Source: Actinopolymorpha singaporensis (GTDB taxonomy: Bacteria; Actinomycetota; Actinomycetes; Propionibacteriales; Actinopolymorphaceae). From it: a stretch of 64,000 nt of DNA. Of this stretch, positions 1-64,000 are shown piece by piece (position 1 is the first letter of the stretch; every line of letters starts with the position of its first letter). The position numbers and the translations under genes are program-made. The DNA is taken from contig NZ_LT629732.1 in NCBI RefSeq assembly GCF_900104745.1, positions 1,550,001-1,614,000 of the forward strand, read 5' to 3'. The notes beneath the pieces are model-generated. The model did not search any database. It saw only the letters and a program-made list of their open reading frames with translations, and was not told where the DNA came from.

Positions 1-1
1 C

Positions 2-295
2 GGGGATCTGCGGGGCGCCGAACTCCCCGGAGCGGACCTGTTGGGCGCGGACCTGCGCGATGCCGACCTGCGCGGAGCGGATCTGCGCGGCGGCTACCTC
101 ATCGGTGCCGACCTGCGCGGAGCGAACCTCTCCCGGACGGACCTGATCGGTGCCGACCTGCGCGCGGCGGACCTGCGCGGTGCACACGTGCGCGAGGCGT
201 TGTTCCTCACTCGTACGCAACTCGCGGCGGCCAACGGCGACCGAGCCACCGAGGTGCCGCCGTGGTTCACTCCGCCCGCTCACTGGACGAACTGA
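2..295 (+). CDS. Pentapeptide-repeat protein, C-terminal part (5' end outside window)
   Basis: The frame is open from base 2, so the gene starts upstream of the window and only its C-terminal 97 residues are seen. About ten consecutive A(D/N)LxG-type pentapeptides (for example GADLR, GANLS, AADLR) would form a right-handed quadrilateral beta-helix, followed by a short non-repeat tail ending PPAHWTN. Pentapeptide proteins include DNA-gyrase-protecting DNA mimics and many proteins of unknown role; nothing here tells which. The stop overlaps the 3' end of the convergent membrane-protein gene by 29 bases. Confidence 0.85.
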   Translation, partial: GDLRGAELPGADLLGADLRDADLRGADLRGGYLIGADLRGANLSRTDLIGADLRAADLRGAHVREALFLTRTQLAAANGDRATEVPPWFTPPAHWTN

Positions 296-812
296 TCGCC
301 GCGCCGGCCCCTCCTGGCGTACCGCCCGCGTCCGTTGGGTCAGTTGTGCCTGTCACCCGGCGCCGGCGCGCGTACGCGAGCGGAGCGGCAACCAGCAACG
401 CCGCCGAGGCCACCGCAAGCGCGGCCATCAGCGGGTTGAACCACACCGGAACGATCTCCTGGCCCCGGCACACCGTGCTGAGCGGCAGCAGGCCGGAGGA
501 GTCGGGGAAGGCCCGCGCACCCATGGTGAAGTAGCACGTCTTGTCGGGGAAGAGCCCCGGCGAGTACCTCAGTACTCCGTACGCGTACGCCTCGACCGTC
601 CCCACCGACACCAGGGCCGCGAGCCACCCCAGCGAGGAGACGGTGGCGAGAGCAGGCCGATCGCCGACGCGGTACCCGGTGCGGGAATGTTCGACGCGGC
701 GGCGGACCAGGCGTACGACCCGGGTGGTGAGAACGCTGGCGGCGAGCAGGCAGGTAGCCGGTCCACCCACCGCCAACACCAGCAGCGCGATGAGAACCAG
801 TGCCTTGAGCAC
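267..812 (-). CDS. Hypothetical integral membrane protein
   Basis: This 181-residue protein has a hydrophobic N-terminal segment (about residues 3-28), a second one around residues 57-80 and a third around 125-150, with a basic RRRR after the last and a Gly/Ser/Ala-rich C-terminal tail. I do not recognise a family. It starts with GTG only three bases after the stop of the upstream MFS gene on the same strand, so the two are almost certainly cotranscribed. Its 3' end overlaps the convergent pentapeptide gene. Confidence 0.7.
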   Translation of the reverse strand: MLKALVLIALLVLAVGGPATCLLAASVLTTRVVRLVRRRVEHSRTGYRVGDRPALATVSSLGWLAALVSVGTVEAYAYGVLRYSPGLFPDKTCYFTMGARAFPDSSGLLPLSTVCRGQEIVPVWFNPLMAALAVASAALLVAAPLAYARRRRVTGTTDPTDAGGTPGGAGAAISSSSERAE

Positions 813-815
813 GCC

Positions 816-2021
816 TCACGCCCCCGCCGGCACGGGCGGCGTTCCCATCGCTCGGCGCCCGCCGGACCAGGCGACGGCCATCGCCAGCACGCCCGCGGCC
901 AGCGACACGAAGAACCCCGCGTTCGCGCCGTGGCTGTCGATCACCCGCCCGGCGACCGCGCCGCCCAGAGCGATCCCGCCGACCAGCGCGCTCGTCGACC
1001 AGGTGATGCCCTCACTGAGCCGGCTGGCGGGGACGGTCTCCTCGACCCGGGCCACGCTCGCGATCATCGTCGGCGAGATCGTCAGCCCGGTGAAGAACAC
1101 GATCGGTGCCAGCAACCCGAGGTGGGAGACGAACGGCAACGGCACCATCGCCGCGGTGATGGCCGCCGTGCCGATCCGGAACCGTGTCAACGGCGGCTTG
1201 CGCAGGGTACGGCTGCCCAGGACCGCTGCGGAGATCATCGAACCGGTGGCGGTGATGCCGAGCAGAACGCCGGACCACGCCCGGGCGTCGGCCTGGGTGG
1301 CGAGGGCGATCACGGAGATGTCGAACGCGCCGAAGAGGGTGCCGATCCCCACGCTCGCGCCGACCACCGGGAACAGCGCCGGCCAGCCCAGCGGCGCCGC
1401 GGGGGTGCCGCCTCCGCCGCGGCCGTGGGCGGGCGGCTCGGTGTCGCGGAGCGCGGACAGCAGCAGGGTGCCGACCAGGCCGCAGCCCAGTGCGACCAGG
1501 AGCCCGGCGTTCGGGCTGATCCCGGTGGCGAGGAACGTCACCACCGGCGGCCCGATCATGAACAGCAGCTCGTCGGCCACCGCCTCCAGCGCGAACGCGG
1601 TCTGCAGGCTCGGCCCCCGTCCGAGCAGATGGCTCCACCGCGCCCGGACGTACGAACCGATCGACGGCGAGGTCGCCCCGGCCACCCCGGCCAGGACGAC
1701 CGTCACCGCGAGCGGCGAGTCCACCTCGACCGCCACCACCAGCCCACCCAGCGCCGCCGCGTTCAGTCCGGCGACGGCGGGCAGGGTGCGGTGCTGGCCG
1801 TGCCGGTCCACCAGGCGGGCCTGCATCGGAGAGCAGACGGCTCGGAAGACCACGAAGACCGCGGACACCACGCCGGCCAGGCCGTACGAACCGGTCTTCG
1901 CCGAGACCAGGATGACCAGGCCCAGCGACACCATCGAGATCGGCAACCGGGCGAGCAGTCCGCTGGCCGAGAACCTCAGGGCGCCGGGTTGGCGCAGCAG
2001 ACCGCGATAGGGGGCGAACAC
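816..2021 (-). CDS. MFS transporter
   Basis: A 401-residue polytopic protein with about 12 hydrophobic segments and the layout of a major facilitator superfamily permease. The first segment follows the start closely (LRFSASGLLARLP). A basic cytoplasmic loop after segments 2-3 contains RLVDRHGQ, resembling the family's loop 2-3 motif, and a Gly/Pro-rich central loop separates the halves. The substrate cannot be told, though drug efflux is common for this size. The GTG start at 2021 is the best in-frame start, but the GGAGG just before it is almost adjacent, so the start is uncertain. It is divergent from asnB and heads a two-gene operon with the small membrane protein at 267-812. A much longer open frame continues upstream but is only the antisense of asnB. 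Confidence 0.85.
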   Translation of the reverse strand: MFAPYRGLLRQPGALRFSASGLLARLPISMVSLGLVILVSAKTGSYGLAGVVSAVFVVFRAVCSPMQARLVDRHGQHRTLPAVAGLNAAALGGLVVAVEVDSPLAVTVVLAGVAGATSPSIGSYVRARWSHLLGRGPSLQTAFALEAVADELLFMIGPPVVTFLATGISPNAGLLVALGCGLVGTLLLSALRDTEPPAHGRGGGGTPAAPLGWPALFPVVGASVGIGTLFGAFDISVIALATQADARAWSGVLLGITATGSMISAAVLGSRTLRKPPLTRFRIGTAAITAAMVPLPFVSHLGLLAPIVFFTGLTISPTMIASVARVEETVPASRLSEGITWSTSALVGGIALGGAVAGRVIDSHGANAGFFVSLAAGVLAMAVAWSGGRRAMGTPPVPAGA

Positions 2022-2195
2022 ACCTCCGACACTAGAGCCCCGCTCAGCCGGAGCGTTCCGAGGATGGCGACCTATGTTGGACGGGTGGTGCGGTGGTGAC
2101 GCGCCACCGTGACGGCGGGGGCCAGGTCGCGACGAGCCGGGCTCCCGGAGCGACCCGGCGGAGGCCGGCCCGGAGCGAAGGGGACGAACACCTGC

Positions 2196-4142
2196 ATGTG
2201 TGGCATCACCGGCTGGGTGGACTTCGAGCGCGACCTTGACCACGAGCACGCGGTGCTGGCCGCGATGACGGCGACCATGGCCTGTCGGGGCCCCGACGAC
2301 GAGGGGATGTGGACCGACGCGCACGTCGGGCTGGGGCACCGCCGGCTCTCGGTCATCGATCTCCAGGGCGGCCGGCAGCCGATGATGGCCGACAGTGGAT
2401 GCGGCGCCGGCTCCGGAACGCCGGACCCCGGAGGCCCTGGAACGCCGGACCCCGGAGACCCTGGAACGCCGGACCCCGGAACTCCCGACCCCGGAACTCC
2501 GGCGGCCGTACTCACCTACAGCGGCGAGGTCTACAACTTCCGCGCGCTGCGCGAGGAGCTGGCCGCGGCCGGACACCGGTTCCGCACCCGCAGCGACACC
2601 GAGGTCGTCCTGCACGCCTACCTGGAGTGGGGCGATGACCTCGCCGGCCACCTCAACGGCATGTACGCGTTCGCCGTCTGGGACACCCGGGCGGAGTGCC
2701 TGCTGTTGGTCCGCGACCGGATGGGCATCAAGCCGCTGTACTACTACCCGACACCGCACGGTGTGCTGTTCGGTTCGGAGCCGAAGGCGATCCTGGCCAA
2801 CCCGGCCGCGAGGCGGGTGCTGGACGCGGACGGCCTGCGGGACCTGCTGTCGTTCGTCAAGACGCCCGAGCACTCGCCGTTCGCCGGGATGTACGAGGTA
2901 CGCCCGGGCTCGGTGGTCCGGATCGACCGCTCCGGCCTGCGCAAGCGCCGCTACTGGCAGCTCGAGGCCCGCGAACACCCCGACGACCTGGCCACCACGG
3001 TCGCGACGGTGCGCGAACTGCTGGACGACATCGTCACCCGCCAGCTCGTCTCCGACGTACCGCTGTGCACCCTGCTGTCCGGTGGCCTGGACTCCTCGGT
3101 GATCACCGCCTTGGCGGCGAACGGGCTGGCGGAGCGGGGCGCCGGGCCGGTCCGGTCGTTCGCCGTCGACTTCGTGGGCCAGACCGAACGGTTCAGGGCG
3201 GACGCGATGCGGGACGCGCCGGATGCGCCGTACGTCCACGAACTCGCCAAGCATGTGGCCGCGGACCACAGCGACATCGTGCTGGACACCCGGGACCTGA
3301 TGGACCGGGAGGTGCGGTCGGCCGTGCTGCGGGCGAACGACGCGCCCAACGGCATGGGAGACATGTTCACCTCGCTCTACCTGCTGTTCAGGGCGATCCG
3401 TGGGCACTCGACCGTGGCGCTGTCCGGCGAGTCGGCCGACGAGGTGTTCGGCGGCTACCTGTGGTTCCACGACCCCGAGGCCGTGCACGCCGACACGTTC
3501 CCGTGGCTGGCGATGTTCGGGCGCGCGGGCGGTGAACGGCTGGGGCTGCTCGACTCCGGTCTGATCAAGGCGCTGGATCTGCCTGCCTACCGCGCGGACT
3601 CCTACGGCCAGGCGCTGGCCGAGGTGCCGAGGCTGCCCGGTGAGGTGGGCCTGGAACGCCGGATGCGGGAGGTCGGCTACTTCCACCTCACCCGGTTCGT
3701 GCAGTACCTGCTGGACCGCAAGGACCGGATGAGCATGGCCAGCGGCCTGGAGGTGCGGGTGCCGTTCTGCGACCACCGGCTGGTGGAGTACGTCTTCAAC
3801 GCGCCATGGGCGATGAAGACGTTCGACGGACGGGAGAAGAGCCTGCTGCGCGCGGCCACCGCCGACCTCTTGCCGGAGTCCGTCTCCGCGCGGCGCAAGA
3901 GCCCGTACCCCTCGACCCAGGACCCGGCCTACGAGCAGGCACTGCACGAGGAGTTCGGCAGGCTGCTCGCCCGGCCGGACGCGCCGGTGATGCCTCTGGT
4001 CGATCGGGAGCAGGCCCACGCCATCCTCACCGAGTCGGTCGGGTCGGTGAGCTCGGAGTTCGCCCGGCGCGCCGTCGAGCTGGTGCTGGGACTCGACCAG
4101 TGGCTGGAGGAGTACGAGGTCGAAGTCGACCTGCCCGCCTGA
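2196..4142 (+). CDS. asnB: Asparagine synthase (glutamine-hydrolysing) with a repeat insertion
   Basis: This 648-residue cytoplasmic enzyme would form asparagine, or an amide on another acid, from aspartate, glutamine and ATP. The start is set by MCGITGW: removing Met exposes Cys2, the nucleophile of the class II glutaminase domain (residues 1 to about 225, with RDRMGIKPLYY). The synthetase domain carries the ATP-pyrophosphatase loop LSGGLDSS and later SGESADEVFGGY and RKDRMSMASGLEVRVPF. Residues 74-103 are an unusual Gly-Thr-Pro-Asp-Pro repeat lying between the ADSGCGAG stretch and VLTYSGEVYNF, absent from ordinary AsnB as I know the family. The gene is divergent from an MFS operon and followed by a convergent GNAT gene. 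An upstream in-frame extension exists but would bury Cys2. Confidence 0.95.
   Translation: MCGITGWVDFERDLDHEHAVLAAMTATMACRGPDDEGMWTDAHVGLGHRRLSVIDLQGGRQPMMADSGCGAGSGTPDPGGPGTPDPGDPGTPDPGTPDPGTPAAVLTYSGEVYNFRALREELAAAGHRFRTRSDTEVVLHAYLEWGDDLAGHLNGMYAFAVWDTRAECLLLVRDRMGIKPLYYYPTPHGVLFGSEPKAILANPAARRVLDADGLRDLLSFVKTPEHSPFAGMYEVRPGSVVRIDRSGLRKRRYWQLEAREHPDDLATTVATVRELLDDIVTRQLVSDVPLCTLLSGGLDSSVITALAANGLAERGAGPVRSFAVDFVGQTERFRADAMRDAPDAPYVHELAKHVAADHSDIVLDTRDLMDREVRSAVLRANDAPNGMGDMFTSLYLLFRAIRGHSTVALSGESADEVFGGYLWFHDPEAVHADTFPWLAMFGRAGGERLGLLDSGLIKALDLPAYRADSYGQALAEVPRLPGEVGLERRMREVGYFHLTRFVQYLLDRKDRMSMASGLEVRVPFCDHRLVEYVFNAPWAMKTFDGREKSLLRAATADLLPESVSARRKSPYPSTQDPAYEQALHEEFGRLLARPDAPVMPLVDREQAHAILTESVGSVSSEFARRAVELVLGLDQWLEEYEVEVDLPA
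2415..2502 (+). repeat. In-frame tandem repeat inside asnB
   Basis: Two nearly identical 24-base units (2415-2438 and 2439-2462), a partial third and a shorter 15-base derivative encode a GTPDPGxP-type repeat. Unit length is a multiple of three, so the asnB frame is kept and copy number could change without inactivating the gene. Confidence 0.85.
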
Positions 4143-4168
4143 GATCTCCTGACACCGGGCGTCGTCGG

Positions 4169-4771
4169 TCAGTCCGGGGCGGCGTAACAGTGGATGGTGA
4201 CGGTCTGATCGGCGCCCCATCGCTGCTCGACGTAGCCGAGCCGGTGCCAGCCCAGCCGCTCGTAGAGAGCGACAGCGGACCGGTCGGAGTCCACCACGTC
4301 GAGGACCGGACGCAGGCCATGGGTTCGGGCGTACTCGACCGCCCGGGTCACCAGCCGCGTACCGGCACCCCGGCCCCGCGCGGCCGGGCCGACGGCCAAC
4401 CGGCCGAGGACGGCGGGCCGCGGAGCTCCTTCGTGAGCACCCCCGTCCCGTTCGCGGAGCAGGCCCGGAGCCACGTCCCCGGGACGGCAGTGCGACAACG
4501 CGACGTGGCCCACGACCATTTCGTCCAGCAGCGCGACCCAGGCCGCGAGAGGAGACGAGCCCACCAGCCACTCGACCGGCCGCTCGGGCCAGATCAGCGG
4601 GTAGCCGTCGCGTTCGTGCACTTCGGTGAGCAGGCGTACGCAGCCGGGCAGGTCGGCGTCCTCCCGCGGGCGTACCCGAACCCGCCCGCCCTGGCCACCG
4701 ACGCCGTCCGGGGCTTCGTCGTGGCGGGTTGGGCCGTCGTTCACGTCCTCATCCAACACCGGGCCCGGCAA
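4169..4771 (-). CDS. GNAT family N-acetyltransferase
   Basis: A 200-residue protein with a single GNAT fold. Beta strand 4 and the acetyl-CoA loop are visible as RLAVGPAARGRGAGTRLV, the P-loop-like motif A, followed by a helix and the C-terminal SAVALYERLGW motif typical of the family. The acyl acceptor is unknown. It is convergent with asnB, with a 26-base gap. Several possible starts (TTG, GTG) lie within the first ten codons and none has a clear ribosome site, so the N-terminus is uncertain; the GNAT fold itself begins at VRVRPRED, about residue 31. Confidence 0.85.
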   Translation of the reverse strand: MPGPVLDEDVNDGPTRHDEAPDGVGGQGGRVRVRPREDADLPGCVRLLTEVHERDGYPLIWPERPVEWLVGSSPLAAWVALLDEMVVGHVALSHCRPGDVAPGLLRERDGGAHEGAPRPAVLGRLAVGPAARGRGAGTRLVTRAVEYARTHGLRPVLDVVDSDRSAVALYERLGWHRLGYVEQRWGADQTVTIHCYAAPD

Positions 4772-4857
4772 CCGCCCGCCCCCGGCTCGTGGATCCCTTG
4801 GCTGCGAGGACTCAAGCCCCCGCCCGTGGCATCATGCGGCATCACCGAAGTGGGGGG

Positions 4858-5886
4858 ATGATGGACGACCTCGAAGTCTCTGACAATTCTGACGGCTTCC
4901 TGCCTTCCGCCGTCGAGGACCACCTGCGCGCGCGGATGGAGCAACACCACATCCCGGCCCTCGGCCTCGCCGTCGTCCGCGGCGGCAAGCCGGTGGCCAG
5001 GGCGTACGGCACCGCCAACCTTGAGTGGGACGTCCCCGCGACGACCGACACGGCGTTCCAGCTCGCGTCGGTGACGAAGCTGCTGACCGCCACCCTGCTG
5101 ATGCTGGTGGTCGAGGACGGGACGCTGCGGCTCGACGCCCCGGTGGGGAAGTACCTCCCCGACGCCCCGCAGAGCTGGGAGCAGGTCACCGTACGCCGCC
5201 TCACGTCGCACACCTCCGGCCTGAGCGACGACGTCGGCAGTCCCGCGTCCGTCGAGGAGGCGGTGCACGCGGCGTTCGAGTGGCCGCTGGAGTACGAGCC
5301 GGGTTCGCAGGTGCGGTACGGCCTGTCGGACTATGTCGTACTGGCCTACCTCCTGGAGGCCGTGACCGGGCGGACCTTCCCCGACCTGCTGCGCGAGCGT
5401 CTCACCGAGCCCCTCGGGATGACCTCCACCCGGTTCGACAACGCGGCGGACGACGGTACGGCCCGGGTCAGCGACGTCCTGCCCCGGCGCGCCACCATCT
5501 ACGACGTACGCGACGACCGCCGACAGGTGTACGCGTTCCTCTTCCCCGCCTGGACCTACGCGGCGGGCGGGCTCTACTCCTCACCCGCCGACCTCGCCAC
5601 CTGGGCGGCGGCGCTGCGTGGTGGTGACCTGCTCTCGCCGGCCTCGGTACGGGAGATGTGGACGCCGGAACGACTGCGGGACGGGTCGGCCGGTCCGTTC
5701 GGCGTCGGCTGGATCGTCGACCAGCGCCACGGGAGCCCCGCGGTGGGCCACAGCGGTGGTCCCGCCCTGGCGGACGTGATGCACCTGGTGGACGACGACC
5801 TGACCGTGGCGGTGCTGACGAACCAGCAGAGCCTCCGCCCCTACCTCGCCGGTGAGGTCGCCGACCTGCTGCGTTCGGCCGGCTAG
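4858..5886 (+). CDS. Serine hydrolase, beta-lactamase/class C penicillin-binding family
   Basis: A 342-residue protein of the beta-lactamase-related family (Pfam PF00144), which includes esterases, D-aminopeptidases and class C enzymes. The SxxK motif is SVTK (Ser71, Lys74), with the Ser as predicted nucleophile. The usual second motif YxN is replaced by YGL in RYGLSDYVVLAYLLEAVTG, and the third motif region is GHSGG. No signal peptide is evident, so it is probably cytoplasmic. The ATG at 4858 follows a run of six G bases; ATG at 4861 is equally possible. Loss of the YxN Asn argues against classical beta-lactamase activity. Confidence 0.88.
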   Translation: MMDDLEVSDNSDGFLPSAVEDHLRARMEQHHIPALGLAVVRGGKPVARAYGTANLEWDVPATTDTAFQLASVTKLLTATLLMLVVEDGTLRLDAPVGKYLPDAPQSWEQVTVRRLTSHTSGLSDDVGSPASVEEAVHAAFEWPLEYEPGSQVRYGLSDYVVLAYLLEAVTGRTFPDLLRERLTEPLGMTSTRFDNAADDGTARVSDVLPRRATIYDVRDDRRQVYAFLFPAWTYAAGGLYSSPADLATWAAALRGGDLLSPASVREMWTPERLRDGSAGPFGVGWIVDQRHGSPAVGHSGGPALADVMHLVDDDLTVAVLTNQQSLRPYLAGEVADLLRSAG

Positions 5887-6053
5887 GCCCGTCCTGGGCG
5901 GATCTCGTACGGTTTCGGCTCGCTGCGTCGGGTAGCGGTTCCCCATACAGTCGTCCCAGCTGCGACTGCTCCGACACCACGGTCCACCCCCTGACCGGTC
6001 GTAGCCACACGGCACGGCCCGCCCGGGAAGACCGTCCAGCCGAAGGATGAGGG

Positions 6054-7121
6054 ATGACGACACACGCTGGTGGCAACGGCGCGTCCGACAGGGACGCGCC
6101 CCCGGCGGACGCGGAGGAGAAGCCCGACAGTCCGCTCGACCTGAAGTCGCCGACCCGGAAGTTCATCCTCAAGAACACCTTCCGGGAGTTCCTCGACGAC
6201 GAGTGCACCGACCTCGCGGCGGGGCTGACGTACTACGCCGTCCTCTCCCTCTTCCCCGCCATCCTGGCCCTGGTGTCCATCCTCGGGCTGGTCGGGCAGA
6301 GCAAGCAGACCACCTCGATGCTGATGGACATCCTGCGTGGCCTCGGCGCCGACAGGGCCGTCAGCACCATCCAGCCCGTGGTGGAGCAGCTGACGCGCAG
6401 CCAGTCGGCGGGATTCGCGCTGGTCATCGGTCTGGTGATGGCGTTCTGGTCCGCCTCCGGTTACGTCAACGCCTTCAGCCGGGCGATGAACCGCGTGTAC
6501 GAGGTCCAGGAAGGCCGGCCGATCTGGAAGCTGCGGCCGGTGATGCTGGGCGTCACGGCGCTGGTGCTCCTCCTGGTGGCGCTCACCGCGGTCGGCCTGG
6601 TGATCAGCGGACCGCTGGCGAAGACGATCGGCGGCGTGATCGGGCTCAGCAGCGTCGCCGTCACGGTGTGGAGCATCGCCAAGTGGCCGGTGATGCTGTT
6701 CATCGTCATCTTCATCGTCGCGGTGCTCTACCACCTCACGCCCAACATCAGGCAGCCGAAGTTCCGCTGGCTGAGCATCGGTGCGGTCGTCGCCATCCTC
6801 ACCTGGGTGGTCGTCTCGGTCGCGTTCGGCTTCTACGTCGCCAACTTCAGCAACTACAACAAGACCTACGGTTCGCTCGGCGGCGTCATCGTCTTCCTGC
6901 TGTGGATCTGGCTCACCAACCTGGCACTGCTGTTCGGCGCGGAACTGGACGCGGAGATGGAGCGCGGCCGGGAGTTGCAGGCTGGGCTCCCCGCAGAGGA
7001 GGAGATCCAGCTGCCGCCCCGCGACACCAGCAAGATCGACAAGGATGCGAAGAAGGAAGAGAAGGCGATCGACGAGGCGCGTGAACTCCGCGAGGAGGCG
7101 GCCGCGGCCGACGAGACGTGA
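6054..7121 (+). CDS. YihY/virulence factor BrkB family membrane protein
   Basis: A 355-residue integral membrane protein. An acidic, Ala/Pro-rich cytoplasmic N-terminus of about 45 residues leads to the family hallmark LAAGLTYYAVLSLFPAILAL, followed by FWSASGYVNAFSRAMNRVYEV and four further hydrophobic segments. The C-terminal tail is highly charged and rich in Lys, Glu and Ala. The family was once called ribonuclease BN by mistake and its transport role is unproven. A good ribosome site (AAGGA, six bases from ATG) supports the start. Confidence 0.92.
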   Translation: MTTHAGGNGASDRDAPPADAEEKPDSPLDLKSPTRKFILKNTFREFLDDECTDLAAGLTYYAVLSLFPAILALVSILGLVGQSKQTTSMLMDILRGLGADRAVSTIQPVVEQLTRSQSAGFALVIGLVMAFWSASGYVNAFSRAMNRVYEVQEGRPIWKLRPVMLGVTALVLLLVALTAVGLVISGPLAKTIGGVIGLSSVAVTVWSIAKWPVMLFIVIFIVAVLYHLTPNIRQPKFRWLSIGAVVAILTWVVVSVAFGFYVANFSNYNKTYGSLGGVIVFLLWIWLTNLALLFGAELDAEMERGRELQAGLPAEEEIQLPPRDTSKIDKDAKKEEKAIDEARELREEAAAADET

Positions 7122-7241
7122 CCGGCTGACAGCACGTCGTCAGGTCAAGGGGGACCTCCTGCCGGGTGGTGCGGTGCGTCCTGGTTCCGGATGAGACCGT
7201 GAGGACGACCGCACCCATCTGGGGAGGATCGCCGAGGTTTC

Positions 7242-8402
7242 ATGCAAGTAGTTGCCGCGATCAGCACTGCTGTGCCCGAGCCGATGCACACTCTCCTCGT
7301 CCTGGGCTGTACCGCGGCGGGCGCGCTCCTGGTGACCCTGGTCACCGGCAGGATCACCGCTCGTCTCGCGCGGTCGGAGAGTCAGCCGTTCTGGGGGCGG
7401 TTACGAAGGCGTTGTCACCGGCCGTGGACGGTGACGCTGCTGTCGGTGGCGTTGCTTGCTGCCCAGCCGAGCGCGGGTCTGCGCGGTGAGCCGGCAGGCG
7501 GCGTACGGCACCTGCTGGTCGTCACCACCATCGCGGCGGTGTCCTGGCTGGCCACGGCGGTGCTGTTCCTCGTAGAGGACGCCGCCCTGCGCCACGTCCG
7601 GGTCGACGTGACCGACAACCGGCGGGCTCGGAAGGTCCAGACGCAGCTGACCGCCCTGCGCAGGTTGACCGCCGTGTTGGTCACCCTCGTGGCCGCGTCC
7701 GCGATCTTCATGACGTTCGACGCGCTGCGCACCTACGGAGCGTCGATTCTGGCGTCCGCCGGGGTCGCCGGTGTGATCGCCGGTCTCGCTGCTCAGACGA
7801 CCCTGGCGAACGTGTTCGCGGGCCTGCAGTTGGTGTTCACCGACGCGCTGCGGATCGACGACGTGGTGGTGGTCGAGGAGGAGTGGGGCCGGGTCGAGGA
7901 ACTCACCCTGACCTACGTCGTGGTCAACCTGTGGGACGAACGGCGGCTGGTGCTGCCGGCGACGTACTTCACCACGACGCCGTTCCAGAACTGGACCCGC
8001 TCGGAGTCCCGCGTCATCGGCGCGGTCGTCTTCTACCTCGACCACAGCACCCCGATCCCGGAACTTCGCGCGGAGGCCCAGCGGATCATCGAGAAGAATC
8101 CGCTGTGGGACCGGCGCGACTGGACCCTGCAGGTCGTCGACACGACCGAACGCTCGATCGTCGTCCGGGTGCTGGCGTCGGCGGCGGACTCCGCGTCGGC
8201 GTGGGACCTGCGCTGTGACGTACGCGAGCACCTGCTCGGCTGGCTGCGGGACAACCACCCGAACTCGCTGCCCCGGTTGCGAACCGAGCGGGCCGGCCCT
8301 GACGGCTCAGCCGACTCCGGCGGCTCGGACGGCTCCGGCGGCTCAGCCCGACTCGTGGTCGGCGAGGACCTCTTCGACCACGCGCAGGTTGCCCGCCGCT
8401 AG
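7242..8402 (+). CDS. Mechanosensitive ion channel, MscS family
   Basis: A 386-residue membrane protein. Four hydrophobic segments end in the pore-lining helix region LASAGVAGVIAGLAAQTTLANVFAGLQLVF, where the alternating Gly/Ala pattern is typical of MscS TM3. A beta domain follows with DALRIDDVVVVEEEWGRVEELTLTYVVV and then an alpha-beta C-terminal domain. The role would be to release solutes on osmotic downshock. The last 40 residues are a low-complexity Gly/Ser/Asp linker, and the final 60 bases overlap the convergent kinase gene. It follows the YihY gene by 120 bases on the same strand. Confidence 0.92.
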   Translation: MQVVAAISTAVPEPMHTLLVLGCTAAGALLVTLVTGRITARLARSESQPFWGRLRRRCHRPWTVTLLSVALLAAQPSAGLRGEPAGGVRHLLVVTTIAAVSWLATAVLFLVEDAALRHVRVDVTDNRRARKVQTQLTALRRLTAVLVTLVAASAIFMTFDALRTYGASILASAGVAGVIAGLAAQTTLANVFAGLQLVFTDALRIDDVVVVEEEWGRVEELTLTYVVVNLWDERRLVLPATYFTTTPFQNWTRSESRVIGAVVFYLDHSTPIPELRAEAQRIIEKNPLWDRRDWTLQVVDTTERSIVVRVLASAADSASAWDLRCDVREHLLGWLRDNHPNSLPRLRTERAGPDGSADSGGSDGSGGSARLVVGEDLFDHAQVARR

Positions 8403-9251
8403 CGGCCGGCCCTGCTCGGCGTCCTGGGCCAGGCCGAGCAGCGCCTTCCACAGCGCCCACCCACGGGCGCGGGCCCAGGTGCCGTCGTCCTGTGCGACCG
8501 TACGCCGGAACGCCTCCCGGCTCGGCCCGGCGAACATCGTCCACGCGATCACCAGGTCGCAGGCCGGGTCGCCGACGCCGCTGGTGCCGAAGTCGATGAC
8601 CGCGGCCAGCCGCCCGTCGCGTACGAGCAGGTTGCCCTGCGCCACATCGCCGTGGAACCACACCGGTCGGCCTCGCCACTCCGCGGCGAGTGCCGCGTTC
8701 CAGACTGCTGTGGCTCGGTCGATGTCGAGGTGGTCCTCGAGAGTGCGCAGACAGCGCCTGGTCTCGTCGTCGTAGTACGCCGGGGGCGCGCCGCGGTAGA
8801 AGCTGTGCTCGCCCGCGGTCGGCCCGTTGGTCGCATCGACCCGCTGCAGAGCGAGGAGGAAGTCCGCCACCTCTTCGGCGAACGTCGACAGGTCGGCGAT
8901 CCGGTCTGGACGAGCGGTGTCGCCGTCCAGCCAGCGGCGGATCGACCAGGGGTGCGGGTAACCCTCGCCCGGCTTGCCCAGCGCTACCGACACCGGAATC
9001 GGGACGGGCAGGTGCGGGCCGATCACCGACAGCCAGCGGTGCTCCTTCTCCACCGCCGGGACGTATCCCGGTGCGGTGGGCAGACGGACAGTCAACTCCT
9101 CGCCCAGGCGGTAGGTGCGGTTGTCCCACCCGTCGACCTCGACCGGGGTCACCGGAAGGTCACTCCACTGCGGGAACTGCGCGGCGAGCAGCCGCTTCAC
9201 CAGTCCCGCGTCGATGCCGGCCCGTCCGTCGAGGTGTGTGTCCGAAAGCAC
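8343..9251 (-). CDS. Aminoglycoside phosphotransferase-like kinase
   Basis: About 302 residues with the APH/choline kinase fold (Pfam PF01636). An N-lobe strand pattern leads to the catalytic loop VWFHGDVAQGNLLV and the metal-binding Asp in AAVIDFGTSGVGDPACD. It shares the FPQWxDLP N-terminal signature and overall plan with the gene at 35609-36508, so the two are paralogues. The substrate is unknown; most members are not proven resistance enzymes. A GTG at 9251 is chosen because it places the fold at the same distance from the start as in the paralogue; a TTG at 9287 would add 12 residues. Confidence 0.88.
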   Translation of the reverse strand: MLSDTHLDGRAGIDAGLVKRLLAAQFPQWSDLPVTPVEVDGWDNRTYRLGEELTVRLPTAPGYVPAVEKEHRWLSVIGPHLPVPIPVSVALGKPGEGYPHPWSIRRWLDGDTARPDRIADLSTFAEEVADFLLALQRVDATNGPTAGEHSFYRGAPPAYYDDETRRCLRTLEDHLDIDRATAVWNAALAAEWRGRPVWFHGDVAQGNLLVRDGRLAAVIDFGTSGVGDPACDLVIAWTMFAGPSREAFRRTVAQDDGTWARARGWALWKALLGLAQDAEQGRPLAAGNLRVVEEVLADHESG

Positions 9252-9376
9252 CCGCGCAGTGTTCCAGCCGCCGCTGACGCCGGGCAACGCATTTGCCGTA
9301 CGGAGCGCGACAGGTGGACGTGTGTCGCGAGGTCCGCTCCAGTGGCGGCGTCATCGCCTGCTCCAGCACACACGCC

Positions 9377-11307
9377 TTACGGCCGGCGGACTTTCTGCTG
9401 CGGGTCCACCCACTCTGGCGGGATGTACTCGGGGTGGCCGTGGTTGCTCATTCGTACTTGCCAGCCTTTGTGGTGGACGTAGGTGTGGTGCGTCCTGCAC
9501 AGCAATACTCCGTTCGCGAGATCTGTCGGGCCGAAGTCCTCCCAGGCGGTCATGTGATGGGCGATACAGCGGCGTTCGGGTACTTGGCAGCCGGGGAAGT
9601 GGCAGTGGCTTCCGTCACGGACGGCGAAGGCGCGGCGTTGTGGTTCGGTGAAGAACCGGTCGGCCATGCCGACGTCGAGGATTTCGCCGTTGCCGGCGAG
9701 AGCGGCTCTCCGCCCAGGCCGAGGAGCCTGGCCGACCCGCCACCGCCGCACTTCTGACAGCCGTCATGGGGATCGATGGGGCCGTCAGGATTGATGGCAG
9801 CGTCGGGCGCCGCCGCACCTTCCTGCTGTTCGGCGTCGTTGTCGGCGTCTCCACCCGGATCACCGATGAGTGGTTCGGCCCCCGGATCGGGTCGGCGTCC
9901 GGGTCCAGCTTCGGACCCTGGTCCGGTTGCGGCGTTCGGTTGTGGGTGCCGCCCGGGTCCTCGCGGTGCGGGTATCCGTTCCCCAAACCCCGCGGGTTCT
10001 GGTGTGTCAGGTGGTGGTTTCTCTCTGCCTGGTTCGCATTCCTGAGCGGCCGGAGTGGCTGCCCCGACGGTCTCGCCGACGTCGCTCGTCACATCTGGGC
10101 CGCCGACACCGCCACTCGTCCCGACACCGCCACTCGTCCCGACACCGCCACCTGCGTCGGCCGCGCGCCGCGTGCCGTCGGTGTCTTCGCCGGACTTGTT
10201 CTTGTCCTTGGTGGGCTTGAAGTTCGTGATGCCCGTCGTGCCAGCGGCCTTCGTGCCGTCGCTGCGCTCCTTGCCGCTGCTCTGCTTGCCGCTGCTCTGC
10301 TTGCCGTTGCCTTGTTTCCGGTTCCTGCGGTCGGCTTGGCGTTTGGCCTCGGGGGTTTGGCAGGTGCAGGGGGTGGGGCGGACGGGATTGAGGTCGTCCA
10401 TGGTGCCGAACCCGGTGCCTCGTAGGAGCTGGTCCAGTCCGATGGTGACGGTCACGCAGTCGCGTCCTCGGCCGCGGTTGGGGGATGCCTGCCATTCGGC
10501 CATCTGGGCGACCAGCTCTGCGAAGGCGTCCCCACGCTTTTGGTCCAGGGGGCGCCCGTCCGGCTCGGGGGCGTTGTCGCGGGCGATCAGCGTCTCGATG
10601 ACCTTGCGGAGGGCTTCCATCTCCACCGCCGGAAGTTTGACCACCACGGTTTCGGAGCCGGGGATGCCGTTGGCGATGTAGCGCAAGGAGCGTTTGCGTT
10701 CGGCGGCGCGTTCGGCGTCGTCGAGTTCCTTGCCGAGGCGGCGTTCCCATTCTTCGGGGGCGAGGTACTGCAGCAGCGCCCGCCCCAGCAGGCGTATGTC
10801 GTCGGGGTTGCGCCGCTTGGACCAGGTGATCAGGTATTCCTCGGCCTTGACCCGCTGCTCAGGGCCGATGTGGGCGGGCATGTCCCTGACCGCGAACGCG
10901 ATCACCTGCGCATGCTTCAACGACAACTCACCCCGCGCTAACGCGGCGGCCGTCAACGTCACAGTACGGTCCAGGTCCCGGGCCAGGCCGACCGTCGCGG
11001 CGGCCTCGTTCTTCGACATCCGCTGCGCAGTGCGCAGCCACGTCGCCGTGGCCGCCGCACCCGTCGTCTTGGCCACGTCACAGGCCTCACCCCGGGCGAC
11101 CATCGCCAGTTTCAGCGCAGCCAGCTTCGCCTCATCGACCCCGTGCAACTCCAACAGCCGGCCAAGCCCTTCGGCACGCAGCGACAACATCGGCCCGGCA
11201 AGCGCCTCATCGAGAATGCCGCCGATCTGGACCAGCGCAGCCTCCAGCCGCTGCTCGGCATCACCGCCGCCATCCCAGCTCGGAGGCTTCCACGTGGTCG
11301 AATGCAT
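9377..11307 (-). pseudogene. 13E12/DUF222 protein with C-terminal HNH endonuclease domain, frame broken
   Basis: The N-terminal about 300 residues, from ATG 11307, are a DUF222/13E12 domain (GELSLKHAQVIAFAVRDMP and related helical sequence). A long low-complexity linker follows with KQSSGK repeats, Gly/Val/Ser repeats and several CxxC-like pairs (CTC, CQKC). The HNH nuclease lies in a different frame (bases 9377-9751): HCHFPGCQVPERRCIAHH then LLCRTHHTYVHHKGW. The frames must switch near 9700-9725, and one added base would give a single 643-residue protein. In 13E12 families the nuclease is normally continuous with DUF222, so this is either a real frameshift or a sequencing error. These genes are often multicopy in actinobacteria; their role is not established. 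Confidence 0.8.
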
Positions 11308-11462
11308 GGTCGAATTCTAATAACGGCTACCGACACAAAGTCCTTTTCCACAGCACATTCCCGCAGGGCGCCGGTCCGCTACCTGTGGACGAAAAGGTGG
11401 TTCCGCAGTCTTCGCCGGTAGTCTTCGCCGGCCCCGTCCGGACCGCCGCGAACTCCGGCCGG

Positions 11463-11984
11463 TCAGCCTCGAGCCTCCGCGTTCGTACGGTCCCAGATTC
11501 GGCCGGTGGCCCAGGCGTACTCCCAGGCCTGGATGTCAGGCGGCTCGATGCCGAGGCCGGTCAGGATCGCGCAGACCTGCTCGCGGTGGTGGTTGGCGTG
11601 GTTGAGCGCCTGGGCGACGAAGATGCCGGCGCGGCATTCGCGCAGACCGTCGTCGATGACGACCACACGTTCGACGTCGATCGGATCGGCGAGAACGCCC
11701 TCCCAGACCTGCTCGGCATCCGCAGCCCAGTCGGCCAGTGTCCGAAGGTCGACTCCGTCCACACCGCTGTCGGCCCATTCGAGCTCACGTCGGGCCAAGC
11801 GGCGCACATAGCTCCCGTCGCAGGTGACGATGTGATGCAGCGTGGCGAGGATGCCGCCGAAGGTGCCGACCCCGGTCGCATTCACCAGTTGGTCCTCGGT
11901 GAGGTTCTGGTCCTGGCAGAAGGCGATGAGTTGTCTGGTCGCCCAGGCGTTGTGCCGAACGGCGTCGGACAGGACCTCGTTCAT
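11463..11984 (-). CDS. DinB family protein
   Basis: A 173-residue four-helix-bundle protein of the DinB/YfiT superfamily, which includes thiol transferases using mycothiol or bacillithiol. Putative metal-binding histidines are in ATLHHIVTCDG (about residue 50) and in the C-terminal ALNHANHHREQ motif, the usual DinB pattern. The start at 11984 is set by MNEVLSDAVRHNAWA and a GAGGGG ribosome site; a longer in-frame form would lack one. The substrate is unknown. Confidence 0.85.
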   Translation of the reverse strand: MNEVLSDAVRHNAWATRQLIAFCQDQNLTEDQLVNATGVGTFGGILATLHHIVTCDGSYVRRLARRELEWADSGVDGVDLRTLADWAADAEQVWEGVLADPIDVERVVVIDDGLRECRAGIFVAQALNHANHHREQVCAILTGLGIEPPDIQAWEYAWATGRIWDRTNAEARG

Positions 11985-12146
11985 GACCGCCCCTCTCGAG
12001 CTGTGTTGGAGTGCGGCAGAGGGCCACACCGGAAGCGTGGGCGGATGCTACTTCGCCGCCCGTTTCGTTCTCCTCTGCTTTTCCGCCTTGACCTCGGGCC
12101 GGTCGGCATCTACAGCTGATGGCGTACGCCCGACAAGGAGGCCCTC

Positions 12147-12536
12147 ATGGGGCTCGACGCGAACTACCCCGCCGTCACGATGAACGACCCGAACGGGCAC
12201 GTGGCGGTCTACAACCAGGACCACGTGGTCATCGGGACTCTCGGCCCGACGCCCTACGAGTCGCCCTCGGTCAACGTCACCTGCCGACTCAAGAAGTGGG
12301 ACGACGCGTACTGGTATCGCCTGCTGAACCCGAACGGGTGGTCCTTCCCGGCGACGAGCGCCTACGTGTCCGCGGACGAGACACACGAGCTCAACCCGGG
12401 GCAGCCGTACCCCATCCCCGAATGTTCGGACAGCAGCTGCCTGTCCACCGCCCGCCGGTTCGCGGGCCTGGCGCTGGCGGCGCTCGGCGCGGTCACCGGC
12501 GCGGGCGCGCTGTGGCGGCGTCGCCGCCGAAAGTGA
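12147..12536 (+). CDS. Small hypothetical protein with C-terminal membrane anchor
   Basis: A 129-residue protein with an excellent ribosome site (AAGGAGG, six bases before ATG). No signal peptide is visible. The body is polar, with several Asn-Pro pairs. The C-terminus has the order of a sortase-type tail: a hydrophobic helix (FAGLALAALGAVTGAGALW) followed by RRRRRK, but there is no LPxTG motif before it, only two Cys in CSDSSCLS. It may be tail-anchored with the body in the cytoplasm. Family not recognised. Confidence 0.65.
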   Translation: MGLDANYPAVTMNDPNGHVAVYNQDHVVIGTLGPTPYESPSVNVTCRLKKWDDAYWYRLLNPNGWSFPATSAYVSADETHELNPGQPYPIPECSDSSCLSTARRFAGLALAALGAVTGAGALWRRRRRK

Positions 12537-12599
12537 GTTCGCGTCCGCGCAGGACCTCGCCCGCGGGCCGAACCGGTGCAGGCTGCGACTCGCTCGAGG

Positions 12600-14993
12600 T
12601 CACGGCAGGTAGACGAGTCCGTCGGTCGTGATGGTGGGGCGACCGCTGGTGCCGGCGACCACGATCCTCACGCTGTGCTTGGCGCTGCTGCTCCACCTTC
12701 GGGTCCAGATCGCGTTGCGGTACATCACGGTCGACGAGTAGAGATCGACCGTACTGACCTTGACACCGTCCACGTAGATGTACGCCTTGCCCGAGCCGCT
12801 GGCGCGGGAGACCACCCAGGCCGCGGACCTGCCGGTGAACGTCCAGCTGAGGCTCGCGCCGGCGGACGAACTGCTGTAGGAGGCGCCGCCCAGGTAGTGC
12901 GTGGAGGTCCTGGTCTGCCAGGACCCGGACCTGGTGGCGGACGTCTCCTGCTTGATCACCGGCGTGCCGCTGGTGGAACTCGACGCCGAGTTGCCGGCGT
13001 AGTCGTAGGCCCGCATCGCCCAGGTGGTGGCCGTGCCGGACTTGGCGGTGAGGTTCCAGGACGTGGTGGTGGGCCCGAACGTCAATGCGGTGGGCGCCGT
13101 GAGATGCACGTCCTTGAGGGCGGTGTTGTCAGTGCCCTTCCAGCCCAGCCGGACCGGCACCGCCGTCGTGTTCACGGTGCCGGTCCGCAAGGACAGCGCC
13201 GGCTTGGTGCTGAACGTCGGTGGAGTCGTGTCGGCGACGACTGACACGGCCGAAGTCGTCGCGGTCCTGCCGGACTGGTGGACGCCGCGTACCTGCACCT
13301 GGTGCCTGCCGACCGTCAAGGTGAGGTTGGCAGAGCGCGCCGAGCCGGAGGTCGTGGCCACGACGGAGCCGTCCACCAGCACCTGGAACCTCGAGATCAG
13401 CGCCGACGGTGTGGTGGTGGTCCACCCGAGGGTAAGGCCGCCCCTTGTGTAGTAGGTCGATCCGGACTTGACCGCTCCCGACAGTGAGGTGACCACGAGG
13501 CCCTGGACAGGCCCGGCCGCCCAGACGCGGATGGTGGGCAGCTTTGCGTAGAGGTCGCTGCCGGGGCATTCGGTGTTGTTGACGTCCCGGTGGCCGACGA
13601 TCCGCGGGAACGTGTACGCGGTGCCCTTCGTGAAGTACCGGGAGTAGTAGCTGTGCAGGTTGTCGTCGCCCGCGGTCATGGTGACCGAACCCGCGGGGTC
13701 CGCGCCGTACTGGCCGAGCTTCCACGCGGCGAGCCTGGCGACCGACGTCAGCGTCGCGGTCGTGGGCGCGACGTCGTTGAAGTTGCCGAGTACGGCGAAG
13801 CCGCTCGTCTCGGCGTTCCAGCCTCGCGCGTGTGCGCCGTAGACCGGTCGGTCGACACCGCCCTTGCGTCCTTCGAAGATCGTGCCGCACCTGTCGAGCA
13901 GGAGGTTGTATCCGATGTCGCGGTATGCCCGCGACTCCACGTCGTAGGTGTAGATACCACGGACGATGGCTGCCGAATCCGCGCACGCGTAGCTGTTGGT
14001 GCCGGCGGTGTGGTGGACGACGACCGCCTCGACAGCGCCGGGCAGGTAGATCGGTTCGTCCGGGCTGAGCGTCTCGTCCGCGCCCCACCCCGCTCGGCCG
14101 GTGATCGCCGGTCGCGGCACCGTCGAGGGCGGCGCGGGCGGAATGGTCGGAGTCGGGCTCGCGGTCGGGGTGGGTGTGTCACTCGGTGTCGCGGTGGGAG
14201 TGGGCGAGGTCGGGTCGGGAGACGGCGTGTCGGTCGCGCTCGCGGTTGGGCTCGGCGACGCGGGGTCGGTCGCTACGGGACTGGGCGACGCGGGATCGGT
14301 CGGCGTCGGCGAGTCGGTCGGTACGGGGGAGTCGGTCGGTACGGGGGAGTCGCTCGGCGTCGGCGAGTCCATGGGGGTGGGCGAGTCGGTGGGAACGGGA
14401 TCGACATTGCTGTACGCGGCGGGTTCGAGCCTCGTCCCGGTACGCCGGCCGGGATCGACCAGTTCCAGGCGAAGGCCCTTCGGCAGCCGCGACGGTCCGG
14501 CCCGTCGTACGGATGACGCGTCCCGCGCGCCGCCCAGGGTCGGTGTGACGCGCGCCTGTACGCCGTCGGAGGGGCCGACCCACAGCGGCTCCGTACCGCC
14601 GCGGACGCCCGTCCCGGAGTCGCCGGTGTCGGTGTCGGTGTCGGTGTCGGTCGGCAGGGTCCGCCACGGCGACCAGTGACCGGTGGCGGTCCGGCGTGTG
14701 GGCACCTGGATCGTGCCACCGGTCGCCGTCGGATCGGACCACGTCACCCCGAGCAGGCTGAACGACTCGGTATGCCGACGCGGGACCGAGGCCGTTCCGT
14801 TCGCGTCACTGGCCATCGGGACCGACCGCACCCTGGTAGGAACGGCACCGTGTGCGCTCTGCGCTCGCACCTGCGTGGGGCCGCTGGAGCCGGTCCCCTG
14901 CCACGCGGAGTTCGGGGAGGCCAGCACCATCGAACCGACCACTGCGAGTACCCCGGCCAGACCCAGTCCCCCGAACAGCGCAGACTTCCTCAC
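12600..14993 (-). CDS. Secreted N-acetylmuramoyl-L-alanine amidase / peptidoglycan-recognition protein
   Basis: A roughly 797-residue exported protein. It has a signal peptide (RKSALFGGLGLAGVLAVVG), then a mature N-region, then a roughly 90-residue Pro/Thr/Ser/Asp repeat linker (about 14130-14420). The PGRP/amidase_2 domain follows, from RAGWGADE on, with zinc ligands in VVVHHTAG and in GHRDVNNTECPG. After it come Ig-like or fibronectin-like beta sequence and a C-terminal beta-rich domain with YIYVDGVKVSTVDLYSS, resembling cell-wall or carbohydrate-binding modules. The role would be to cleave the amide between MurNAc and the stem peptide outside the cell. GTG 14993 is chosen for a GAGG site eight bases upstream; GTG 15008 is also in frame and adds five residues. 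Confidence 0.9.
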   Translation of the reverse strand: MRKSALFGGLGLAGVLAVVGSMVLASPNSAWQGTGSSGPTQVRAQSAHGAVPTRVRSVPMASDANGTASVPRRHTESFSLLGVTWSDPTATGGTIQVPTRRTATGHWSPWRTLPTDTDTDTDTGDSGTGVRGGTEPLWVGPSDGVQARVTPTLGGARDASSVRRAGPSRLPKGLRLELVDPGRRTGTRLEPAAYSNVDPVPTDSPTPMDSPTPSDSPVPTDSPVPTDSPTPTDPASPSPVATDPASPSPTASATDTPSPDPTSPTPTATPSDTPTPTASPTPTIPPAPPSTVPRPAITGRAGWGADETLSPDEPIYLPGAVEAVVVHHTAGTNSYACADSAAIVRGIYTYDVESRAYRDIGYNLLLDRCGTIFEGRKGGVDRPVYGAHARGWNAETSGFAVLGNFNDVAPTTATLTSVARLAAWKLGQYGADPAGSVTMTAGDDNLHSYYSRYFTKGTAYTFPRIVGHRDVNNTECPGSDLYAKLPTIRVWAAGPVQGLVVTSLSGAVKSGSTYYTRGGLTLGWTTTTPSALISRFQVLVDGSVVATTSGSARSANLTLTVGRHQVQVRGVHQSGRTATTSAVSVVADTTPPTFSTKPALSLRTGTVNTTAVPVRLGWKGTDNTALKDVHLTAPTALTFGPTTTSWNLTAKSGTATTWAMRAYDYAGNSASSSTSGTPVIKQETSATRSGSWQTRTSTHYLGGASYSSSSAGASLSWTFTGRSAAWVVSRASGSGKAYIYVDGVKVSTVDLYSSTVMYRNAIWTRRWSSSAKHSVRIVVAGTSGRPTITTDGLVYLP
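14130..14420 (-). repeat. Pro/Thr/Ser/Asp linker repeats inside the amidase gene
   Basis: Imperfect 18-base units encode DSPTP(T/S/M)- and DPASPSP-type repeats, two neighbouring copies near 14312-14347 being identical. This is a typical flexible cell-wall-spanning linker between the exported N-terminus and the amidase domain. Confidence 0.75.
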
Positions 14994-15156
14994 CTGCCGC
15001 GACCTCACGCAGTGACCCCATTCTCCTGAAGAAGGCCTCGGCAAGCGTGGCCGTCCGGGTGGCAACAGCGGAGCCGACGACGGTTCGCGTCGGCGGCCGC
15101 GGGAGACCGTACAGCACGCGAAACGGTTTGCGCACTGTCGGAGGTTTGCCCGCCGC

Positions 15157-16340
15157 TCACCGCCCCGTCCCGTACAGCAGGTCGAGGAACCGGCCGAGCG
15201 TCGGGATGTAAGCGCTGCCGGTGGGCGCGCCGTACCCGACCACGAGCGCCTGCGCACTCACCTTGCCGGGCTCGTGCCAGTAGTCACCGAGGCCGTTCAA
15301 CGCGATGCCGCGGCTTCGCGCCCGCGCCAGAAGGTCGAGTTCGGTGCCTCCTCGGCCGAGCGGGATCACGGCGTGCAGCCCGGCGGCGATCCCCGTCGGT
15401 AGCGGGCCCCCGCGTTCTGTCAGGCCGGCGACGAGCAGGTCGCGACGCCGACGGTAGGACTGGCGCAGGTACCGCAGATGACGGTCGAGGCTCCCGCGGT
15501 CGATGAGGTCGGCGAGGACGAGTTGGTCGAGTACGCCGCTGCCGCGGTCGGTCAGGGATTTCGCCTCGCCCAGCGGCTCGACGAGCGAACCGGGAAGAGC
15601 GAGCCAGCCGAGCCGGAGAGCCGGGGAGAGGATCTTGCTCGCCGTACCGACGTAGACGACGTGGTCCGGGTCGAGGGCCTGCATCGCGCCCACCGGCTGC
15701 CGGTCGTAGCGGAACTCGCCGTCGTAGTCGTCCTCGACGACGAACGCGCCGGTACGCCTGGCCCAGTCGACCAGCCGGGTCCGGCGAGCCGGTGCCAGCG
15801 TGACGCCGAGGGGGTACTGGTGAGCCGGCGTGGTGACCACCGCGGCGACGTCGAGTCCGTGCAGGACGTCGACCAGCAGTCCGTCGTCGTCGCACGGAAC
15901 CGCGACGACGCGCAGCCCGGCCGCCTCGACGACACGGCGATAGCGCGGCGCGCACGGATCCTCCATCGCCACCGCATCCGCGCCGCGGCTGCGGAGCATC
16001 CGGCAGAGCAGGTCGAGCGCCTGGGTGTAACCACTGCAGACGAGTATCCGGTCCGGCCGGGTCCGTACCTCACGGACACGGCCGAGATAGCTCCCTCTGC
16101 CGTCAGCTGTGCGTACGCCGCCGTCACCGTGCCGCACGCGATCTCGAGGTCCGCGGCCAGCGCCCGGGTCGACGGCAACGGGGCGCCGACCGGCAACCTG
16201 CCGGACCGGATCGCCTCCCGGAGCGCGGCCTCCAGGCCGTGCCGCAGTCCTCGGGAGCGGTCGAGGCGCAGGACCAGATCCAGGCTCGAGCCGCGGTCGT
16301 ACGACGGCGACGCCCGCGCACTGGACCACTCGGTTCGCAT
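15157..16340 (-). pseudogene. MocR-type GntR/aminotransferase regulator with internal deletion
   Basis: The N-terminal winged-helix GntR domain is intact in one frame (ATG 16340; LREAIRSGRLPVGAPLPSTR ... GTVTAAYAQLTAEG). The aminotransferase-like half lies in another frame, starting abruptly at YLGRVREVRTRPDRILVCSG and continuing through MEDPCAPRYRR, VVEDDYDGEFRY and ASKILSPALRLGW (with the PLP-lysine SK) to the stop. MocR proteins normally have about 80-90 residues between these points (linker plus the start of the fold I domain). Here the two halves abut near 16090, so a deletion that also shifts frame has removed the junction. It is divergent from a PNPOx-like gene with only 46 bases between, a common arrangement for MocR regulators and their targets. 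Confidence 0.8.
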
Positions 16341-16386
16341 CGAACTGGAGCATAGCCGTGAGCCAATTCGGCTCTAGCGTTGTGCC

Positions 16387-17073
16387 GTGACCAGCCACAG
16401 CGACCCGATCACCTCCACGATCCGGACGCGGCTTCGCCGCAAGCCGGACAGAGGCCGCTTCGACCGGGCGAGCGTGGAACGCATCCTGGACGAGGGATTC
16501 GTCTGCCACGTCGGGACGGTGGACAGCGGGGGGCCGCGGGTGATCCCGACGTGCTACGGCCGGGTCGCCGACGTCCTGTATCTGCATGGTTCGACCGGGA
16601 GCACCTTGCTCCGCGCGCTGGCGGCCGGTACGCCCCTGTGCGTCACCGTCACCCTCGTCGACGGCCTGGTGCTAGGGCGGACGCAGCGCACCCACTCGGT
16701 CAACTACCGTTCGGCGGTGATCTACGGGCAAGCCAGGCTTGTCAGTGAACCGGGGGAGAAGGCGCGTGGGCTCGCCGCCATCGTCGAGCGTGTCGTACCG
16801 GGTCGGACCGCGGACGTACGGCCACCCAACCGTCGTGAGCTCGCCGAAACCCACGTTGTGGCGATAGGCATCGAGGAGGCGTCCGCCAAGGTACGCAGCG
16901 GTCCGCCACTGGACGGTCCGGACGACCTCGAAATCCCTGTGTGGGCAGGGGAAGTGCCTCTACGCACCGTTGCCGGTGAGCCGGTGCCCGACCCGGCCAC
17001 ACCCGCCGCCCACCGGGTACGCCCGCCTGACCCACCCGGCTACGTCCGTGACTACCGCCGGCTTGGTGAGTGA
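16387..17073 (+). CDS. Pyridoxamine 5'-phosphate oxidase-like flavin-binding protein
   Basis: A 228-residue split-barrel protein. FVCHVGTVDSGGPRVIPTCYGRVADVLYLHGSTGS is the characteristic first part of the PNPOx-like FMN or F420 fold, and a longer C-terminal region (THSVNYRSAVIYGQARLV) matches the group of pyridoxamine-phosphate-oxidase family proteins of about 220 residues. The cofactor cannot be told. It starts with GTG and no convincing ribosome site, so the mRNA may be leaderless. The divergent MocR regulator is probably its former controller. The 3' end overlaps the convergent TMEM175 gene by 22 bases. Confidence 0.88.
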   Translation: MTSHSDPITSTIRTRLRRKPDRGRFDRASVERILDEGFVCHVGTVDSGGPRVIPTCYGRVADVLYLHGSTGSTLLRALAAGTPLCVTVTLVDGLVLGRTQRTHSVNYRSAVIYGQARLVSEPGEKARGLAAIVERVVPGRTADVRPPNRRELAETHVVAIGIEEASAKVRSGPPLDGPDDLEIPVWAGEVPLRTVAGEPVPDPATPAAHRVRPPDPPGYVRDYRRLGE

Positions 17074-17753
17074 GGCCGCCGTGGGCCGATGAGCTGTTCG
17101 GCGCGCAGCGCGAACGGAATCGCCACCCAGCACAGGTACGCCAGTTGGGTCACGAACGCCAGCGGGATCGACACCACGAAAGCCACCAGCATCACCGTCA
17201 ACCGTCGGTAGCCGCGGCTGAGGGCTTCCTTGTCCGCGCCCGGTCGGAGTAGCCGGTGACGTTGGATCTCCAGCAGGCACAGGAGAGAGAACGTCGCCGC
17301 AAGTACCTGCACGAGGGCATACAACATGAACCTCGCGGCGAACGCCCCGTCACCCACGATGACGCGGGTAGCGAACGGCGTCAACGTGATCGTCAACAGC
17401 CACAGCATGTTCCAGCGGACCAGTCGGCCGCCGAGGCGAGCCAGGTAGGTGAACGTCCGGTGGTGCATGAGCCAGTGGCTGCCGATCACCGCGAAACTGA
17501 TCAAGAACGCCAGGTAATCCTCGCGGTGATCGACCGCGTCGCGCCAGAAGGCGGTACCGGTCGTTCCCTGGGGTACGTGCAGGTCCAACGCCAGCAACGT
17601 GATCGCGATGGCCACGACCGCGTCGGAGAAGAAGACCAGACGTTCGGTCCCGGGGTCTGCTTTCTCCACATTCTCCGCGTTGCCACCCACGTTCTCCCCG
17701 GCCGGAGCCGCGTCGGCCAACCGGGTCGAATGCTCCTCCGCGTTCATGTGCAC
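17052..17753 (-). CDS. TMEM175 family (DUF1211) potassium channel-like protein
   Basis: A 233-residue six-helix membrane protein. The family signature (R)xxxFSDxVxAIAxTLLxL is present as RLVFFSDAVVAIAITLLALDL at the first helix, followed by HWLMHHRTF and five more hydrophobic segments. Bacterial TMEM175 proteins form tetrameric potassium channels. The polar N-terminus of about 35 residues is cytoplasmic. GTG 17753 has a GAGG site seven bases upstream; ATG 17747 is an alternative. Confidence 0.92.
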   Translation of the reverse strand: MHMNAEEHSTRLADAAPAGENVGGNAENVEKADPGTERLVFFSDAVVAIAITLLALDLHVPQGTTGTAFWRDAVDHREDYLAFLISFAVIGSHWLMHHRTFTYLARLGGRLVRWNMLWLLTITLTPFATRVIVGDGAFAARFMLYALVQVLAATFSLLCLLEIQRHRLLRPGADKEALSRGYRRLTVMLVAFVVSIPLAFVTQLAYLCWVAIPFALRAEQLIGPRRPHSPSRR

Positions 17754-17869
17754 AGAACTACCTCACCACTGTGGTCGAGCCACACGAGGGTCGGTCGGCA
17801 ACGAGCGCGCCCTGCTACTCGACCCCGGGGGCCGACCCCAGACCCCGGAGCGTTCCCGCTCTGTGACTG

Positions 17870-19240
17870 TCAGCTGACCTTCGGCAGTGCGCGCAGCCCG
17901 AGGTGTGCGTACCTCGACCCGTCCTCCGACGTCGAGAACGCCACCGGCGTCCATGACCTCGCGTCCGCGGCCCGGGTGAGGAAGAGGTCCTTCTCCACCG
18001 GCACCAGGACGTACTCCTCGACCGGCTGGTCGACCACCTCCGCCAGCGCGTCGGTGACACTGACCCTGGCGACGAGGCCGCGGTCCTCGACGGTGAGCTC
18101 GACGCGGCGGCCGATGGTCGCGTACGTACCGGCGTACGCGGTGAGGTCGACCGTGACCGGCACGTCGGGCGGCGTCGGCAATGGCGGCAGCGCGAGGTCG
18201 CAGAACTCCGCAAGCAGCCCCTGGAACAGCTCCTGGTAGAGGTCCTCGGCCCGGCCGCCGTTGGTGAGCAGCGCTATTGCCACCCCGGCGTCCGGTACCA
18301 CGCGCAGGAACGACGACTGTCCGATGGTCCCGCCGTCGTGGCCGAACGCCCGGCGCCCGTTCCAGTCGTACAGCGCCCAGCCGAGGCCCCAGCCCGCCGC
18401 GTTCGCGCCGCGGTGCAGTTGCACCGAGCGGGTGCGCATCGCCGCGACGGAGGCGTCGGTGAGCACCTCCCGGCCGTCAACACCGAGACCGCCGTCCAGG
18501 TGCACCCTGGCCATGCCGACCACGTCCCGGGCCGTCGCGCACAGGGTGCTCCCCGCCGGTGCGGTGGAAGCGGGCAGCTGCCACCGCGCGACAAGCTTGG
18601 GTGGCTGGTCGCCGTCGACGTCGTGGCCGTACGCCACCCGGAACCGCAACGCCTCCTCGGGCAGCGCCACGGTCTCGCGCAGACCGGCGGGATGGAGCAT
18701 CCTGGTCCGCAGAGCCTCCCGCCAGGCCTGCCCGGTGAGGCGCTCGACGATTCGGCCGGCCAGGACGAAACCGGTGTTGCAGTACGACATGAGCGCGCCG
18801 ACCGGGTGCACGAGGCCGAGGTCGGCGCAGGTCTCGACGTACTTCGTCACCGCGTCGTCACCTCGGCCGGTGTCCACGAAGTGGTCGCCCGGGATGCCAC
18901 TGGTGTGGGTGAGCAGGTGGCGGACCGTGATCCTGCCGAGCGCGTCGGGGTCGGCCAGCCGGAGCTCGGGCAGAAGTTCCGAGACCTTCTGGTCGAGGTC
19001 GAGCCGGTGTTCGTCGACGAGCCGCATCACCAGCGTGGTCGTGAAGATCTTGGTGATCGATCCGATCTGGAAGACCGAGTCCGGGGTTACGGTCACGCCG
19101 GTCCCGGCGTTCAGGATGCCGGACGCCGCGGTCGACACGTCGCCGTCGGCGAGGACGGCGAGGGACGCCCCGGGAACACCGTGTCGGCGCACCATCTCGT
19201 CCAGGCGCTGCTGCCACTCCACGAACCGTCTCCCGGGCAT
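17870..19240 (-). CDS. Serine hydrolase, beta-lactamase/class C family with C-terminal extension
   Basis: A 456-residue protein. The catalytic domain (about residues 1-330) has SxxK as SITK, the YxN motif as YCN in MSYCNTGFVLAGRIVERLTG, and GHDGG as the third motif, so all three active-site elements are kept, unlike the gene at 4858. The last about 100 residues form a beta-rich domain like those seen in D-aminopeptidase-type members. No signal peptide is seen. ATG 19240 has GGAG seven bases upstream; a longer in-frame extension has no support. Confidence 0.9.
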   Translation of the reverse strand: MPGRRFVEWQQRLDEMVRRHGVPGASLAVLADGDVSTAASGILNAGTGVTVTPDSVFQIGSITKIFTTTLVMRLVDEHRLDLDQKVSELLPELRLADPDALGRITVRHLLTHTSGIPGDHFVDTGRGDDAVTKYVETCADLGLVHPVGALMSYCNTGFVLAGRIVERLTGQAWREALRTRMLHPAGLRETVALPEEALRFRVAYGHDVDGDQPPKLVARWQLPASTAPAGSTLCATARDVVGMARVHLDGGLGVDGREVLTDASVAAMRTRSVQLHRGANAAGWGLGWALYDWNGRRAFGHDGGTIGQSSFLRVVPDAGVAIALLTNGGRAEDLYQELFQGLLAEFCDLALPPLPTPPDVPVTVDLTAYAGTYATIGRRVELTVEDRGLVARVSVTDALAEVVDQPVEEYVLVPVEKDLFLTRAADARSWTPVAFSTSEDGSRYAHLGLRALPKVS

Positions 19241-19577
19241 GGGGGCACTCCATTCAGTCGGCAGCTCGAAATCGGCAGATGGGAAAAGCGTAATAAACGG
19301 CAGGGCCCACTTCAGCCGCACAATCAACTCGATACCGGGACGTTCGACGAACCGACGAGCGACCGCCGCAAGGGGAGGCGGCGACCCGTGGCGCACACCT
19401 GCGGGGCGGCGCGGGAGGAAAAGGGCCTTGAGGCCAGGGACGTTCGACTAGTCCGAAGGGGGACATCGGTAGCAGCCCGGACGGACGGATCGGCGGGACC
19501 CTCTATGGGCCGAATTCACGTCTGGCAGAAAGAGGGCGTCATGTCCGCCGAAGGCGCATCCGGGCAGAGGCGTCCGC
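19241..19577. other. Intergenic region between divergent genes, no gene seen
   Basis: These 337 bases separate the serine hydrolase from the Acg-like gene. Around 19285-19300 there is a small AT-richer patch (AAAAGCGTAATAAACGG) that could hold a promoter. A GGGAC at 19438 and GTCC at 19452 surround a CGACTAGTCCG sequence near 19446; this is only loosely like a DosR-type box. No convincing coding sequence, RNA or terminator was found. Confidence 0.4.
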
Positions 19578-20555
19578 ATGATCGCGCGTGAGCTCGATAC
19601 GACGGAGCGTGAGCTTCTCGTACGCGCGGCGATTCTGGCGCCGTCGGCACCCGAGGCGCGGTCGTGGCGGTTCCGGTTCAGCGCCGACACCGTCGACGTG
19701 TGCCTGGATCCCGTCGGGGTGCATCACGGCGAGCTGCAACCCGGCGGGGTGCATCACGGCGAGGACTCCGGTGGACGGCCGACGATGGTCGGAGTCGGTG
19801 CGGCGGTGTTCAACCTCAGGGTCGCCGCGGCGGCACTGGCGCGGGGAACGACCACGAAGCTGCTTCCCGACCCGGGTCGACCTGGGCTCCTCGCACAGGT
19901 GCGGGTCTGGCCGGGGCCGGGTGCGGAAGTCTGCCTGGCCGGCCTCCTCCTCCACCTGTACCGGCCGCGGTCGGGCCGACGTTCGTACGCCGACCGGCGG
20001 ATCCCGCCCGCGATCCGACAGGAGCTGGAACATGCGGCGGCCACCGAGGGAGCCATCCTGAGCTGGCCGGACGACAGGCACGGCGAAGAACTCAGGACCT
20101 GGGACGGCTGCCACGGCGGCGTGCTGGACGGCGTACTGCATGGTGATCTGGCCGGCGTACTGGATGGTGACCTGGACGGCGGTCTGTATTGCCCGTCGTA
20201 CGGGTACCAATGGACGCACGCGGTCCTGACCACGGACGCCGCGGCACCCGCCTGCCCGCGCGACTGGCTGGTCGCGGGGCAGGCGCTGCAGCGGGTCCTG
20301 CTGGTGGCGGCCCGGCACGGCCTGGCCGGCTCGGCGTTCGACGGGCTCGACGCGCTGGACGGGCAGCTGGGCGGGCTGGACGGGCTGGGCGAGTTCGACG
20401 GCTCGGTGGGTTGGCCGGGCAGGCTCGGGCCGTCGCGCCCACGGTGGGCGGACAGGCCCGCTCAGGTGGGGCTACGGCTCGGTTGGGGACCGTCGATCGC
20501 GCGTACGCCTCCCCGTCCGCTCACGGATTTCGTGGCCGACGACCTGTGCTCGTGA
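19578..20555 (+). CDS. Acg-like nitroreductase-family protein, divergent and repeat-expanded
   Basis: A 325-residue protein whose N-terminal half follows the Acg/nitroreductase pattern of actinobacteria: LLVRAAILAPSAPEARSWRF, then VGVGAAVFNLRVAAAALARG and LLPDPGRPGLLAQVRVWPG, then RRSYADRRIPP. Typical members have N-T-Q-P-W in place of EARSW, so FMN binding may be altered. Three regions contain local duplications (GVHHGE twice, GVL(D/H)GDL units, and a GLD/GQL/GLG stretch) that replace normal sequence in the second half. It may be a degenerating paralogue. ATG 19578 follows an AGAGG site. Confidence 0.65.
   Translation: MIARELDTTERELLVRAAILAPSAPEARSWRFRFSADTVDVCLDPVGVHHGELQPGGVHHGEDSGGRPTMVGVGAAVFNLRVAAAALARGTTTKLLPDPGRPGLLAQVRVWPGPGAEVCLAGLLLHLYRPRSGRRSYADRRIPPAIRQELEHAAATEGAILSWPDDRHGEELRTWDGCHGGVLDGVLHGDLAGVLDGDLDGGLYCPSYGYQWTHAVLTTDAAAPACPRDWLVAGQALQRVLLVAARHGLAGSAFDGLDALDGQLGGLDGLGEFDGSVGWPGRLGPSRPRWADRPAQVGLRLGWGPSIARTPPRPLTDFVADDLCS
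19715..19763 (+). repeat. 19-base direct repeat in the Acg-like gene
   Basis: The same 19 bases (encoding VGVHHGE and GGVHHGE) occur at 19715-19733 and 19745-19763, 30 bases apart and in phase, so the protein gained about ten residues. Confidence 0.8.
20130..20177 (+). repeat. Two 24-base tandem repeats in the Acg-like gene
   Basis: Units at 20130-20153 and 20154-20177 differ at a few positions and encode GVLHGDLA and GVLDGDLD. They lie next to a further GVLDG half-unit and preserve the frame. Confidence 0.8.
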
Positions 20556-20584
20556 ACCGGTGAAGGCGCAGGCCGACCTGTCGG

Positions 20585-22509
20585 TCAGGTCAGGCCCTTC
20601 GCGGCCGCCCACTGCTTCGCGACCTCCCACAGGTGGCTGTCGTCAGCGGTGCCGGGGTTGGGGTCCGGCTTCGGGCCGGGGTCTGGTGGCGGGACCAGGG
20701 CCCAGGTCGGCACGGTGACGTCACCCTGCTGGGACAACAGCCACTTCAGGTCGGCGGACTTCAGGTAGCCGATCCCGTCGACTCCCCAGCTCGTACCCCA
20801 GGAGTTGGTGAGGGTGTAGGTGCTGGTGTCCACGTCCAGCCCGTTCACCACGAGTTCGTGCCCACCGGCGATCCCGGAGGAGCGGTCGACCGGGATCAGT
20901 CCCTCGGAGTCGGGCTCGAACATGCTGTTAAGCCACGGAATACCGATCATGACCGGCGCCGACTGCAGCGCGGCGTTCATCGCGTCCAGGCTGAACGCGT
21001 GCTGGTACGACGTGGCCAACTCCAGAGCCTTCAGCGCCTTGGCCACACCCAGCCCGGACGATCCGGTGTCGTCGGGCGGGTAACTACCGGGGAACTCGTC
21101 CAGCTGAGTCGCCAGCGAGTACAGGCGTACGGCGAAGTCCTCGTCCAGGGGGTACGAACCCGCGGTGAAGGTTCCGTGGGACGCGGCGGCTGCCGCCGCG
21201 GTGATGTCGACCTTCACCAGACCCTGCCGCGCCGTGGAGTCGGTGCCGACGAGTCCGGTGGCGGCGTTTCCCGTGCAGTTGTGAACGCCGATGCCCTCGG
21301 CGACATACGACTCGTCGCCTTCAACGGAAAGGTTGTAGACAGGCCCCACGTAGTCCTCGACGCGCAGTTCCCGCACCTTACGCCAGACTGCGTCTCCGTC
21401 TCCCGGCATTGCCCAGGTCCGCTCGGCATGGTGACCGTCCATCGTGGCTGCCGCACTGCTGCGGCGCTGTTCTGGGGCGATTTACGCCAGTCGATCACTG
21501 GGTGCCTGCCGGTGGCTTGCGCTATGTCGTACATCGCAAGAGCCAGGTCTCTGCTTATCGTGACACCTTCACGCGAGCCATCACGTCGGTGGTGTCCATC
21601 CCCATCGAGCCAGCCGTCGAGCATGGCCGTCAGGAACTCCTTCGCACCACCCATCAGTGCATCGTGTGGCCTCTTGAGGCCACTGCCGTTGCCACAGAGC
21701 CCGGAGAGCAGCAACGACCAGCCTGTTCCGTGAAGGGTGACATTGATCGAGTTGTTGAGACGATGAGCGATGTGTGCCTCAACTCCCCACACGCCTTTGA
21801 TGAGTTGCGCGGTCTCGGCGACGAGCGTGTCGGCCTCATGCTTTGCGAACGTCCATCGCGCCTTCGAGGCGTCACAGGACCCTTCGGCGAGAAACAGTCC
21901 CAGCAGACGGCCGGTGGGGGCATCGAGCGTGATCTTCTCGGGAAGCGCGTTGGCGTCCAGTTTCAGACCCTTGCGGCCGGGCAACCCGGACCACCGGTTA
22001 CCTCGCGTCAGCCTGTGCGAAGGCTTGGTGACGAACTGTTCCACCGGGACGGACAAGACTGCCCCGTTGAGATACTTGGGAAGCGCGACCTCGTCGCCGA
22101 TGCAAAGCTCACCAGCGGGCACATAGCCACGCGCCGTCAACACGGGATGTTCGCGCGTCAGGCGGAGGTGGGCGTGGCCACGGAGGAGGACGCGCACGAG
22201 CCCGCCTTCCTCGTCTCGCACCATTGTGCGAGTGACGCGGCCGATGTTGCCCTCGGCTGTCAGGACTTCGTCAAGAAGCCTGATGTCCTTGATCGCACAC
22301 TCCCCACCATTGGCGAGGCGGACGCGCGTCTCAGGCGGGAAACAGGACCCGAGGTTGCCCTGGTCAAGGATCCCGATCCGTCTGTCCCAGTGGACGGTCT
22401 TGATGGCGGAACGGGGGAGCACGCCGACCGCGAAGGCCAGCGATCGTTCGTCGTGCTCGACGTTGCGACCGAGCCGAGGATCCTGGCGGTCGTACTCGTA
22501 GAGGTCCAT
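20585..22509 (-). pseudogene. Papain-family (C1) cysteine peptidase interrupted by an intein; frame broken within the intein
   Basis: The host protein begins MDLYEYDRQDPRLGRNVEHD (ATG 22509) and runs to RIGILDQGNLGS, the sequence before the catalytic Cys of C1 peptidases. The Cys and CTGNAATG follow only after a 356-codon intein. The C-terminal host part has the active-site His in IAGGHELVV and Asn in [11 protein letters not shown], then a Pro-rich tail. Spliced length would be about 285 residues, without a signal peptide, so the enzyme is probably cytoplasmic. Near 21385-21440 the reading frame shifts: the N-terminal part of the intein and its last about 40 residues lie in different frames, and one extra base would restore a 641-codon gene. 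No flanking partner suggests a substrate. Confidence 0.85.
21278..22344 (-). mobile_element. Intein with LAGLIDADG homing endonuclease
   Basis: The intein starts with Cys (codon 22344-22342, CFPPETRVRLANGG, block A). Block B contains LRLTREHPVL with the conserved TxxH. The two LAGLIDADG-type endonuclease motifs are LLGLFLAEGS and MLDGWLDGDG. Block F/G is [13 protein letters not shown] and then GIGVHN, followed by Cys as +1 residue. All splicing residues (Cys1, block B His, terminal His-Asn, Cys+1) are present. A one-base frame disruption between the endonuclease and block F would prevent splicing as the sequence stands. Confidence 0.88.
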
Positions 22510-22705
22510 CAGAGCCTGCCTTCCGCGGAGTGCGGTGGAGCGGGAAGAGTGGCGTCGAACGGTGAACAACAGGAACGGACCCGGAAACGGCGATTTCAGA
22601 GTACGTCCGAAACAGCGCACGGTCGCCGGTTCGACCGGAATCCGCCGCTCGTCACGACCGCCGGAATGCGGTGCCCGCCCAGCTCACGGCCAATACGCCG
22701 GTCGG

Positions 22706-23629
22706 CTAGGTGAAGTACGCGCGGCTGGTGAGGAACTCGTCGACGTCCGGGTTGCCGCCGCCCTCGCAGACCAGCATCCAGAACCGGCAGTACGCCCGGA
22801 ACTCCTCGAAGCGCGGCAACGGCAGAACCGACTCGTACCCGCGGCGGAAATCCTCCGGGCGGGTGAGGCACGTCTCGACCACTGCCAGCTCCAGCTCGCG
22901 CGGGCCCACGACGTAGGAGTCGAGGTCGACCACGCCGGCCAGCGTTCCGTCGCGGTAGACGAACTGGTTGCCCGAGATGTCCGGCATTATCGGCGCCAGG
23001 TTGCCGGAGAAGACGTCCGGGTCCATGGCGGTCGCATGGCGTTCGAACCACGTCCCGATGTCGGGTCGATGCGTCCAGAACCGCGAGATCGTACGTCGCA
23101 TGCTCGCGTTGGTTCGGGCCACGAACTCGGTCGGATCGAAGGCCTGCTCGGTCAGCGTCCCGTACCTGTCGTGGGCGCGCAGGTGCAGGCGCGCGACGTA
23201 CTCCCCGAGTTGTTCGTGCACCTGGCCGGAGTCCGGGAACTCGTCCGGTTCCCACGCTGTGCCTTCCACCCAGGTGAAGATGTACGCCGGTCTGTCGCCG
23301 ACCGTGGTGGATGCGACCGGACGCGGGGCCTGGACCAGGCGGTCCTCGTCGGCGGCCCGCAGGATCGGATCGACCCCCAGCAGTTGGTGGCCGTAGCGGA
23401 GACCGAACGTGTCCTGCATGTGCTGCCAGAACGGGGAAAGGCTCGAGGGACTCAACAAGGGAACGCGGAGCGAGTACCGCACGCCGGTGGCGGTCTCCAG
23501 CCGGTAAAGGACGTTCGAGTTCTTCGCCACCAGGCCAACAGAGGCGACGGTCTCGCCCAGAGCCTTCTCAGAGCTTGCCCGCACGAGGTCCTCAGTGGGC
23601 TCAGTCGTATGGCTCTCCTCGGGCGTCAC
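22706..23629 (-). CDS. Aminoglycoside phosphotransferase-like kinase (divergent)
   Basis: A 307-residue protein of the APH/kinase-like fold. The N-lobe has SNVLYRLETATGVRYSLRV, and a hinge YIFTWVEG is clear. The catalytic loop is unusual, PDISGNQFV, keeping Asp and Asn but lacking the common His of HGD, followed by VVDLDSYVVGPRELELA with the metal-binding Asp. The substrate is unknown. It starts with GTG at 23629 without a strong ribosome site and lies between the alpha/beta hydrolase and the intein gene, all on the minus strand. Confidence 0.8.
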   Translation of the reverse strand: MTPEESHTTEPTEDLVRASSEKALGETVASVGLVAKNSNVLYRLETATGVRYSLRVPLLSPSSLSPFWQHMQDTFGLRYGHQLLGVDPILRAADEDRLVQAPRPVASTTVGDRPAYIFTWVEGTAWEPDEFPDSGQVHEQLGEYVARLHLRAHDRYGTLTEQAFDPTEFVARTNASMRRTISRFWTHRPDIGTWFERHATAMDPDVFSGNLAPIMPDISGNQFVYRDGTLAGVVDLDSYVVGPRELELAVVETCLTRPEDFRRGYESVLPLPRFEEFRAYCRFWMLVCEGGGNPDVDEFLTSRAYFT

Positions 23630-23686
23630 CCGGCAAAGTTCAGCAAGTCCGCTGGCCGCCGGTCAACGAGTTAACCGTTCGACCGG

Positions 23687-24556
23687 TCACCTGCCCGCGC
23701 CGAGCACCTCCCGCAGTCTGCGTGCGAACGCCTCGGGCTGCCCGGCGAAGCCGGACTCGCCGCCCACGAACCCGCCGTGATGGCTGGGAAACACGGCCGC
23801 CTCCTGGCCCAGCAGCGCCGCAATGGTGCGCGACGTCCGGCCGGTGAGTGTCTCGCCGGACTCTTCGGCGACAGCGATCACGATCCGGGTCGGCGTCGCG
23901 GCGAGCGCGTCGAGGTCGGGCCGGTAATCGGTGACGGCCCACGAGCGTTCCGACAACAGCGGATCGTCCCGCGAACCATCGTCCTGGGCCGGCATCCCGA
24001 AGGCGGCCGGGTCCGGCGCCGGTTCGGCGAAGTAGTCCTCTGTGAACTCGCCCTGCCAGGAGGTCATCGCGATGAACGCCGCCATGCCGGCTCCCCAGCC
24101 TTTCGCCTCGTAGACGTCACGCACCTGGACCCGAGCGCGTTCGGCCATCGGGGCATCGGGCAGCATCGGGATCAAGGGTGGCTCGTGTGCCACCAGCGTG
24201 GTGACGTCGTCGGGGTGGGTCGCCACGAGGGCCAGGGCGGTCACGGCGCCACCGCTGCTGGCGAAGATCTCGACCGGACCTGAGCCCAGTGCCTGGATGA
24301 GGGTGTGCAGGTCGGTCGCCTGGGTCACGGGTGTGTTGTCGACACGTCCGTCCTTGCGAACGCTGCGGCCCAGACCGCGTGGGTCGTACGTGATCACGGT
24401 GCGGTCAGGAAAGTGCGAGGCCAGCGCGGCGAATCCGCCGGCGTCCATCGGCTGGCCGATCATCAACAGAGGCGGGCGTCCGTCGGCCGCCGGTAGCGTG
24501 CCGCGTACGTCGTAAACGAGGTCGACCTCGGGGGTCTGGAGCGTTCTGGTGTCCAT
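23687..24556 (-). CDS. Alpha/beta hydrolase
   Basis: A 289-residue alpha/beta-hydrolase-fold protein. The oxyanion region is LLMIGQPMDAGGFAALA, then VITYDPRGLGRS, the nucleophile elbow IFASSGGAVTAL (Ser in ASSGG rather than the usual GxSxG), and the C-terminal catalytic His in FPSHHGGFVG. The role cannot be narrowed beyond a small-molecule ester or amide hydrolase. ATG 24556 (MDTRTLQTPEVDLVYDVRG) is chosen; ATG 24589 would add 11 residues. Confidence 0.87.
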   Translation of the reverse strand: MDTRTLQTPEVDLVYDVRGTLPAADGRPPLLMIGQPMDAGGFAALASHFPDRTVITYDPRGLGRSVRKDGRVDNTPVTQATDLHTLIQALGSGPVEIFASSGGAVTALALVATHPDDVTTLVAHEPPLIPMLPDAPMAERARVQVRDVYEAKGWGAGMAAFIAMTSWQGEFTEDYFAEPAPDPAAFGMPAQDDGSRDDPLLSERSWAVTDYRPDLDALAATPTRIVIAVAEESGETLTGRTSRTIAALLGQEAAVFPSHHGGFVGGESGFAGQPEAFARRLREVLGAGR

Positions 24557-24802
24557 GACCCGTGGACCGTCCGCGCATCGGAAACTCATCGGAGTCCGCG
24601 CCAGATTCTGGACGATCAATCGCGCGCGACCACCTCTCGGTGGCGATCGCCGGTGGGATCTCGTCGCTCGTGGCCGTACTGGTCGCGCTGTTTGCGTTCG
24701 AGATCATGCTTGCCGGTTCCGAGTTCCGGCAGTCTTACTTGGAAAGTGCAGGCCTCGTCCACCCTTGTGTGAGAAGAAGTGACCGAACGAAAGGGAGACT
24801 CG

Positions 24803-25462
24803 ATGACCGACAAGAACATCATGTGTTTCGGTGATTCGCTCACCTGGGGCTGGGTGCCGGTGGCGGAGGGCGCCCCGTCGTGGCGGTACCCCCGGGACGT
24901 GCGGTGGACGGGAGTGCTCGCCGACCGGCTCGGCGACGGCTATCACGTCGTCGAGGAGGGGCTGAGTGCGCGCACCACGACGGCCGACGACCCGGCCGAC
25001 CCGCGGCTCAACGGCTCGACCTACCTTCCTTCCGCCCTGGCCAGTCACCTGCCGCTGGACCTGGTCATCGTGATGCTCGGTACGAACGACACGAAGTCCT
25101 ACCTTCGGCGTACGCCGAACGAGATCGCGACCGGCATGTCCCTCCTGCTGTCCCAGATCCTCACCTCCGCCGGCGGGGTCGGGACCGGCTATCCGGCGCC
25201 GAAGGTCCTCCTGGTAGCGCCGCCGCCGCTGGCCGAAATGGGTCACCCGTGGTTCGAGGTGATCTTCGAAGGCGGCCGGGAGAAGACGATCGAGCTCGCC
25301 AGGAAGTACGAGGCGCTGGCGAGCTTCCTGAAGATCCCGTTCTTCGACGCGGGCTCGGTGATCAGCACGGACGGTGTCGACGGGATCCACTTCACCGAGG
25401 ACAACAACCGCGTACTCGGTGAAGCCCTGGCCGGTGAGGTGCGGCACATCCTCGGCGACTGA
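24803..25462 (+). CDS. SGNH/GDSL-family lipase or esterase
   Basis: A 219-residue hydrolase with the SGNH blocks: CFGDSLTWG (block I, nucleophile Ser), GLSARTT (block II region), LGTNDTK (block III) and GVDGIHFTEDNN (block V, Asp-His). No signal peptide, so it acts in the cytoplasm. Close relatives include arylesterases and acetyl-xylan-like esterases. ATG 24803 is chosen because AAGGGA lies about seven bases upstream; a longer start at 24779 is less likely. Confidence 0.92.
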   Translation: MTDKNIMCFGDSLTWGWVPVAEGAPSWRYPRDVRWTGVLADRLGDGYHVVEEGLSARTTTADDPADPRLNGSTYLPSALASHLPLDLVIVMLGTNDTKSYLRRTPNEIATGMSLLLSQILTSAGGVGTGYPAPKVLLVAPPPLAEMGHPWFEVIFEGGREKTIELARKYEALASFLKIPFFDAGSVISTDGVDGIHFTEDNNRVLGEALAGEVRHILGD

Positions 25463-25536
25463 TCCGCGGCGCAGGAACTCCCGGTACCCTGCCAGCGTCG
25501 GCGGGAGCGCGGTTCCTGCCGGGGACGGACGTCAGG

Positions 25537-27099
25537 ATGCCGGGCAGACAGACAACGCGCGCGGACAGGCGTGGGAAGGCGGCCGCAACGCCTCCGGCCT
25601 CACTCGCGCATCGCGTCCTGCTGGAGCACTCGGCGGGCTTCCGGCCGTTCCGTGGCGATGGAATGTTCGAGCGGATCGGTGGGCAACCGACGGTTGACAG
25701 GCTGGTCGACGCTCTCTACGACGGGTTCGAGCACGACGACGTGCTCCGGCCGCTGTTCCCGCGCGACCTCGCCGACGGCCGGACGATGCAGAAGGTGTTC
25801 TTCGCCGAGTGGCTGGGCGGTCCACACCGATACAGCGAGCGGGCGTACGGCAGCCTGCACCATCGGCACGCGAGCGTACCGGTCACCCGTGCGGTGGCCG
25901 GCCGATGGCTCCGGCACTTCCGGCAGGCCCTGAACGACACCATCGTGTCGGAAGACGACCGGCGGAGGATTTTCGACCAGGCCCGCTCCCTGGCGTTGGC
26001 ACTCGTCAACCGCTCCTCGCCGGTTGCCGACGCCCGTCAACGACAGGTTGCGCTGCACGGACTCGGTGGCCGGATCGTCAAGCGAGCAACGGATCTGGCC
26101 CGTCGCGGTGATGTCGGCGGGGTCGAGGTCACGCTGGCGGAGGAGCCGGACCTCCTGCTTCCCACGTACGCCGGCGCGATCATGCAGGAGGCCGCGCTCG
26201 CCGGGCGGGCTGATGTCGTCCGGTCGTTACTGCGTCACGGTGTCGGAGCCGATGTTCCGTTTCGTCTTCCGGTGGGCCTCGTCGGCCGGGCGTACGAACG
26301 GGTGGTGTTCGCGACGCCGCTGTGCGCCGCGCGGCTGAAGCGCCGTTCGGCGGTCGAGTCCCTGCTCCTGGACGCCGGCGCCAGGGAGGACGTCTTCACC
26401 GCCGCCTTCCTCGGCGACCTTCCCTCGCTCACACGGATGCTCGCGGCCGATCCGGACCTCGCGCAGGCGCCTGACCCGGCGGTCGACGTCCTCGACATAA
26501 CGCCCGTCGATCACGCGGTCGCCAATGGGCAGGTCGAGGCGCTGCGGCTGCTCGTGGACCGGGACGCGGACGTGCTGGTCGGGTGCGTACGCGCGCTACG
26601 AGGTGCCGCCGAGCACGGGAGCGTGCCGATGGTCGAACTCCTGCTGGAGCGCGGTGTGGACGCGACTCGGATCGGCGTGGGCCGCTGGGTGCTGCATCCC
26701 GAGCTCGCTCCACTGCTGGCCGGCCGTGGCGCGTCGATCGACTCCTCGGGTGCGTGGATCGGCGCCAGCTGTACGGGAAACCAGGGACGCAAGGACGACC
26801 CGGACTACGTGCGGGCGCTGCTGCGGTACGGCGCCCGCGTGGACGACCGCCGGACCGGCGACGGCGGGCGCACCAGCGGAGTGGAGGCGTTGAACGCCAC
26901 CGCTCTGCACTACGCGGCCAAGGCAGGATTCCTCAGGACGATCGAGGTGCTTCTCGAACACGGCGCGGATCCTGGCGCCGTGGACAGCCGTGGCCGCACT
27001 CCGCTCGACTGGCTGGAAGCCGCCGCCCGGTCGGTTCCCCGGGCGGCGGTCCGAGAGTTGCTGACGGGTCAGCGCTCGATGAAGATCGGGTTGGAGTAG
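25537..27099 (+). CDS. Truncated haemoglobin (group II)-ankyrin repeat fusion protein
   Basis: A 520-residue protein. Residues about 43-160 are a group II truncated globin: FERIGGQPTVDRLVDALYDGF (B10 Tyr61), WLGGPHRYSER, the proximal-His segment LHHRHASVPVTRA (His111) and RWLRHF (G8 Trp124). These match the haem contacts of trHbO proteins, so haem binding is expected. From about residue 185 to the end come ankyrin repeats, some degenerate, the clearest being ALNATALHYAAKAGFLRTIE and VDSRGRTPLDWLEAA. The start may instead be the ATG at 25663, where the globin begins. Its partner is unknown. The 3' end overlaps a decayed minus-strand remnant. Confidence 0.85.
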   Translation: MPGRQTTRADRRGKAAATPPASLAHRVLLEHSAGFRPFRGDGMFERIGGQPTVDRLVDALYDGFEHDDVLRPLFPRDLADGRTMQKVFFAEWLGGPHRYSERAYGSLHHRHASVPVTRAVAGRWLRHFRQALNDTIVSEDDRRRIFDQARSLALALVNRSSPVADARQRQVALHGLGGRIVKRATDLARRGDVGGVEVTLAEEPDLLLPTYAGAIMQEAALAGRADVVRSLLRHGVGADVPFRLPVGLVGRAYERVVFATPLCAARLKRRSAVESLLLDAGAREDVFTAAFLGDLPSLTRMLAADPDLAQAPDPAVDVLDITPVDHAVANGQVEALRLLVDRDADVLVGCVRALRGAAEHGSVPMVELLLERGVDATRIGVGRWVLHPELAPLLAGRGASIDSSGAWIGASCTGNQGRKDDPDYVRALLRYGARVDDRRTGDGGRTSGVEALNATALHYAAKAGFLRTIEVLLEHGADPGAVDSRGRTPLDWLEAAARSVPRAAVRELLTGQRSMKIGLE

Positions 27100-27488
27100 A
27101 ACCAGAGGTCATGACCGGCTTGTGCGGGGGTTGGCGCACCACGCGGAGCGCCTGGACCGTCTTGGCCTCGGTGTTCTGGGAAGGATCCGCGGGGAACGGG
27201 TCACGCGCGCCGAACCGTCGTTCGAGGTCGAAGAGGATGTCGCGTTCGGTCGAGACCCGCGGGATGATCAGGCTGGAGTGGTCCGCGGCGGGGAGATTGC
27301 GTCGCCGCCGATGACATGGATGGGTGGCGTGGTGGAGTTGTCGTAGCCCACGCTGAACTCGCTGTGGGTGGAGTACTGCCGTTCTGTCACGCACCACGCA
27401 GTGGGTGGTCACTGTCAGGGCGAGAACATCCTGCGCGCTTTACCAGCGCTTCAAGGTCCTTGATCACCGAGAGAACTTCGCCGATCAA
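27069..27488 (-). pseudogene. Decayed gene remnant, family not recognised
   Basis: The 27100-27512 interval has no intact gene. On the minus strand, several stretches in different frames look protein-like and follow one another: LIGEVLSVIKDLEALVKRAG (near 27425-27488), TERQYSTHSEFSVGYDNSTT (near 27320-27385), LIIPRVSTERDILFDLERRF (near 27220-27270) and finally GHDLWFYSNPIFIER with a stop at 27069-27071. Together they suggest one former gene with several frame breaks, or two. I cannot assign a family, and chance cannot be excluded. Confidence 0.35.
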
Positions 27489-27512
27489 GTTGTGCCGGCG
27501 AGCGTTCGGTCC

Positions 27513-28106
27513 TCAGGGGCGGCCGATCGCCAGGTATCGCTGGTCGGAGATCTCACGGCCCCAGAATGTCGGGTCGTCAAGGTACTGGAGGCGGACCGAC
27601 CGGCATTGCGTACGCAGCAACGCCTCGCACTCCTCCGCTGCGATGCCGCCGCCGGTCTCCCACCTGCCCTCGACCAGAACGAGCTGACCGCCTGGGCGGA
27701 GCAACTGCACCCAGCGTTCGAGGGCGCCAGCCCGATCCGAGAGCGCCCACAGGACGTGTCGCGTGAGTACGACGTCGAAGGAGTGTGGCTGGTGAGGTGG
27801 CTGAGCCGCGTCCCCTTGATCGAACGCGACGTCGACTCCGGCCGCGGCGGCCTTGACCTTCGCGGTCTCCACCATGCGCTCCGCAAGATCGACGCCCGAC
27901 ACGCGGTAGCCGGCCTCGGCGAGGAGCACCGACAAGGTGCCGGTCCCGCAGCCGAGGTCCAGCACGTCCGCGGGGCCGGCCGGCAGAACGCCGAGAAGAA
28001 GATCCCGCCATGCGCGGCGTACGAGCGGGTCGAGGAGACCGTGGTCGGGCTCCTCGTCGAAGGTCGGCGCGAAGGCATTCCAGTAGTCGCGCATCTCGGC
28101 GGTCAT
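27513..28106 (-). CDS. Class I SAM-dependent methyltransferase
   Basis: A 197-residue Rossmann-fold methyltransferase. Motif I is VLDLGCGTGTLSVLLAEAG, then the acidic motif II GVDLAERM, and the post-I and IV region SFDVVLTRHVLWAL and LRPGGQLVLVEG. It resembles small UbiE/TehB-like enzymes; the acceptor is unknown. ATG 28106 (MTAEMRDYWNAFAPTFDEE) matches the family N-terminus; upstream in-frame codons look like antisense sequence. Confidence 0.9.
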   Translation of the reverse strand: MTAEMRDYWNAFAPTFDEEPDHGLLDPLVRRAWRDLLLGVLPAGPADVLDLGCGTGTLSVLLAEAGYRVSGVDLAERMVETAKVKAAAAGVDVAFDQGDAAQPPHQPHSFDVVLTRHVLWALSDRAGALERWVQLLRPGGQLVLVEGRWETGGGIAAEECEALLRTQCRSVRLQYLDDPTFWGREISDQRYLAIGRP

Positions 28107-28176
28107 GGAGCGCATCCTGCCAGGCCTAACCCCGAAACGACCCCGGGGCTGTGAGGATCGCGGAGCAGCGATCATG

Positions 28177-28680
28177 TCACGGCGTGAGCTTCTTGAGGTA
28201 GTAGACCAACGTCCACTGCCACTCGGACCTGCTCTCTCGGCCGACCTCGGCGTAGCCGACGCCTTCGTAGAAGGCCATCGCCTCGGGCATGTTGGTAGCC
28301 GTGTCGAGCCAGGCCTCGGTGAAGCCGCGTTGTGCCGCTTCGGTTTCCACGGCCGCCATCAGGCTGCGTCCGACGCCGCGGCGGCGCAGGGCCGGGTGGA
28401 CCCGTACGTGCACGACCTCCGCTCGGGCGGGCCGTTCGCTCGGACGGAACCCGGCCATCCCGACCAGATGACCGTTCACTTCCGCCACGAGGAGGCTGCC
28501 TCCCGCTTCGAGCAGGGATGCGGTCGGGTCGGCGAGGTCGGGGAACTCCGCCGGTGGGCCGCCGGCGGCAGGAAGAGGGATCGGAACCGACGCGTCAGCA
28601 GTGGCGCCGTGGTGCGGCAACACCGCCATCGCCCACAGAACGGGCAGGTCTGTCGTTCGCACGGTTGTGATCGTGATCAT
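28177..28680 (-). CDS. GNAT family N-acetyltransferase
   Basis: A 167-residue single-domain acetyltransferase. The acetyl-CoA binding motif is VHVRVHPALRRRGVGRSLM, followed by the C-terminal MPEAMAFYEGVGYAEVGRES. The substrate is unknown. It lies 70 bases upstream of the methyltransferase on the same strand and may be cotranscribed with it. Confidence 0.9.
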   Translation of the reverse strand: MITITTVRTTDLPVLWAMAVLPHHGATADASVPIPLPAAGGPPAEFPDLADPTASLLEAGGSLLVAEVNGHLVGMAGFRPSERPARAEVVHVRVHPALRRRGVGRSLMAAVETEAAQRGFTEAWLDTATNMPEAMAFYEGVGYAEVGRESRSEWQWTLVYYLKKLTP

Positions 28681-28762
28681 CGGAGCAGCCTGGCATCACC
28701 GACTCCACAACGCAGCCGGGTTTTCCGTGCGTACTGCAGGGCCCTGGCGTGCAGGCACTCTC

Positions 28763-29713
28763 TCAACCCGTCAGCAAGGTGGACGTGGTTTCGATGATCG
28801 CGTCGTGGGTGGTCCGGTCGCCGATCGAGAGGTGCCAGGACGCCGCCTGGACGCCGAGCGCGAACAGCCACCTCCGCGTCCGCTCGCGATCGAGCTCGAG
28901 CCGGTCGGCCAAAGCGTCCACCCGCGCGGGAGTGACCGCGCCGTCCAGGTCGTGCTGGAGGAACAATGCCGCGTCGTACGACGGATCACCCACCATGGCG
29001 AGCGGATCGATGGCGAGCCATCCGCGCTGCGACAGCACGACGTTTCGCCGGTGGAAGTCGCCGTGCAGCAGGACGGAACGATTCGCGGACGCCGGCAGCG
29101 AGGTGAACAGCTGCGCAGCTTCACGAAACGGACCGGCGTCGACAACGTCGCCGAACTTCTCGGCGCGCTCCTCCATCAGCAAGGCGCGCTTGCCTGCCGC
29201 CGCGTCCAGGGACTCCAGGCAGTCGGCGTCGGACAGGCCGGGCAAATCGGCGGCCCACAGCTCCGGCAGCACCGCCACCGCGACGGCGTCGGCGTCGGCG
29301 GGCGAGAGGTGTTCCGCGTGGGTGCCGGGTACGCAGCACTCCATCAGCGTGGCCCGGATCGCCTCGTCGTGGGCGAACAGGCGTACGGCACCTCGGCCGG
29401 CCCAGGCCTTCAGCGCGGTGACGTGATCACTGGCGACGGGCATCGGCACAGTGATCTGAAGGACGGCCAGTTCACCGTCTCTCCGCCGCACCGGAGCGGT
29501 CCAGCTCGAGTCGCCACCGGGTTCGAACGCCGGCAGCAAGGTGAGGTCCCACCTGCGTGCACAGGTCGCGATGAGACGGGGGAGTTCGTCCAGCCAGGCG
29601 CCGCCCGCCGGGTAATAGGAGCGGATCCTCTCCGCGAGGCCGACAGGAACAAGTCGGTTGGCGATGCCGGCTTCGGCCTCGGCAGCCTGCGCCGCGTTCG
29701 TTGCCTCGGTCAC
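28763..29713 (-). CDS. Aminoglycoside/hydroxyurea antibiotic resistance kinase family (APH(6)-like)
   Basis: A 316-residue kinase resembling streptomycin 6-kinases. WDLTLLPAFEPGGDSSWTAPV matches the family's N-terminal signature, the catalytic loop is VLLHGDFHRRNVVL and the metal-binding Asp is in AIDPLAMVGDPSYD. Family members phosphorylate streptomycin or hydroxyurea, but many are uncharacterised and activity should not be assumed. GTG 29713 is preferred because AGAGGGA lies just upstream; 20 further in-frame codons upstream are unlikely to be coding. Confidence 0.88.
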   Translation of the reverse strand: MTEATNAAQAAEAEAGIANRLVPVGLAERIRSYYPAGGAWLDELPRLIATCARRWDLTLLPAFEPGGDSSWTAPVRRRDGELAVLQITVPMPVASDHVTALKAWAGRGAVRLFAHDEAIRATLMECCVPGTHAEHLSPADADAVAVAVLPELWAADLPGLSDADCLESLDAAAGKRALLMEERAEKFGDVVDAGPFREAAQLFTSLPASANRSVLLHGDFHRRNVVLSQRGWLAIDPLAMVGDPSYDAALFLQHDLDGAVTPARVDALADRLELDRERTRRWLFALGVQAASWHLSIGDRTTHDAIIETTSTLLTG

Positions 29714-29802
29714 GGGTTCCCTCTTCCAAGCCGACCAGTTGAACCGGCCGGATGGACCGACCGGATGAACCATCCAGTGAGGCGAAGTATGCCGGAGCGC
29801 GG

Positions 29803-30441
29803 TCAGTTAGGGAGGTGTTCAGCCGGCGACCTGCGGGCATGTACACGTTCGATCATGCCCAGGGTGAGGCGTTCGGACTCCTCGATCGAGACGCCGAGGC
29901 CGGCAAGCGTCGTGACCGGGCGGCGTGTGTAGCGCTCCCCCTGCAGGGGAACGCTGGCCACCTCCACCACATGTTGCACCGCGCGCAGCCACCACGTGGA
30001 CGACACCACATGGTCGGCCAGCAGGAGTCTTCCGGCCGGCCGGAGCACGCGGAGTGCCTCGACGAGAGCGGCGCGTTCGTCCGGTACGCAGCACAGGGAG
30101 AAGGTGGCGACCACGGTGTCGAACGTCTCGGCCGGAAACGGCAGCGCGCCTGCGTCGGCGTGGTGGAACGTGACCGGGCGCCCGATCTGCTTGGCCTGAT
30201 GCCGTGCGGCGTCCAGCATCCCCGGGCTCCAGTCGATCGCTGTCAAGTCGACGTTGCGGGGGTAGTGGCGCAGGTTTGCACCTGTGCCGACGGCGACCTC
30301 CAGCGTGGAGCCGCGGGCGCGCGCGCAGACCCAGCGCCGGCTGTCGGTGAGAAAGCGGCGTTCCGCTCCGGCCATCTTTGTGTCGTACGAGGAGGCACGC
30401 CGGTCCCAGTAGTCGACCAGGTTACGTGCCGACCGGCTCAT
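29803..30441 (-). CDS. Class I SAM-dependent methyltransferase (UbiE/phospholipid methyltransferase-like)
   Basis: A 212-residue methyltransferase. DYWDRRASSYD near the N-terminus, motif I TLEVAVGTGANLRHYP, AIDWSPGML, then HHADAGALPFPAETFD and VLRPAGRLLLADHV follow the UbiE/PmtA pattern. The C-terminal region WWLRAVQHVVE is seen in Phosphatidylethanolamine-methyltransferase-like members, so a lipid or quinone substrate is possible. Its start codon overlaps the stop of the upstream MarR gene by four bases (ATGA), indicating translational coupling. Confidence 0.9.
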   Translation of the reverse strand: MSRSARNLVDYWDRRASSYDTKMAGAERRFLTDSRRWVCARARGSTLEVAVGTGANLRHYPRNVDLTAIDWSPGMLDAARHQAKQIGRPVTFHHADAGALPFPAETFDTVVATFSLCCVPDERAALVEALRVLRPAGRLLLADHVVSSTWWLRAVQHVVEVASVPLQGERYTRRPVTTLAGLGVSIEESERLTLGMIERVHARRSPAEHLPN

Positions 30442-30941
30442 GACGCCGAGGCCTTCGACGAGCCGGCGCGGTCGGGGCCGTTGGAACCGACGGCGCCGTC
30501 ACAGGCCCCGCCGACGATCTGCGCGAGCGCAGACTTCACCTCTGCGAGCCGGCCCTTTCCGACCGCCGAGACCCAGCGGGACTCGAGGTCCGCGAAGTAC
30601 TTCGTCGCGACTTCGGCTGCCTCCGTACCCCTGTCGGCGTAGACGACGACGCGGCCCCGGCCGTCGGTCGGGTCGGGGACCCGGCGAACGTAGTCGTGGC
30701 GTTCGAGGTAGTTGACCAGCTCACCCATCGCCTGCGGGGTCATCCCGGCACGCCTGGCAAGCGTGGTGGGCCGGGTGCCGTCGCAGTCCATGAACCGGAA
30801 GACGTTCAGGCAGTGCGTCGGTCGCAGGTCGTCGTAGCCGGAGTCCACGAGGTGCTGGACCAGATCGTCCATGAGGAGGGCGAACGCCTGGGCGATGAGC
30901 TGGGGCAGGAACGGAGTCGAGCTTGTGTCGTCTGCTGGCAT
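30438..30941 (-). CDS. MarR family transcriptional regulator
   Basis: A 167-residue winged-helix repressor. The DNA-binding helix region is RPTTLARRAGMTPQAMGELVNYLERHDYV and the wing follows in RRVPDPTDGRGRVV. It is first in a two-gene operon with the methyltransferase. Directly upstream (30947-30989) are palindromic AAGGT-containing sites that are good candidates for its own operator, which would also reach the divergent small membrane gene. Confidence 0.92.
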   Translation of the reverse strand: MPADDTSSTPFLPQLIAQAFALLMDDLVQHLVDSGYDDLRPTHCLNVFRFMDCDGTRPTTLARRAGMTPQAMGELVNYLERHDYVRRVPDPTDGRGRVVVYADRGTEAAEVATKYFADLESRWVSAVGKGRLAEVKSALAQIVGGACDGAVGSNGPDRAGSSKASAS

Positions 30942-30946
30942 TTCGT

Positions 30947-30989
30947 AAGGTTACCTTCTAAGGTTGCCTGATTATGTCTGCAACCTTAG
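30947..30989. promoter_or_regulatory. Predicted MarR operators, two palindromes
   Basis: AAGGT-T-ACCTT (30947-30957) is an 11-base perfect palindrome around a central T. It is followed by the inverted repeat CTAAGGTTGC (30958-30967) and GCAACCTTAG (30980-30989) with a 12-base AT-richer spacer. Both share AAGGTT. They lie 5-48 bases upstream of the marR start, exactly where autorepression would act. Confidence 0.75.
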
Positions 30990-31018
30990 CCGATCGGCCG
31001 GCCCGGCGAAACGCTTGT

Positions 31019-31056
31019 GCCGGGGAGTTGGCCGGGGAGTTTGGCCGGAGAGTTGG
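31019..31056 (+). repeat. Three short tandem repeats in a leader region
   Basis: GCCGGGGAGTTGG (31019-31031), GCCGGGGAGTTTGG (31031-31044) and GCCGGAGAGTTGG (31044-31056) lie just before the ribosome site of the small membrane-protein gene at 31069. Confidence 0.7.
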
Positions 31057-31068
31057 ATGGAGAGGATC

Positions 31069-31317
31069 ATGACCGCACGCAAGATCGCGCGGATACTGGT
31101 GGGTGCCGTTCTGGTGTTGCTCGGTGCCCTGTGGGTGTTGCAGGGGGCCGACCTCGTGCGCATCAAACCCGTACTCTGTGTGGCCGACTGTCAACCGCTG
31201 GTTGGCGGCTCGCCGGTCTGGCTCGCGGTCGGCGTGGTCGCGTTCCTCGCCGGGCTTGCGGTGCTGACCGTACGCCGGCAGGGCGGCCGGGGCCGTGCCG
31301 GGCAGCTTCAGGAGTAG
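31069..31317 (+). CDS. Small two-helix membrane protein
   Basis: An 82-residue protein with two hydrophobic segments (ILVGAVLVLLGALWVLQGAD and WLAVGVVAFLAGLAVLTV), two cysteines in the loop (CVADC) and a basic tail. The start at 31069 has a GGAGAGG site four bases upstream. Function unknown. It is divergent from the MarR operon and may share its control region. Confidence 0.75.
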   Translation: MTARKIARILVGAVLVLLGALWVLQGADLVRIKPVLCVADCQPLVGGSPVWLAVGVVAFLAGLAVLTVRRQGGRGRAGQLQE

Positions 31318-31715
31318 AGGCAGAACGGGTGGCCCGCCGGGTCGAGCATGACGCGCACGTTGTCCTGCGGCTGGAAGTCCGCGACGACCGCGCCGAGTTC
31401 GACCGCGTGCTCCACCGCCGCCTGGAGGTCCTGCACCTCGATGTCCAGGTGCGACATCATCTGCTGTCGTCCCGGCACCTCCGGCCACACCGGCGGGACG
31501 TAGTGGGGCTCCCGCTGGATGGCGAGGTAGGCCACGCCCTCACCGGGGTAGAGCGTCACCCAGTTCGGCTCGTTCCCCCTGATCTCCCAGCCGAGCATCT
31601 CCGCGTAGAAGGTGCCCAGGACCTGGGGCTCGGGCGCGCCCAGCACGACACCCCAGTAGTCGCCCCTCTTCGCCGGGTCGGCAGAGGGGTCCGGGGTGGC
31701 GCGTCCGCGCAGCAT
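31308..31715 (-). CDS. VOC (glyoxalase-like) family protein
   Basis: A 135-residue vicinal-oxygen-chelate-fold protein with two beta-alpha-beta-beta-beta units: VVLGAPEPQVLGTFYAEMLGWE in the first and HLDIEVQDLQAAVEHAVELGA ... MLDPAGHPFCLY in the second. It resembles the gene at 38990-39364 over its whole length, including the WxE/HxVPPxWP and GHPFC motifs, so they are paralogues. Such proteins are usually annotated glyoxalase-like; metal binding and substrate are unproven. It overlaps the convergent gene by 10 bases. Confidence 0.9.
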   Translation of the reverse strand: MLRGRATPDPSADPAKRGDYWGVVLGAPEPQVLGTFYAEMLGWEIRGNEPNWVTLYPGEGVAYLAIQREPHYVPPVWPEVPGRQQMMSHLDIEVQDLQAAVEHAVELGAVVADFQPQDNVRVMLDPAGHPFCLYS

Positions 31716-31831
31716 GCGGGCAAGCAGACCATCCGCGCCCGCAGGCGGTCAAGAGCCCGGTGCGAGGGAGCGTCCCGAGCGTCAACCCAGTCCTGCGGGG
31801 TCGGCCGTCGACGGCCGGTACGGTCGGATGT

Positions 31832-32422
31832 GTGACAACAGTCGAGATCACCGTCGCCACCGCGGCCGACCGTGAGCGGGTGCTCGGTTCGCTGGTCGCC
31901 GCGTTTCCCACCGACCCGGTCCTGCGCTACCTCTTTCCCGACGAGGAGACCTACCCGGCGTACGCGGCGGCCTTCTTCGGAGACCTCTTCGACAGGCGGG
32001 TGCACAGCCAGACGATCTGGACGGTCGCCGGTGGCGCCTCGGTCGCGATGTGGGAGCCGCCGTCGACCGGAACCGTCCCGGCGGGCTCGGTCGACGCGCC
32101 GGGCGGCGGCCTCGCCGCGCAGGTGCCGGCCGATGCACACGCACGCGTGCGCGCCTACGACGAGGCCGTGCACGCGGCGCTGCCGACGGCACCCTTCTGG
32201 TATCTCGGTGTCCTGGGCACCCGTCCCGACAGCGCGGGGCGAGGCTTCGGCCGCGCCGTCATGCACGCCGGGCTCCGCCGCGCCGCCGCGGACGGTCTGC
32301 CGGCGGTCCTGGAGACCAGCAACCCCGCCAATGTCGAGATGTACCGCCGCGCCGGATGGGAAGTGTCGCGAACCGTGGACGAGCCGCTGCCGATCTGGGT
32401 GATGACCCAGCTACCGCGCTGA
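31832..32422 (+). CDS. GNAT family N-acetyltransferase
   Basis: A 196-residue acetyltransferase of the type with RYLFPDEETY near the N-terminus. The acetyl-CoA motif is FWYLGVLGTRPDSAGRGFGRAVM, followed by LETSNPANVEMYRRAGWEV. GTG 31832 (VTTVEITVATAADRE) fits the family start. The substrate is unknown. It overlaps the convergent GH127 gene by 12 bases. Confidence 0.88.
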   Translation: MTTVEITVATAADRERVLGSLVAAFPTDPVLRYLFPDEETYPAYAAAFFGDLFDRRVHSQTIWTVAGGASVAMWEPPSTGTVPAGSVDAPGGGLAAQVPADAHARVRAYDEAVHAALPTAPFWYLGVLGTRPDSAGRGFGRAVMHAGLRRAAADGLPAVLETSNPANVEMYRRAGWEVSRTVDEPLPIWVMTQLPR

Positions 32423-34462
32423 GGTCTGCGGGCCCGCGGCCGGGAAGACGGTGAGCCGTAGAAGAGTGTTGCCGTACGGCACCAGTTCGATCCGCTCGGT
32501 CTCGTCCCCCAGGCGTTCGGCGAGCGTGTCCGGTGCGGGCAGCGGCGGGGTCAGCGTGAACCGGCCCTCGACTTCGTGCTCGACCATGCGGAACCTGCCG
32601 TTCTCGAACGACGGCAGCAGGCGGCTCACCCGGTCGGTCTCGACCAGTGCCCAGTCGCGTACGCGCCGGGCCGGCACGCTGACCCTCACGGCCGGAGTGT
32701 CGACGTCCAGCGGAAACGCCTCGCCGTCCGTCCACACCACCTCGGCCGTGTCGGCGAGACTCGCCTCGTCGACCGCCAGGGCGTACGCCCATTCGCTTCC
32801 TGGCACGAGGGTGTATGCGGGAAAGCCGGGCAACCGGCGCTGAGGTCCGGCCAGCCGGAACTCGACCGGAGTCTGCTCCCAGTCGTCCTCGGTGTCGACG
32901 GTGAGGGTGGTGGAGACCGGCAGGCTCAGCGTCAGCGGACCGAGTTCGAGACTCGTCCCGCCGTCGGCCCAGCACCTCGACGTCAGCGGGAAAGGAAGTC
33001 GCACCTCGACCCGGTCGCCTGGCTGCCACTCGCGTTCGATCCGGTAGAAGGTTCCCGGGACCGGAGGCTGGTCGGTCGGCTCGCCGCCGACGGTGACAAC
33101 CGGTGCTTGACACCACTCGGGGATGCGCACCGTGAAGGTGAAGCGAGCCGGATGCTCCGGGGTCACGGTGAACGTGACACCGGGCTCGAAGGGATACCGC
33201 GTCTGTTCCTCGATCGTCACGGCCGTTCCGGCAATCGGCGCCTCGATCCGGCTCGGGCCGAACAGCGCGGCCACGATCTCCTCGCCCCGGCCGTCGCCCC
33301 GGTTGCCGCCTCGGCCGCGCATCCACATGCGTTCGACGTAGTTCGGCAACGCACGCTGGATGTTGCCGGTGCAGCACTGCACCGGGTGTCCCGGGCGAAA
33401 GGACATCCGGTTGTCACCACGCGACATCGGGTTGTGGTTGCTGGCGTTGGTGGCGATCAACTGGTTGGCGCAGGAGAAGTACTGCAGTGCGGTGAAGTCC
33501 TTCGTCACCGCACCGGGTAGGGCGTTGAAGACGACGCGTTCCAACCGGTCGGCGTAGTGCGGATCGCCGGTGATCTGCAGCAGATGGCCCAGCGACCAGG
33601 TGTGGTCTGAGATGGTGCAGCTCTCGTGGGACTCCAGCGGTCCGTTGCCGCTCATCGCCTCCGCGCCGGAGTGCAGCCCGTCGGCCAACAGGTGGTCGCG
33701 TTCGACCTTGGCGTACGCGTGCACTGTCGCGTCCAGGCTCTCGCGGTCACCGGTCGCCGCATACATCAGCGCACCGAGCTTGGCGAGTTCGTTGAAGCTC
33801 ACCCCGTGCGTCGTGACCGGTCGGTCCGAACGCATGCCGGCCAGGGTGAAGTCGCGGGCGTGCTCGCTGTCCTGCGCGTTGAACCGCGCGTACAGGTCGG
33901 TCGCCTGCTCCAGCAGGTCCGGCTCCCCGGTCTCGGCATACAGCGCGAGCAGGATCTCGACCCCGGACACGTCCCGCGCGAAGCCCATCGGGTGCGGCGT
34001 ACTGCGGTAGTGGCGGACGAGGGCGTCGATCAGCCGCCGGTCGCCGGTGATGTCGTACTGCGCGAGTACGGCGCGGAAGAAGACGAGGTACGCCCACCGG
34101 TCACGGTCGCGGAACATCTCCGGGCCGATGAAACCGTCCGGCGCCGCCTTCGCGATCGCGCCCTCGACCTGCGCCACCGCCAGTTCGCGTACCGACTCGT
34201 CCCCGGCCAGGAATCCGGCCTTGAGCGCGCCGTCCACCCAGTACGCCGTCTGCTCGTACGGCCACCAGGCCATCGCCGGGTCGGCCACGTCCGCCAGCCG
34301 GGACGGGTCGTCCCAGAACGTGTGGTCCAGCGGATAGCCGCTGGTCTGCGGGTGGCCGGTGATCCCGGCGCACTGGCGGCGGAGGAACTCCAGCAGCCAG
34401 CCCCGCGGCCGGACCTGGGCCAGCCGGACGGGTTCGTACTGGGCGTGTGGCAGAGCGGCCAT
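32411..34462 (-). CDS. Glycoside hydrolase family 127 / DUF1680, beta-L-arabinofuranosidase-like
   Basis: A 683-residue protein with an (alpha/alpha)6-barrel half and beta-sandwich C-terminal half. The GH127 signature is present: SHESCTISDHTWSL (the Glu and Cys zinc ligands) and VQCCTGNIQRALPNY (the adjacent cysteines, one of them the nucleophile in characterised enzymes). FEPGVTFTVT and the later beta domain follow. It would remove terminal beta-L-arabinofuranose or a related sugar from plant glycans. No signal peptide, so it is cytoplasmic. ATG 34462 has GGGAG seven bases upstream. Confidence 0.92.
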   Translation of the reverse strand: MAALPHAQYEPVRLAQVRPRGWLLEFLRRQCAGITGHPQTSGYPLDHTFWDDPSRLADVADPAMAWWPYEQTAYWVDGALKAGFLAGDESVRELAVAQVEGAIAKAAPDGFIGPEMFRDRDRWAYLVFFRAVLAQYDITGDRRLIDALVRHYRSTPHPMGFARDVSGVEILLALYAETGEPDLLEQATDLYARFNAQDSEHARDFTLAGMRSDRPVTTHGVSFNELAKLGALMYAATGDRESLDATVHAYAKVERDHLLADGLHSGAEAMSGNGPLESHESCTISDHTWSLGHLLQITGDPHYADRLERVVFNALPGAVTKDFTALQYFSCANQLIATNASNHNPMSRGDNRMSFRPGHPVQCCTGNIQRALPNYVERMWMRGRGGNRGDGRGEEIVAALFGPSRIEAPIAGTAVTIEEQTRYPFEPGVTFTVTPEHPARFTFTVRIPEWCQAPVVTVGGEPTDQPPVPGTFYRIEREWQPGDRVEVRLPFPLTSRCWADGGTSLELGPLTLSLPVSTTLTVDTEDDWEQTPVEFRLAGPQRRLPGFPAYTLVPGSEWAYALAVDEASLADTAEVVWTDGEAFPLDVDTPAVRVSVPARRVRDWALVETDRVSRLLPSFENGRFRMVEHEVEGRFTLTPPLPAPDTLAERLGDETERIELVPYGNTLLRLTVFPAAGPQTSAR

Positions 34463-34674
34463 CGCATGGCTCCCGAACGTGATCGAGGTGGCGCGGACCG
34501 TGGTACGCGGACGCCCGGACCGACGGGACGCGGGCAGGGGCACCGCGAAGGCCAGGCGACCTCCGCCAGTGTTCCAGAGCCCTGTCACAGGTGCGTCCCG
34601 CCCGGTGTCTACGAGGTCGGAACCGGTCGGTCGGGACCTTGATCGGCCGGTGACCGCCGAAAGGAGCGACTTCC

Positions 34675-35022
34675 ATGTCCGTCGCACATCTCGTGGTCAC
34701 CCTCGCGGCCGCCGCCTGGGTGGGCTTCTCCGCTCTCTGTGTCTTCGTGCACGCCAGGTGGGTGGTGGGGCCGCTGACGGAGTACGGCGTTCCCCGGTCC
34801 TGGTGGCCGTGGCTCGGTACGGCCAAGGCGGCGGGAGCTGTCGGACTCGTGGTCGGACTGTTCGTCCCGTTCGTCGGTGTGGCAGCGGGCGTGGGCCTGA
34901 TCCTCTACTTCGTCGGCGCCGTGATCACGGTCGTGCGAGCCCGCTCGTACGCGCACATCCCGTTCCCGTTGCTCTATCTGGCCCCGGTCGTGGTCGCGCT
35001 GGCTCTGGGCCCGGGGGTCTGA
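34675..35022 (+). CDS. DoxX-like small membrane protein
   Basis: A 115-residue protein with four hydrophobic helices; the sequence WLGTAKAAGAVGLVVGLFVP and FVGAVITVVRAR fits the DoxX/DUF4267-like family. The gene has an AAAGGAG ribosome site eight bases upstream. Function unknown. It is divergent from the GH127 gene. Confidence 0.8.
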   Translation: MSVAHLVVTLAAAAWVGFSALCVFVHARWVVGPLTEYGVPRSWWPWLGTAKAAGAVGLVVGLFVPFVGVAAGVGLILYFVGAVITVVRARSYAHIPFPLLYLAPVVVALALGPGV

Positions 35023-35064
35023 GCATCACCCCCGCGAGGGTCCCGAAGATCGTAGGCTGTCCGG

Positions 35065-35601
35065 ATGAGGGAGCAGGACAACTCGGTTGGCGTCGTACGC
35101 GAGGATCCGCCTGTGGCGGCAGGGGAGCGGGCGATGCTCGAGTCGTGGTTGGAGTTTCACCGGGCGACCCTCCTGACCAAGTGCGAGGGCCTCACCGACG
35201 ATGAGCTCAGGACAAGGTCGGTGCCACCGTCCTCGCTCAGCCTGCTGGGGCTGGTCGGTCACCTGACCGGGGTCGAGCGGAACTGGTTCCGGTCGGCGTT
35301 CGCACCCCTTGGTGCGCCGGTGACCGACGGTGCCGACGGCCGTACGGACATCGACTTCGACGACGTGGCGGACGTCGACACGGCCACTGTGATGGCGCGC
35401 TTCCACGCCGAGGTCGAACACAGCCGCCGGGTCGCGGCAGAGCAGCCGAGTCTGGACACGCTCGGCACCGGAATCCGCGGCGGACAGCGCATCGCGCCCT
35501 CACTGCGCTGGGTCTACGTGCACATGATCGAGGAGTACGCCCGCCACAACGGTCACGCCGACCTCCTTCGCGAGCGCATCGACGGCGCCGTCGGCGTCTG
35601 A
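35065..35601 (+). CDS. DinB family protein (DUF664)
   Basis: A 178-residue protein of the DUF664 branch of the DinB superfamily. LVGHLTGVERNWFRSAF and the C-terminal HMIEEYARHNGHADLLRE supply the usual metal-binding His pattern and hallmark (Y)ARHNGHADLLRE. Members are thought to be thiol-dependent transferases, but function is unproven. It lies 42 bases after the DoxX-like gene. Confidence 0.88.
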   Translation: MREQDNSVGVVREDPPVAAGERAMLESWLEFHRATLLTKCEGLTDDELRTRSVPPSSLSLLGLVGHLTGVERNWFRSAFAPLGAPVTDGADGRTDIDFDDVADVDTATVMARFHAEVEHSRRVAAEQPSLDTLGTGIRGGQRIAPSLRWVYVHMIEEYARHNGHADLLRERIDGAVGV

Positions 35602-35608
35602 CCCGGCG

Positions 35609-36508
35609 TCAGGACATGGGCGAGTCCTCGACGAGGCGGGCAAGGGTGCGCACGGCCATGCTGCTCATAGCCGGATTCGTGTACTGGTAGTACCACCCGG
35701 CGCCCATCGCCTGCTCGAACGCCCACGCCTTGCCGCGTTCCCATTCCAGGTCGTCGCAACCGAGTTCGCGCCGCAGGATCCGGCGTGGACCGGCCTCGAG
35801 CAGGTGCCAGGCACCGACCAGCTCCAGCGCCGGGTCGGCGGGTCCCAGGCCGCCCACGTCGAGGACGCCTGCCAGCCTCCCGTCCGCGACGAGAACGTTG
35901 CCGGGGATGAGGTCGCCGTGGCTCATCACGTCCGGGTCGTCACCGCGGGGCAGGTCCCGCCACCGGGCCCACAACCGGCGCAGACGTGGGACGTCGAGTA
36001 GTTGCTCGCTCTCCCGAAGGCAGGTCTCGATCCATTCCTCGTGGTCTGCGATCGTGCCGCCGCGTCCGGAGCCGCCGAACGTGCGACCGCGTACGTCGAT
36101 GGTGCGTACGTCGCGGATGAACTCGACCAGGTGGTACGCGAACGCCTCGGACTCCGAAGGATCGGCCTCGGTGGCGACGACTCCGGGCACCCAGGTCTGG
36201 ACCGACCACGGCATCGGGTAGCCGAAGCCCGGCTCGCCGAGGCCGAGCGGCTCGGGGGTCGGGAAGCGCGTACGCCCCAGCAGTTCCCTGGCCGCGTCGG
36301 CCTCGCTCTCCAGCCAGCGCCGCGCCCTCTCCACGTCCTGCGGCTGCAACGGGAACCGTGCCGTCAGGCGTTCGCCGATGCGGAAGATGGCGTTGACGGT
36401 GCCCGCCGACGCGAGCTGGCGGATGGGCAGATCCCCCCACTGCGGGAACTGGCTGCGAACGAGGTCGGACACGGTGTCCGGGGAGACGGTGAGCTGGTCG
36501 GCATGCAT
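35609..36508 (-). CDS. Aminoglycoside phosphotransferase-like kinase
   Basis: A 299-residue kinase paralogous to the one at 8343-9251 (FPQWGDLP near residue 20). The catalytic loop is VMSHGDLIPGNVLV; the metal-binding motif is LDVGGLGPADP, where the usual IDFGG has Val-Gly. The substrate is unknown. ATG 36508 (MHADQLTVSPDTVSDLV) fits the family length; a longer form from 36550 is possible. Tail-to-tail with the DinB gene, seven bases apart. Confidence 0.9.
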   Translation of the reverse strand: MHADQLTVSPDTVSDLVRSQFPQWGDLPIRQLASAGTVNAIFRIGERLTARFPLQPQDVERARRWLESEADAARELLGRTRFPTPEPLGLGEPGFGYPMPWSVQTWVPGVVATEADPSESEAFAYHLVEFIRDVRTIDVRGRTFGGSGRGGTIADHEEWIETCLRESEQLLDVPRLRRLWARWRDLPRGDDPDVMSHGDLIPGNVLVADGRLAGVLDVGGLGPADPALELVGAWHLLEAGPRRILRRELGCDDLEWERGKAWAFEQAMGAGWYYQYTNPAMSSMAVRTLARLVEDSPMS

Positions 36509-36724
36509 CTGCACGCCTGGAGGATGCCGTGTGCCCGCGTACGGTGGCAAACGCGTTTCCCGCCGTGACGTCCGCCCAAGGGCCCCGTCGGCGCCTGGCG
36601 CGTCATGGCGGTGACGTACCAGGGCGCGGTCGACGCGATGCTCGGCCAGCGGCGATCCGTGCCTGAACCTGTGCCGCCTGTGCCTACAACCCGTGCCCGC
36701 GGCCGTGATGGATATGTTGCCGGC

Positions 36725-37429
36725 ATGGACGATCTTCGTTCGGTCGACGTCGGCGAAGTACGGCTGGCGTACCGCGTCGCCGGCGATCCGAAGTCACCGC
36801 CTCTGATCCTGCTGCACGGTGTCGGGTCCGACGGGTCGAGCTGGAACCCGGTGGTGCCGGGCCTCGCGCGGGAATGGCGGGTGTACGTCCCTGACCTTCG
36901 TGGGTTCGGCCGCAGCGACTGGCCGGGCCGCTACTCGTTCGAGCTGATGGCGACCGACCTGCTCGGTTTCCTGGACGCGCTCGGCCTGGACCGGGTGGTT
37001 CTCACCGGGCACTCGATGGGTGGTGTCGTCAGCTACCTGCTGGCCCTGGACCACCCGGACCGGGTGAGTGCACTCGTCCTGGTGGAGACCCCGCCACCGT
37101 TGCCGCAGCGTCGACCCGAGCCGCAGCGGCCGGACGGGCAGGACGGCCCGCTCGGGTTCGACTGGCCGGTACGCCCAGCCATCGTGGGACAGGTCAACCG
37201 TCCAGACCCGTGCTGGTGGCAACGGCTCGCCGAGATCACCGCACCCACCCTGGTGGTGGCAGGGGGCCCGGCAAGCCCGTTCTCCCAGAAGGAGATCGAC
37301 GCGATGGCGGCGCGGCTGCCGGCCGGGCAGCTCGTGACGATCGCCGTCGGCCACGGCGTGCACAAGGAGGCGCCGGAGGAGTTCGTCTCCGTGGTGCGCC
37401 GCTTTCTGGCAGGCGTACGGCCCGGGTGA
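36725..37429 (+). CDS. Alpha/beta hydrolase
   Basis: A 234-residue alpha/beta hydrolase with all elements: LILLHGVGSDGSSWNP (oxyanion hole HG), VPDLRGFGRSD, nucleophile elbow LTGHSMGGVVSYL, and C-terminal His in AVGHGVHKEAP. The substrate is unknown. ATG 36725 is chosen because the family fold begins right after it; 40 in-frame codons upstream look non-coding. Confidence 0.9.
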   Translation: MDDLRSVDVGEVRLAYRVAGDPKSPPLILLHGVGSDGSSWNPVVPGLAREWRVYVPDLRGFGRSDWPGRYSFELMATDLLGFLDALGLDRVVLTGHSMGGVVSYLLALDHPDRVSALVLVETPPPLPQRRPEPQRPDGQDGPLGFDWPVRPAIVGQVNRPDPCWWQRLAEITAPTLVVAGGPASPFSQKEIDAMAARLPAGQLVTIAVGHGVHKEAPEEFVSVVRRFLAGVRPG

Positions 37430-37504
37430 GCTCACTCGTGCGGGGGAGAGACCTCGCGAGCCAGAGCGACGGCGTGACCGGCCGGTCCGCGCAGGATGGG
37501 GGCC

Positions 37505-38101
37505 ATGCGTACCGCGACACGTGTGGTCCCGAACGGTGGCTTCGGGCCGGGGCCCGGAAGCCTGGGCTCGCGGGACGGTCGTCGGCCCCCGCGATGGGCG
37601 GTGCGTACGGCGCACCTGATCACGGTGATCGTCCTTCCGTCCGGGCTGTGGCGCGTGGGTGTCGTCCTCGGGTTCTCGATGGGTGTCAGCAACGCGGCAG
37701 GTGTGGACGCCTCCCTGGGGTTCGTGCCCGGGTGGCAGGTGGTGGCGATTCTGGGGCTGACCGTGCTGTCGGAGGGGATCGGCCTGTTGTCGCTCGGGCT
37801 GGTCCGGCGGTGGGGCGAGGTGTTCCCGCGATGGATGCCGCTGATCGGTGGCCGTCGCGTTCCGCCTGTGGGGGCTACGGTTCTGGCTGCCGTCGGCGCG
37901 ATCGCCCTGACGGCGATCTGGACCTTCGCGACCGTCAACTTCTTCGTACTCACGGTGTTCGGTCCACCAGGAAAGGGTTTCGCGTTCGTCAACGGCTGGT
38001 GGGAAGCCCTGCTCATCCTGTGCTACGCCCCCCTCCTGCTGTGGGGACCGCTGCTGCTTGCGCTCGCCTGGGCCTACTACCGCCGCAGGTGCCGGGACTG
38101 A
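37505..38101 (+). CDS. Hypothetical four-helix membrane protein
   Basis: A 198-residue protein with four hydrophobic segments and the motif LPSGLWR in the first, seen in a family of uncharacterised actinobacterial membrane proteins. Function unknown. The C-terminus ends WAYYRRRCRD. It follows the alpha/beta hydrolase by 75 bases on the same strand. Confidence 0.75.
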   Translation: MRTATRVVPNGGFGPGPGSLGSRDGRRPPRWAVRTAHLITVIVLPSGLWRVGVVLGFSMGVSNAAGVDASLGFVPGWQVVAILGLTVLSEGIGLLSLGLVRRWGEVFPRWMPLIGGRRVPPVGATVLAAVGAIALTAIWTFATVNFFVLTVFGPPGKGFAFVNGWWEALLILCYAPLLLWGPLLLALAWAYYRRRCRD

Positions 38102-38130
38102 CGCCGCGGGCGGGGACTAGCGTCTACGGA

Positions 38131-38958
38131 GTGTTTCCCACAGGGGTGTTTCCCACCGCGATCGACGACCAGCCGGTCCGTTACCTCGAACGGCTCGGTG
38201 AGGTCTTCGCGCGCTTCGGCGCGGACACCCAGGACTCCGGCAACGTCTCCTACGGCGTTGCCGTGGACGGCAGGCGGTACTTCGTCAAGACCGCCGGCGA
38301 TCCGGCTGACACCACCCCGTACCTGGACTTCGGTGGCCGGGCAGCGCTTCTCCGGAACGCTGCCCGGCTTGCCGAAACCGTCCGGCACCCGCTCCTTCCG
38401 GCCTTCCACGGCCTGATCGAGTCGCCGAGCGGGCCTGTCCTCGTGTACGACTGGCGAGAGGGCGAGCACCTCGGCACGCCGTCAGCTCGGCGGAACGACC
38501 CGGACACCGCGTTCCAGCGCTTCCGCGCTCTGCCTGCCGAGGAGATCCTTGCGGCTCTCGACGGGCTGCTCGACCTGCACCTGGTGCTGGACGCGGCCGG
38601 CTGGGTGGAAGGGGACTTCTACGACGGTGCCCTGCTCTACGACTTCGGGCGGCGGTCCCTCACCGTGGTGGACCTGGACAGCTACCGCCCGGGGCCGTAC
38701 CGCAACGACATGGGGCGGATGTTCGGCTCCAGCCGGTTCATGGCGCCGGAGGAGTTCTCACTCGGTGCGCCGATCGACAGCCGCACCACGGCGTACGTGA
38801 TGGCTCGAACGGTGCTCGTCCTCCTGGCAGACGGCACCTCGGAACGGGATGCCTTCCGCGGACCGGACACCGTGTACGCGGTCGTGCAGGAGGCGGTCAC
38901 CACGAGGTTCGCCGGCTACTCCGCGTTCCACCAGGCCTGGCTCGCGGCCAGGGTCTGA
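38131..38958 (+). CDS. Protein kinase-like protein
   Basis: A 275-residue protein distantly related to serine/threonine kinases. GRRYFVKTAGD is the likely ATP-lysine strand, VLVYDWREGEHL the hinge, WVEGDFYDGALLYDFGRRSL the catalytic-loop region and VVDLDSYRPGPYRND the metal-binding region, with MGRMFGSSRFMAPEEF recalling a kinase activation segment. The classical HRD and DFG triads are absent as such. Start: GTG at 38131 or 38146, which lie in two copies of a 15-base direct repeat (GTGTTTCCCAC). Confidence 0.7.
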   Translation: MFPTGVFPTAIDDQPVRYLERLGEVFARFGADTQDSGNVSYGVAVDGRRYFVKTAGDPADTTPYLDFGGRAALLRNAARLAETVRHPLLPAFHGLIESPSGPVLVYDWREGEHLGTPSARRNDPDTAFQRFRALPAEEILAALDGLLDLHLVLDAAGWVEGDFYDGALLYDFGRRSLTVVDLDSYRPGPYRNDMGRMFGSSRFMAPEEFSLGAPIDSRTTAYVMARTVLVLLADGTSERDAFRGPDTVYAVVQEAVTTRFAGYSAFHQAWLAARV

Positions 38959-38989
38959 TTCGTCGAGAACCTCCAGGGGCCGCGACGTC

Positions 38990-39364
38990 TCAGCTGTGGG
39001 CCGGACCGCCGAAGACGATGCAGAACGGATGCCCGACGAGATCGAGGAAGACCCGGAAACCCGTCTCGCGCCTGGCCTGCACGCGACGGGCGCCGAGGGC
39101 GAGAAGTTGCTGCTCGGCCACGTCGGCGTCGGCCACCCGCACGTCGAGGTGCATCTGCTGCGGGCGCTCGGGATCAGGCCAGCGCGGGGGAACCCAGTGC
39201 TCGGCTCGCTGGAACGCCACCTGCCGCATGCCGGGCTCCGAACCGATCACCACCCAGTCCTCACTGTCCTCGTTGACCCGCATACCAAGGATCTGGCAGT
39301 AGAAGGCGGCGAGAACGCGGGGGTCGGGACAGTCGATGACCGTCTTCTCAAGGTGTCCGATCAT
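38990..39364 (-). CDS. VOC (glyoxalase-like) family protein
   Basis: A 124-residue VOC-fold protein: VIDCPDPRVLAAFYCQILGMRV, then HWVPPRWPDPERPQQMHLDV and VFLDLVGHPFCIVFG. It is a paralogue of the gene at 31308-31715. The substrate is unknown. Separated from the downstream fusion gene by 16 bases. Confidence 0.92.
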   Translation of the reverse strand: MIGHLEKTVIDCPDPRVLAAFYCQILGMRVNEDSEDWVVIGSEPGMRQVAFQRAEHWVPPRWPDPERPQQMHLDVRVADADVAEQQLLALGARRVQARRETGFRVFLDLVGHPFCIVFGGPAHS

Positions 39365-39380
39365 CTCCGCAGTATGCCTG

Positions 39381-40337
39381 TCAGAAGTCGATGCGCATGA
39401 CGACGCGGTTCTTGGTGGGCCTGCTCACCTCGGCCATGCCGGCGGCGGCGAACATCGAAGCAGTGCCAAGATGGCTGGGTTCGGTGAGGTGGGGATAGGC
39501 CTCCAGCGCCCCGGCGCCTCGGCGGCGGGCGAGGTCGACGGCAGCGCGGGCGAGTGACCGGCTGATGCCGCGCCGGCGGAAGCCGGCACGAGTGACGAGA
39601 CACGTCACCGCCCAGACGCTGTTGTCGTTCTTGTCCTCGGTGCGGCCCACCCAGGGGACCGGAACGTTGCGGAGCAAGCGTGGGTTGGCAGGGCGCGGGT
39701 CCACCGCGCACCAGCCGACGGGTTCGTCGTCGAGGTAGGCGACCAGGCCGCTCGTGGCCTTCGACTCAGGATGGCCGCAGGCGGTCTGCTCGCGGAGCCG
39801 GGCGGCAAGTTGCTCGGGCCCGACGGATGCCCACGTCTCCCGGGGCAGCATCTTGTACCGCTGGCACCAGCATCTGGACGGGTCACCGCTCGATCCGAAG
39901 ATCGCTTCCAGATCCTGCCAGGTCGCCTTGTTGGCGGGAACGATCGTGAGCTGCTCGTCGGTGACCTGTGGTCTCTTCCGGCCACCCGGCCGGGCCGGGG
40001 GTGGGGACGGTCGGCGCGCCGCCGCCTTGCGCTGTCGGCGACCGTTCGGCTGGTCGACGGTGGTGACCTGGATCGTCACGGCGTCACCGGGCCCGAGCCG
40101 CAGGGGCTTGCGTACGGCATCCTTGAGCGGGACGACGTAGCCGCCGTCCTTGGGCCACAGCGAGGTCGACCACTCGGTGGAGCCGATCCGGGCGCGGACC
40201 GGGAGCATGCCCCATCCGTAGCTTGCGCCCGCCGGCGACTCGCGCAACGAGAGGCTCTCCTCCTCCGGCACGGTGACGAAGTGGTACGGCGCCGGGCCGC
40301 GCCACTCCCAGATCTCGCCGCTGAACTCAAGGTCCAT
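39381..40337 (-). CDS. DUF1905-GNAT acetyltransferase fusion
   Basis: A 318-residue protein with two parts. Residues about 1-100 are a DUF1905 beta-barrel domain (EFSGEIWEWRGPAPYHFVTV, YVVPLKDAVRKPLRLGPGD). A basic linker follows (RRQRKAAARRP), and from about 130 there is a GNAT domain with SRCWCQRYKML, VWAVTCLVTRAGFRRRGISRSLA and a GALEAYPHL strand, similar to the GNAT group carrying a conserved CWC near the N-terminus. ATG 40337 has GAGAGG upstream. The acceptor is unknown. Confidence 0.88.
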   Translation of the reverse strand: MDLEFSGEIWEWRGPAPYHFVTVPEEESLSLRESPAGASYGWGMLPVRARIGSTEWSTSLWPKDGGYVVPLKDAVRKPLRLGPGDAVTIQVTTVDQPNGRRQRKAAARRPSPPPARPGGRKRPQVTDEQLTIVPANKATWQDLEAIFGSSGDPSRCWCQRYKMLPRETWASVGPEQLAARLREQTACGHPESKATSGLVAYLDDEPVGWCAVDPRPANPRLLRNVPVPWVGRTEDKNDNSVWAVTCLVTRAGFRRRGISRSLARAAVDLARRRGAGALEAYPHLTEPSHLGTASMFAAAGMAEVSRPTKNRVVMRIDF

Positions 40338-40703
40338 CTGTCGCACCTCTCCCGCCGCCGGTTCCGGTCCCATGCCCCGTGCCGACGAGTATTGCGCCCC
40401 GCCGCAAGGATCGGCCCCAAGACGACGCCATCTCCCGAACGTCGATCGCCCGTTGGGAAGCAGGATCGCCCGCGCCGCCGGGCTCAGCGATGCCGGGCTC
40501 TACGGCCACTTCGCGCCGGCCTCAGACGGCCATGTCGAGCGTCACCGTCTTCCGGACAGGGCCCGGATGTCGGCCTGCCTCGCGACGCGGATTGAAGGCG
40601 AAGGGGTCTTGCTTCGACTCGTCATGGCGACGAGGCTGGGCAGAAGGACAAATCGCTGTAAATGCGTGGTTTCCATGTCGTCGACGGTGGACGAGGTGAG
40701 CGG
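40338..40703. other. Gene-poor interval with a TetR helix-turn-helix relic
   Basis: No intact gene. On the plus strand near 40462-40515 the sequence reads RIARAAGLSDAGLYGHFA, which matches helices 2-3 of a TetR DNA-binding domain, but neither a complete N-terminal helix nor a ligand domain surrounds it in any frame. It is best read as the remnant of a tetR gene. The end of the interval holds the GAGGTGAG ribosome site of the isochorismatase gene. Confidence 0.5.
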
Positions 40704-41438
40704 ATGAATCCTGAGCAGAACGTGTTGCCGCTGACGTTGCGGCGACGCGACGAGGACGGCGAGCCGGTGACGTCCACCCGGCAGGTCCCGGCGAGCCGGA
40801 CGGCGCTGGTGCTCTGCGACGTCTGGGACCGCCACTGGAGCCGCGGCGCGGCCGAACGGGTCGACCTGCTTGCTCCGGTCATCGACCAGGTTGCCCGCCA
40901 CCTGCGAAGCACCGGCGTACTGATCGTGCACGCGCCGTCGGAGACGCTGGACTCCTATCGCGGCCACCCGGCGCGTCGACGGATCCTGGACGTCCCCCGG
41001 GTGGAGCCGCCGTCCAACCCCGCGGTCCCGGAACCGCCGCTGCCCATCGACGACTCCGATGGCGGTTCGGACACCGGCGAGACGTCGTGGTCCGCCGTGT
41101 GGACGCGTCAGCACGCCGCCGTCGCGATCGAGGACGGTGACGCCATCTCCGACGACGGCGCCGAGATCTACAGCCTGCTCAGCCTGGAGAAACGCGACCT
41201 CGTTCTGGTCGCGGGCGTGCACACCAACATGTGCGTGCTGCGACGCTCGTTCGGGCTGAGAAACCTGGTGCGCTGGGGACTTTCGCCGGTCCTGCTGCGC
41301 GACCTGACCGACGCGATGTACAACCCGGCCATGCCGCCGTACGTCAGCCACCAGCGCGGGACAGAACTCGTGGTGGAGCACATCGAACGCTACCTGTGTC
41401 CCACGGCGCTCGGCGCCGACCTGCTTCCCCGAGCCTGA
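40704..41438 (+). CDS. Isochorismatase-like cysteine hydrolase
   Basis: A 244-residue hydrolase of the isochorismatase/nicotinamidase fold. TALVLCDVWDRHW carries the catalytic Asp strand, and AGVHTNMCVLRRSFGLRNLV holds the nucleophile Cys in the typical TNxCVxxT-like position. A central insertion with Asp/Ser (DDSDGGSDTGE) is less usual. The substrate is unknown. ATG 40704 has a GAGGTGAG site. Confidence 0.9.
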   Translation: MNPEQNVLPLTLRRRDEDGEPVTSTRQVPASRTALVLCDVWDRHWSRGAAERVDLLAPVIDQVARHLRSTGVLIVHAPSETLDSYRGHPARRRILDVPRVEPPSNPAVPEPPLPIDDSDGGSDTGETSWSAVWTRQHAAVAIEDGDAISDDGAEIYSLLSLEKRDLVLVAGVHTNMCVLRRSFGLRNLVRWGLSPVLLRDLTDAMYNPAMPPYVSHQRGTELVVEHIERYLCPTALGADLLPRA

Positions 41439-41467
41439 CTCGACGAGCAGTCCGTCCCGTCCGGCCG

Positions 41468-42486
41468 TCAGACGAGGAACGCCTCGTCGAGGGCGGAGCA
41501 GCAGGTGCCGACGATCAGCCGGGTGACCACGTAGGGGTCGGCGTTGGCGTTCGGGCGCCGGTCCTCGATGTATCCCTTCTTGTCAACCTCGACCTGCCAC
41601 GGGATGCGGACCGAGGCGCCACGGTTGGAGACGCCGTAGCTGTACTCGTTCCACGGCGCGGTCTCGTGAGCGCCGGTCAGTCGGGCCTCGATGCCTGCGC
41701 CGTACTGCCTGATGTGCTCGCGCGGCCTGTCGTCGCGGCCGAGAGCCTCGCAGGCCTCGATGATCGCGTCGTACCCCGCCCGCATCGCCTTGGTGGAGAA
41801 GTTGGTGTGCGCACCCGCGCCGTTCCAGTCGCCCTTGGCAGGCTTGGGATCCAGGGTTGCGGAGACGCCGAAGTCCTCGGCAGTGCGGTAGAGCAGCCAC
41901 CGTGCGATCCACACCTGGTCGGCGACGTCCAGCGGGTTCAGCGGACCGACCTGGAACTCCCACTGGCCGGGCATGACCTCGGCGTTGATACCGGAGATCG
42001 TCAGGCCTGCGGCCAGGCAGTTGTCGAGGTGCTTCTCGACGATCTCCCGGCCGAAGATCTCGTCCGCTCCTACGCCGCAGTAGTAGCCGCCCTGGGGGCC
42101 GGGTAGCCGGCCTCCGGAAAGCCGAGCGGGCGGGAGCCCTGGAAGAAGGTGTACTCCTGCTCGATGCCGAAGAGCGGCTCCTGGCCCGCGAAACGCTCAG
42201 CCACAGGACGGAGCAGCGCCCGTGTGTTGGATCCGTGAGGCTTGTCGTCGACGGTGAAGACCTCGCAGAGTACGAGAACGGCGCTGCCACCGCGGATGGG
42301 ATCCGGATACGTGGCAACCGGCCTGAGTACGAGGTCGGAGAAGTGGCCCGTGGCCTGGTTGGTGCTCGAACCGTCGAAGCCCCACGTGTCGGGCTCCGCA
42401 CCGTCGCTGATGATCCTGGTCTTCGAGCGCAACTTGGCGGTCGGCTCCGTACCATCGATCCAGATGTACTCGGCCTTGTAGCTCAC
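41468..42486 (-). pseudogene. glnII: Glutamine synthetase type II (GSII), frame broken by one base
   Basis: Glutamate-ammonia ligase of the eukaryote-like GSII class. The N-terminal part (ATG 42486) has YIWIDG, TWGFDGSSTNQATG and [11 protein letters not shown]. The C-terminal part has [20 protein letters not shown] and RGASVRIP. In between, the frame breaks at a run of five G (42094-42098 on the plus strand). One more base would restore [17 protein letters not shown], which is conserved in GSII, and give a 339-residue enzyme, the normal GSII length. Everything else is well conserved, so the enzyme was recently functional and may still be if the base is a sequencing error. Upstream and downstream genes are unrelated. 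Confidence 0.9.
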
Positions 42487-42676
42487 GGGGCACCATCCTT
42501 AAGGACGCGGGATCTCGCGGAAGTCGGGTGTCGCCCCAGCGTCACAAGGCGCGGTTTCGCACCAGTTGCCCGTGTGTTACACGCACGTGAACCGAACGCT
42601 CGCCGCGAGTCGCCGGCCTGCGGGACCGACGGCCTACCTGTTGACGAACGCGGCCGTCCCGGCGAAGGTCTGTCAC

Positions 42677-43498
42677 ATGTTGTCCGAGACGCAGATCGCT
42701 GCTTTCGTCCGTGACGGCTTCGTCCGGGTGTCGGCGGCGGTCCCGCGGGCGACCGTCGAGGCGTGTGTCGAGGTGATCTGGGACCGGCTCGCCGAGCACG
42801 GCGTCTCGCGTACGGACAGGTCGTCATGGTCGTCGCCGGTCGTACGCATCGACTGTCCCGAGGACGGGGCCGACGGTGAGCCGTTCGCCGCGGCCGGGAC
42901 CTCCCCAGCGTTGTGGGAGGCGTACGACCAGCTGATCGGTCCGGACCGCTGGTGGAAGCGGCAGGGGGTCGGGGGCACGGTGCCCGTCCGCCTTCCCTCC
43001 AGGGAGGATCCCGGCGACGCCGGCTGGCACGTGGAGAGCAGTTTCCCGGTAGGTGACTCCTGGCACACCAACGTGCGCAGCCGCGACCGAGGGCTGCTCG
43101 CGCTCTTCCTCTTCACCGACGTGGGGCCCGACGACGCGCCGACCCGGGTGCGCGTCGGTTCGCACGTGGACGCGGCCCGGGTGCTCGCCCAGCGGGGCGA
43201 CGAGGGGTTCGGCGGAGTGGAGCTGAGCCCGTTGGTGCGGCGGGCGAGCGCGGATCGGCCGGTCGCCCACGTCACCGGAGCGGCCGGGGACGTCTACCTG
43301 TGTCATCCGTTCCTGGTGCACGCGGCGTCCTGGCCACACCTCGGGACGACGCCGCGGATCATGGCGCAACCGGGGGTTGCGCTGCTGGGCTCGTTCGCGC
43401 TTGCGGACCGAGAGAACGCCTACCCGGTGGAGGCCACCATCATGGACGCCATCATGGACGCCATCGGTACGCCGGCAGCCGGAATCCCGACACGGTAA
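42677..43498 (+). CDS. Phytanoyl-CoA dioxygenase (PhyH)-like protein
   Basis: A 273-residue double-stranded beta-helix protein related to non-haem Fe(II)/2-oxoglutarate oxygenases. The N-terminus MLSETQIAAFVRDGFV is typical of PhyH proteins. The expected HxD is HVE in WHVESSFP, so Glu would serve as ligand; the distal His is in HPFLVHAAS and a 2-oxoglutarate-binding Arg in TTPRIMAQP. The substrate is unknown. ATG 42677 is chosen over an earlier start because the family N-terminus begins there. A short duplicated IMDAIMDAI occurs near the C-terminus. Confidence 0.85.
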   Translation: MLSETQIAAFVRDGFVRVSAAVPRATVEACVEVIWDRLAEHGVSRTDRSSWSSPVVRIDCPEDGADGEPFAAAGTSPALWEAYDQLIGPDRWWKRQGVGGTVPVRLPSREDPGDAGWHVESSFPVGDSWHTNVRSRDRGLLALFLFTDVGPDDAPTRVRVGSHVDAARVLAQRGDEGFGGVELSPLVRRASADRPVAHVTGAAGDVYLCHPFLVHAASWPHLGTTPRIMAQPGVALLGSFALADRENAYPVEATIMDAIMDAIGTPAAGIPTR

Positions 43499-43546
43499 GG
43501 CGATCAACCGCCGCAGGTGGAAGCGTCCGGTGACGCGGAAGGGTCG

Positions 43547-45095
43547 TCAGCGCGTGGGTACCGGCGGGCCGTAGGACAGGTCCTCGCAGGGGTTGTCGGA
43601 GGCGGTCCGCGGCCGGACTGCCGGAACGGAGGTAGGCGGCGTCTCGGCGGTGGTCGTACGAGCCGCGTAGTCGCGGCCGAGCACGAGGGTCACTCCCGCG
43701 GCACCCGCACCGCCTGTCGGCAGCAGTCGCGCACGGGGGAAGAACGTGGCAAGAGTGCGGGCATCGGTGTGGTGGCCTGCGCCGTATCTGATCGTGGTCG
43801 TCGTCACGTCCGCCGGCCCGCCGTCGACGACCCGGTTGACGGTGAACCCGACTTGCTGCAGTTGACTCGCAGGGGCCCGCGCGAGGTGTGGAGTGGAGGT
43901 GCCGTTGTAGATGCCGACCTCTACTCCTAGGCCGGACACCGGGAGGCGGTTGTTGCTCACCCCTCCGTCCGGGGAGCGGGGGGCTGTCAAGGGGGGCTTG
44001 CCACCTGAGGGCCGCTCGCCACCGGACGGTGGAACGGCACCCAGCGGCCGATCGGCTCGAAGCGTCGCCCACACCCGGTCGGCGGCAGGCTGGACGAACG
44101 CGACCTTCGTCCGTCCTGCGTAGCGAGACGGCACGGTGACGAACTGGATGTCGTGCAGGCGCAGCGTGGCGCAGCGACATGGCGAAGGCGACCAGCTTCG
44201 GCGCCGACCCGAGCCCCGGGTCGACCGTGAGTGCCCTGGTGGCAGCTTCGGCGAGTGGCGCCAGCGTGACGGGATCGATCCCGGACCGGCGGATCTTCGC
44301 TGCCAGGCTCGCGAGGAACGCCTGCTGGCGTTTGATGCGGCCGATGTCGGAGCCGTCTCCGATGCCGTGCCGAAGGCGCACGTAGCCGAGGGCGCGTTGC
44401 CCGGAGACGGTCTGCACTCCCTTGGCGAACAGCAGACTGCCGCGGTCGCGGAGGTTCGGGTTCAGGTCACCGGTGTAGACGTCTTTGGGCACGCACACCC
44501 GGACCCCGCCGACCGCCTCCGTGATCGCGGCGAACCCCTTGAAATCCACGACGATCGTGTGGTCGACGCGAAGTCCGGTCAGGTTCTCCACCGTGTTCTG
44601 GGTGCACGCCGGGTTGCCCGCGTCAGTTGATCCCGTGTTGAACGCGGCGTTGAACATCGTTTGCCGGCGCGGTGCCGCCCAGCTGCCGTCGGGCAACCGG
44701 CACCGGGGGATGTCGACCAGGGCGTCCCGCGGAATCGACACCGCCACGGCGCGCCGGTGGTCGGCGTACACGTGCACCACGATGGCGGTGTCTGAGCGGC
44801 CCGCCGCGCCGGACCCGCCGGCGAGCTGGTCGTTCGTGCCGGCCCGCGAGTCCGACCCGATCAGCAGCAGGTTCGCCGGGACGGCGCCGTCTCGGGCGGG
44901 TTTGACGGGCGCCGGGCGGTTGGTGCCGATTCCCCGTCCGTCGAAGGCCCGGAGGTTGTCGTTCAGCCGGGAGGCGACCGTTCGGGCCACTGCGACAGCG
45001 CAGACCATCGCCACCAGGAGCAGCAGAACGGTAAGGCAGCCACGGCGCCGGCGGACACGAGTGGAGCGGTACTCCCGCGCGCCGTCCCGCGACAT
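43547..45095 (-). pseudogene. LCP family (LytR-CpsA-Psr) cell-wall glycopolymer transferase, frame broken
   Basis: ATG 45095 has a GAGGG site. The protein has a cytoplasmic basic tail, one membrane helix (CLTVLLLLVAMVCAVAV) and an extracellular LCP domain with LLLIGSDSRAG, SDTAIVVHV, SIPRDALVDIP and YVRLRHGIGDGSDIGRIKRQQAFL. After LVAFAMSLR the frame breaks; LHDIQFVTVPSRYAGRTKV continues in another frame and leads to a C-terminal LytR_C domain (LGVEVGIYNGTSTPHLARA). Removing one base near 44168 would restore a 515-residue protein. LCP enzymes attach teichoic acid or arabinogalactan-like polymers to peptidoglycan. Confidence 0.87.
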
Positions 45096-45296
45096 CCGAC
45101 CCTCGTGCCTTCCTGATCGTCTCGTCTGGCTCCAGCTTCCCGACCGGGCTCCTGTCGACCAGAGTCGCATCGACGTGGCGGTGTCGTACACCGATGTGCT
45201 CATCGCCTGCTGGTGCGGGCGACAATCCGTCGCCGACACGCTGGGGCCAGGGCCGTTCGGCAGGTGTTCGAGCCGTTCCCGGGGGACACTGGGCAG

Positions 45297-46685
45297 GTGG
45301 CCCCGGCGGATCCGAAGGCGGCGTACGAGCGGCTGCGATCCGCTCACCTGAACGCCGTACGCGCCTCACTCGCCGATCATGTGGCGCGGCTCGCGTGGCC
45401 ACGTGAACGCATCGACAGCTACCGAACCGAACGGCTGCGCTCTCTGCTCGGGTTCGCCCGTGAGCGCTCGGCCTTCCACGCCGCCCGGATGGGCGACGTC
45501 GACCCGGCCACCGCGACCGTCGACGATCTCGCGCGCCTGCCGGTGATGCTCAAGCAGGAGGTCGACGAGGAGTGGGACCGGATCGTCACAGTGCCGGGCA
45601 CCGACCGTGCCGGTGCGGAACGGGTCCTGGCCGAACAGGAGTGGTACTCCTACACACCTTCTGGGCTGCAGGTGTTCAGTTCGGGCGGCTCCAGCGGCGT
45701 ACGCGGTGTGTACGTGTGGGACTGGGAGCAGTTCGTCACTCTGGCCTGCCTCGCCTGGCGGTGGCAGACGCGGGCCGAGTTCGCCGTGAGCGCACCTGAC
45801 GAGGGCCGTCAAGCCCGGCTTGCGGTGCTGGAGGCGGGTGAGCCGCCACATGCCAGCACGCCGTTGTTCGACGTCGCCACCGTGCCGTGGATGCGGACCT
45901 TCGTCATTCCCGCCGCGGCGCCCTTCGAGGAGGTCCTACGTGCGGTGACAGACGTACGACCGACGCACCTCGTGGGCTACGCGTCGGTGGTCGGCCGCCT
46001 CGCCCGGGCTGTGGCCGCCGGTGAGCTCGACATCCGCCCGGTCCGGGTGAGCACGAACTCCGAACCGCTCGGCGAGGAGGACCGCGACGCGATCGACACC
46101 GCCTGGGGCGCGCCGGTTCACAACCTCTGGGGATCGACCGAGATCGGCGTCCAGGCCGTCGGTTGTGGTCGAGGCGAGGGCCTGCACATCTGCGAGGACG
46201 AGGTGATCCTGGAACGCGTCGACGCTGCCGGGAAGCCCGTCGGTCCGGACGAGCCGGCCGCGCGGACGCTGGCCACCGGGCTCGCCGGCCGGGCGTTCCC
46301 GTTCGTCCGATACGACCTCGGCGACGAGGTCACGCTGCTGCCAGGACCGTGCCAGTGCGGGAGCGCGATGCGCCGGGTCGCGGACGTCGCCGGCCGCCGC
46401 GACGACGACTTCCGCTACGGCGACCGGGTGGTCCAGGCGGCGGCGTTCCGGCACGTGCTGGGTACCGACCCGCTGATCTCGGAGTACCAGGTACGCCAGA
46501 CCGAGAGCGGCGCGGACGTGCTGGTGGTCGGGTCACCCGACGTACCCGCCGTGGTCGCCGCACTGGGCTCCTCGCTGCATCCGTACGGCGTCCCGGCCGC
46601 GGCGATCACCGTGCACATCGTCGAGGAGATTCCGCGCACCGCCGCGACCGGGAAGCTCAGGCGGTTCGTCCCCCTCGGGCGGTGA
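45297..46685 (+). CDS. Phenylacetate-CoA ligase-like AMP-forming enzyme (PaaK family)
   Basis: About 462 residues of the adenylate-forming superfamily. The P-loop motif is VFSSGGSSGVRGVYVWD, motif A5 is NLWGSTEIG, A7 is VRYDLGDEVTLLPGPCQCG and the C-terminal subdomain ends with EEIPRTAATGKLRRFVPLG. A cysteine pair (CQCG) matches the PaaK-like branch. The acid is unknown. Starts at GTG 45297 or 45264 are both possible; neither has a strong ribosome site. The gene is divergent from the LCP gene and tail-to-tail with the SDR gene. Confidence 0.85.
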   Translation: MAPADPKAAYERLRSAHLNAVRASLADHVARLAWPRERIDSYRTERLRSLLGFARERSAFHAARMGDVDPATATVDDLARLPVMLKQEVDEEWDRIVTVPGTDRAGAERVLAEQEWYSYTPSGLQVFSSGGSSGVRGVYVWDWEQFVTLACLAWRWQTRAEFAVSAPDEGRQARLAVLEAGEPPHASTPLFDVATVPWMRTFVIPAAAPFEEVLRAVTDVRPTHLVGYASVVGRLARAVAAGELDIRPVRVSTNSEPLGEEDRDAIDTAWGAPVHNLWGSTEIGVQAVGCGRGEGLHICEDEVILERVDAAGKPVGPDEPAARTLATGLAGRAFPFVRYDLGDEVTLLPGPCQCGSAMRRVADVAGRRDDDFRYGDRVVQAAAFRHVLGTDPLISEYQVRQTESGADVLVVGSPDVPAVVAALGSSLHPYGVPAAAITVHIVEEIPRTAATGKLRRFVPLGR

Positions 46686-46693
46686 CCGCATAC

Positions 46694-47455
46694 TCAGTCC
46701 ACGATCGCGCCGCAGGTGATGTTGAGCTCGGCACCGGTGATCGAGGCGGCGCGGTCGGAGGCGGCGAACGCGGCGGCGTTCCCCACGTCCTCGAAGGTAG
46801 CCGTCCGGCCGAGCATGGTCGGCTCCACCAGCGACTTCACCAGGGCCTCCCGCCCCTCGAAGCTTTCCGGGATGGTCTCGGCCACCCCACCGGTCTTCAG
46901 GCCGACGACGCGAACGCCGTACGGTCCCAGCTCGGCGGCAAGTTGCCTGCGCAGTGTGTCGCAGGCGCCGAATGCTACCTGAAACCCGCCGATGAAGTAG
47001 TCGCGCAGGGGATCACCGACCCCGCCGAAGGTGAGGATGACGCCGGATCTCTGCCGGATCATGTGCCGGGCCGCCGCCTTCGACGTCAGGAACGTCGTCC
47101 GTACGGCGGTGTGGATCGGGCGCTCGAAGTCGTCCAGGGACATCCGCGCGAGCGGCGTGCCCTGGACGTCGCCGACCGAGATCAGGTTGATCGACACGTC
47201 GACACTCCCGGAGTTCGTGGCCACCGACTCCGCGTGCTCGGTGACTGCCGCCTCGTCCAGCGCGTCGACCGTCGCCGTGTCGACCGCCCCACCGATCGAG
47301 CGGATCGCCTCGGCGATGGCGTCCATGCGTTCGGCGGTGCGACTTGCCAGATGCACCGTCGCACCCTCGCGGGCGAACCCCAGGGCGACCGCTCGTCCGA
47401 TCGGCCCAGCGCCGTAGACGATCGCGTTTCTCTTCTCCAGCAGCACTTTCGTCAT
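46694..47455 (-). CDS. Short-chain dehydrogenase/reductase-like protein lacking the YxxxK site
   Basis: A 253-residue Rossmann protein with a modified dinucleotide motif (AIVYGAGPIGRAVALGFA) and the expected SDR helices. At the place of the catalytic Tyr-x-x-x-Lys the sequence reads FQVAFGACDTLRRQLAAEL, with Phe at both positions, so normal SDR chemistry is doubtful. It ends DRAASITGAELNITCGAIVD, normal for classical SDRs. The start lies two bases after the SRPBCC stop (translational coupling); it is third in the ArsR-SRPBCC-SDR operon. Confidence 0.87.
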   Translation of the reverse strand: MTKVLLEKRNAIVYGAGPIGRAVALGFAREGATVHLASRTAERMDAIAEAIRSIGGAVDTATVDALDEAAVTEHAESVATNSGSVDVSINLISVGDVQGTPLARMSLDDFERPIHTAVRTTFLTSKAAARHMIRQRSGVILTFGGVGDPLRDYFIGGFQVAFGACDTLRRQLAAELGPYGVRVVGLKTGGVAETIPESFEGREALVKSLVEPTMLGRTATFEDVGNAAAFAASDRAASITGAELNITCGAIVD

Positions 47456-47457
47456 CC

Positions 47458-48270
47458 TCACTGTTCGAAGGTCGATGACAGGTCGGCGAGCCAGGCCCGC
47501 CAGATCGCCTGCTCTCGTCGGGCGACGTCGCCCGGCGTTCGGTACAGCCGGCCCAGGAGGTTCGCCGAGAGCGGCGCACCGTCGGCCATCGGAAAACAGG
47601 AGATCGCGTACAACGCCGGACCCGGCTCGACAGCGCGCACCAGCACGTAGCCGGGGCTGCGGTGCTCGATCGTGCCGGCGAGGTCCGGTACGCCCGCCGG
47701 CGTACGGAAGGAGTCGCCGGGAGCCAGGCCGGTCAGCCCGAGAGCTTCGAACAGGACGGCGGATGCGCGATCCCGCTCGGCCGCCGGACGACCGAGAGAC
47801 ACGCTTGCGTCGAGGTGCGCCACGGGTTGCCCGCCGAAATGCGTGAGATACGCCCGCAGGACGACCAGCGACATTCGCCAGCCGTCGCCGGCCCCTTCGA
47901 CGAGTTCCTCCCAGTCCTCGCCGTCGTGGCGGAATCCGCACACCACCCGGACGACGCAGTGGCCGCCGCCCCTTGCCTGCACGAGGAACTCGTTCGTCAG
48001 TGGCTTCGCGTCCGGCCCGATCGGCTCCTCGTACTCGAAGCGCTGCGGAGGTGTCCAGGCCGTGACGGTGGCGTCGGCGTCCTCGCCGTAGGGCCGGCGG
48101 TGGATCACCATCGCGCCACCCTCCTGCGGTTCGATGTCGGCCGGGAAGACCCAGGCCGCGTGTCCCGGGCCGGTGGCGATCGCCGCCCACACTTCCTCGG
48201 GGCTTCCTGGCACCTCGATCTCGTTACGCGTGAGCCGGGCGGAGGGATCAGGGGTGTCGTCGTCGCTCAC
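47458..48270 (-). CDS. SRPBCC/AHSA1-domain protein
   Basis: A 270-residue protein with a START-like AHSA1 domain: NEIEVPGSPEEVWAAIATGPGHAAWVFP at the N-terminus, FEYEEPIGPDAKPLTNEFLV in the middle and a C-terminal helix with GWRMSLVVLRAYLTHF. The second half (GLAPGDSFRTPAGVPDL) looks like a further partial domain of the same type. Such proteins bind hydrophobic ligands. It is cotranscribed and translationally coupled with an ArsR-type regulator upstream (ATGA overlap), a common actinobacterial pairing. Confidence 0.88.
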   Translation of the reverse strand: MSDDDTPDPSARLTRNEIEVPGSPEEVWAAIATGPGHAAWVFPADIEPQEGGAMVIHRRPYGEDADATVTAWTPPQRFEYEEPIGPDAKPLTNEFLVQARGGGHCVVRVVCGFRHDGEDWEELVEGAGDGWRMSLVVLRAYLTHFGGQPVAHLDASVSLGRPAAERDRASAVLFEALGLTGLAPGDSFRTPAGVPDLAGTIEHRSPGYVLVRAVEPGPALYAISCFPMADGAPLSANLLGRLYRTPGDVARREQAIWRAWLADLSSTFEQ

Positions 48271-48908
48271 GAGGCCTCCCCTCCTTCTGTGGCGGCCCCG
48301 CCTGCCACGCCGGGGTCCACGCCCTTGGGCACGGGATGGACGGTGACCGTCAGCCGCTGCCAGCGGCCGTCGGGGGTGCGCTCGTCGTGGTACTTCGAGA
48401 CCAGCCGGTTCACCGCGGTGGTGAGCTCGTGCGCGAACGCCGCCCGGTCGGCCGGCGAGCCGAACCGGATGGCGGTGTCCAGTCCGTAGACCGGCAGCCG
48501 CGTGCGCCGGCGTACGGCGTTCCTGGCCATCGCGCCGACCTCCGCGACCACCCGAGCGGCGAGCCCGACAACGTATGCGGCCGACATCCGGTCGGCATCG
48601 GTGGCATCGGACCGGGGAGCGCTGGCGGCCGCGCCGAGCGCCTCGGGTGAGACGACATATCCCGCGGCGGTGGCGACCAGGTGGCGTTCCTTCAGCCCAC
48701 CCCAGGCGCGCTCGCCCGCCGCCTCCACCAGGCCGTGCTGCTCCAGCAGGCGCAGGTGGTAGTTGATCCGCTGCCGGGGCAGGCCGAGCCGGCTGGCCAG
48801 GAGGGAAGCCGAGGCGGGCTCCCGCAGTTCGGCCAGCAGCCTGGACCGGAGCGGATCGAGAGCGGTCACCGCAGCAGCGGGGTCCTCGATCACGTCGACG
48901 TCGCGCAT
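48267..48908 (-). CDS. ArsR-type winged-helix regulator
   Basis: A 213-residue regulator. The HTH is SASLLASRLGLPRQRINYHLRLLEQHGLVE, followed by a wing. No metal-binding Cys pattern is present, so it is probably not a metal sensor; the long C-terminal part may bind a ligand. It heads the ArsR-SRPBCC-SDR operon, and an inverted repeat TTGACA-N8-TGTCAA lies just upstream. Confidence 0.9.
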   Translation of the reverse strand: MRDVDVIEDPAAAVTALDPLRSRLLAELREPASASLLASRLGLPRQRINYHLRLLEQHGLVEAAGERAWGGLKERHLVATAAGYVVSPEALGAAASAPRSDATDADRMSAAYVVGLAARVVAEVGAMARNAVRRRTRLPVYGLDTAIRFGSPADRAAFAHELTTAVNRLVSKYHDERTPDGRWQRLTVTVHPVPKGVDPGVAGGAATEGGEAS

Positions 48909-48923
48909 GGCGTCACCGAACCA

Positions 48924-48943
48924 TTGACAGAAAAATTTGTCAA
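48924..48943. promoter_or_regulatory. Predicted ArsR operator overlapping the -35 element
   Basis: TTGACA (48924-48929) and TGTCAA (48938-48943) form a perfect six-base inverted repeat around an eight-base AT-rich spacer. On the minus strand the distal arm reads TTGACA, an ideal -35 box, 35 bases before the ATG of the ArsR gene. Repressor binding would block the promoter. Confidence 0.7.
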
Positions 48944-49010
48944 GAACTGACCCGGCCCCGGAATGGGTGGCGCCGCGGTCCGGGCGGGCCGCAAGCCGGC
49001 GTCGCGCGGG

Positions 49011-51256
49011 TCAACCTCCTGCGGCGAGCTGGGCCGGCAGCGGCCGGGCGTGCAGGACGGTGAGTGCGGACACGGCCCGGGTGAGCGCGACGTACAGCCG
49101 GTTCAGGCCGCGTGGCTCGGCGTCCACGATCGCCGCGGGCTCGACCACGACCACGCCGTCGAACTCCAGACCCTTGGCCAGCGAGGCGGGCACGCACACG
49201 AGCCGGAAGTGCTCCAGCGCGTTCTCGGTGTCACCGAGCATGGCCGGTGTCAACCCGACCTTGTCGAGGGTCGACCGGGTCGGCGCGGCGGTCAGGTGGT
49301 CGAAGACCCGCCTGATCTCGGCGTCGGCGGCGATGACGCCGATCGAGCCGGCGCGGCCGCCCTCCTCGTCGATCCGCAGGCAGGCTTGCAGAACGTCCTC
49401 GGCGGCCACCTCGGAAGCGCCGGCCGCGGTGATCTCGAGTCCGCCCGCGGCCCGCCGCAGACTGACGGGCTTGGCCAGGTCGGGCTGCAGGGACGGCAGC
49501 AACCTCGCGGCGTACTCGATGATCGCCGCGGGCACCCGGAAGCCGCGGGTGAGCTCGACGATCTCGGCAGACTCACCCGCCCCGAGCTCGGCCAGGACGC
49601 TCTGCCAGGAGGCGGAGGCGTACGGCGTGGTGGCCTGGGCCAGGTCGCCGAGCACCGTGGCCGTACGGCAACGCCGGCCGAGCGCGCGCAACTGCATCGC
49701 GGACAGGTCCTGCGCCTCGTCGACGACCAGGTGGCCGCGGCGGGGTTCGCGTTCGAGGAGATCGCCCAGCTCGTCGAGGAGGACGAGGTCCGCCTCGGAC
49801 CAGCGGGCCGACTTCACCGAGCGGTACGGCTTGCGCCACTGCAGCGCCTTCTGCTCCTCTGCGGTGAGGTCGTCGCCGGCCGCCTCGGTCAGGAAGCCGG
49901 CATCGGAGAGCAGCCGGTGCAGCACCTGCTCAGGTGAACGCTGCGGCCAGACCTGGTTGAGGATTCGCCGGACCGGGGCCGACCTGGCCAGGGCGTTCTG
50001 GGTCCGGTCGTCGGGCGTTCCGCCTCGTTGTTCCATCCGCAGCAGCACCGCGTGGGCGAGCCGCTGCGCGAGCGTCGTGCGGCCGGGCGCGTAGCGGGTG
50101 GCGGTCTCGACCACCCCCGCGGCGATCTCGCGTACCTCGTAGTCGGGCACCCGGAAGCGGCTCGCGCCCTTGCTGTAGACGAGCGCCTCCACGTCGTCGC
50201 CGACCCCGACACCCGACCACAGGGCCCGCCGCAGCGCCGCCGCCATCCGGGCGTCGCCCTTCACCGTGACCGTGGCGGTCTCCTCCTCGCTCTCGGCCAT
50301 CGGATGGTCGGGGTAGTAGCGGCGGATCAGGTCCGGGAACGTCAACTGCTGGACGAAAACCTCACCGAGCGCCGGCAGCACGTGCCGGATGTACTGCAGG
50401 AACGACCGGTTCGGGCCGATGATCGCGATTCCGCCGTCGCGGGCCAGGCGGGTGCGTTCGGCGTAGAGCAGGTAGGCGACCCGGTGCAGGCCGACCGCGG
50501 TCTTGCCGGTGCCCGGCGCTCCCTGCACGCAGATCGTGGTGTCCAGCGGCGCGCGGACCAGCACGTCCTGGTCGGGCTGGATGGTGGCGACGATGTCGCG
50601 CATCGGGCCCGACCGCGGCCGCTCGATCTCCGCGGTCACCAGGTCGGAGAAGCCCTGCGCCGCCGTGGTCTGCGCGCCGCTCACCGGCTCGTCCTCGTAC
50701 GCCGTCACGTCGACGAAGCCGTCGGGCCCGGGCTCTGGGCGAAGCCATGGCGACGGCGTACCAGCACACGTTGGGGATCGGCGGGCCCGGCACGGTAGAA
50801 CGGCATGGCGACCCGCGCCCGCCAGTCGATCACCAGGGGCGTGCCGTCGGGCTCGCGGATGTGGCGGCGGCCGATGTAGATCCGGTCGACGTCGCCGTCG
50901 GGGCCCGGCACGCGCCCGCCGCCGTCGGCGTGGTCGAACACCGCGCCCGGCTCACAGTCCAGGCGCCCGAAGAACAACGGGATCCTCGGCAGGTCCAGCA
51001 GTACCTCGGCGCGGTGCTCGCGCGCCCACTCGTAGAACTTGTTGTCCCAGTAGCTGTCGCTGCCGGAGTTGACGATGGCCGGCGTCTCGGTGTCGGTCAC
51101 CTCGGCATGCATGACTTCCAGCGCGGCCCGGGCGGCTCGCAGGTGCGCGCGTTCGGCGGCCAGTTCCGGATCCACGACGGGCTCGGACGTGGCAGTGAGG
51201 TTCGAGGAGTCGGCAACGTTCGGCGAGGCGGAGGGGGTGGATGGGGCAGAGGGCAT
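49011..51256 (-). pseudogene. HelR-like RNA polymerase-recycling ATPase (HelD/UvrD superfamily), frame broken
   Basis: N-terminal part (51256-50705; ATG with GGAGG seven bases upstream) carries YWDNKFYEWAREH, IYIGRRHIREPDGTPLVIDW and AMPFYRA, typical of actinobacterial HelD/HelR. The motor part continues in another frame with PDGFVDV, EIERPRSGPMRDIVATIQPDQD, Walker A QGAPGTGKTAVGLHRV, Walker B HLVVDEAQDLSAMQLRALGRR and the C-terminal RLYVALTRAVSALTVLH. One added C near 50724-50732 would restore a single 748-residue protein. In characterised species HelR removes stalled RNA polymerase and contributes to rifampicin tolerance. No RAE-type upstream element was found. Confidence 0.88.
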
Positions 51257-51471
51257 GAAGGAGCCTCCACGATGGTTGTCAGGCTCTCGTCAGCAGTGGG
51301 CGGCGCGGGCCCCCGCTCCAGGGCCGCCTTCGAAGTGGCGGCGCAACCGGCTCGGTTCGGTCCCTGCTCTCCGGCACTACTGTCCGTACGACAAGCCATC
51401 GCACGTTACCAGCGGGCACCGAGGAGCGGAACCCGTTTTCCCGGCGCTGCCCGACCGGCCGGGATTCCGGG

Positions 51472-51501
51472 TTGACCCCGTTCGCCGGTGCGCCCTAATC
51501 T
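51472..51501 (+). promoter_or_regulatory. Predicted sigma-70-like promoter of the ABC operon
   Basis: TTGACC (51472-51477) and TAATCT (51496-51501) with an 18-base spacer, upstream of the ABC transporter operon. Confidence 0.5.
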
Positions 51502-51516
51502 GCCCAGTGGCAGCCC

Positions 51517-51534
51517 GGCACCTGCGAAGGTGCC
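51517..51534 (+). promoter_or_regulatory. Leader hairpin with GNRA tetraloop
   Basis: GGCACCT-GCGA-AGGTGCC is a perfect seven-base-pair stem with a GCGA loop, about 16 bases after the predicted -10 box and 108 bases before the ABC start. No U-run follows, so it is not a simple terminator. Confidence 0.5.
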
Positions 51535-51641
51535 CCCAGGGTGTGACCCCGCCCGGCGAGATTTGGTGGGCCAGCTCTGCGCCTCGCGCATTGACGCTGC
51601 CCGGTCCGAACCATCAGCGAATCTCGAAAGCGGTGCCCCAC

Positions 51642-52757
51642 GTGACATCGGTTCACGGTCATCCCGACGCCCAGCCTCACTTCGACCGACCCGCGGTCAT
51701 CGCCGCGGCCGGGCTCACCAAGACCTACACCTTCCACGACCAGGGCGCCGGGCTGGCCGGCGCGGTCCGGAGCCTGGTCCGCCGCAGGTACCAGACCCGC
51801 CTCGCCGTCGACAGCATCGACTTCACCATCGGCCGCGGCGAGGTCGTCGGCCTGCTCGGGCCGAACGGCGCCGGCAAGACCACGACGCTGAAGATGCTGT
51901 CCGGTCTGCTCTACCCCACCTCCGGTGACCTGGAGGTCCTCGGGCACACACCGTCTCGGCGCCGGCCGGACTACCTTCGCCGCATCGCACTGGTCATGGG
52001 CCAGAAGACGATGCTCTGGTGGGACGTCCCGGCGATGGAGAGCCTGCTGCTGCACAAGGAGATGTACGACCTGTCGGCCGCCGAGTTCCAGCGCAACGTC
52101 GACGAACTCGCCGAGTTGCTGGAAGTACGCGACCTGCTGAACGTCCAGGTACGCAAGGTCTCCCTCGGCGAGCGGATGAAGCTCGAGCTCATGGCAGCGC
52201 TCGTGCACGGTCCGGAGATCCTCTTCCTGGACGAGCCGACGATCGGCCTTGACGTGGTGGCCAAGGCCCGCGTCCGCGCGTTCCTCGCCGAGGTGACCCG
52301 ACGCCACGGCACCACGATCCTCGTCACCAGCCACGACATGGACGACATCGAGGCGCTCTGCTCGCGGGTGATGGTCATCGACCACGGTCGGCTGCAGTAC
52401 GACGGAAGCCTGAGCGGACTCGTCCACGCCGCGCGACCGCGCAAGCTCGTCCGGGCCACGTATGCGCGGGCCGTCGAGGAAAGCCGGCTGGCCGGCCTCG
52501 ACGGCGTCGCCGTCGGGAGTGGCGGCTCGGACCAGACCGTCTCCCTCGAGGTCGAGCGGGAACGCACCGGCGAGGTCCTCGAACAGCTGACCAGACTCGG
52601 ACCGCTGGTCGACCTCGACGTCGCCGACGCCGACGTCGAGGAGATCATGCGGGACCTCTTCCTCCGGCGCGGCGCTGTCGGCGCCGGCGGCGCCGTTGGC
52701 CCCGGCGGCGGTCCGGCCGACTCGGCCTCCTCCGCCGAGACGGAGGACGTGCGATGA
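51642..52757 (+). CDS. ABC transporter ATP-binding protein (ABC-2 type)
   Basis: A 371-residue ATPase. Walker A is GLLGPNGAGKTTTLKML, the signature region is VRKVSLGERMKLELMAAL (LSLGER type), Walker B is ILFLDEPTIGLD and the switch His is in VTSHDMDD. A long C-terminal region after residue 260 is typical of NatA-like exporters. It forms a three-gene operon with two ABC-2 permeases, each joined by ATGA overlaps. The GTG at 51642 is probable; GTG 51633 is possible. Confidence 0.92.
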   Translation: MTSVHGHPDAQPHFDRPAVIAAAGLTKTYTFHDQGAGLAGAVRSLVRRRYQTRLAVDSIDFTIGRGEVVGLLGPNGAGKTTTLKMLSGLLYPTSGDLEVLGHTPSRRRPDYLRRIALVMGQKTMLWWDVPAMESLLLHKEMYDLSAAEFQRNVDELAELLEVRDLLNVQVRKVSLGERMKLELMAALVHGPEILFLDEPTIGLDVVAKARVRAFLAEVTRRHGTTILVTSHDMDDIEALCSRVMVIDHGRLQYDGSLSGLVHAARPRKLVRATYARAVEESRLAGLDGVAVGSGGSDQTVSLEVERERTGEVLEQLTRLGPLVDLDVADADVEEIMRDLFLRRGAVGAGGAVGPGGGPADSASSAETEDVR

Positions 52758-53566
52758 ACTCCGTACTGCGTAACCTCCGGATCCTCCGGCGGATGACGGC
52801 GGCCCACATCGCCATGTCGCTGACCTACCGCGGTGAGTGGGTGGTCTTCATGGCGGCCAACATCAGTGTGCCGATCATCTCCCTGCTCATCTGGCGTACG
52901 GCGCTCGCGAACGGTGCGCAACTGCCGGTTGACGAGCAGTACCTCACGACCTACTTCGTGCTGTTGAGCATGGTCACGATGGCCACCTCGTCGTGGATGA
53001 CAGGTTTCCTGTCCCGCGACATCAGGCTCGGCAGACTGTCCAGCTGGATGGTGCGGCCGGCGTCGTTGCTGCTGGACTTCGTGGCCAACAACCTGTCGGA
53101 GAAGATCCTCAAGACGTTCGCGCTGGTGCCGATGGTCGGTGTGCTGTGGTGGATCTTCCGTGACTCCATGCGCGTCCCCTCCGGACCGGGTCACCTCGCG
53201 GTGTTCGCGGTCAGTGTCGTGCTCGCCGCCGTGCTGGTGTTCACGATCGACATCCTGGTCGCCGCGCTGACCTTCTGGATGGACGACGTGATGGCGCTGC
53301 ACCAGGCGCGGTTGATCGTCGCGAACGTGCTGTCCGGCGCGATCGTCCCGCTGGCGTTGATGCCGGACTGGTCGCGGGGCTTCATCGACCTGCAGCCGTT
53401 CCGCTACACGGTGTCGTTCCCGGTCGAGATCGTCGCCGGCCACCTGTCGGACGCCGAGATCCTCACCGGCATGGGCATCCAGGTCGGGTACGTCGTCGGT
53501 TTCGGGGTCCTTGCCCGCCTGGTCTGGGCGGCCGGCATCCGTGGCTACTCGGCGGTGGGCGCATGA
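52754..53566 (+). CDS. ABC-2 family transporter permease
   Basis: A 270-residue membrane protein with six hydrophobic segments, of the ABC-2 (DUF990-like) permease type: ISVPIISLLIWRTALANG, YFVLLSMVTMATSSWMTGF, RPASLLLDFVANNLSEKI and VEIVAGHLSDAEILTGM. The start overlaps the stop of the ATPase gene (ATGA). It forms a complex with the two neighbours; the substrate is unknown. Confidence 0.92.
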   Translation: MNSVLRNLRILRRMTAAHIAMSLTYRGEWVVFMAANISVPIISLLIWRTALANGAQLPVDEQYLTTYFVLLSMVTMATSSWMTGFLSRDIRLGRLSSWMVRPASLLLDFVANNLSEKILKTFALVPMVGVLWWIFRDSMRVPSGPGHLAVFAVSVVLAAVLVFTIDILVAALTFWMDDVMALHQARLIVANVLSGAIVPLALMPDWSRGFIDLQPFRYTVSFPVEIVAGHLSDAEILTGMGIQVGYVVGFGVLARLVWAAGIRGYSAVGA

Positions 53567-54465
53567 CGACACCGACACCGACACCGGCACCGGCACCGGC
53601 ACCGGCACCGGCACCCACTCCGACTCGTACGTACGCCGACCCGCGAGACCCGATCGACCGGACGTGGCTGCGGCGGCAGGTGCGGCACCTGCGCCTGTGG
53701 CGAAGGTTTCTGTCACAGGCGGTCGTGCGAGAGACCCACTACCGCGCGCACTTCGTGACGACGCTGGCCGTCGGTGTGGTGCAACTCGGGCTTGCGCTCG
53801 TTCCGATTCTCCTGCTGTACGGCTACACCGACGACCTGCGCGGCTGGTCACAGGCACAGGTGCTCACCCTCGTCGGCGTCTACCAGGTGGTGACGGGTGT
53901 GCTCGCGGCGTTCGTGGCGCCCAACCTGAACCGGATGACGACCTACATCACCGAGGGCGAACTCGACGTGGTCCTCGTACGCCCGGTGTCCAGCCAGTTC
54001 TACCTGACGCTGCGGTGGATCAACGTCGCCGAACTCGGCAACGTGGCCAGCGGCCTGGTGCTGCTGGTGTTCGGCCTGGTCCGCTCGGGTGCGGCTCCGA
54101 ACCCGTTCGAGGTCGTGCAGGCGCTGGTCCTCGCCGCCTGCGGCACCGTGCTGCTGGCCAGTGTGTGGTGTGCGATGTCGTTCACGGCGTTCTGGATCCA
54201 GTCGGTGAACCCGATCGGCATGCTCTACACCAGCCTGGCCGAGTCGGGCCGCTATCCGCTGGTGTTCTTCCCGTTCGCCGTGCGTACGTTCCTCACGTTC
54301 GTGTTTCCGGTCGCGTTCGCGTCGACGCTCCCGGCGCAGGCGCTGCACGGCGGAGTCGGCTGGCTGCCGGTGATGGGAGGCGTCGCCCTCACCGTGGTCG
54401 TGGTGACGCTCGTGCGCGCGCAGTGGCGGCGCGGCCTGCGCTCCTACGCCAGCGCCAGCAGCTAG
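53563..54465 (+). CDS. ABC-2 family transporter permease with Pro-rich N-terminus
   Basis: A 300-residue membrane protein: six hydrophobic segments after a cytoplasmic N-terminus composed of PT then PA dipeptide repeats. RETHYRAHFVTTLAVGVVQ, ITEGELDVVLVRPVSSQFYL and QSVNPIGMLYTSLAESGRYP show the same family as the preceding permease. The last gene of the operon; its 3' end overlaps the convergent marR gene by four bases. The N-terminal repeat is encoded by a hexanucleotide microsatellite. Confidence 0.92.
   Translation: MTTPTPTPAPAPAPAPAPTPTRTYADPRDPIDRTWLRRQVRHLRLWRRFLSQAVVRETHYRAHFVTTLAVGVVQLGLALVPILLLYGYTDDLRGWSQAQVLTLVGVYQVVTGVLAAFVAPNLNRMTTYITEGELDVVLVRPVSSQFYLTLRWINVAELGNVASGLVLLVFGLVRSGAAPNPFEVVQALVLAACGTVLLASVWCAMSFTAFWIQSVNPIGMLYTSLAESGRYPLVFFPFAVRTFLTFVFPVAFASTLPAQALHGGVGWLPVMGGVALTVVVVTLVRAQWRRGLRSYASASS
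53569..53616 (+). repeat. Hexanucleotide tandem repeat at the start of the permease gene
   Basis: Three ACACCG units (53569-53586) then four GCACCG units (53587-53610) and a final GCACCC. The unit is a multiple of three, so copy-number change would alter only the length of the Pro-rich N-terminal tail. Confidence 0.85.
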
Positions 54466-54962
54466 TCCGTGCGACGTGGCCGGGTGTCGTCGGAGAGGTC
54501 GTCCGGTGACAGTGCGGACAGTTTCTCCAGCGCACGTACGAAGGTGGTGCGTTCCGCCGGAGTCAGCCGGGCGAGCAGGTGTTCCTCCTTCGCCCGGATC
54601 TGCGCCCGCACCGCTCGGCGGACCCGGCGGCCCTCGTCGGTGATCGACAGCAGGCGGGCGCGCCGGTCGTTCGGATCGGGCGTACGAGAGATCAGCCCGG
54701 CGTCCTGGAGTTCGTCGAGCGTGCCGATGATCCGGGTCTTGTCCGCCCCGATCGCCTCCGCCAACGTGGCCTGGGTGCGGACCGGTCCGTCGTCCAGCGC
54801 CGTGAGCACGCTGTAGCTCCACATCGAGACGTCGTGCGCGGCGAGCACCGGGAGTTCGGCCGCCACGAGCAACCGCAGCACGGGATGCACCATCGCGGCG
54901 AGGTCGCGGCGGTCACGGTCGCGCCTCTCGCTGTCGCGGCGTCTGCCGGGCCGGTCGGTCAC
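54462..54962 (-). CDS. MarR family transcriptional regulator
   Basis: A 166-residue winged-helix regulator. MWSYSVLTALDDGPVRTQATLAEAIGADKTRIIGTLDEL is the DNA-binding region; the wing is ISRTPDPNDRRARLL. The GTG at 54962 (VTDRPGRRRDSERRD) gives a normal MarR length. The 5' region to the divergent TIGR03086 gene is only 52 bases, so both are probably controlled together. Confidence 0.9.
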   Translation of the reverse strand: MTDRPGRRRDSERRDRDRRDLAAMVHPVLRLLVAAELPVLAAHDVSMWSYSVLTALDDGPVRTQATLAEAIGADKTRIIGTLDELQDAGLISRTPDPNDRRARLLSITDEGRRVRRAVRAQIRAKEEHLLARLTPAERTTFVRALEKLSALSPDDLSDDTRPRRTD

Positions 54963-55014
54963 GTGCCCGAAGATAACAGTGGCGCAATGATGTGCGCGAG
55001 CATACGATACGCGC

Positions 55015-55674
55015 ATGTCTACTAATCAGGAGAACTCGACCACGCAGACATCCGCCACGCAGACATCCGCCACGCAGCGGGCCGGTGGCACCGTGGAGCT
55101 CGTCGCACTCGACGCGCACGCGGTCCGCGCCAGCGTCGACCTCGTGGCCCGGGCGACGGAGGCGGACCTGAGCAGGCCGACGCCATGCGCGGAGTGGACG
55201 CTGGCGGATCTGCTGGCGCACATGACCGTCCAGCACAACGGATTCGCCGCGGCGGCGCGGGGCGAGGCGGACCCGAAGGTCTGGGAGCTCGGTTCCCTCG
55301 GCGGCGATCCGATCACCGCCTATCGCGACTCTGCCGAACGCGTGCTGGAGGCGTTCGCCGCGGACGGCGTACTGGAGCGGATGTTCCTCATTCCCGAGTT
55401 CGGCGATCAGCCGTTGCCGGGGCGGCAGGCGATCAGCGCCCACCTCGTCGACTATGTCGTGCACTCCTGGGACGTCGCGAAGGCCCTGGGTGTACCGGCG
55501 GAGCTGGAGCCGGCAGCCGTGGAGCTGGCGTATGACATCGCGCAGGTCGTGCCGACCGGTGACGCCCGGTTGGTGTCCGGTGCACCGTTCGGCCCGGAAG
55601 TGCCGTTCAGTGGCGGATCGCGCCTGGACCAGTTGGTCGCCCACCTCGGCCGCTCCCCTAACTGGTCCGCCTGA
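55015..55674 (+). CDS. TIGR03086 family metal-binding protein (mycothiol-dependent maleylpyruvate isomerase N-terminal-like)
   Basis: A 219-residue protein with the family signature TPCAEWTLADLLAHMTVQHNGF, a predicted metal-binding helix bundle, and the second conserved His in HLVDYVVHSWDVAKALG. Related to mycothiol-dependent isomerases and transferases. The N-terminus contains a duplicated QTSAT (15-base direct repeat at 55042-55071). Divergent from the MarR gene. Confidence 0.9.
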   Translation: MSTNQENSTTQTSATQTSATQRAGGTVELVALDAHAVRASVDLVARATEADLSRPTPCAEWTLADLLAHMTVQHNGFAAAARGEADPKVWELGSLGGDPITAYRDSAERVLEAFAADGVLERMFLIPEFGDQPLPGRQAISAHLVDYVVHSWDVAKALGVPAELEPAAVELAYDIAQVVPTGDARLVSGAPFGPEVPFSGGSRLDQLVAHLGRSPNWSA

Positions 55675-55682
55675 CGCTCTGC

Positions 55683-56507
55683 TCACAGGTCGAGGTCGAC
55701 CACGATCGGGGCGTGGTCGGAGGGGCCCTTCCCCTTGCGGGCGTCGCGGTCGACGTAGGCGTCGGTGACCGCCGAGGCCGCGGGCCGGCTCGCGTACACC
55801 AGATCGATGCGCATGCCCTGGTTCTTGTGGAACATCCCGGCGCGGTAGTCCCAGTAGGTGTAGGGCGTTCCGTGCTTGAGGGCGCGCGCCCGCACGTCCT
55901 CCAACCCGAGTGCTCGAAGCCCGGCCAGCTCCCGGCGTTCTTCCTCGGTGACGTGGGTCGAGCCGACGAAAACCGACGGATCCCAGACGTCATCGTCGGC
56001 GGGTGCGACGTTGAAGTCCCCGGCGATGACGAACGGGACGTCGGAGCGAACGTCGGGCTCCACGGCGGCGCGCAGGGCGGCCAGCCACCGCAGCTTGTAC
56101 GGGAACTGCGGGCTGTCGAGCGTCCGGCCGTTCGGTACGTAGACCGACCACACCCGCAGCGGCCCGCAGGTCGCGGCCATCGCCCGCGCCTCGGGCAGGG
56201 GCCGGCCCGGCACCTCGATCAGTGCAGGGTCGCTGTCGGCGGGCGCGGGCGGGAGTGGCTCGCCGGTGAAGCCGCGGGTCACCTGTTCCAGCCCCACCCG
56301 GGACAGGATCGCGACGCCGTTCCAGCGTCCCTCGCCGTGAGCCGCCACCTGGTAACCGCGCTCGGTCGCGCCCTGGCTCGGGAAGGCGTCGCCGGCACAC
56401 TTGGTTTCCTGCAGGCAGAGCACGTCGGGCTGGGCGAGATCGAGCCACTGCTCGAGCCGCGGCAGACGTGCGCCGACCGAGTTGACGTTCCAGGTCGCGA
56501 ATCTCAT
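55683..56507 (-). CDS. xth: Exodeoxyribonuclease III
   Basis: A 274-residue EEP-fold nuclease of DNA base-excision repair. MRFATWNVNSVGARLPRLEQWL, CLQETKCAGDAFP (catalytic Glu), VYVPNGRTLDSPQFPYKL, IAGDFNVAPADDDVWDP, YTYWDYRAGMFHKNQGMRID and SDHAPIVVDL (catalytic Asp-His) are all in order, so the enzyme should be active as AP endonuclease and 3'-5' exonuclease. A TATAAC about ten bases before ATG suggests a leaderless or short-leader mRNA. Confidence 0.96.
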   Translation of the reverse strand: MRFATWNVNSVGARLPRLEQWLDLAQPDVLCLQETKCAGDAFPSQGATERGYQVAAHGEGRWNGVAILSRVGLEQVTRGFTGEPLPPAPADSDPALIEVPGRPLPEARAMAATCGPLRVWSVYVPNGRTLDSPQFPYKLRWLAALRAAVEPDVRSDVPFVIAGDFNVAPADDDVWDPSVFVGSTHVTEEERRELAGLRALGLEDVRARALKHGTPYTYWDYRAGMFHKNQGMRIDLVYASRPAASAVTDAYVDRDARKGKGPSDHAPIVVDLDL

Positions 56508-56571
56508 AGGTACGCGTTATACCCCTTCCGGGTGGCCGATCCGTATCCGTCCCGAGCCTGGTCGCCAGACT

Positions 56572-56601
56572 GTTATTGACTAACTATTGTTAGCCGATAA
56601 C
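56572..56601. promoter_or_regulatory. Predicted TetR operator, 30-base palindrome
   Basis: GTTATTGACTAAC (56572-56584), TATT, GTTAGCCGATAAC (56589-56601). The inner CTAAC/GTTAG and outer GTTAT/ATAAC arms pair perfectly and 11 of 13 positions match overall. It ends nine bases before the GTG of the monooxygenase gene, which is cotranscribed with a TetR gene. Confidence 0.8.
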
Positions 56602-56610
56602 ACTTGTCCG

Positions 56611-58173
56611 GTGACCTCCGATGTGAACGTCCTGATCGTCGGTGCCGGCCCGACGGGACTGGCCGTCGCCTGCGGGTTGCTTGCCGGCGGTGTGTCCGTC
56701 CGCGTACTGGACAAGGCGCAGGGCCCCGCGACCACGTCCCGCGCCCTCGGCCTGCAGCCACGCGGCACGGAGGTGCTCGAACACCTCGGCGCCCTTGGCG
56801 ACCTGGCGGAGCGCTCGGTGCCCATTGAGCGAATCGCCATCCACGTGGGCGGTTCCTCTGCAGCAACCCTCGAGGTCGGGCGGCGGACGCCGCTGGTGAC
56901 CCGACCGGGGCTCCTGGTCTCCCAGGCCGAGGTGGAGGCCGCATTACGAGTACGCCTCGGTCAACTCGGCGGGACGGTGGAGTGGGGTAGGGAGGTGGCG
57001 GACATCACCCAGGACTCGGAGGGGGTGGCCGTCACGACAGCCTTGCCAGGTGCCGTCGGCGCGCCTCGGGAGAAGCTTCGGGCGTCCTGGGCGGTTGGTT
57101 GCGACGGGGCGCACAGCCGGGTTCGCAAGCTGGCAGGCATCGGGTTTCCCGGGGTCGCGCTGATCGAGCACTTTCTACTGGCAGACGTCCATGCAGACCT
57201 TCCGATCCCTCGAAACGAGGTGGCGGTGTGGCTCCGCGCCGATCGGATGCTGGGTGCGTTTCCGTTGCCGGGCGACGACCTGTGGCGGCTGATGGCACCG
57301 GCCGAACGGCTCCAGGGCGCCACGACGGGCGAGGAGGTGGTGTCGGCATTGCTCGCTGCGTGGTGTGAGCACACCGGCCTCGCCGCTCCTGCCGTGCGGC
57401 AGGTGGCGTGGACATCGACTTTCCGCGTCCACCGGCGACTCGCCGACAGCTACCGGCAGGGGCGGATCCTGCTCGCCGGAGACGCCGCGCACATTCACAG
57501 CCCACTCGGCGGGCAGGGGATGAACACCGGTCTCGGTGACGCGGAGAACCTCGCCTGGAAGCTCGCCCTGGTCGCCCGCGGGCGTGCCGACGTCGCGCTG
57601 TTGGACACCTACCAGGACGAACGCCGGCCGGTCGCCTCCGAGGTGCTCGGCTCGACCAGTGCTATGACCAGGGTCGTGCTCGGGGACAGCGCACCTGCTC
57701 GCCTGATCCGGGACGGGGTGTTCGTGCCACTGCTGAGACGCTCTCTCGTCCAGCGGCTGATCTGGGAGCAGGCCTCACAACTGAAGGTCGGCTACCGACG
57801 CGGCCTGCTTGCTCGCAGCACACACCGCCGGAGGTATGCGGTCGCTCGCCGCCTCCGGGCTGGTGACCGGGTGCCCGACCTCCCCTGTCGGCGCGACGAC
57901 GGAACCCCCACCCGGCTCCACGCCGAGTTGGATGGGCGATGGGTTCTGCTGGGACGTCGTACGGTCACCGGGCCAGCGGCGGACGCAGCGGCGTCTCGGT
58001 TGGGTGCCGACCTGGTGACCGCTCTGGAACCACTCGACCCGCCGCCCGGCGCCATCCTTCTCGTCCGTCCCGACGGGCACCTCGCCCACCACGTCGACGG
58101 AGCCGACGCGGCCGACGCGAAAGAGAGGCTGACCACGTGGATCGGCCGCGCGCTGCAGGGAGGTCGCAAGTGA
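56611..58173 (+). CDS. FAD-dependent monooxygenase (aromatic hydroxylase-like)
   Basis: A 520-residue flavoprotein of the PHBH/TetX-like group. NVLIVGAGPTGLAVACGLL is the FAD GxGxxG motif, GCDGAHSRVRKL the DG motif and LLAGDAAHIHSPLGGQGMNTG the GD motif; a C-terminal thioredoxin-like region (GDRVPDLPC, WVLLGRR) is typical of polyketide and aromatic hydroxylases. It uses NAD(P)H and oxygen to hydroxylate an aromatic substrate, not identified. The GTG at 56611 follows the palindrome; an earlier in-frame ATG would lie inside it. It forms an operon with the TetR gene. Confidence 0.92.
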   Translation: MTSDVNVLIVGAGPTGLAVACGLLAGGVSVRVLDKAQGPATTSRALGLQPRGTEVLEHLGALGDLAERSVPIERIAIHVGGSSAATLEVGRRTPLVTRPGLLVSQAEVEAALRVRLGQLGGTVEWGREVADITQDSEGVAVTTALPGAVGAPREKLRASWAVGCDGAHSRVRKLAGIGFPGVALIEHFLLADVHADLPIPRNEVAVWLRADRMLGAFPLPGDDLWRLMAPAERLQGATTGEEVVSALLAAWCEHTGLAAPAVRQVAWTSTFRVHRRLADSYRQGRILLAGDAAHIHSPLGGQGMNTGLGDAENLAWKLALVARGRADVALLDTYQDERRPVASEVLGSTSAMTRVVLGDSAPARLIRDGVFVPLLRRSLVQRLIWEQASQLKVGYRRGLLARSTHRRRYAVARRLRAGDRVPDLPCRRDDGTPTRLHAELDGRWVLLGRRTVTGPAADAAASRLGADLVTALEPLDPPPGAILLVRPDGHLAHHVDGADAADAKERLTTWIGRALQGGRK

Positions 58174-58832
58174 GTACGCCAGGCCGAAAGCGTTCCGCAA
58201 ACCAGAGCGCGGGGGACGCCGGCAGCGGTCGGGCGCCGGGCCTGCGTGAGCAACGCAAGGCGCGCACCCGCCGCCTTGTCCAGGAGCAGGCACTACGACT
58301 GTTCGTCGCCCAGGGGTACGAGTCGACCACCGTCGCCGAGATCGCGGCAGCCGCGGGCGTTTCCCACATGACGTTCTTCCGGTACTTCCCCAGCAAGGAG
58401 GCAGTGGTCGAGAACGACGAGTACGACCTGATGCTGGCCGACCTCATTCAGCGAAGACCTGCCGACGAGGGGCCGCTCGTCGCGCTGCGCGAAGCCGTCC
58501 GGGAGGGGCTGGGACTCGTCTACACCACCGACCGGGAGGGCCTGCTTGTGCGCAGCCGGCTGGTGCTGAGGACCCCGGCCCTGCGGGCAAGAATGGCCGG
58601 CAACCTGGGCGCCACGGAGGAGCTGTTCGCCCGTGCGCTGGCCACTCGTGCACACGCAGACGTCACCCTGGAGACCAGGGTCGTCGCCGCCTCGGCGCTG
58701 GCCGCCCTCGCCACAGCGATCGATGCCTGGGTCGAAGGAGACGGGGCCGAGGAACTGCCGGATCTCATCGATCGGGCCTTCGGCGCGCTCCTGCAGGCGA
58801 ACGTCAGTGCTCGATCGCGGCGGGGTCGATGA
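58170..58832 (+). CDS. TetR family transcriptional regulator
   Basis: A 220-residue regulator. The HTH is TTVAEIAAAAGVSHMTFFRYFPSKEAVV with a normal TetR N-terminus (RKARTRRLVQEQALRLFVAQG). GTG 58170 has GGGAGG just upstream and overlaps the monooxygenase stop by four bases. It probably represses the operon through the palindrome at 56572-56601, and an aromatic compound may be its inducer. The 3' end overlaps the convergent TauE gene by 29 bases. Confidence 0.93.
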   Translation: MSTPGRKRSANQSAGDAGSGRAPGLREQRKARTRRLVQEQALRLFVAQGYESTTVAEIAAAAGVSHMTFFRYFPSKEAVVENDEYDLMLADLIQRRPADEGPLVALREAVREGLGLVYTTDREGLLVRSRLVLRTPALRARMAGNLGATEELFARALATRAHADVTLETRVVAASALAALATAIDAWVEGDGAEELPDLIDRAFGALLQANVSARSRRGR

Positions 58833-59586
58833 CGAGGAGTACGACGACCAGGACCGCTACGGCGAGGACCAGGTAGGCGAACCAGCGGCGCAGCCGGCCG
58901 GCGTTGAGCCGGGTGGCGGTTCGTCCCGCGACGAGGGAACCGGCGACCGCACTCCCGGCGAACGCGGCGGTGAGGGCGTGGTCGAGGGTGACGTGACCGG
59001 CGTAGGCGACGAACCCGGCCGCGGCGTTGACGGCGACGATGACGAGCGAGGTCCCGACCGCGGCCGTCATCGGCAGACCGAGCAGGAGTACGAGCGCGGG
59101 GACGATGAGGAAGCCGCCGCCGACTCCGAACAGTCCGGTCAGGAATCCGACGACGGCTCCGGTGGCGACGGCCTTGGGCAGGCAGGTCTGCCAGTGGACA
59201 CCGCCACCGGGCAGCGCGCACGCGCCGCCTTCCTCGGAGGGTTCACGCAGCATGCGCAGGCCGGCTCCGACCATCAGGACGGCGAAACCCGCGAGTACGA
59301 GCCAGGGTGGCAAGATCCGGTTGACAGCCGCGCCCCCGAAGGCGGCCGCCGCGCCGGACAGGCCGAACACCGCGGCGACCCGCCACTGGATCTGCCCCGT
59401 CCGCAGACGTGGTACGAGGCCGGTGAGTGCCGAGAAACCCACGACGACCAGGGAAGTCGGGATCGCGGTGCGCAGCGGCATGCCCACGCCGTAGACGAGG
59501 GCCGGGACGGCGAGGATGGAACCGCCGCCGCCCAGCAGGCCCAGCAGGACGCCGATGAGCAACCCGAGCAGGACGGCCGCGGTCAT
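58804..59586 (-). CDS. TauE/SafE family sulfite/anion exporter
   Basis: A 260-residue membrane protein with two homologous halves of four helices: [25 protein letters not shown] in the first and [24 protein letters not shown] in the second, the GxGGG motifs being the family signature. Exports sulfite or sulfur-containing organic anions. Last gene of a CstR-controlled sulfur detoxification operon; its start is 34 bases after the rhodanese gene stop. Confidence 0.93.
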
Positions 59587-59620
59587 CGTGGCGGCACCTG
59601 CGGGGTACGCGAACCGGCCG

Positions 59621-60211
59621 TCATGCCGCCCGATCCGTCGGGAGCCGACCCAGGACCGTCTCGGCGCTGGGCTCGTCGCCCCGGTTGTACGGCAGGCGGG
59701 CCAGCAGCCGGCCCATCATGCAGTTGTCGGTGAGCCCGGCGAACGTCAGGCCGGCGCCGACGAACACGGCGAGGGCGAGCATCCACGGCACCACCAGACT
59801 GGTCAGCGTTCCGAGGAGGACGAGCAGGCCCGCAACAAGGCGCACCTGTCGCTCGAGCGCCCACCGCCTTCGCCCGTACACGACGTCTCCACCGGCCGCG
59901 GCGTAGGCGGGGACACCTCCGTCCAGGACGTGCAGCCCGTCCATGCCGACAGCAGCGAGGCGCTTCCTGGCCTCGTCGGCGCGGATGCCGGACTGGCACA
60001 CGAGGACGACTCGGTGGCCGAGGCGGTCACGCAACTGGTCGGCGTGCTCGTCGAGCAGACGCAGTGGCACGTTGTAGGAGCCCCTGATGTGGGTGGACTC
60101 GAACTCCGCGGGCGTACGGACGTCGACGACGGTCACCACGTCGCCGTGGGCCGCGCCGGCGAGCCAGTCGGCGACGGTCGGTGCGTCGACCTGATGGGTT
60201 GCCTGGGTCAT
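59621..60211 (-). CDS. Rhodanese-like domain protein with membrane DUF2892 domain
   Basis: A 196-residue protein. Residues about 10-105 form a rhodanese domain (VVDVRTPAEFESTHIRGSYNVPL) with the active Cys in VLVCQSGIRADEA. The C-terminal half is DUF2892: RRWALERQVRLVAGLLVLLG and two membrane helices ending CMMGRLLARLPYN. It would transfer sulfane sulfur near the membrane. ATG 60211 has GAGG seven bases upstream. It lies between cstB and tauE in the operon. Confidence 0.92.
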   Translation of the reverse strand: MTQATHQVDAPTVADWLAGAAHGDVVTVVDVRTPAEFESTHIRGSYNVPLRLLDEHADQLRDRLGHRVVLVCQSGIRADEARKRLAAVGMDGLHVLDGGVPAYAAAGGDVVYGRRRWALERQVRLVAGLLVLLGTLTSLVVPWMLALAVFVGAGLTFAGLTDNCMMGRLLARLPYNRGDEPSAETVLGRLPTDRAA

Positions 60212-60230
60212 TGGGTTCCTCACGGCTTCG

Positions 60231-61589
60231 TCAGGGGTTCTTGGTGTCAAGCCCGGCTTTGCGGGCCGAATCGTAGCTGTCGTTGATGAGTACGACCTGC
60301 CGGCCTGGCCGGTCGAGGACGGAGGCGGCGATGGACGCGCGGTAACCGGAGCCGCAGTACACCCAGACCTCGCCGTCTGGCACCTCGTTCAGGCGGTCGC
60401 CCAGTTCGTGCAGCGGGATGTGCTGTGAACCGCCCACGCCGCCGGCCCGGCGCTCGTCGTTGCGGCGGGCGTCCAGCAGGTGGACGTCGCGCTCGGCGCG
60501 TACGCGGGCAAGTCCGGCGAAGTCGGAGACGGGGTAGGAGCGCAGTTCCTGTCCGTCGGCGAGGACGGCGATGTCGCCGACCGCCATGCCGGCCAGGGCG
60601 TCGACGCCGATGCGGACGAGTTCGCGCCGGGCGTCGGCGATCTGGTCCCGCGACTCCCCGACCAGAGTCAAGGGGGTACCCCAGTGGTAGAGCCAGCCGA
60701 GGTAGGTGACGAAGTTTCTGGACAACTCGAACCCGAGCGAGCCGGTCAGGTGTCCCGCGGCGAACGCCCTGCGGTCGCGAAGGTCCACCACCCACTCACC
60801 TGCCTCGATCCGGCGGCGGAGCTCCGCCCCGTCGACGCGCTCGGGCAGCGAGAGGTCGACCGGCGCCGGGCCCTGGCGGTTGATCGGTGCCATCCGCGCG
60901 TAGTAGGCGGGGAAGGCGTCCAGACCCCCGATCAGGTCGTCGACGAACTCCTGTTCGGCGAGTGTCAAGGCAGGGTTGACATTGCTCTCGTGCTCGATGG
61001 TCGACTCCTCGGCCTGGGACTGCGAGGCCGAGCAGAAGCTGCCGAACCCGTGTGTGGGGAAGACCTTCGTCTGCGGTGGGAGTAGCTCGGCCAGCCGCCG
61101 GGCGGAAGCGTACTGCGCGTGGGTGAGCTCGGTGGTGAATTCCGGGCCCACCAGGTCCGTGCGCCCGGTCGTGCCGTACAGGAGGGACCCTCCCGTGAAC
61201 ACCGCCTCCGGGCTGCCGTCGGCGTCCTCGAGTACGTAGCTCAGGTGGTGGTGGGTGTGGCCAGGAGTGTGCAGCACCCGCATGCGAAGGCTGCCGGTGG
61301 TGAGCACGTCACCGTCACCGACCGGCTGCCGCTCGTAGGCCACGTCGTCGTCTCCGGACAGCACGTAGATGGCGCCGAGCCGGCGGGCGAGCTCCAGTCC
61401 GCCGGTCACGTAGTCGTTGTGGACGTGGGTCTCCAGGACGTGGGTGACGTGTACGCCGTGGCGCTCGACCAGAGCGAGCACCCGGTCGATGTCGCGCTGC
61501 GGGTCGACCACCACCGCTACCTCACCGTCGGTGGCCAGATAGCTGCGGTCGCCAAGGCTGGATGTCTCGATCGTCTCGATCTGTGTCAT
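60231..61589 (-). CDS. cstB: Persulfide dioxygenase-rhodanese fusion, CstB-like
   Basis: A 452-residue protein. The N-terminal metallo-beta-lactamase domain (to about residue 240) carries THVHNDYVTGG (His55, His57, Asp59), HTPGHTHHHLSY and FPTHGFGSFCS, as in persulfide dioxygenases. A first rhodanese domain (about 255-345) has no Cys at its active loop (LVGESRDQIAD), and the second (about 360-450) has Cys in WVYCGSGYRASIA. This order (dioxygenase, pseudorhodanese, rhodanese) and the length match staphylococcal CstB, which converts persulfides to thiosulfate. ATG 61589 has GGGAGG eight bases upstream. Confidence 0.93.
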   Translation of the reverse strand: MTQIETIETSSLGDRSYLATDGEVAVVVDPQRDIDRVLALVERHGVHVTHVLETHVHNDYVTGGLELARRLGAIYVLSGDDDVAYERQPVGDGDVLTTGSLRMRVLHTPGHTHHHLSYVLEDADGSPEAVFTGGSLLYGTTGRTDLVGPEFTTELTHAQYASARRLAELLPPQTKVFPTHGFGSFCSASQSQAEESTIEHESNVNPALTLAEQEFVDDLIGGLDAFPAYYARMAPINRQGPAPVDLSLPERVDGAELRRRIEAGEWVVDLRDRRAFAAGHLTGSLGFELSRNFVTYLGWLYHWGTPLTLVGESRDQIADARRELVRIGVDALAGMAVGDIAVLADGQELRSYPVSDFAGLARVRAERDVHLLDARRNDERRAGGVGGSQHIPLHELGDRLNEVPDGEVWVYCGSGYRASIAASVLDRPGRQVVLINDSYDSARKAGLDTKNP

Positions 61590-61664
61590 GAGTACCACCT
61601 CCCGGTGGATCGGCTGAGTCGGTCGGTCGCGTCGGTCCTGCTGGGTGGGTGGCGGACCAGAAGG

Positions 61665-62378
<714 letters not shown>

Positions 62379-62482
62379 GCAGCCGTACGGACTCCCGGTC
62401 GTTCTCGTTGCCGCCGCGACTCCACAGGGACAAGGATGCGTAGGCAACAAGGATGCAGGGTGAGCTCAAGGAGGAGACAACC

Positions 62483-63280
62483 GTGCCCCGACAGATCCTG
62501 GTCACCGGTGGCACCGGCCTGCTGGGCCGGCAGGTGGTAGGGCGCCTGGTCGACGCGGGCGCGCAGGTGCGGGTGATGAGCCGCCGAGCTCGGCCGGCCG
62601 GCGACAGCTCGCCGTACGCATGGGCGACCGCGGACCTGCGGTCAGGTGCGGGCGTGACGGAAGCCGTCGCCGGTGTGGACGCCGTCGTGCACTGTGCGAC
62701 CGCGTTCGGCCGGCAGGCGGAGGTCCAGCTGGTACGCACGCTGGTCGACGCGGCCGGTCGTGGCGGATCACCGCACCTGCTGTACACCTCCATCGTCGGC
62801 GTCGACCGTGTTCCGTTGCCTTACTACAAAGGGAAGTTCGCGGCCGAACAGGTCGTCCAGCAGTCCGGTCTGCCGCACACCGTCCTGCGTGCCACGCAGT
62901 TCCACGACCTGTTGCGGGCAGTGTTCGCCGCGGCGGCGAGGGTGCCGGTGATGCCGGTTCCCGGCATTCGTTTCCAGCCCGTCGACGCCGGCGAGGTCGC
63001 CGACCGGCTCGCGTCGCTGGCGGTCGGCGAACCGGTTGGCCGTGCGCCCGACATCGGCGGACCGGAGGTACGGGACGCGCGTGAGCTCGCCGGTGCGTAC
63101 CTTCGGGCGAGCGGCCGTCGGCGGCGCATCCTTCCGATCCGGCTTCCGGGGAAGACGTTCCGTGCCTACCACGCCGGTGCTCATCTGGCCCCGGACCACG
63201 CGGCCGGGAAGGTCACGTTCGAGGACTACCTCGCCGGATACTCCGACCTCCGGGGCGGTTCCTACCGTGCGCCGAGGTGA
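62483..63280 (+). CDS. NAD(P)-binding atypical SDR (NmrA/YwnB-like)
   Basis: A 265-residue protein with a Rossmann motif ILVTGGTGLLGRQVVGRLVDAG, VMSRRARPAG, and further VDAVVHCATAFG and LLYTSIVGVDRVPLPYYKGKFAAEQVV. It resembles NAD(P)H-binding proteins and quinone-reductase-like atypical SDRs. Substrate unknown. GTG 62483 has AAGGAGGAG eight bases upstream. Confidence 0.9.
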   Translation: MPRQILVTGGTGLLGRQVVGRLVDAGAQVRVMSRRARPAGDSSPYAWATADLRSGAGVTEAVAGVDAVVHCATAFGRQAEVQLVRTLVDAAGRGGSPHLLYTSIVGVDRVPLPYYKGKFAAEQVVQQSGLPHTVLRATQFHDLLRAVFAAAARVPVMPVPGIRFQPVDAGEVADRLASLAVGEPVGRAPDIGGPEVRDARELAGAYLRASGRRRRILPIRLPGKTFRAYHAGAHLAPDHAAGKVTFEDYLAGYSDLRGGSYRAPR

Positions 63281-63481
63281 CGGCGGCCCCGGTGGTCGGG
63301 CGGCGAGGAGCGTCTTTCCGGTCGCGTCGTGGCCATCGGAGCTCTCCTCGGGCTCGACGAAGTTCGAACTTGATCCGAAAATGGCCCCCGAACGAGTTCG
63401 CTGCGGCGGTCAGGTGCGACTCGCCGCCTCGCGGCCTGCACCGGTCTCGTGTGGACCGGCGACACATCAAGGAGTTCATGT

Positions 63482-64000
63482 ATGCGTGCGATCCCGGTCG
63501 TCGCTCTGTCCGCCGCCCTCTCCGTCGTCGTGGCCGCCGCACCGGCGCTCGCCGTTACGCCACCGCTGATCGCCGCGATCGGCATCCCTGGTGAGGATCT
63601 GGGCACGCAGCAGGATGCCGGCGCAGTCGAGGTGCGGTATGCGGACGGCCGCCACCAGATCCTCCATCCCTCCGGCTACCACGCCGGTGACCGTTTCGGT
63701 ACGGCCGTCGCCGTGCTCGACGTCGACGGGGATTCCGTCTCCGACGTCGTGGTGGGTGCACCGGGTCGCGACGTCGGTACCACCGCGGACGCCGGAGCCG
63801 TCTACCTCTACCGCGGTTCGTCGACCGGACTGCATCTGTGGAAGGTTCTGACCCAGGGCAGCGGCGGGGTGCCCGGCCCGGCCCAGGCGGGCGCGGCGTT
63901 CGGATCGGCACTGTCGTGGTCCGCCGGGTCGAGTTCGACTCCGCGCAGCCTGACCGTTGGTGCGCCCCGCTGGGACGCGGGCGGCGCCACCGACGCAGGG
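63482..64000 (+). CDS. Secreted FG-GAP repeat protein, N-terminal part (3' end outside window)
   Basis: Only the first 173 codons are inside the window and the frame is open to the end. A signal peptide (MRAIPVVALSAALSVVVAAAPALA) is followed by FG-GAP/integrin-alpha beta-propeller repeats: DRFGTAVAVLDVDGDSVSDVVVGAPG with the calcium-binding DxDxDxxxD loop, then a second repeat AGAAFGSALSW. Function is not visible here; such proteins are cell-surface or secreted. AAGGAG lies seven bases before the ATG. Confidence 0.88.
   Translation, partial: MRAIPVVALSAALSVVVAAAPALAVTPPLIAAIGIPGEDLGTQQDAGAVEVRYADGRHQILHPSGYHAGDRFGTAVAVLDVDGDSVSDVVVGAPGRDVGTTADAGAVYLYRGSSTGLHLWKVLTQGSGGVPGPAQAGAAFGSALSWSAGSSSTPRSLTVGAPRWDAGGATDAG

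Follow-up and report, generated by a model that had tools for sequence, protein, structure and literature searches.

A probable mobile class 1 LAGLIDADG intein in the active-site codons of a phage-type C1 peptidase gene of Actinopolymorpha

Introduction

Class 1 inteins have a Cys or Ser at position 1, the motif TxxH in block B, a penultimate His, and a terminal Asn, and they are followed by a Cys, Ser, or Thr at +1. PMC5050341 agrees with this residue rule and supplies phage examples of inteins in active sites. The hosts it describes, the mycobacteriophage TerL, TOPRIM, and Cas4/RecB-like proteins, are nucleic-acid enzymes, unlike the peptidase considered here, and the only protease mentioned in that text appears in a reference title, on the ClpP intein of Chlamydomonas eugametos. 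Two further papers report that inteins favor active sites in general (PMC3359363 and PMC5874633) and are known mainly from enzymes of DNA metabolism (PMC5874633). In the former, native inteins lie nearer to active sites than other Cys, Ser, or Thr positions do, at a mean of 8.3 versus 21.1 Å.

The locus described here lies on the minus strand of a 64,000-nucleotide stretch of the Actinopolymorpha singaporensis chromosome (the window) and is the gene of a C1 (papain-type) peptidase, whose two exteins (285 aa when joined) are split by an intein. It is very probable that this is a mobile class 1 LAGLIDADG intein inserted in the active-site codons of a phage-type C1 peptidase gene. In a literature search that left most subscription journals and InBase outside, no intein in a C1 peptidase was recognized among the matches listed, as far as their available text goes, and to that extent the original prediction of an undescribed host family and position stands.

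The intein and its junctions

Is the insert truly an intein? Translation agrees with the coordinates and junctions first proposed (DQGNLGS, then Cys through GVHN, then Cys), and the splicing blocks lie where they had been read (Table 1). Read directly, the insert starts CFPP and ends GVHN, and the residue right after it is the Cys of CTGNAATG. Cys1, the block B motif TREH, the penultimate His, the terminal Asn, and a Cys at +1, that is, all the class 1 residues, are present. With 32.3 bits, the insert clears the 15.6-bit cut-off of TIGR01443, a profile of intein C termini, which at an E value of 0.001 has this single match in the whole genome (one contig, 6.40 Mb). Among 396 genomes from the phylum, only the window's own matches a degenerate junction pattern. 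This score and this pattern rule out a chance match. The end residues, block B, the TIGR01443 match, and the exact insertion relative to an empty site (see below) all bear out the identification as an intein.

Table 1. Coordinates of the protease gene, its intein, and HNH-type inteins at the same site in viral contigs
Feature	Position	Strand	Description	Basis
Protease gene	20585..22509	-	Start ATG at 22509, stop at 20585	Translation
N-extein	22345..22509	-	55 aa, ends in oxyanion motif DQGNLGS; Gln codon 22360-22362	Translation
Intein	21278..22344	-	1067 nt; class 1 signature (Cys1, block B TREH, terminal His-Asn)	
Block A	22306..22344	-	CFPPETRVRLANG, contains Cys1	Direct reading
Block B	22126..22167	-	LRLTREHPVLTARG, Thr and His	Direct reading
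First LAGLIDADG motif	21871..21909	-	Within RLLGLFLAEGSCD	PF14528, 16.5 bits, below cut-off of 22.5
Second LAGLIDADG motif	21589..21636	-	Within FLTAMLDGWLDGDGHH	By eye
Frame break	21393..21426	-	After endonuclease motifs, before block F; placed at about 21426 by L057 and about 21393 by L058	Three-frame comparison, two intact relatives
C-terminal splicing blocks from F on	21278..21346	-		TIGR01443
C-extein	20588..21277	-	230 aa; first residue is the putative catalytic Cys, codon 21275-21277	
Catalytic His (putative)	20858-20860	-	In C-extein	33-row alignment; cathepsin L alignment of empty orthologue
Catalytic Asn (putative)	20804-20806	-	In C-extein	33-row alignment; cathepsin L alignment of empty orthologue
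HNH-type intein locus, L138	4779-6782			
HNH-type intein locus, L140	4854-6800			
HNH-type intein locus, L110	4046-6031	-		
HNH-type intein locus, L078	2545-4452			

Two other intein profiles stay below their cut-offs on the split window frames (TIGR01445, 19.2 bits against 24.5; PF14890, 27.6 against 35.8), partly because the frame is split. In two intact relatives from viral contigs, L057 and L058, PF14890 exceeds its cut-off, at 44.0 and 38.2 bits, respectively. By eye, the two LAGLIDADG motifs keep their acidic residues (LLGLFLAEG and AMLDGWLDGDG), and PF14528, which falls short in the window at 16.5 bits, reaches 28.3 bits in L058. The base composition of the intein also differs from that of the C-extein, with a GC content of 63% versus 68% and a GC3 of 0.73 versus 0.89.

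The host protease

The mature protease contains one Cys, the +1 residue, and the same is true of three orthologues from the genus (4 of 4 proteins). In an alignment of 33 homologues, one of which lacks its N-terminal half, conservation is complete for His195 and at least 90% for Asn213 and for the motif Asp-Gln-Gly-Asn-Leu-Gly-Ser-Cys, which the search pattern favored. The oxyanion Gln and the catalytic Cys, His, and Asn thus named appear in papain order. The peptidase profile PF00112 barely passes its cut-off, with 21.4 bits against 20.7, and covers profile positions 124-199 only. The empty orthologue of Actinopolymorpha rutila aligns with Toxoplasma cathepsin L (3f75; E value, 3.3e-5) in a stretch that runs through the GSC, His, and Asn-Ser-Trp-Gly motifs.

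What about the fold? The model of the A. rutila orthologue has a pLDDT of 72.9, and its best match in the PDB is 3ois (E value, 5.8e-10), with modest TM-scores of 0.3 to 0.6; by title, the 50 PDB rows listed are papain-type cysteine proteases or mite allergens of the papain family. Against viral models, the peptidase of Streptomyces phage Shady comes first (8.2e-23). A model of the L057 precursor was too poor for use (pLDDT, 62.2; pTM, 0.40). The profile match, the order of the four residues, and the papain fold predicted for the empty orthologue uphold the proposed papain-family (C1) host. The splice acceptor had been predicted to be the protease's own catalytic Cys, and the sole Cys and the conserved motif columns agree: as far as sequence can tell, the +1 residue is the catalytic Cys. 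A catalytic Cys elsewhere in the protease is ruled out, the mature protein having a single one. The mature protease also contains a linker rich in Pro and ends in a short tail (window 20588-20690), which the C-terminal end of the L057 protease (..QAWLTAKGL) resembles.

Empty sites in relatives

Among eight genomes of the family that were searched, the protease is whole and uninterrupted in three of the same genus (G002, G004, and G005), that of the window's own genome is split, another genome (G006) has only a weak match of 37 residues, and G001, G003, and G007 have no protease match. The A. rutila gene is that of G004. All three empty genes are syntenic with the window gene, and the spliced window protease is 87 to 89% identical to their products. 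The shared neighbors, named in part by Pfam, are presumably beta-lactamase, nitroreductase-like, APH-like, and SGNH-like genes. DNA matches to the three loci stop at 21277 and at 22343, and the two matches overlap by 2 subject bases, TG, which are common to the first codon of the intein and the +1 Cys codon. These ends and this overlap indicate that an empty site received the insert.

The intein is therefore present in one of the four genus copies and is not kept across the host lineage. None was found in 48 genomic protease loci checked, all uninterrupted; these include the three genus genes, with that of G004 counted twice, and most were found with patterns containing DQGNLGSC, a string that also arises where an intein starts with Cys. 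In the phage collection, 54 records match a spliced phage relative (a query with one stray Cys), and 49 of them cover at least 80% of it, each in one place. The comparison of actinobacterial homologues that had been proposed with the original prediction thus gives empty sites in all three syntenic genus genes.

A break in the reading frame

As assembled, the gene cannot be read through, the 1067 nt of the intein falling one nucleotide short of a whole number of codons. In place of one frame spanning both exteins, the window has two open frames that overlap: the frame of the N-terminal piece continues to 21214, and the second open frame has an ATG at 21442, upstream of block F. In all six viral contigs described below, the frame of the intein is intact. 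Is the break a property of the chromosome or of its assembly? When window genes were compared with the three genus relatives for frame integrity, single- and multi-frame genes numbered 31 and 4 (G002), 29 and 4 (G005), and 28 and 6 (G004), with the protease among the multi-frame rows each time. Multi-frame rows against one relative only number 1, 1, and 3. Two further genes are split against all three relatives, by one missing base each: a glutamine synthetase gene (41471-42525, minus strand; deletion at about 42090-42105) and a UvrD-type helicase gene (49017-51295, minus strand; deletion at about 50723-50736). Ka/Ks values for protease pairs that include the window copy are 0.32, 0.22, and 0.19, and those for the other pairs are 0.26, 0.28, and 0.30, so that no relaxed constraint on the window copy is seen among these relatives. 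Given the two other one-base deletions and the lack of excess Ka/Ks, an assembly error is the likelier cause, and we regard the break as probably a sequencing error rather than a real loss.

A real break would leave a dead gene, with a truncated N-extein and the endonuclease made and no protease. This is how the assembly reads, and the break falls after the endonuclease motifs, where an endonuclease domain could still be made. It is nevertheless unlikely, since two other one-base deletions within 64 kb suggest assembly error and the Ka/Ks values of the window pairs are about equal to the others. Could the break instead have produced a split intein, with two pieces splicing in trans and the second starting at 21442? 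Both pieces are open, each with its own splicing blocks, and the ATG is available; however, no ribosome-binding site is evident by eye upstream of it, the frame of the N-terminal piece runs well past it, and an error is the simpler explanation, making trans-splicing extremely improbable. A programmed frameshift was rejected, as no slippery site was recognized by eye in the stretch around the break.

Inteins at the same cysteine in viral contigs

Inteins at exactly the catalytic Cys occur in six IMG/VR viral contigs. A scan with the N-terminal part of the window intein gave two loci: L057, a 668-aa open frame with a 360-aa intein and the junctions DQGSIGS/intein/CTGNEE, and L058, with DQGQLGS/intein/CTANAT. 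Two more, L078 and L110, came from profile and junction-pattern scans, and a scan with an HNH-type intein as the query brought L138 and L140. Because the scans were targeted, the counts do not show how frequent such inteins are; the HNH-type scan returned 78 loci, for a minority of which the motif script printed a junction, so same-site inteins may be missed. The inteins fall into two lineages. (i) The LAGLIDADG lineage comprises those of the window, L057, and L058, which are 47 to 54% identical. (ii) The HNH lineage comprises those of L078, L110, L138, and L140, which are 37 to 59% identical; L078 has a match to the HNH endonuclease family phrog_7545 (1.8e-11), while PF13392 (HNH_3) scores 20.2 bits there, below its cut-off of 24.8, and the other three are placed by similarity to L078. 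Only short stretches match between the lineages.

Pattern searches of the viral contigs gave mixed returns. All three stretches with VHNCT[AG]NA are true inteins, and of four with GVHNCT[AG]N, two are real, both already found, and two are chance. Protease sites with CWAF or CV[AG] (9 and 12 stretches) yielded no inteins in proteases. The window intein's N-terminal part has no match in the phage and plasmid collections at an E value of 1e-5. Records matching the HNH query numbered 13 among phages and 20 among plasmids; of the 3 phage records and 1 plasmid record opened, three encode C1 peptidases without interruption and one has an intein in a different host. A further genome scan gave matches in 69 of 394 genomes, among which only the window's own was judged, and a script run on five of the rest gave no output. 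L234 and L235 are empty relatives of L057 in viral contigs.

Relatives of the HNH-type inteins were also seen in other viral hosts (L143, L166, L178, and L200), of which we take that of L143 to be GyrB-like and that of L200 to be NrdD-like from the flanking residues. A related intein in Bacillus phage SP-15 (L229, 1674-3293), annotated "hypothetical protein," ends HN/CVTGGIGLGKST, and its junction adjoins what looks by eye like a P-loop motif.

The catalytic Cys is a recurrent target, not an accident. With two unrelated lineages at one residue, the target seems to be set by the site rather than by the element.

The phage setting of the protease

Why call the protease phage type? Residues 12-246 of the A. 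rutila orthologue match phrog_16701 ("peptidase"; 9e-52), and virion genes lie near the protease in three of the six viral contigs: L057, where a tail terminator immediately precedes it and a head-tail adaptor is more distant; L058, with a head maturation protease; and L110, with a head-tail adaptor. Neighbors with a named match in L138 and L140 are a guanylate kinase and a thymidylate synthase, and the one neighbor tested in L078 has no match; with no virion match beside them, the viral label of these three rests mainly on IMG/VR. In L140, what is presumably a thymidylate synthase gene lies in two pieces around a free-standing HNH-like frame (728-2807), with phrog_160 on the second piece; it looks as though another homing element had interrupted the gene. 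The empty protease has no match to a defence family. In Arthrobacter phage Mufasa8, the gene immediately before an empty homologue encodes a membrane protein, and lysin A is nearby, a setting from which a lysis-related role of the phage protease might be guessed.

Movement between protease subfamilies

The L057 protease is 45 to 47% identical to that of the window. The L058 protease is 23 to 24% identical to those two and 37 to 42% identical to the HNH hosts, and its intein is 47 to 49% identical to those of the window and L057. Judged by these identities, the hosts of the LAGLIDADG intein belong to two distant protease subfamilies. A tree of 59 protease rows, which does not separate gain from loss, needs at least 5 changes of intein state, and a quick tree test, weakened by the flagged long branch of the L058 protease, rejects a clade uniting the three LAGLIDADG hosts (p-AU, 2.2e-6). 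The rejection suggests that the intein crossed protease subfamilies, and the identity pattern, the tree, and the contrast in GC and GC3 fit a horizontally moving element. The suggestion that the intein is mobile is further favored by its absence from the three syntenic genus genes and the 48 loci.

Splicing and the question of a switch

How might splicing proceed? By established class 1 chemistry, Cys1 would attack the N-terminal junction to form a thioester with the Ser of the N-extein, which would then pass to the thiol of the +1 Cys, the protease nucleophile, as a branched thioester. Cyclization of the terminal Asn would free the intein, and an S-N shift would join Ser to Cys. The branched thioester would be chemically like the later acyl-enzyme. 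The precursor is predicted to be inactive until splicing, with the oxyanion Gln loop and the nucleophile apart, because the intein stands between the Ser and the Cys of the GS-C motif. As had been proposed, splicing would thus assemble the active site. The site may be preferred because its DNA is conserved enough for homing and it supplies the splicing Cys.

The further idea that the intein is an evolved activity switch, its splicing timed by, for example, redox chemistry on Cys1 and the +1 Cys, found no supporting result here and is very unlikely. In its favor, the location of the insert is in itself enough to make the precursor a zymogen, the site is shared by two intein lineages that are unrelated, and PMC3359363 argues that blocking of precursor activity may matter. 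However, homing together with the need for a +1 nucleophile gives the same pattern, and the patchy distribution (absent from the three syntenic genus genes and from all 48 loci) counts against a switch as the main role. An inactive precursor is a consequence of the site and does not establish a regulated switch. One speculation, quite unlikely but broader, is that unrelated inteins have settled independently at the nucleophilic Cys of phage-type C1 peptidases as at a hot spot, and that in phages the intein makes the protease a self-activating zymogen with timed release, possibly through redox control of the thiol that later carries out proteolysis.

At this locus, one thiol would serve two reactions in one polypeptide, the transesterification of splicing and then peptide hydrolysis. 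The sole Cys as splice acceptor would give a clean read-out (no splice, no protease), and the locus offers a system for asking whether active-site inteins are parasites, switches, or both.

Comparison with known systems

The closest system is L057 (IMG/VR 3300031754_000001), which has an intein of the same LAGLIDADG lineage at the same catalytic Cys, 52 to 54% identical to the open N-terminal part of the window intein; unlike the window gene, it has an intact frame and stands directly behind a tail terminator in a phage contig. Among 391 genomes of the order, a search with that N-terminal part gave matches in 12 others, and the two best, which were read, are the DnaE-type inteins L060 and L061, the nearest relatives found there, at 28 to 30% identity. 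Their host, unlike the window's peptidase, is presumably a DNA polymerase III alpha-like protein. The HNH-type inteins of L078, L110, L138, and L140 share the insertion point in C1 peptidases and the class 1 end residues with the window intein but show no similarity to it beyond short stretches (best E value, 0.005). Finally, the phrog_16701 peptidases of phages, such as Mufasa8 gp26 (annotated as a cysteine protease), belong to the same host family as the window protease but have an empty site.
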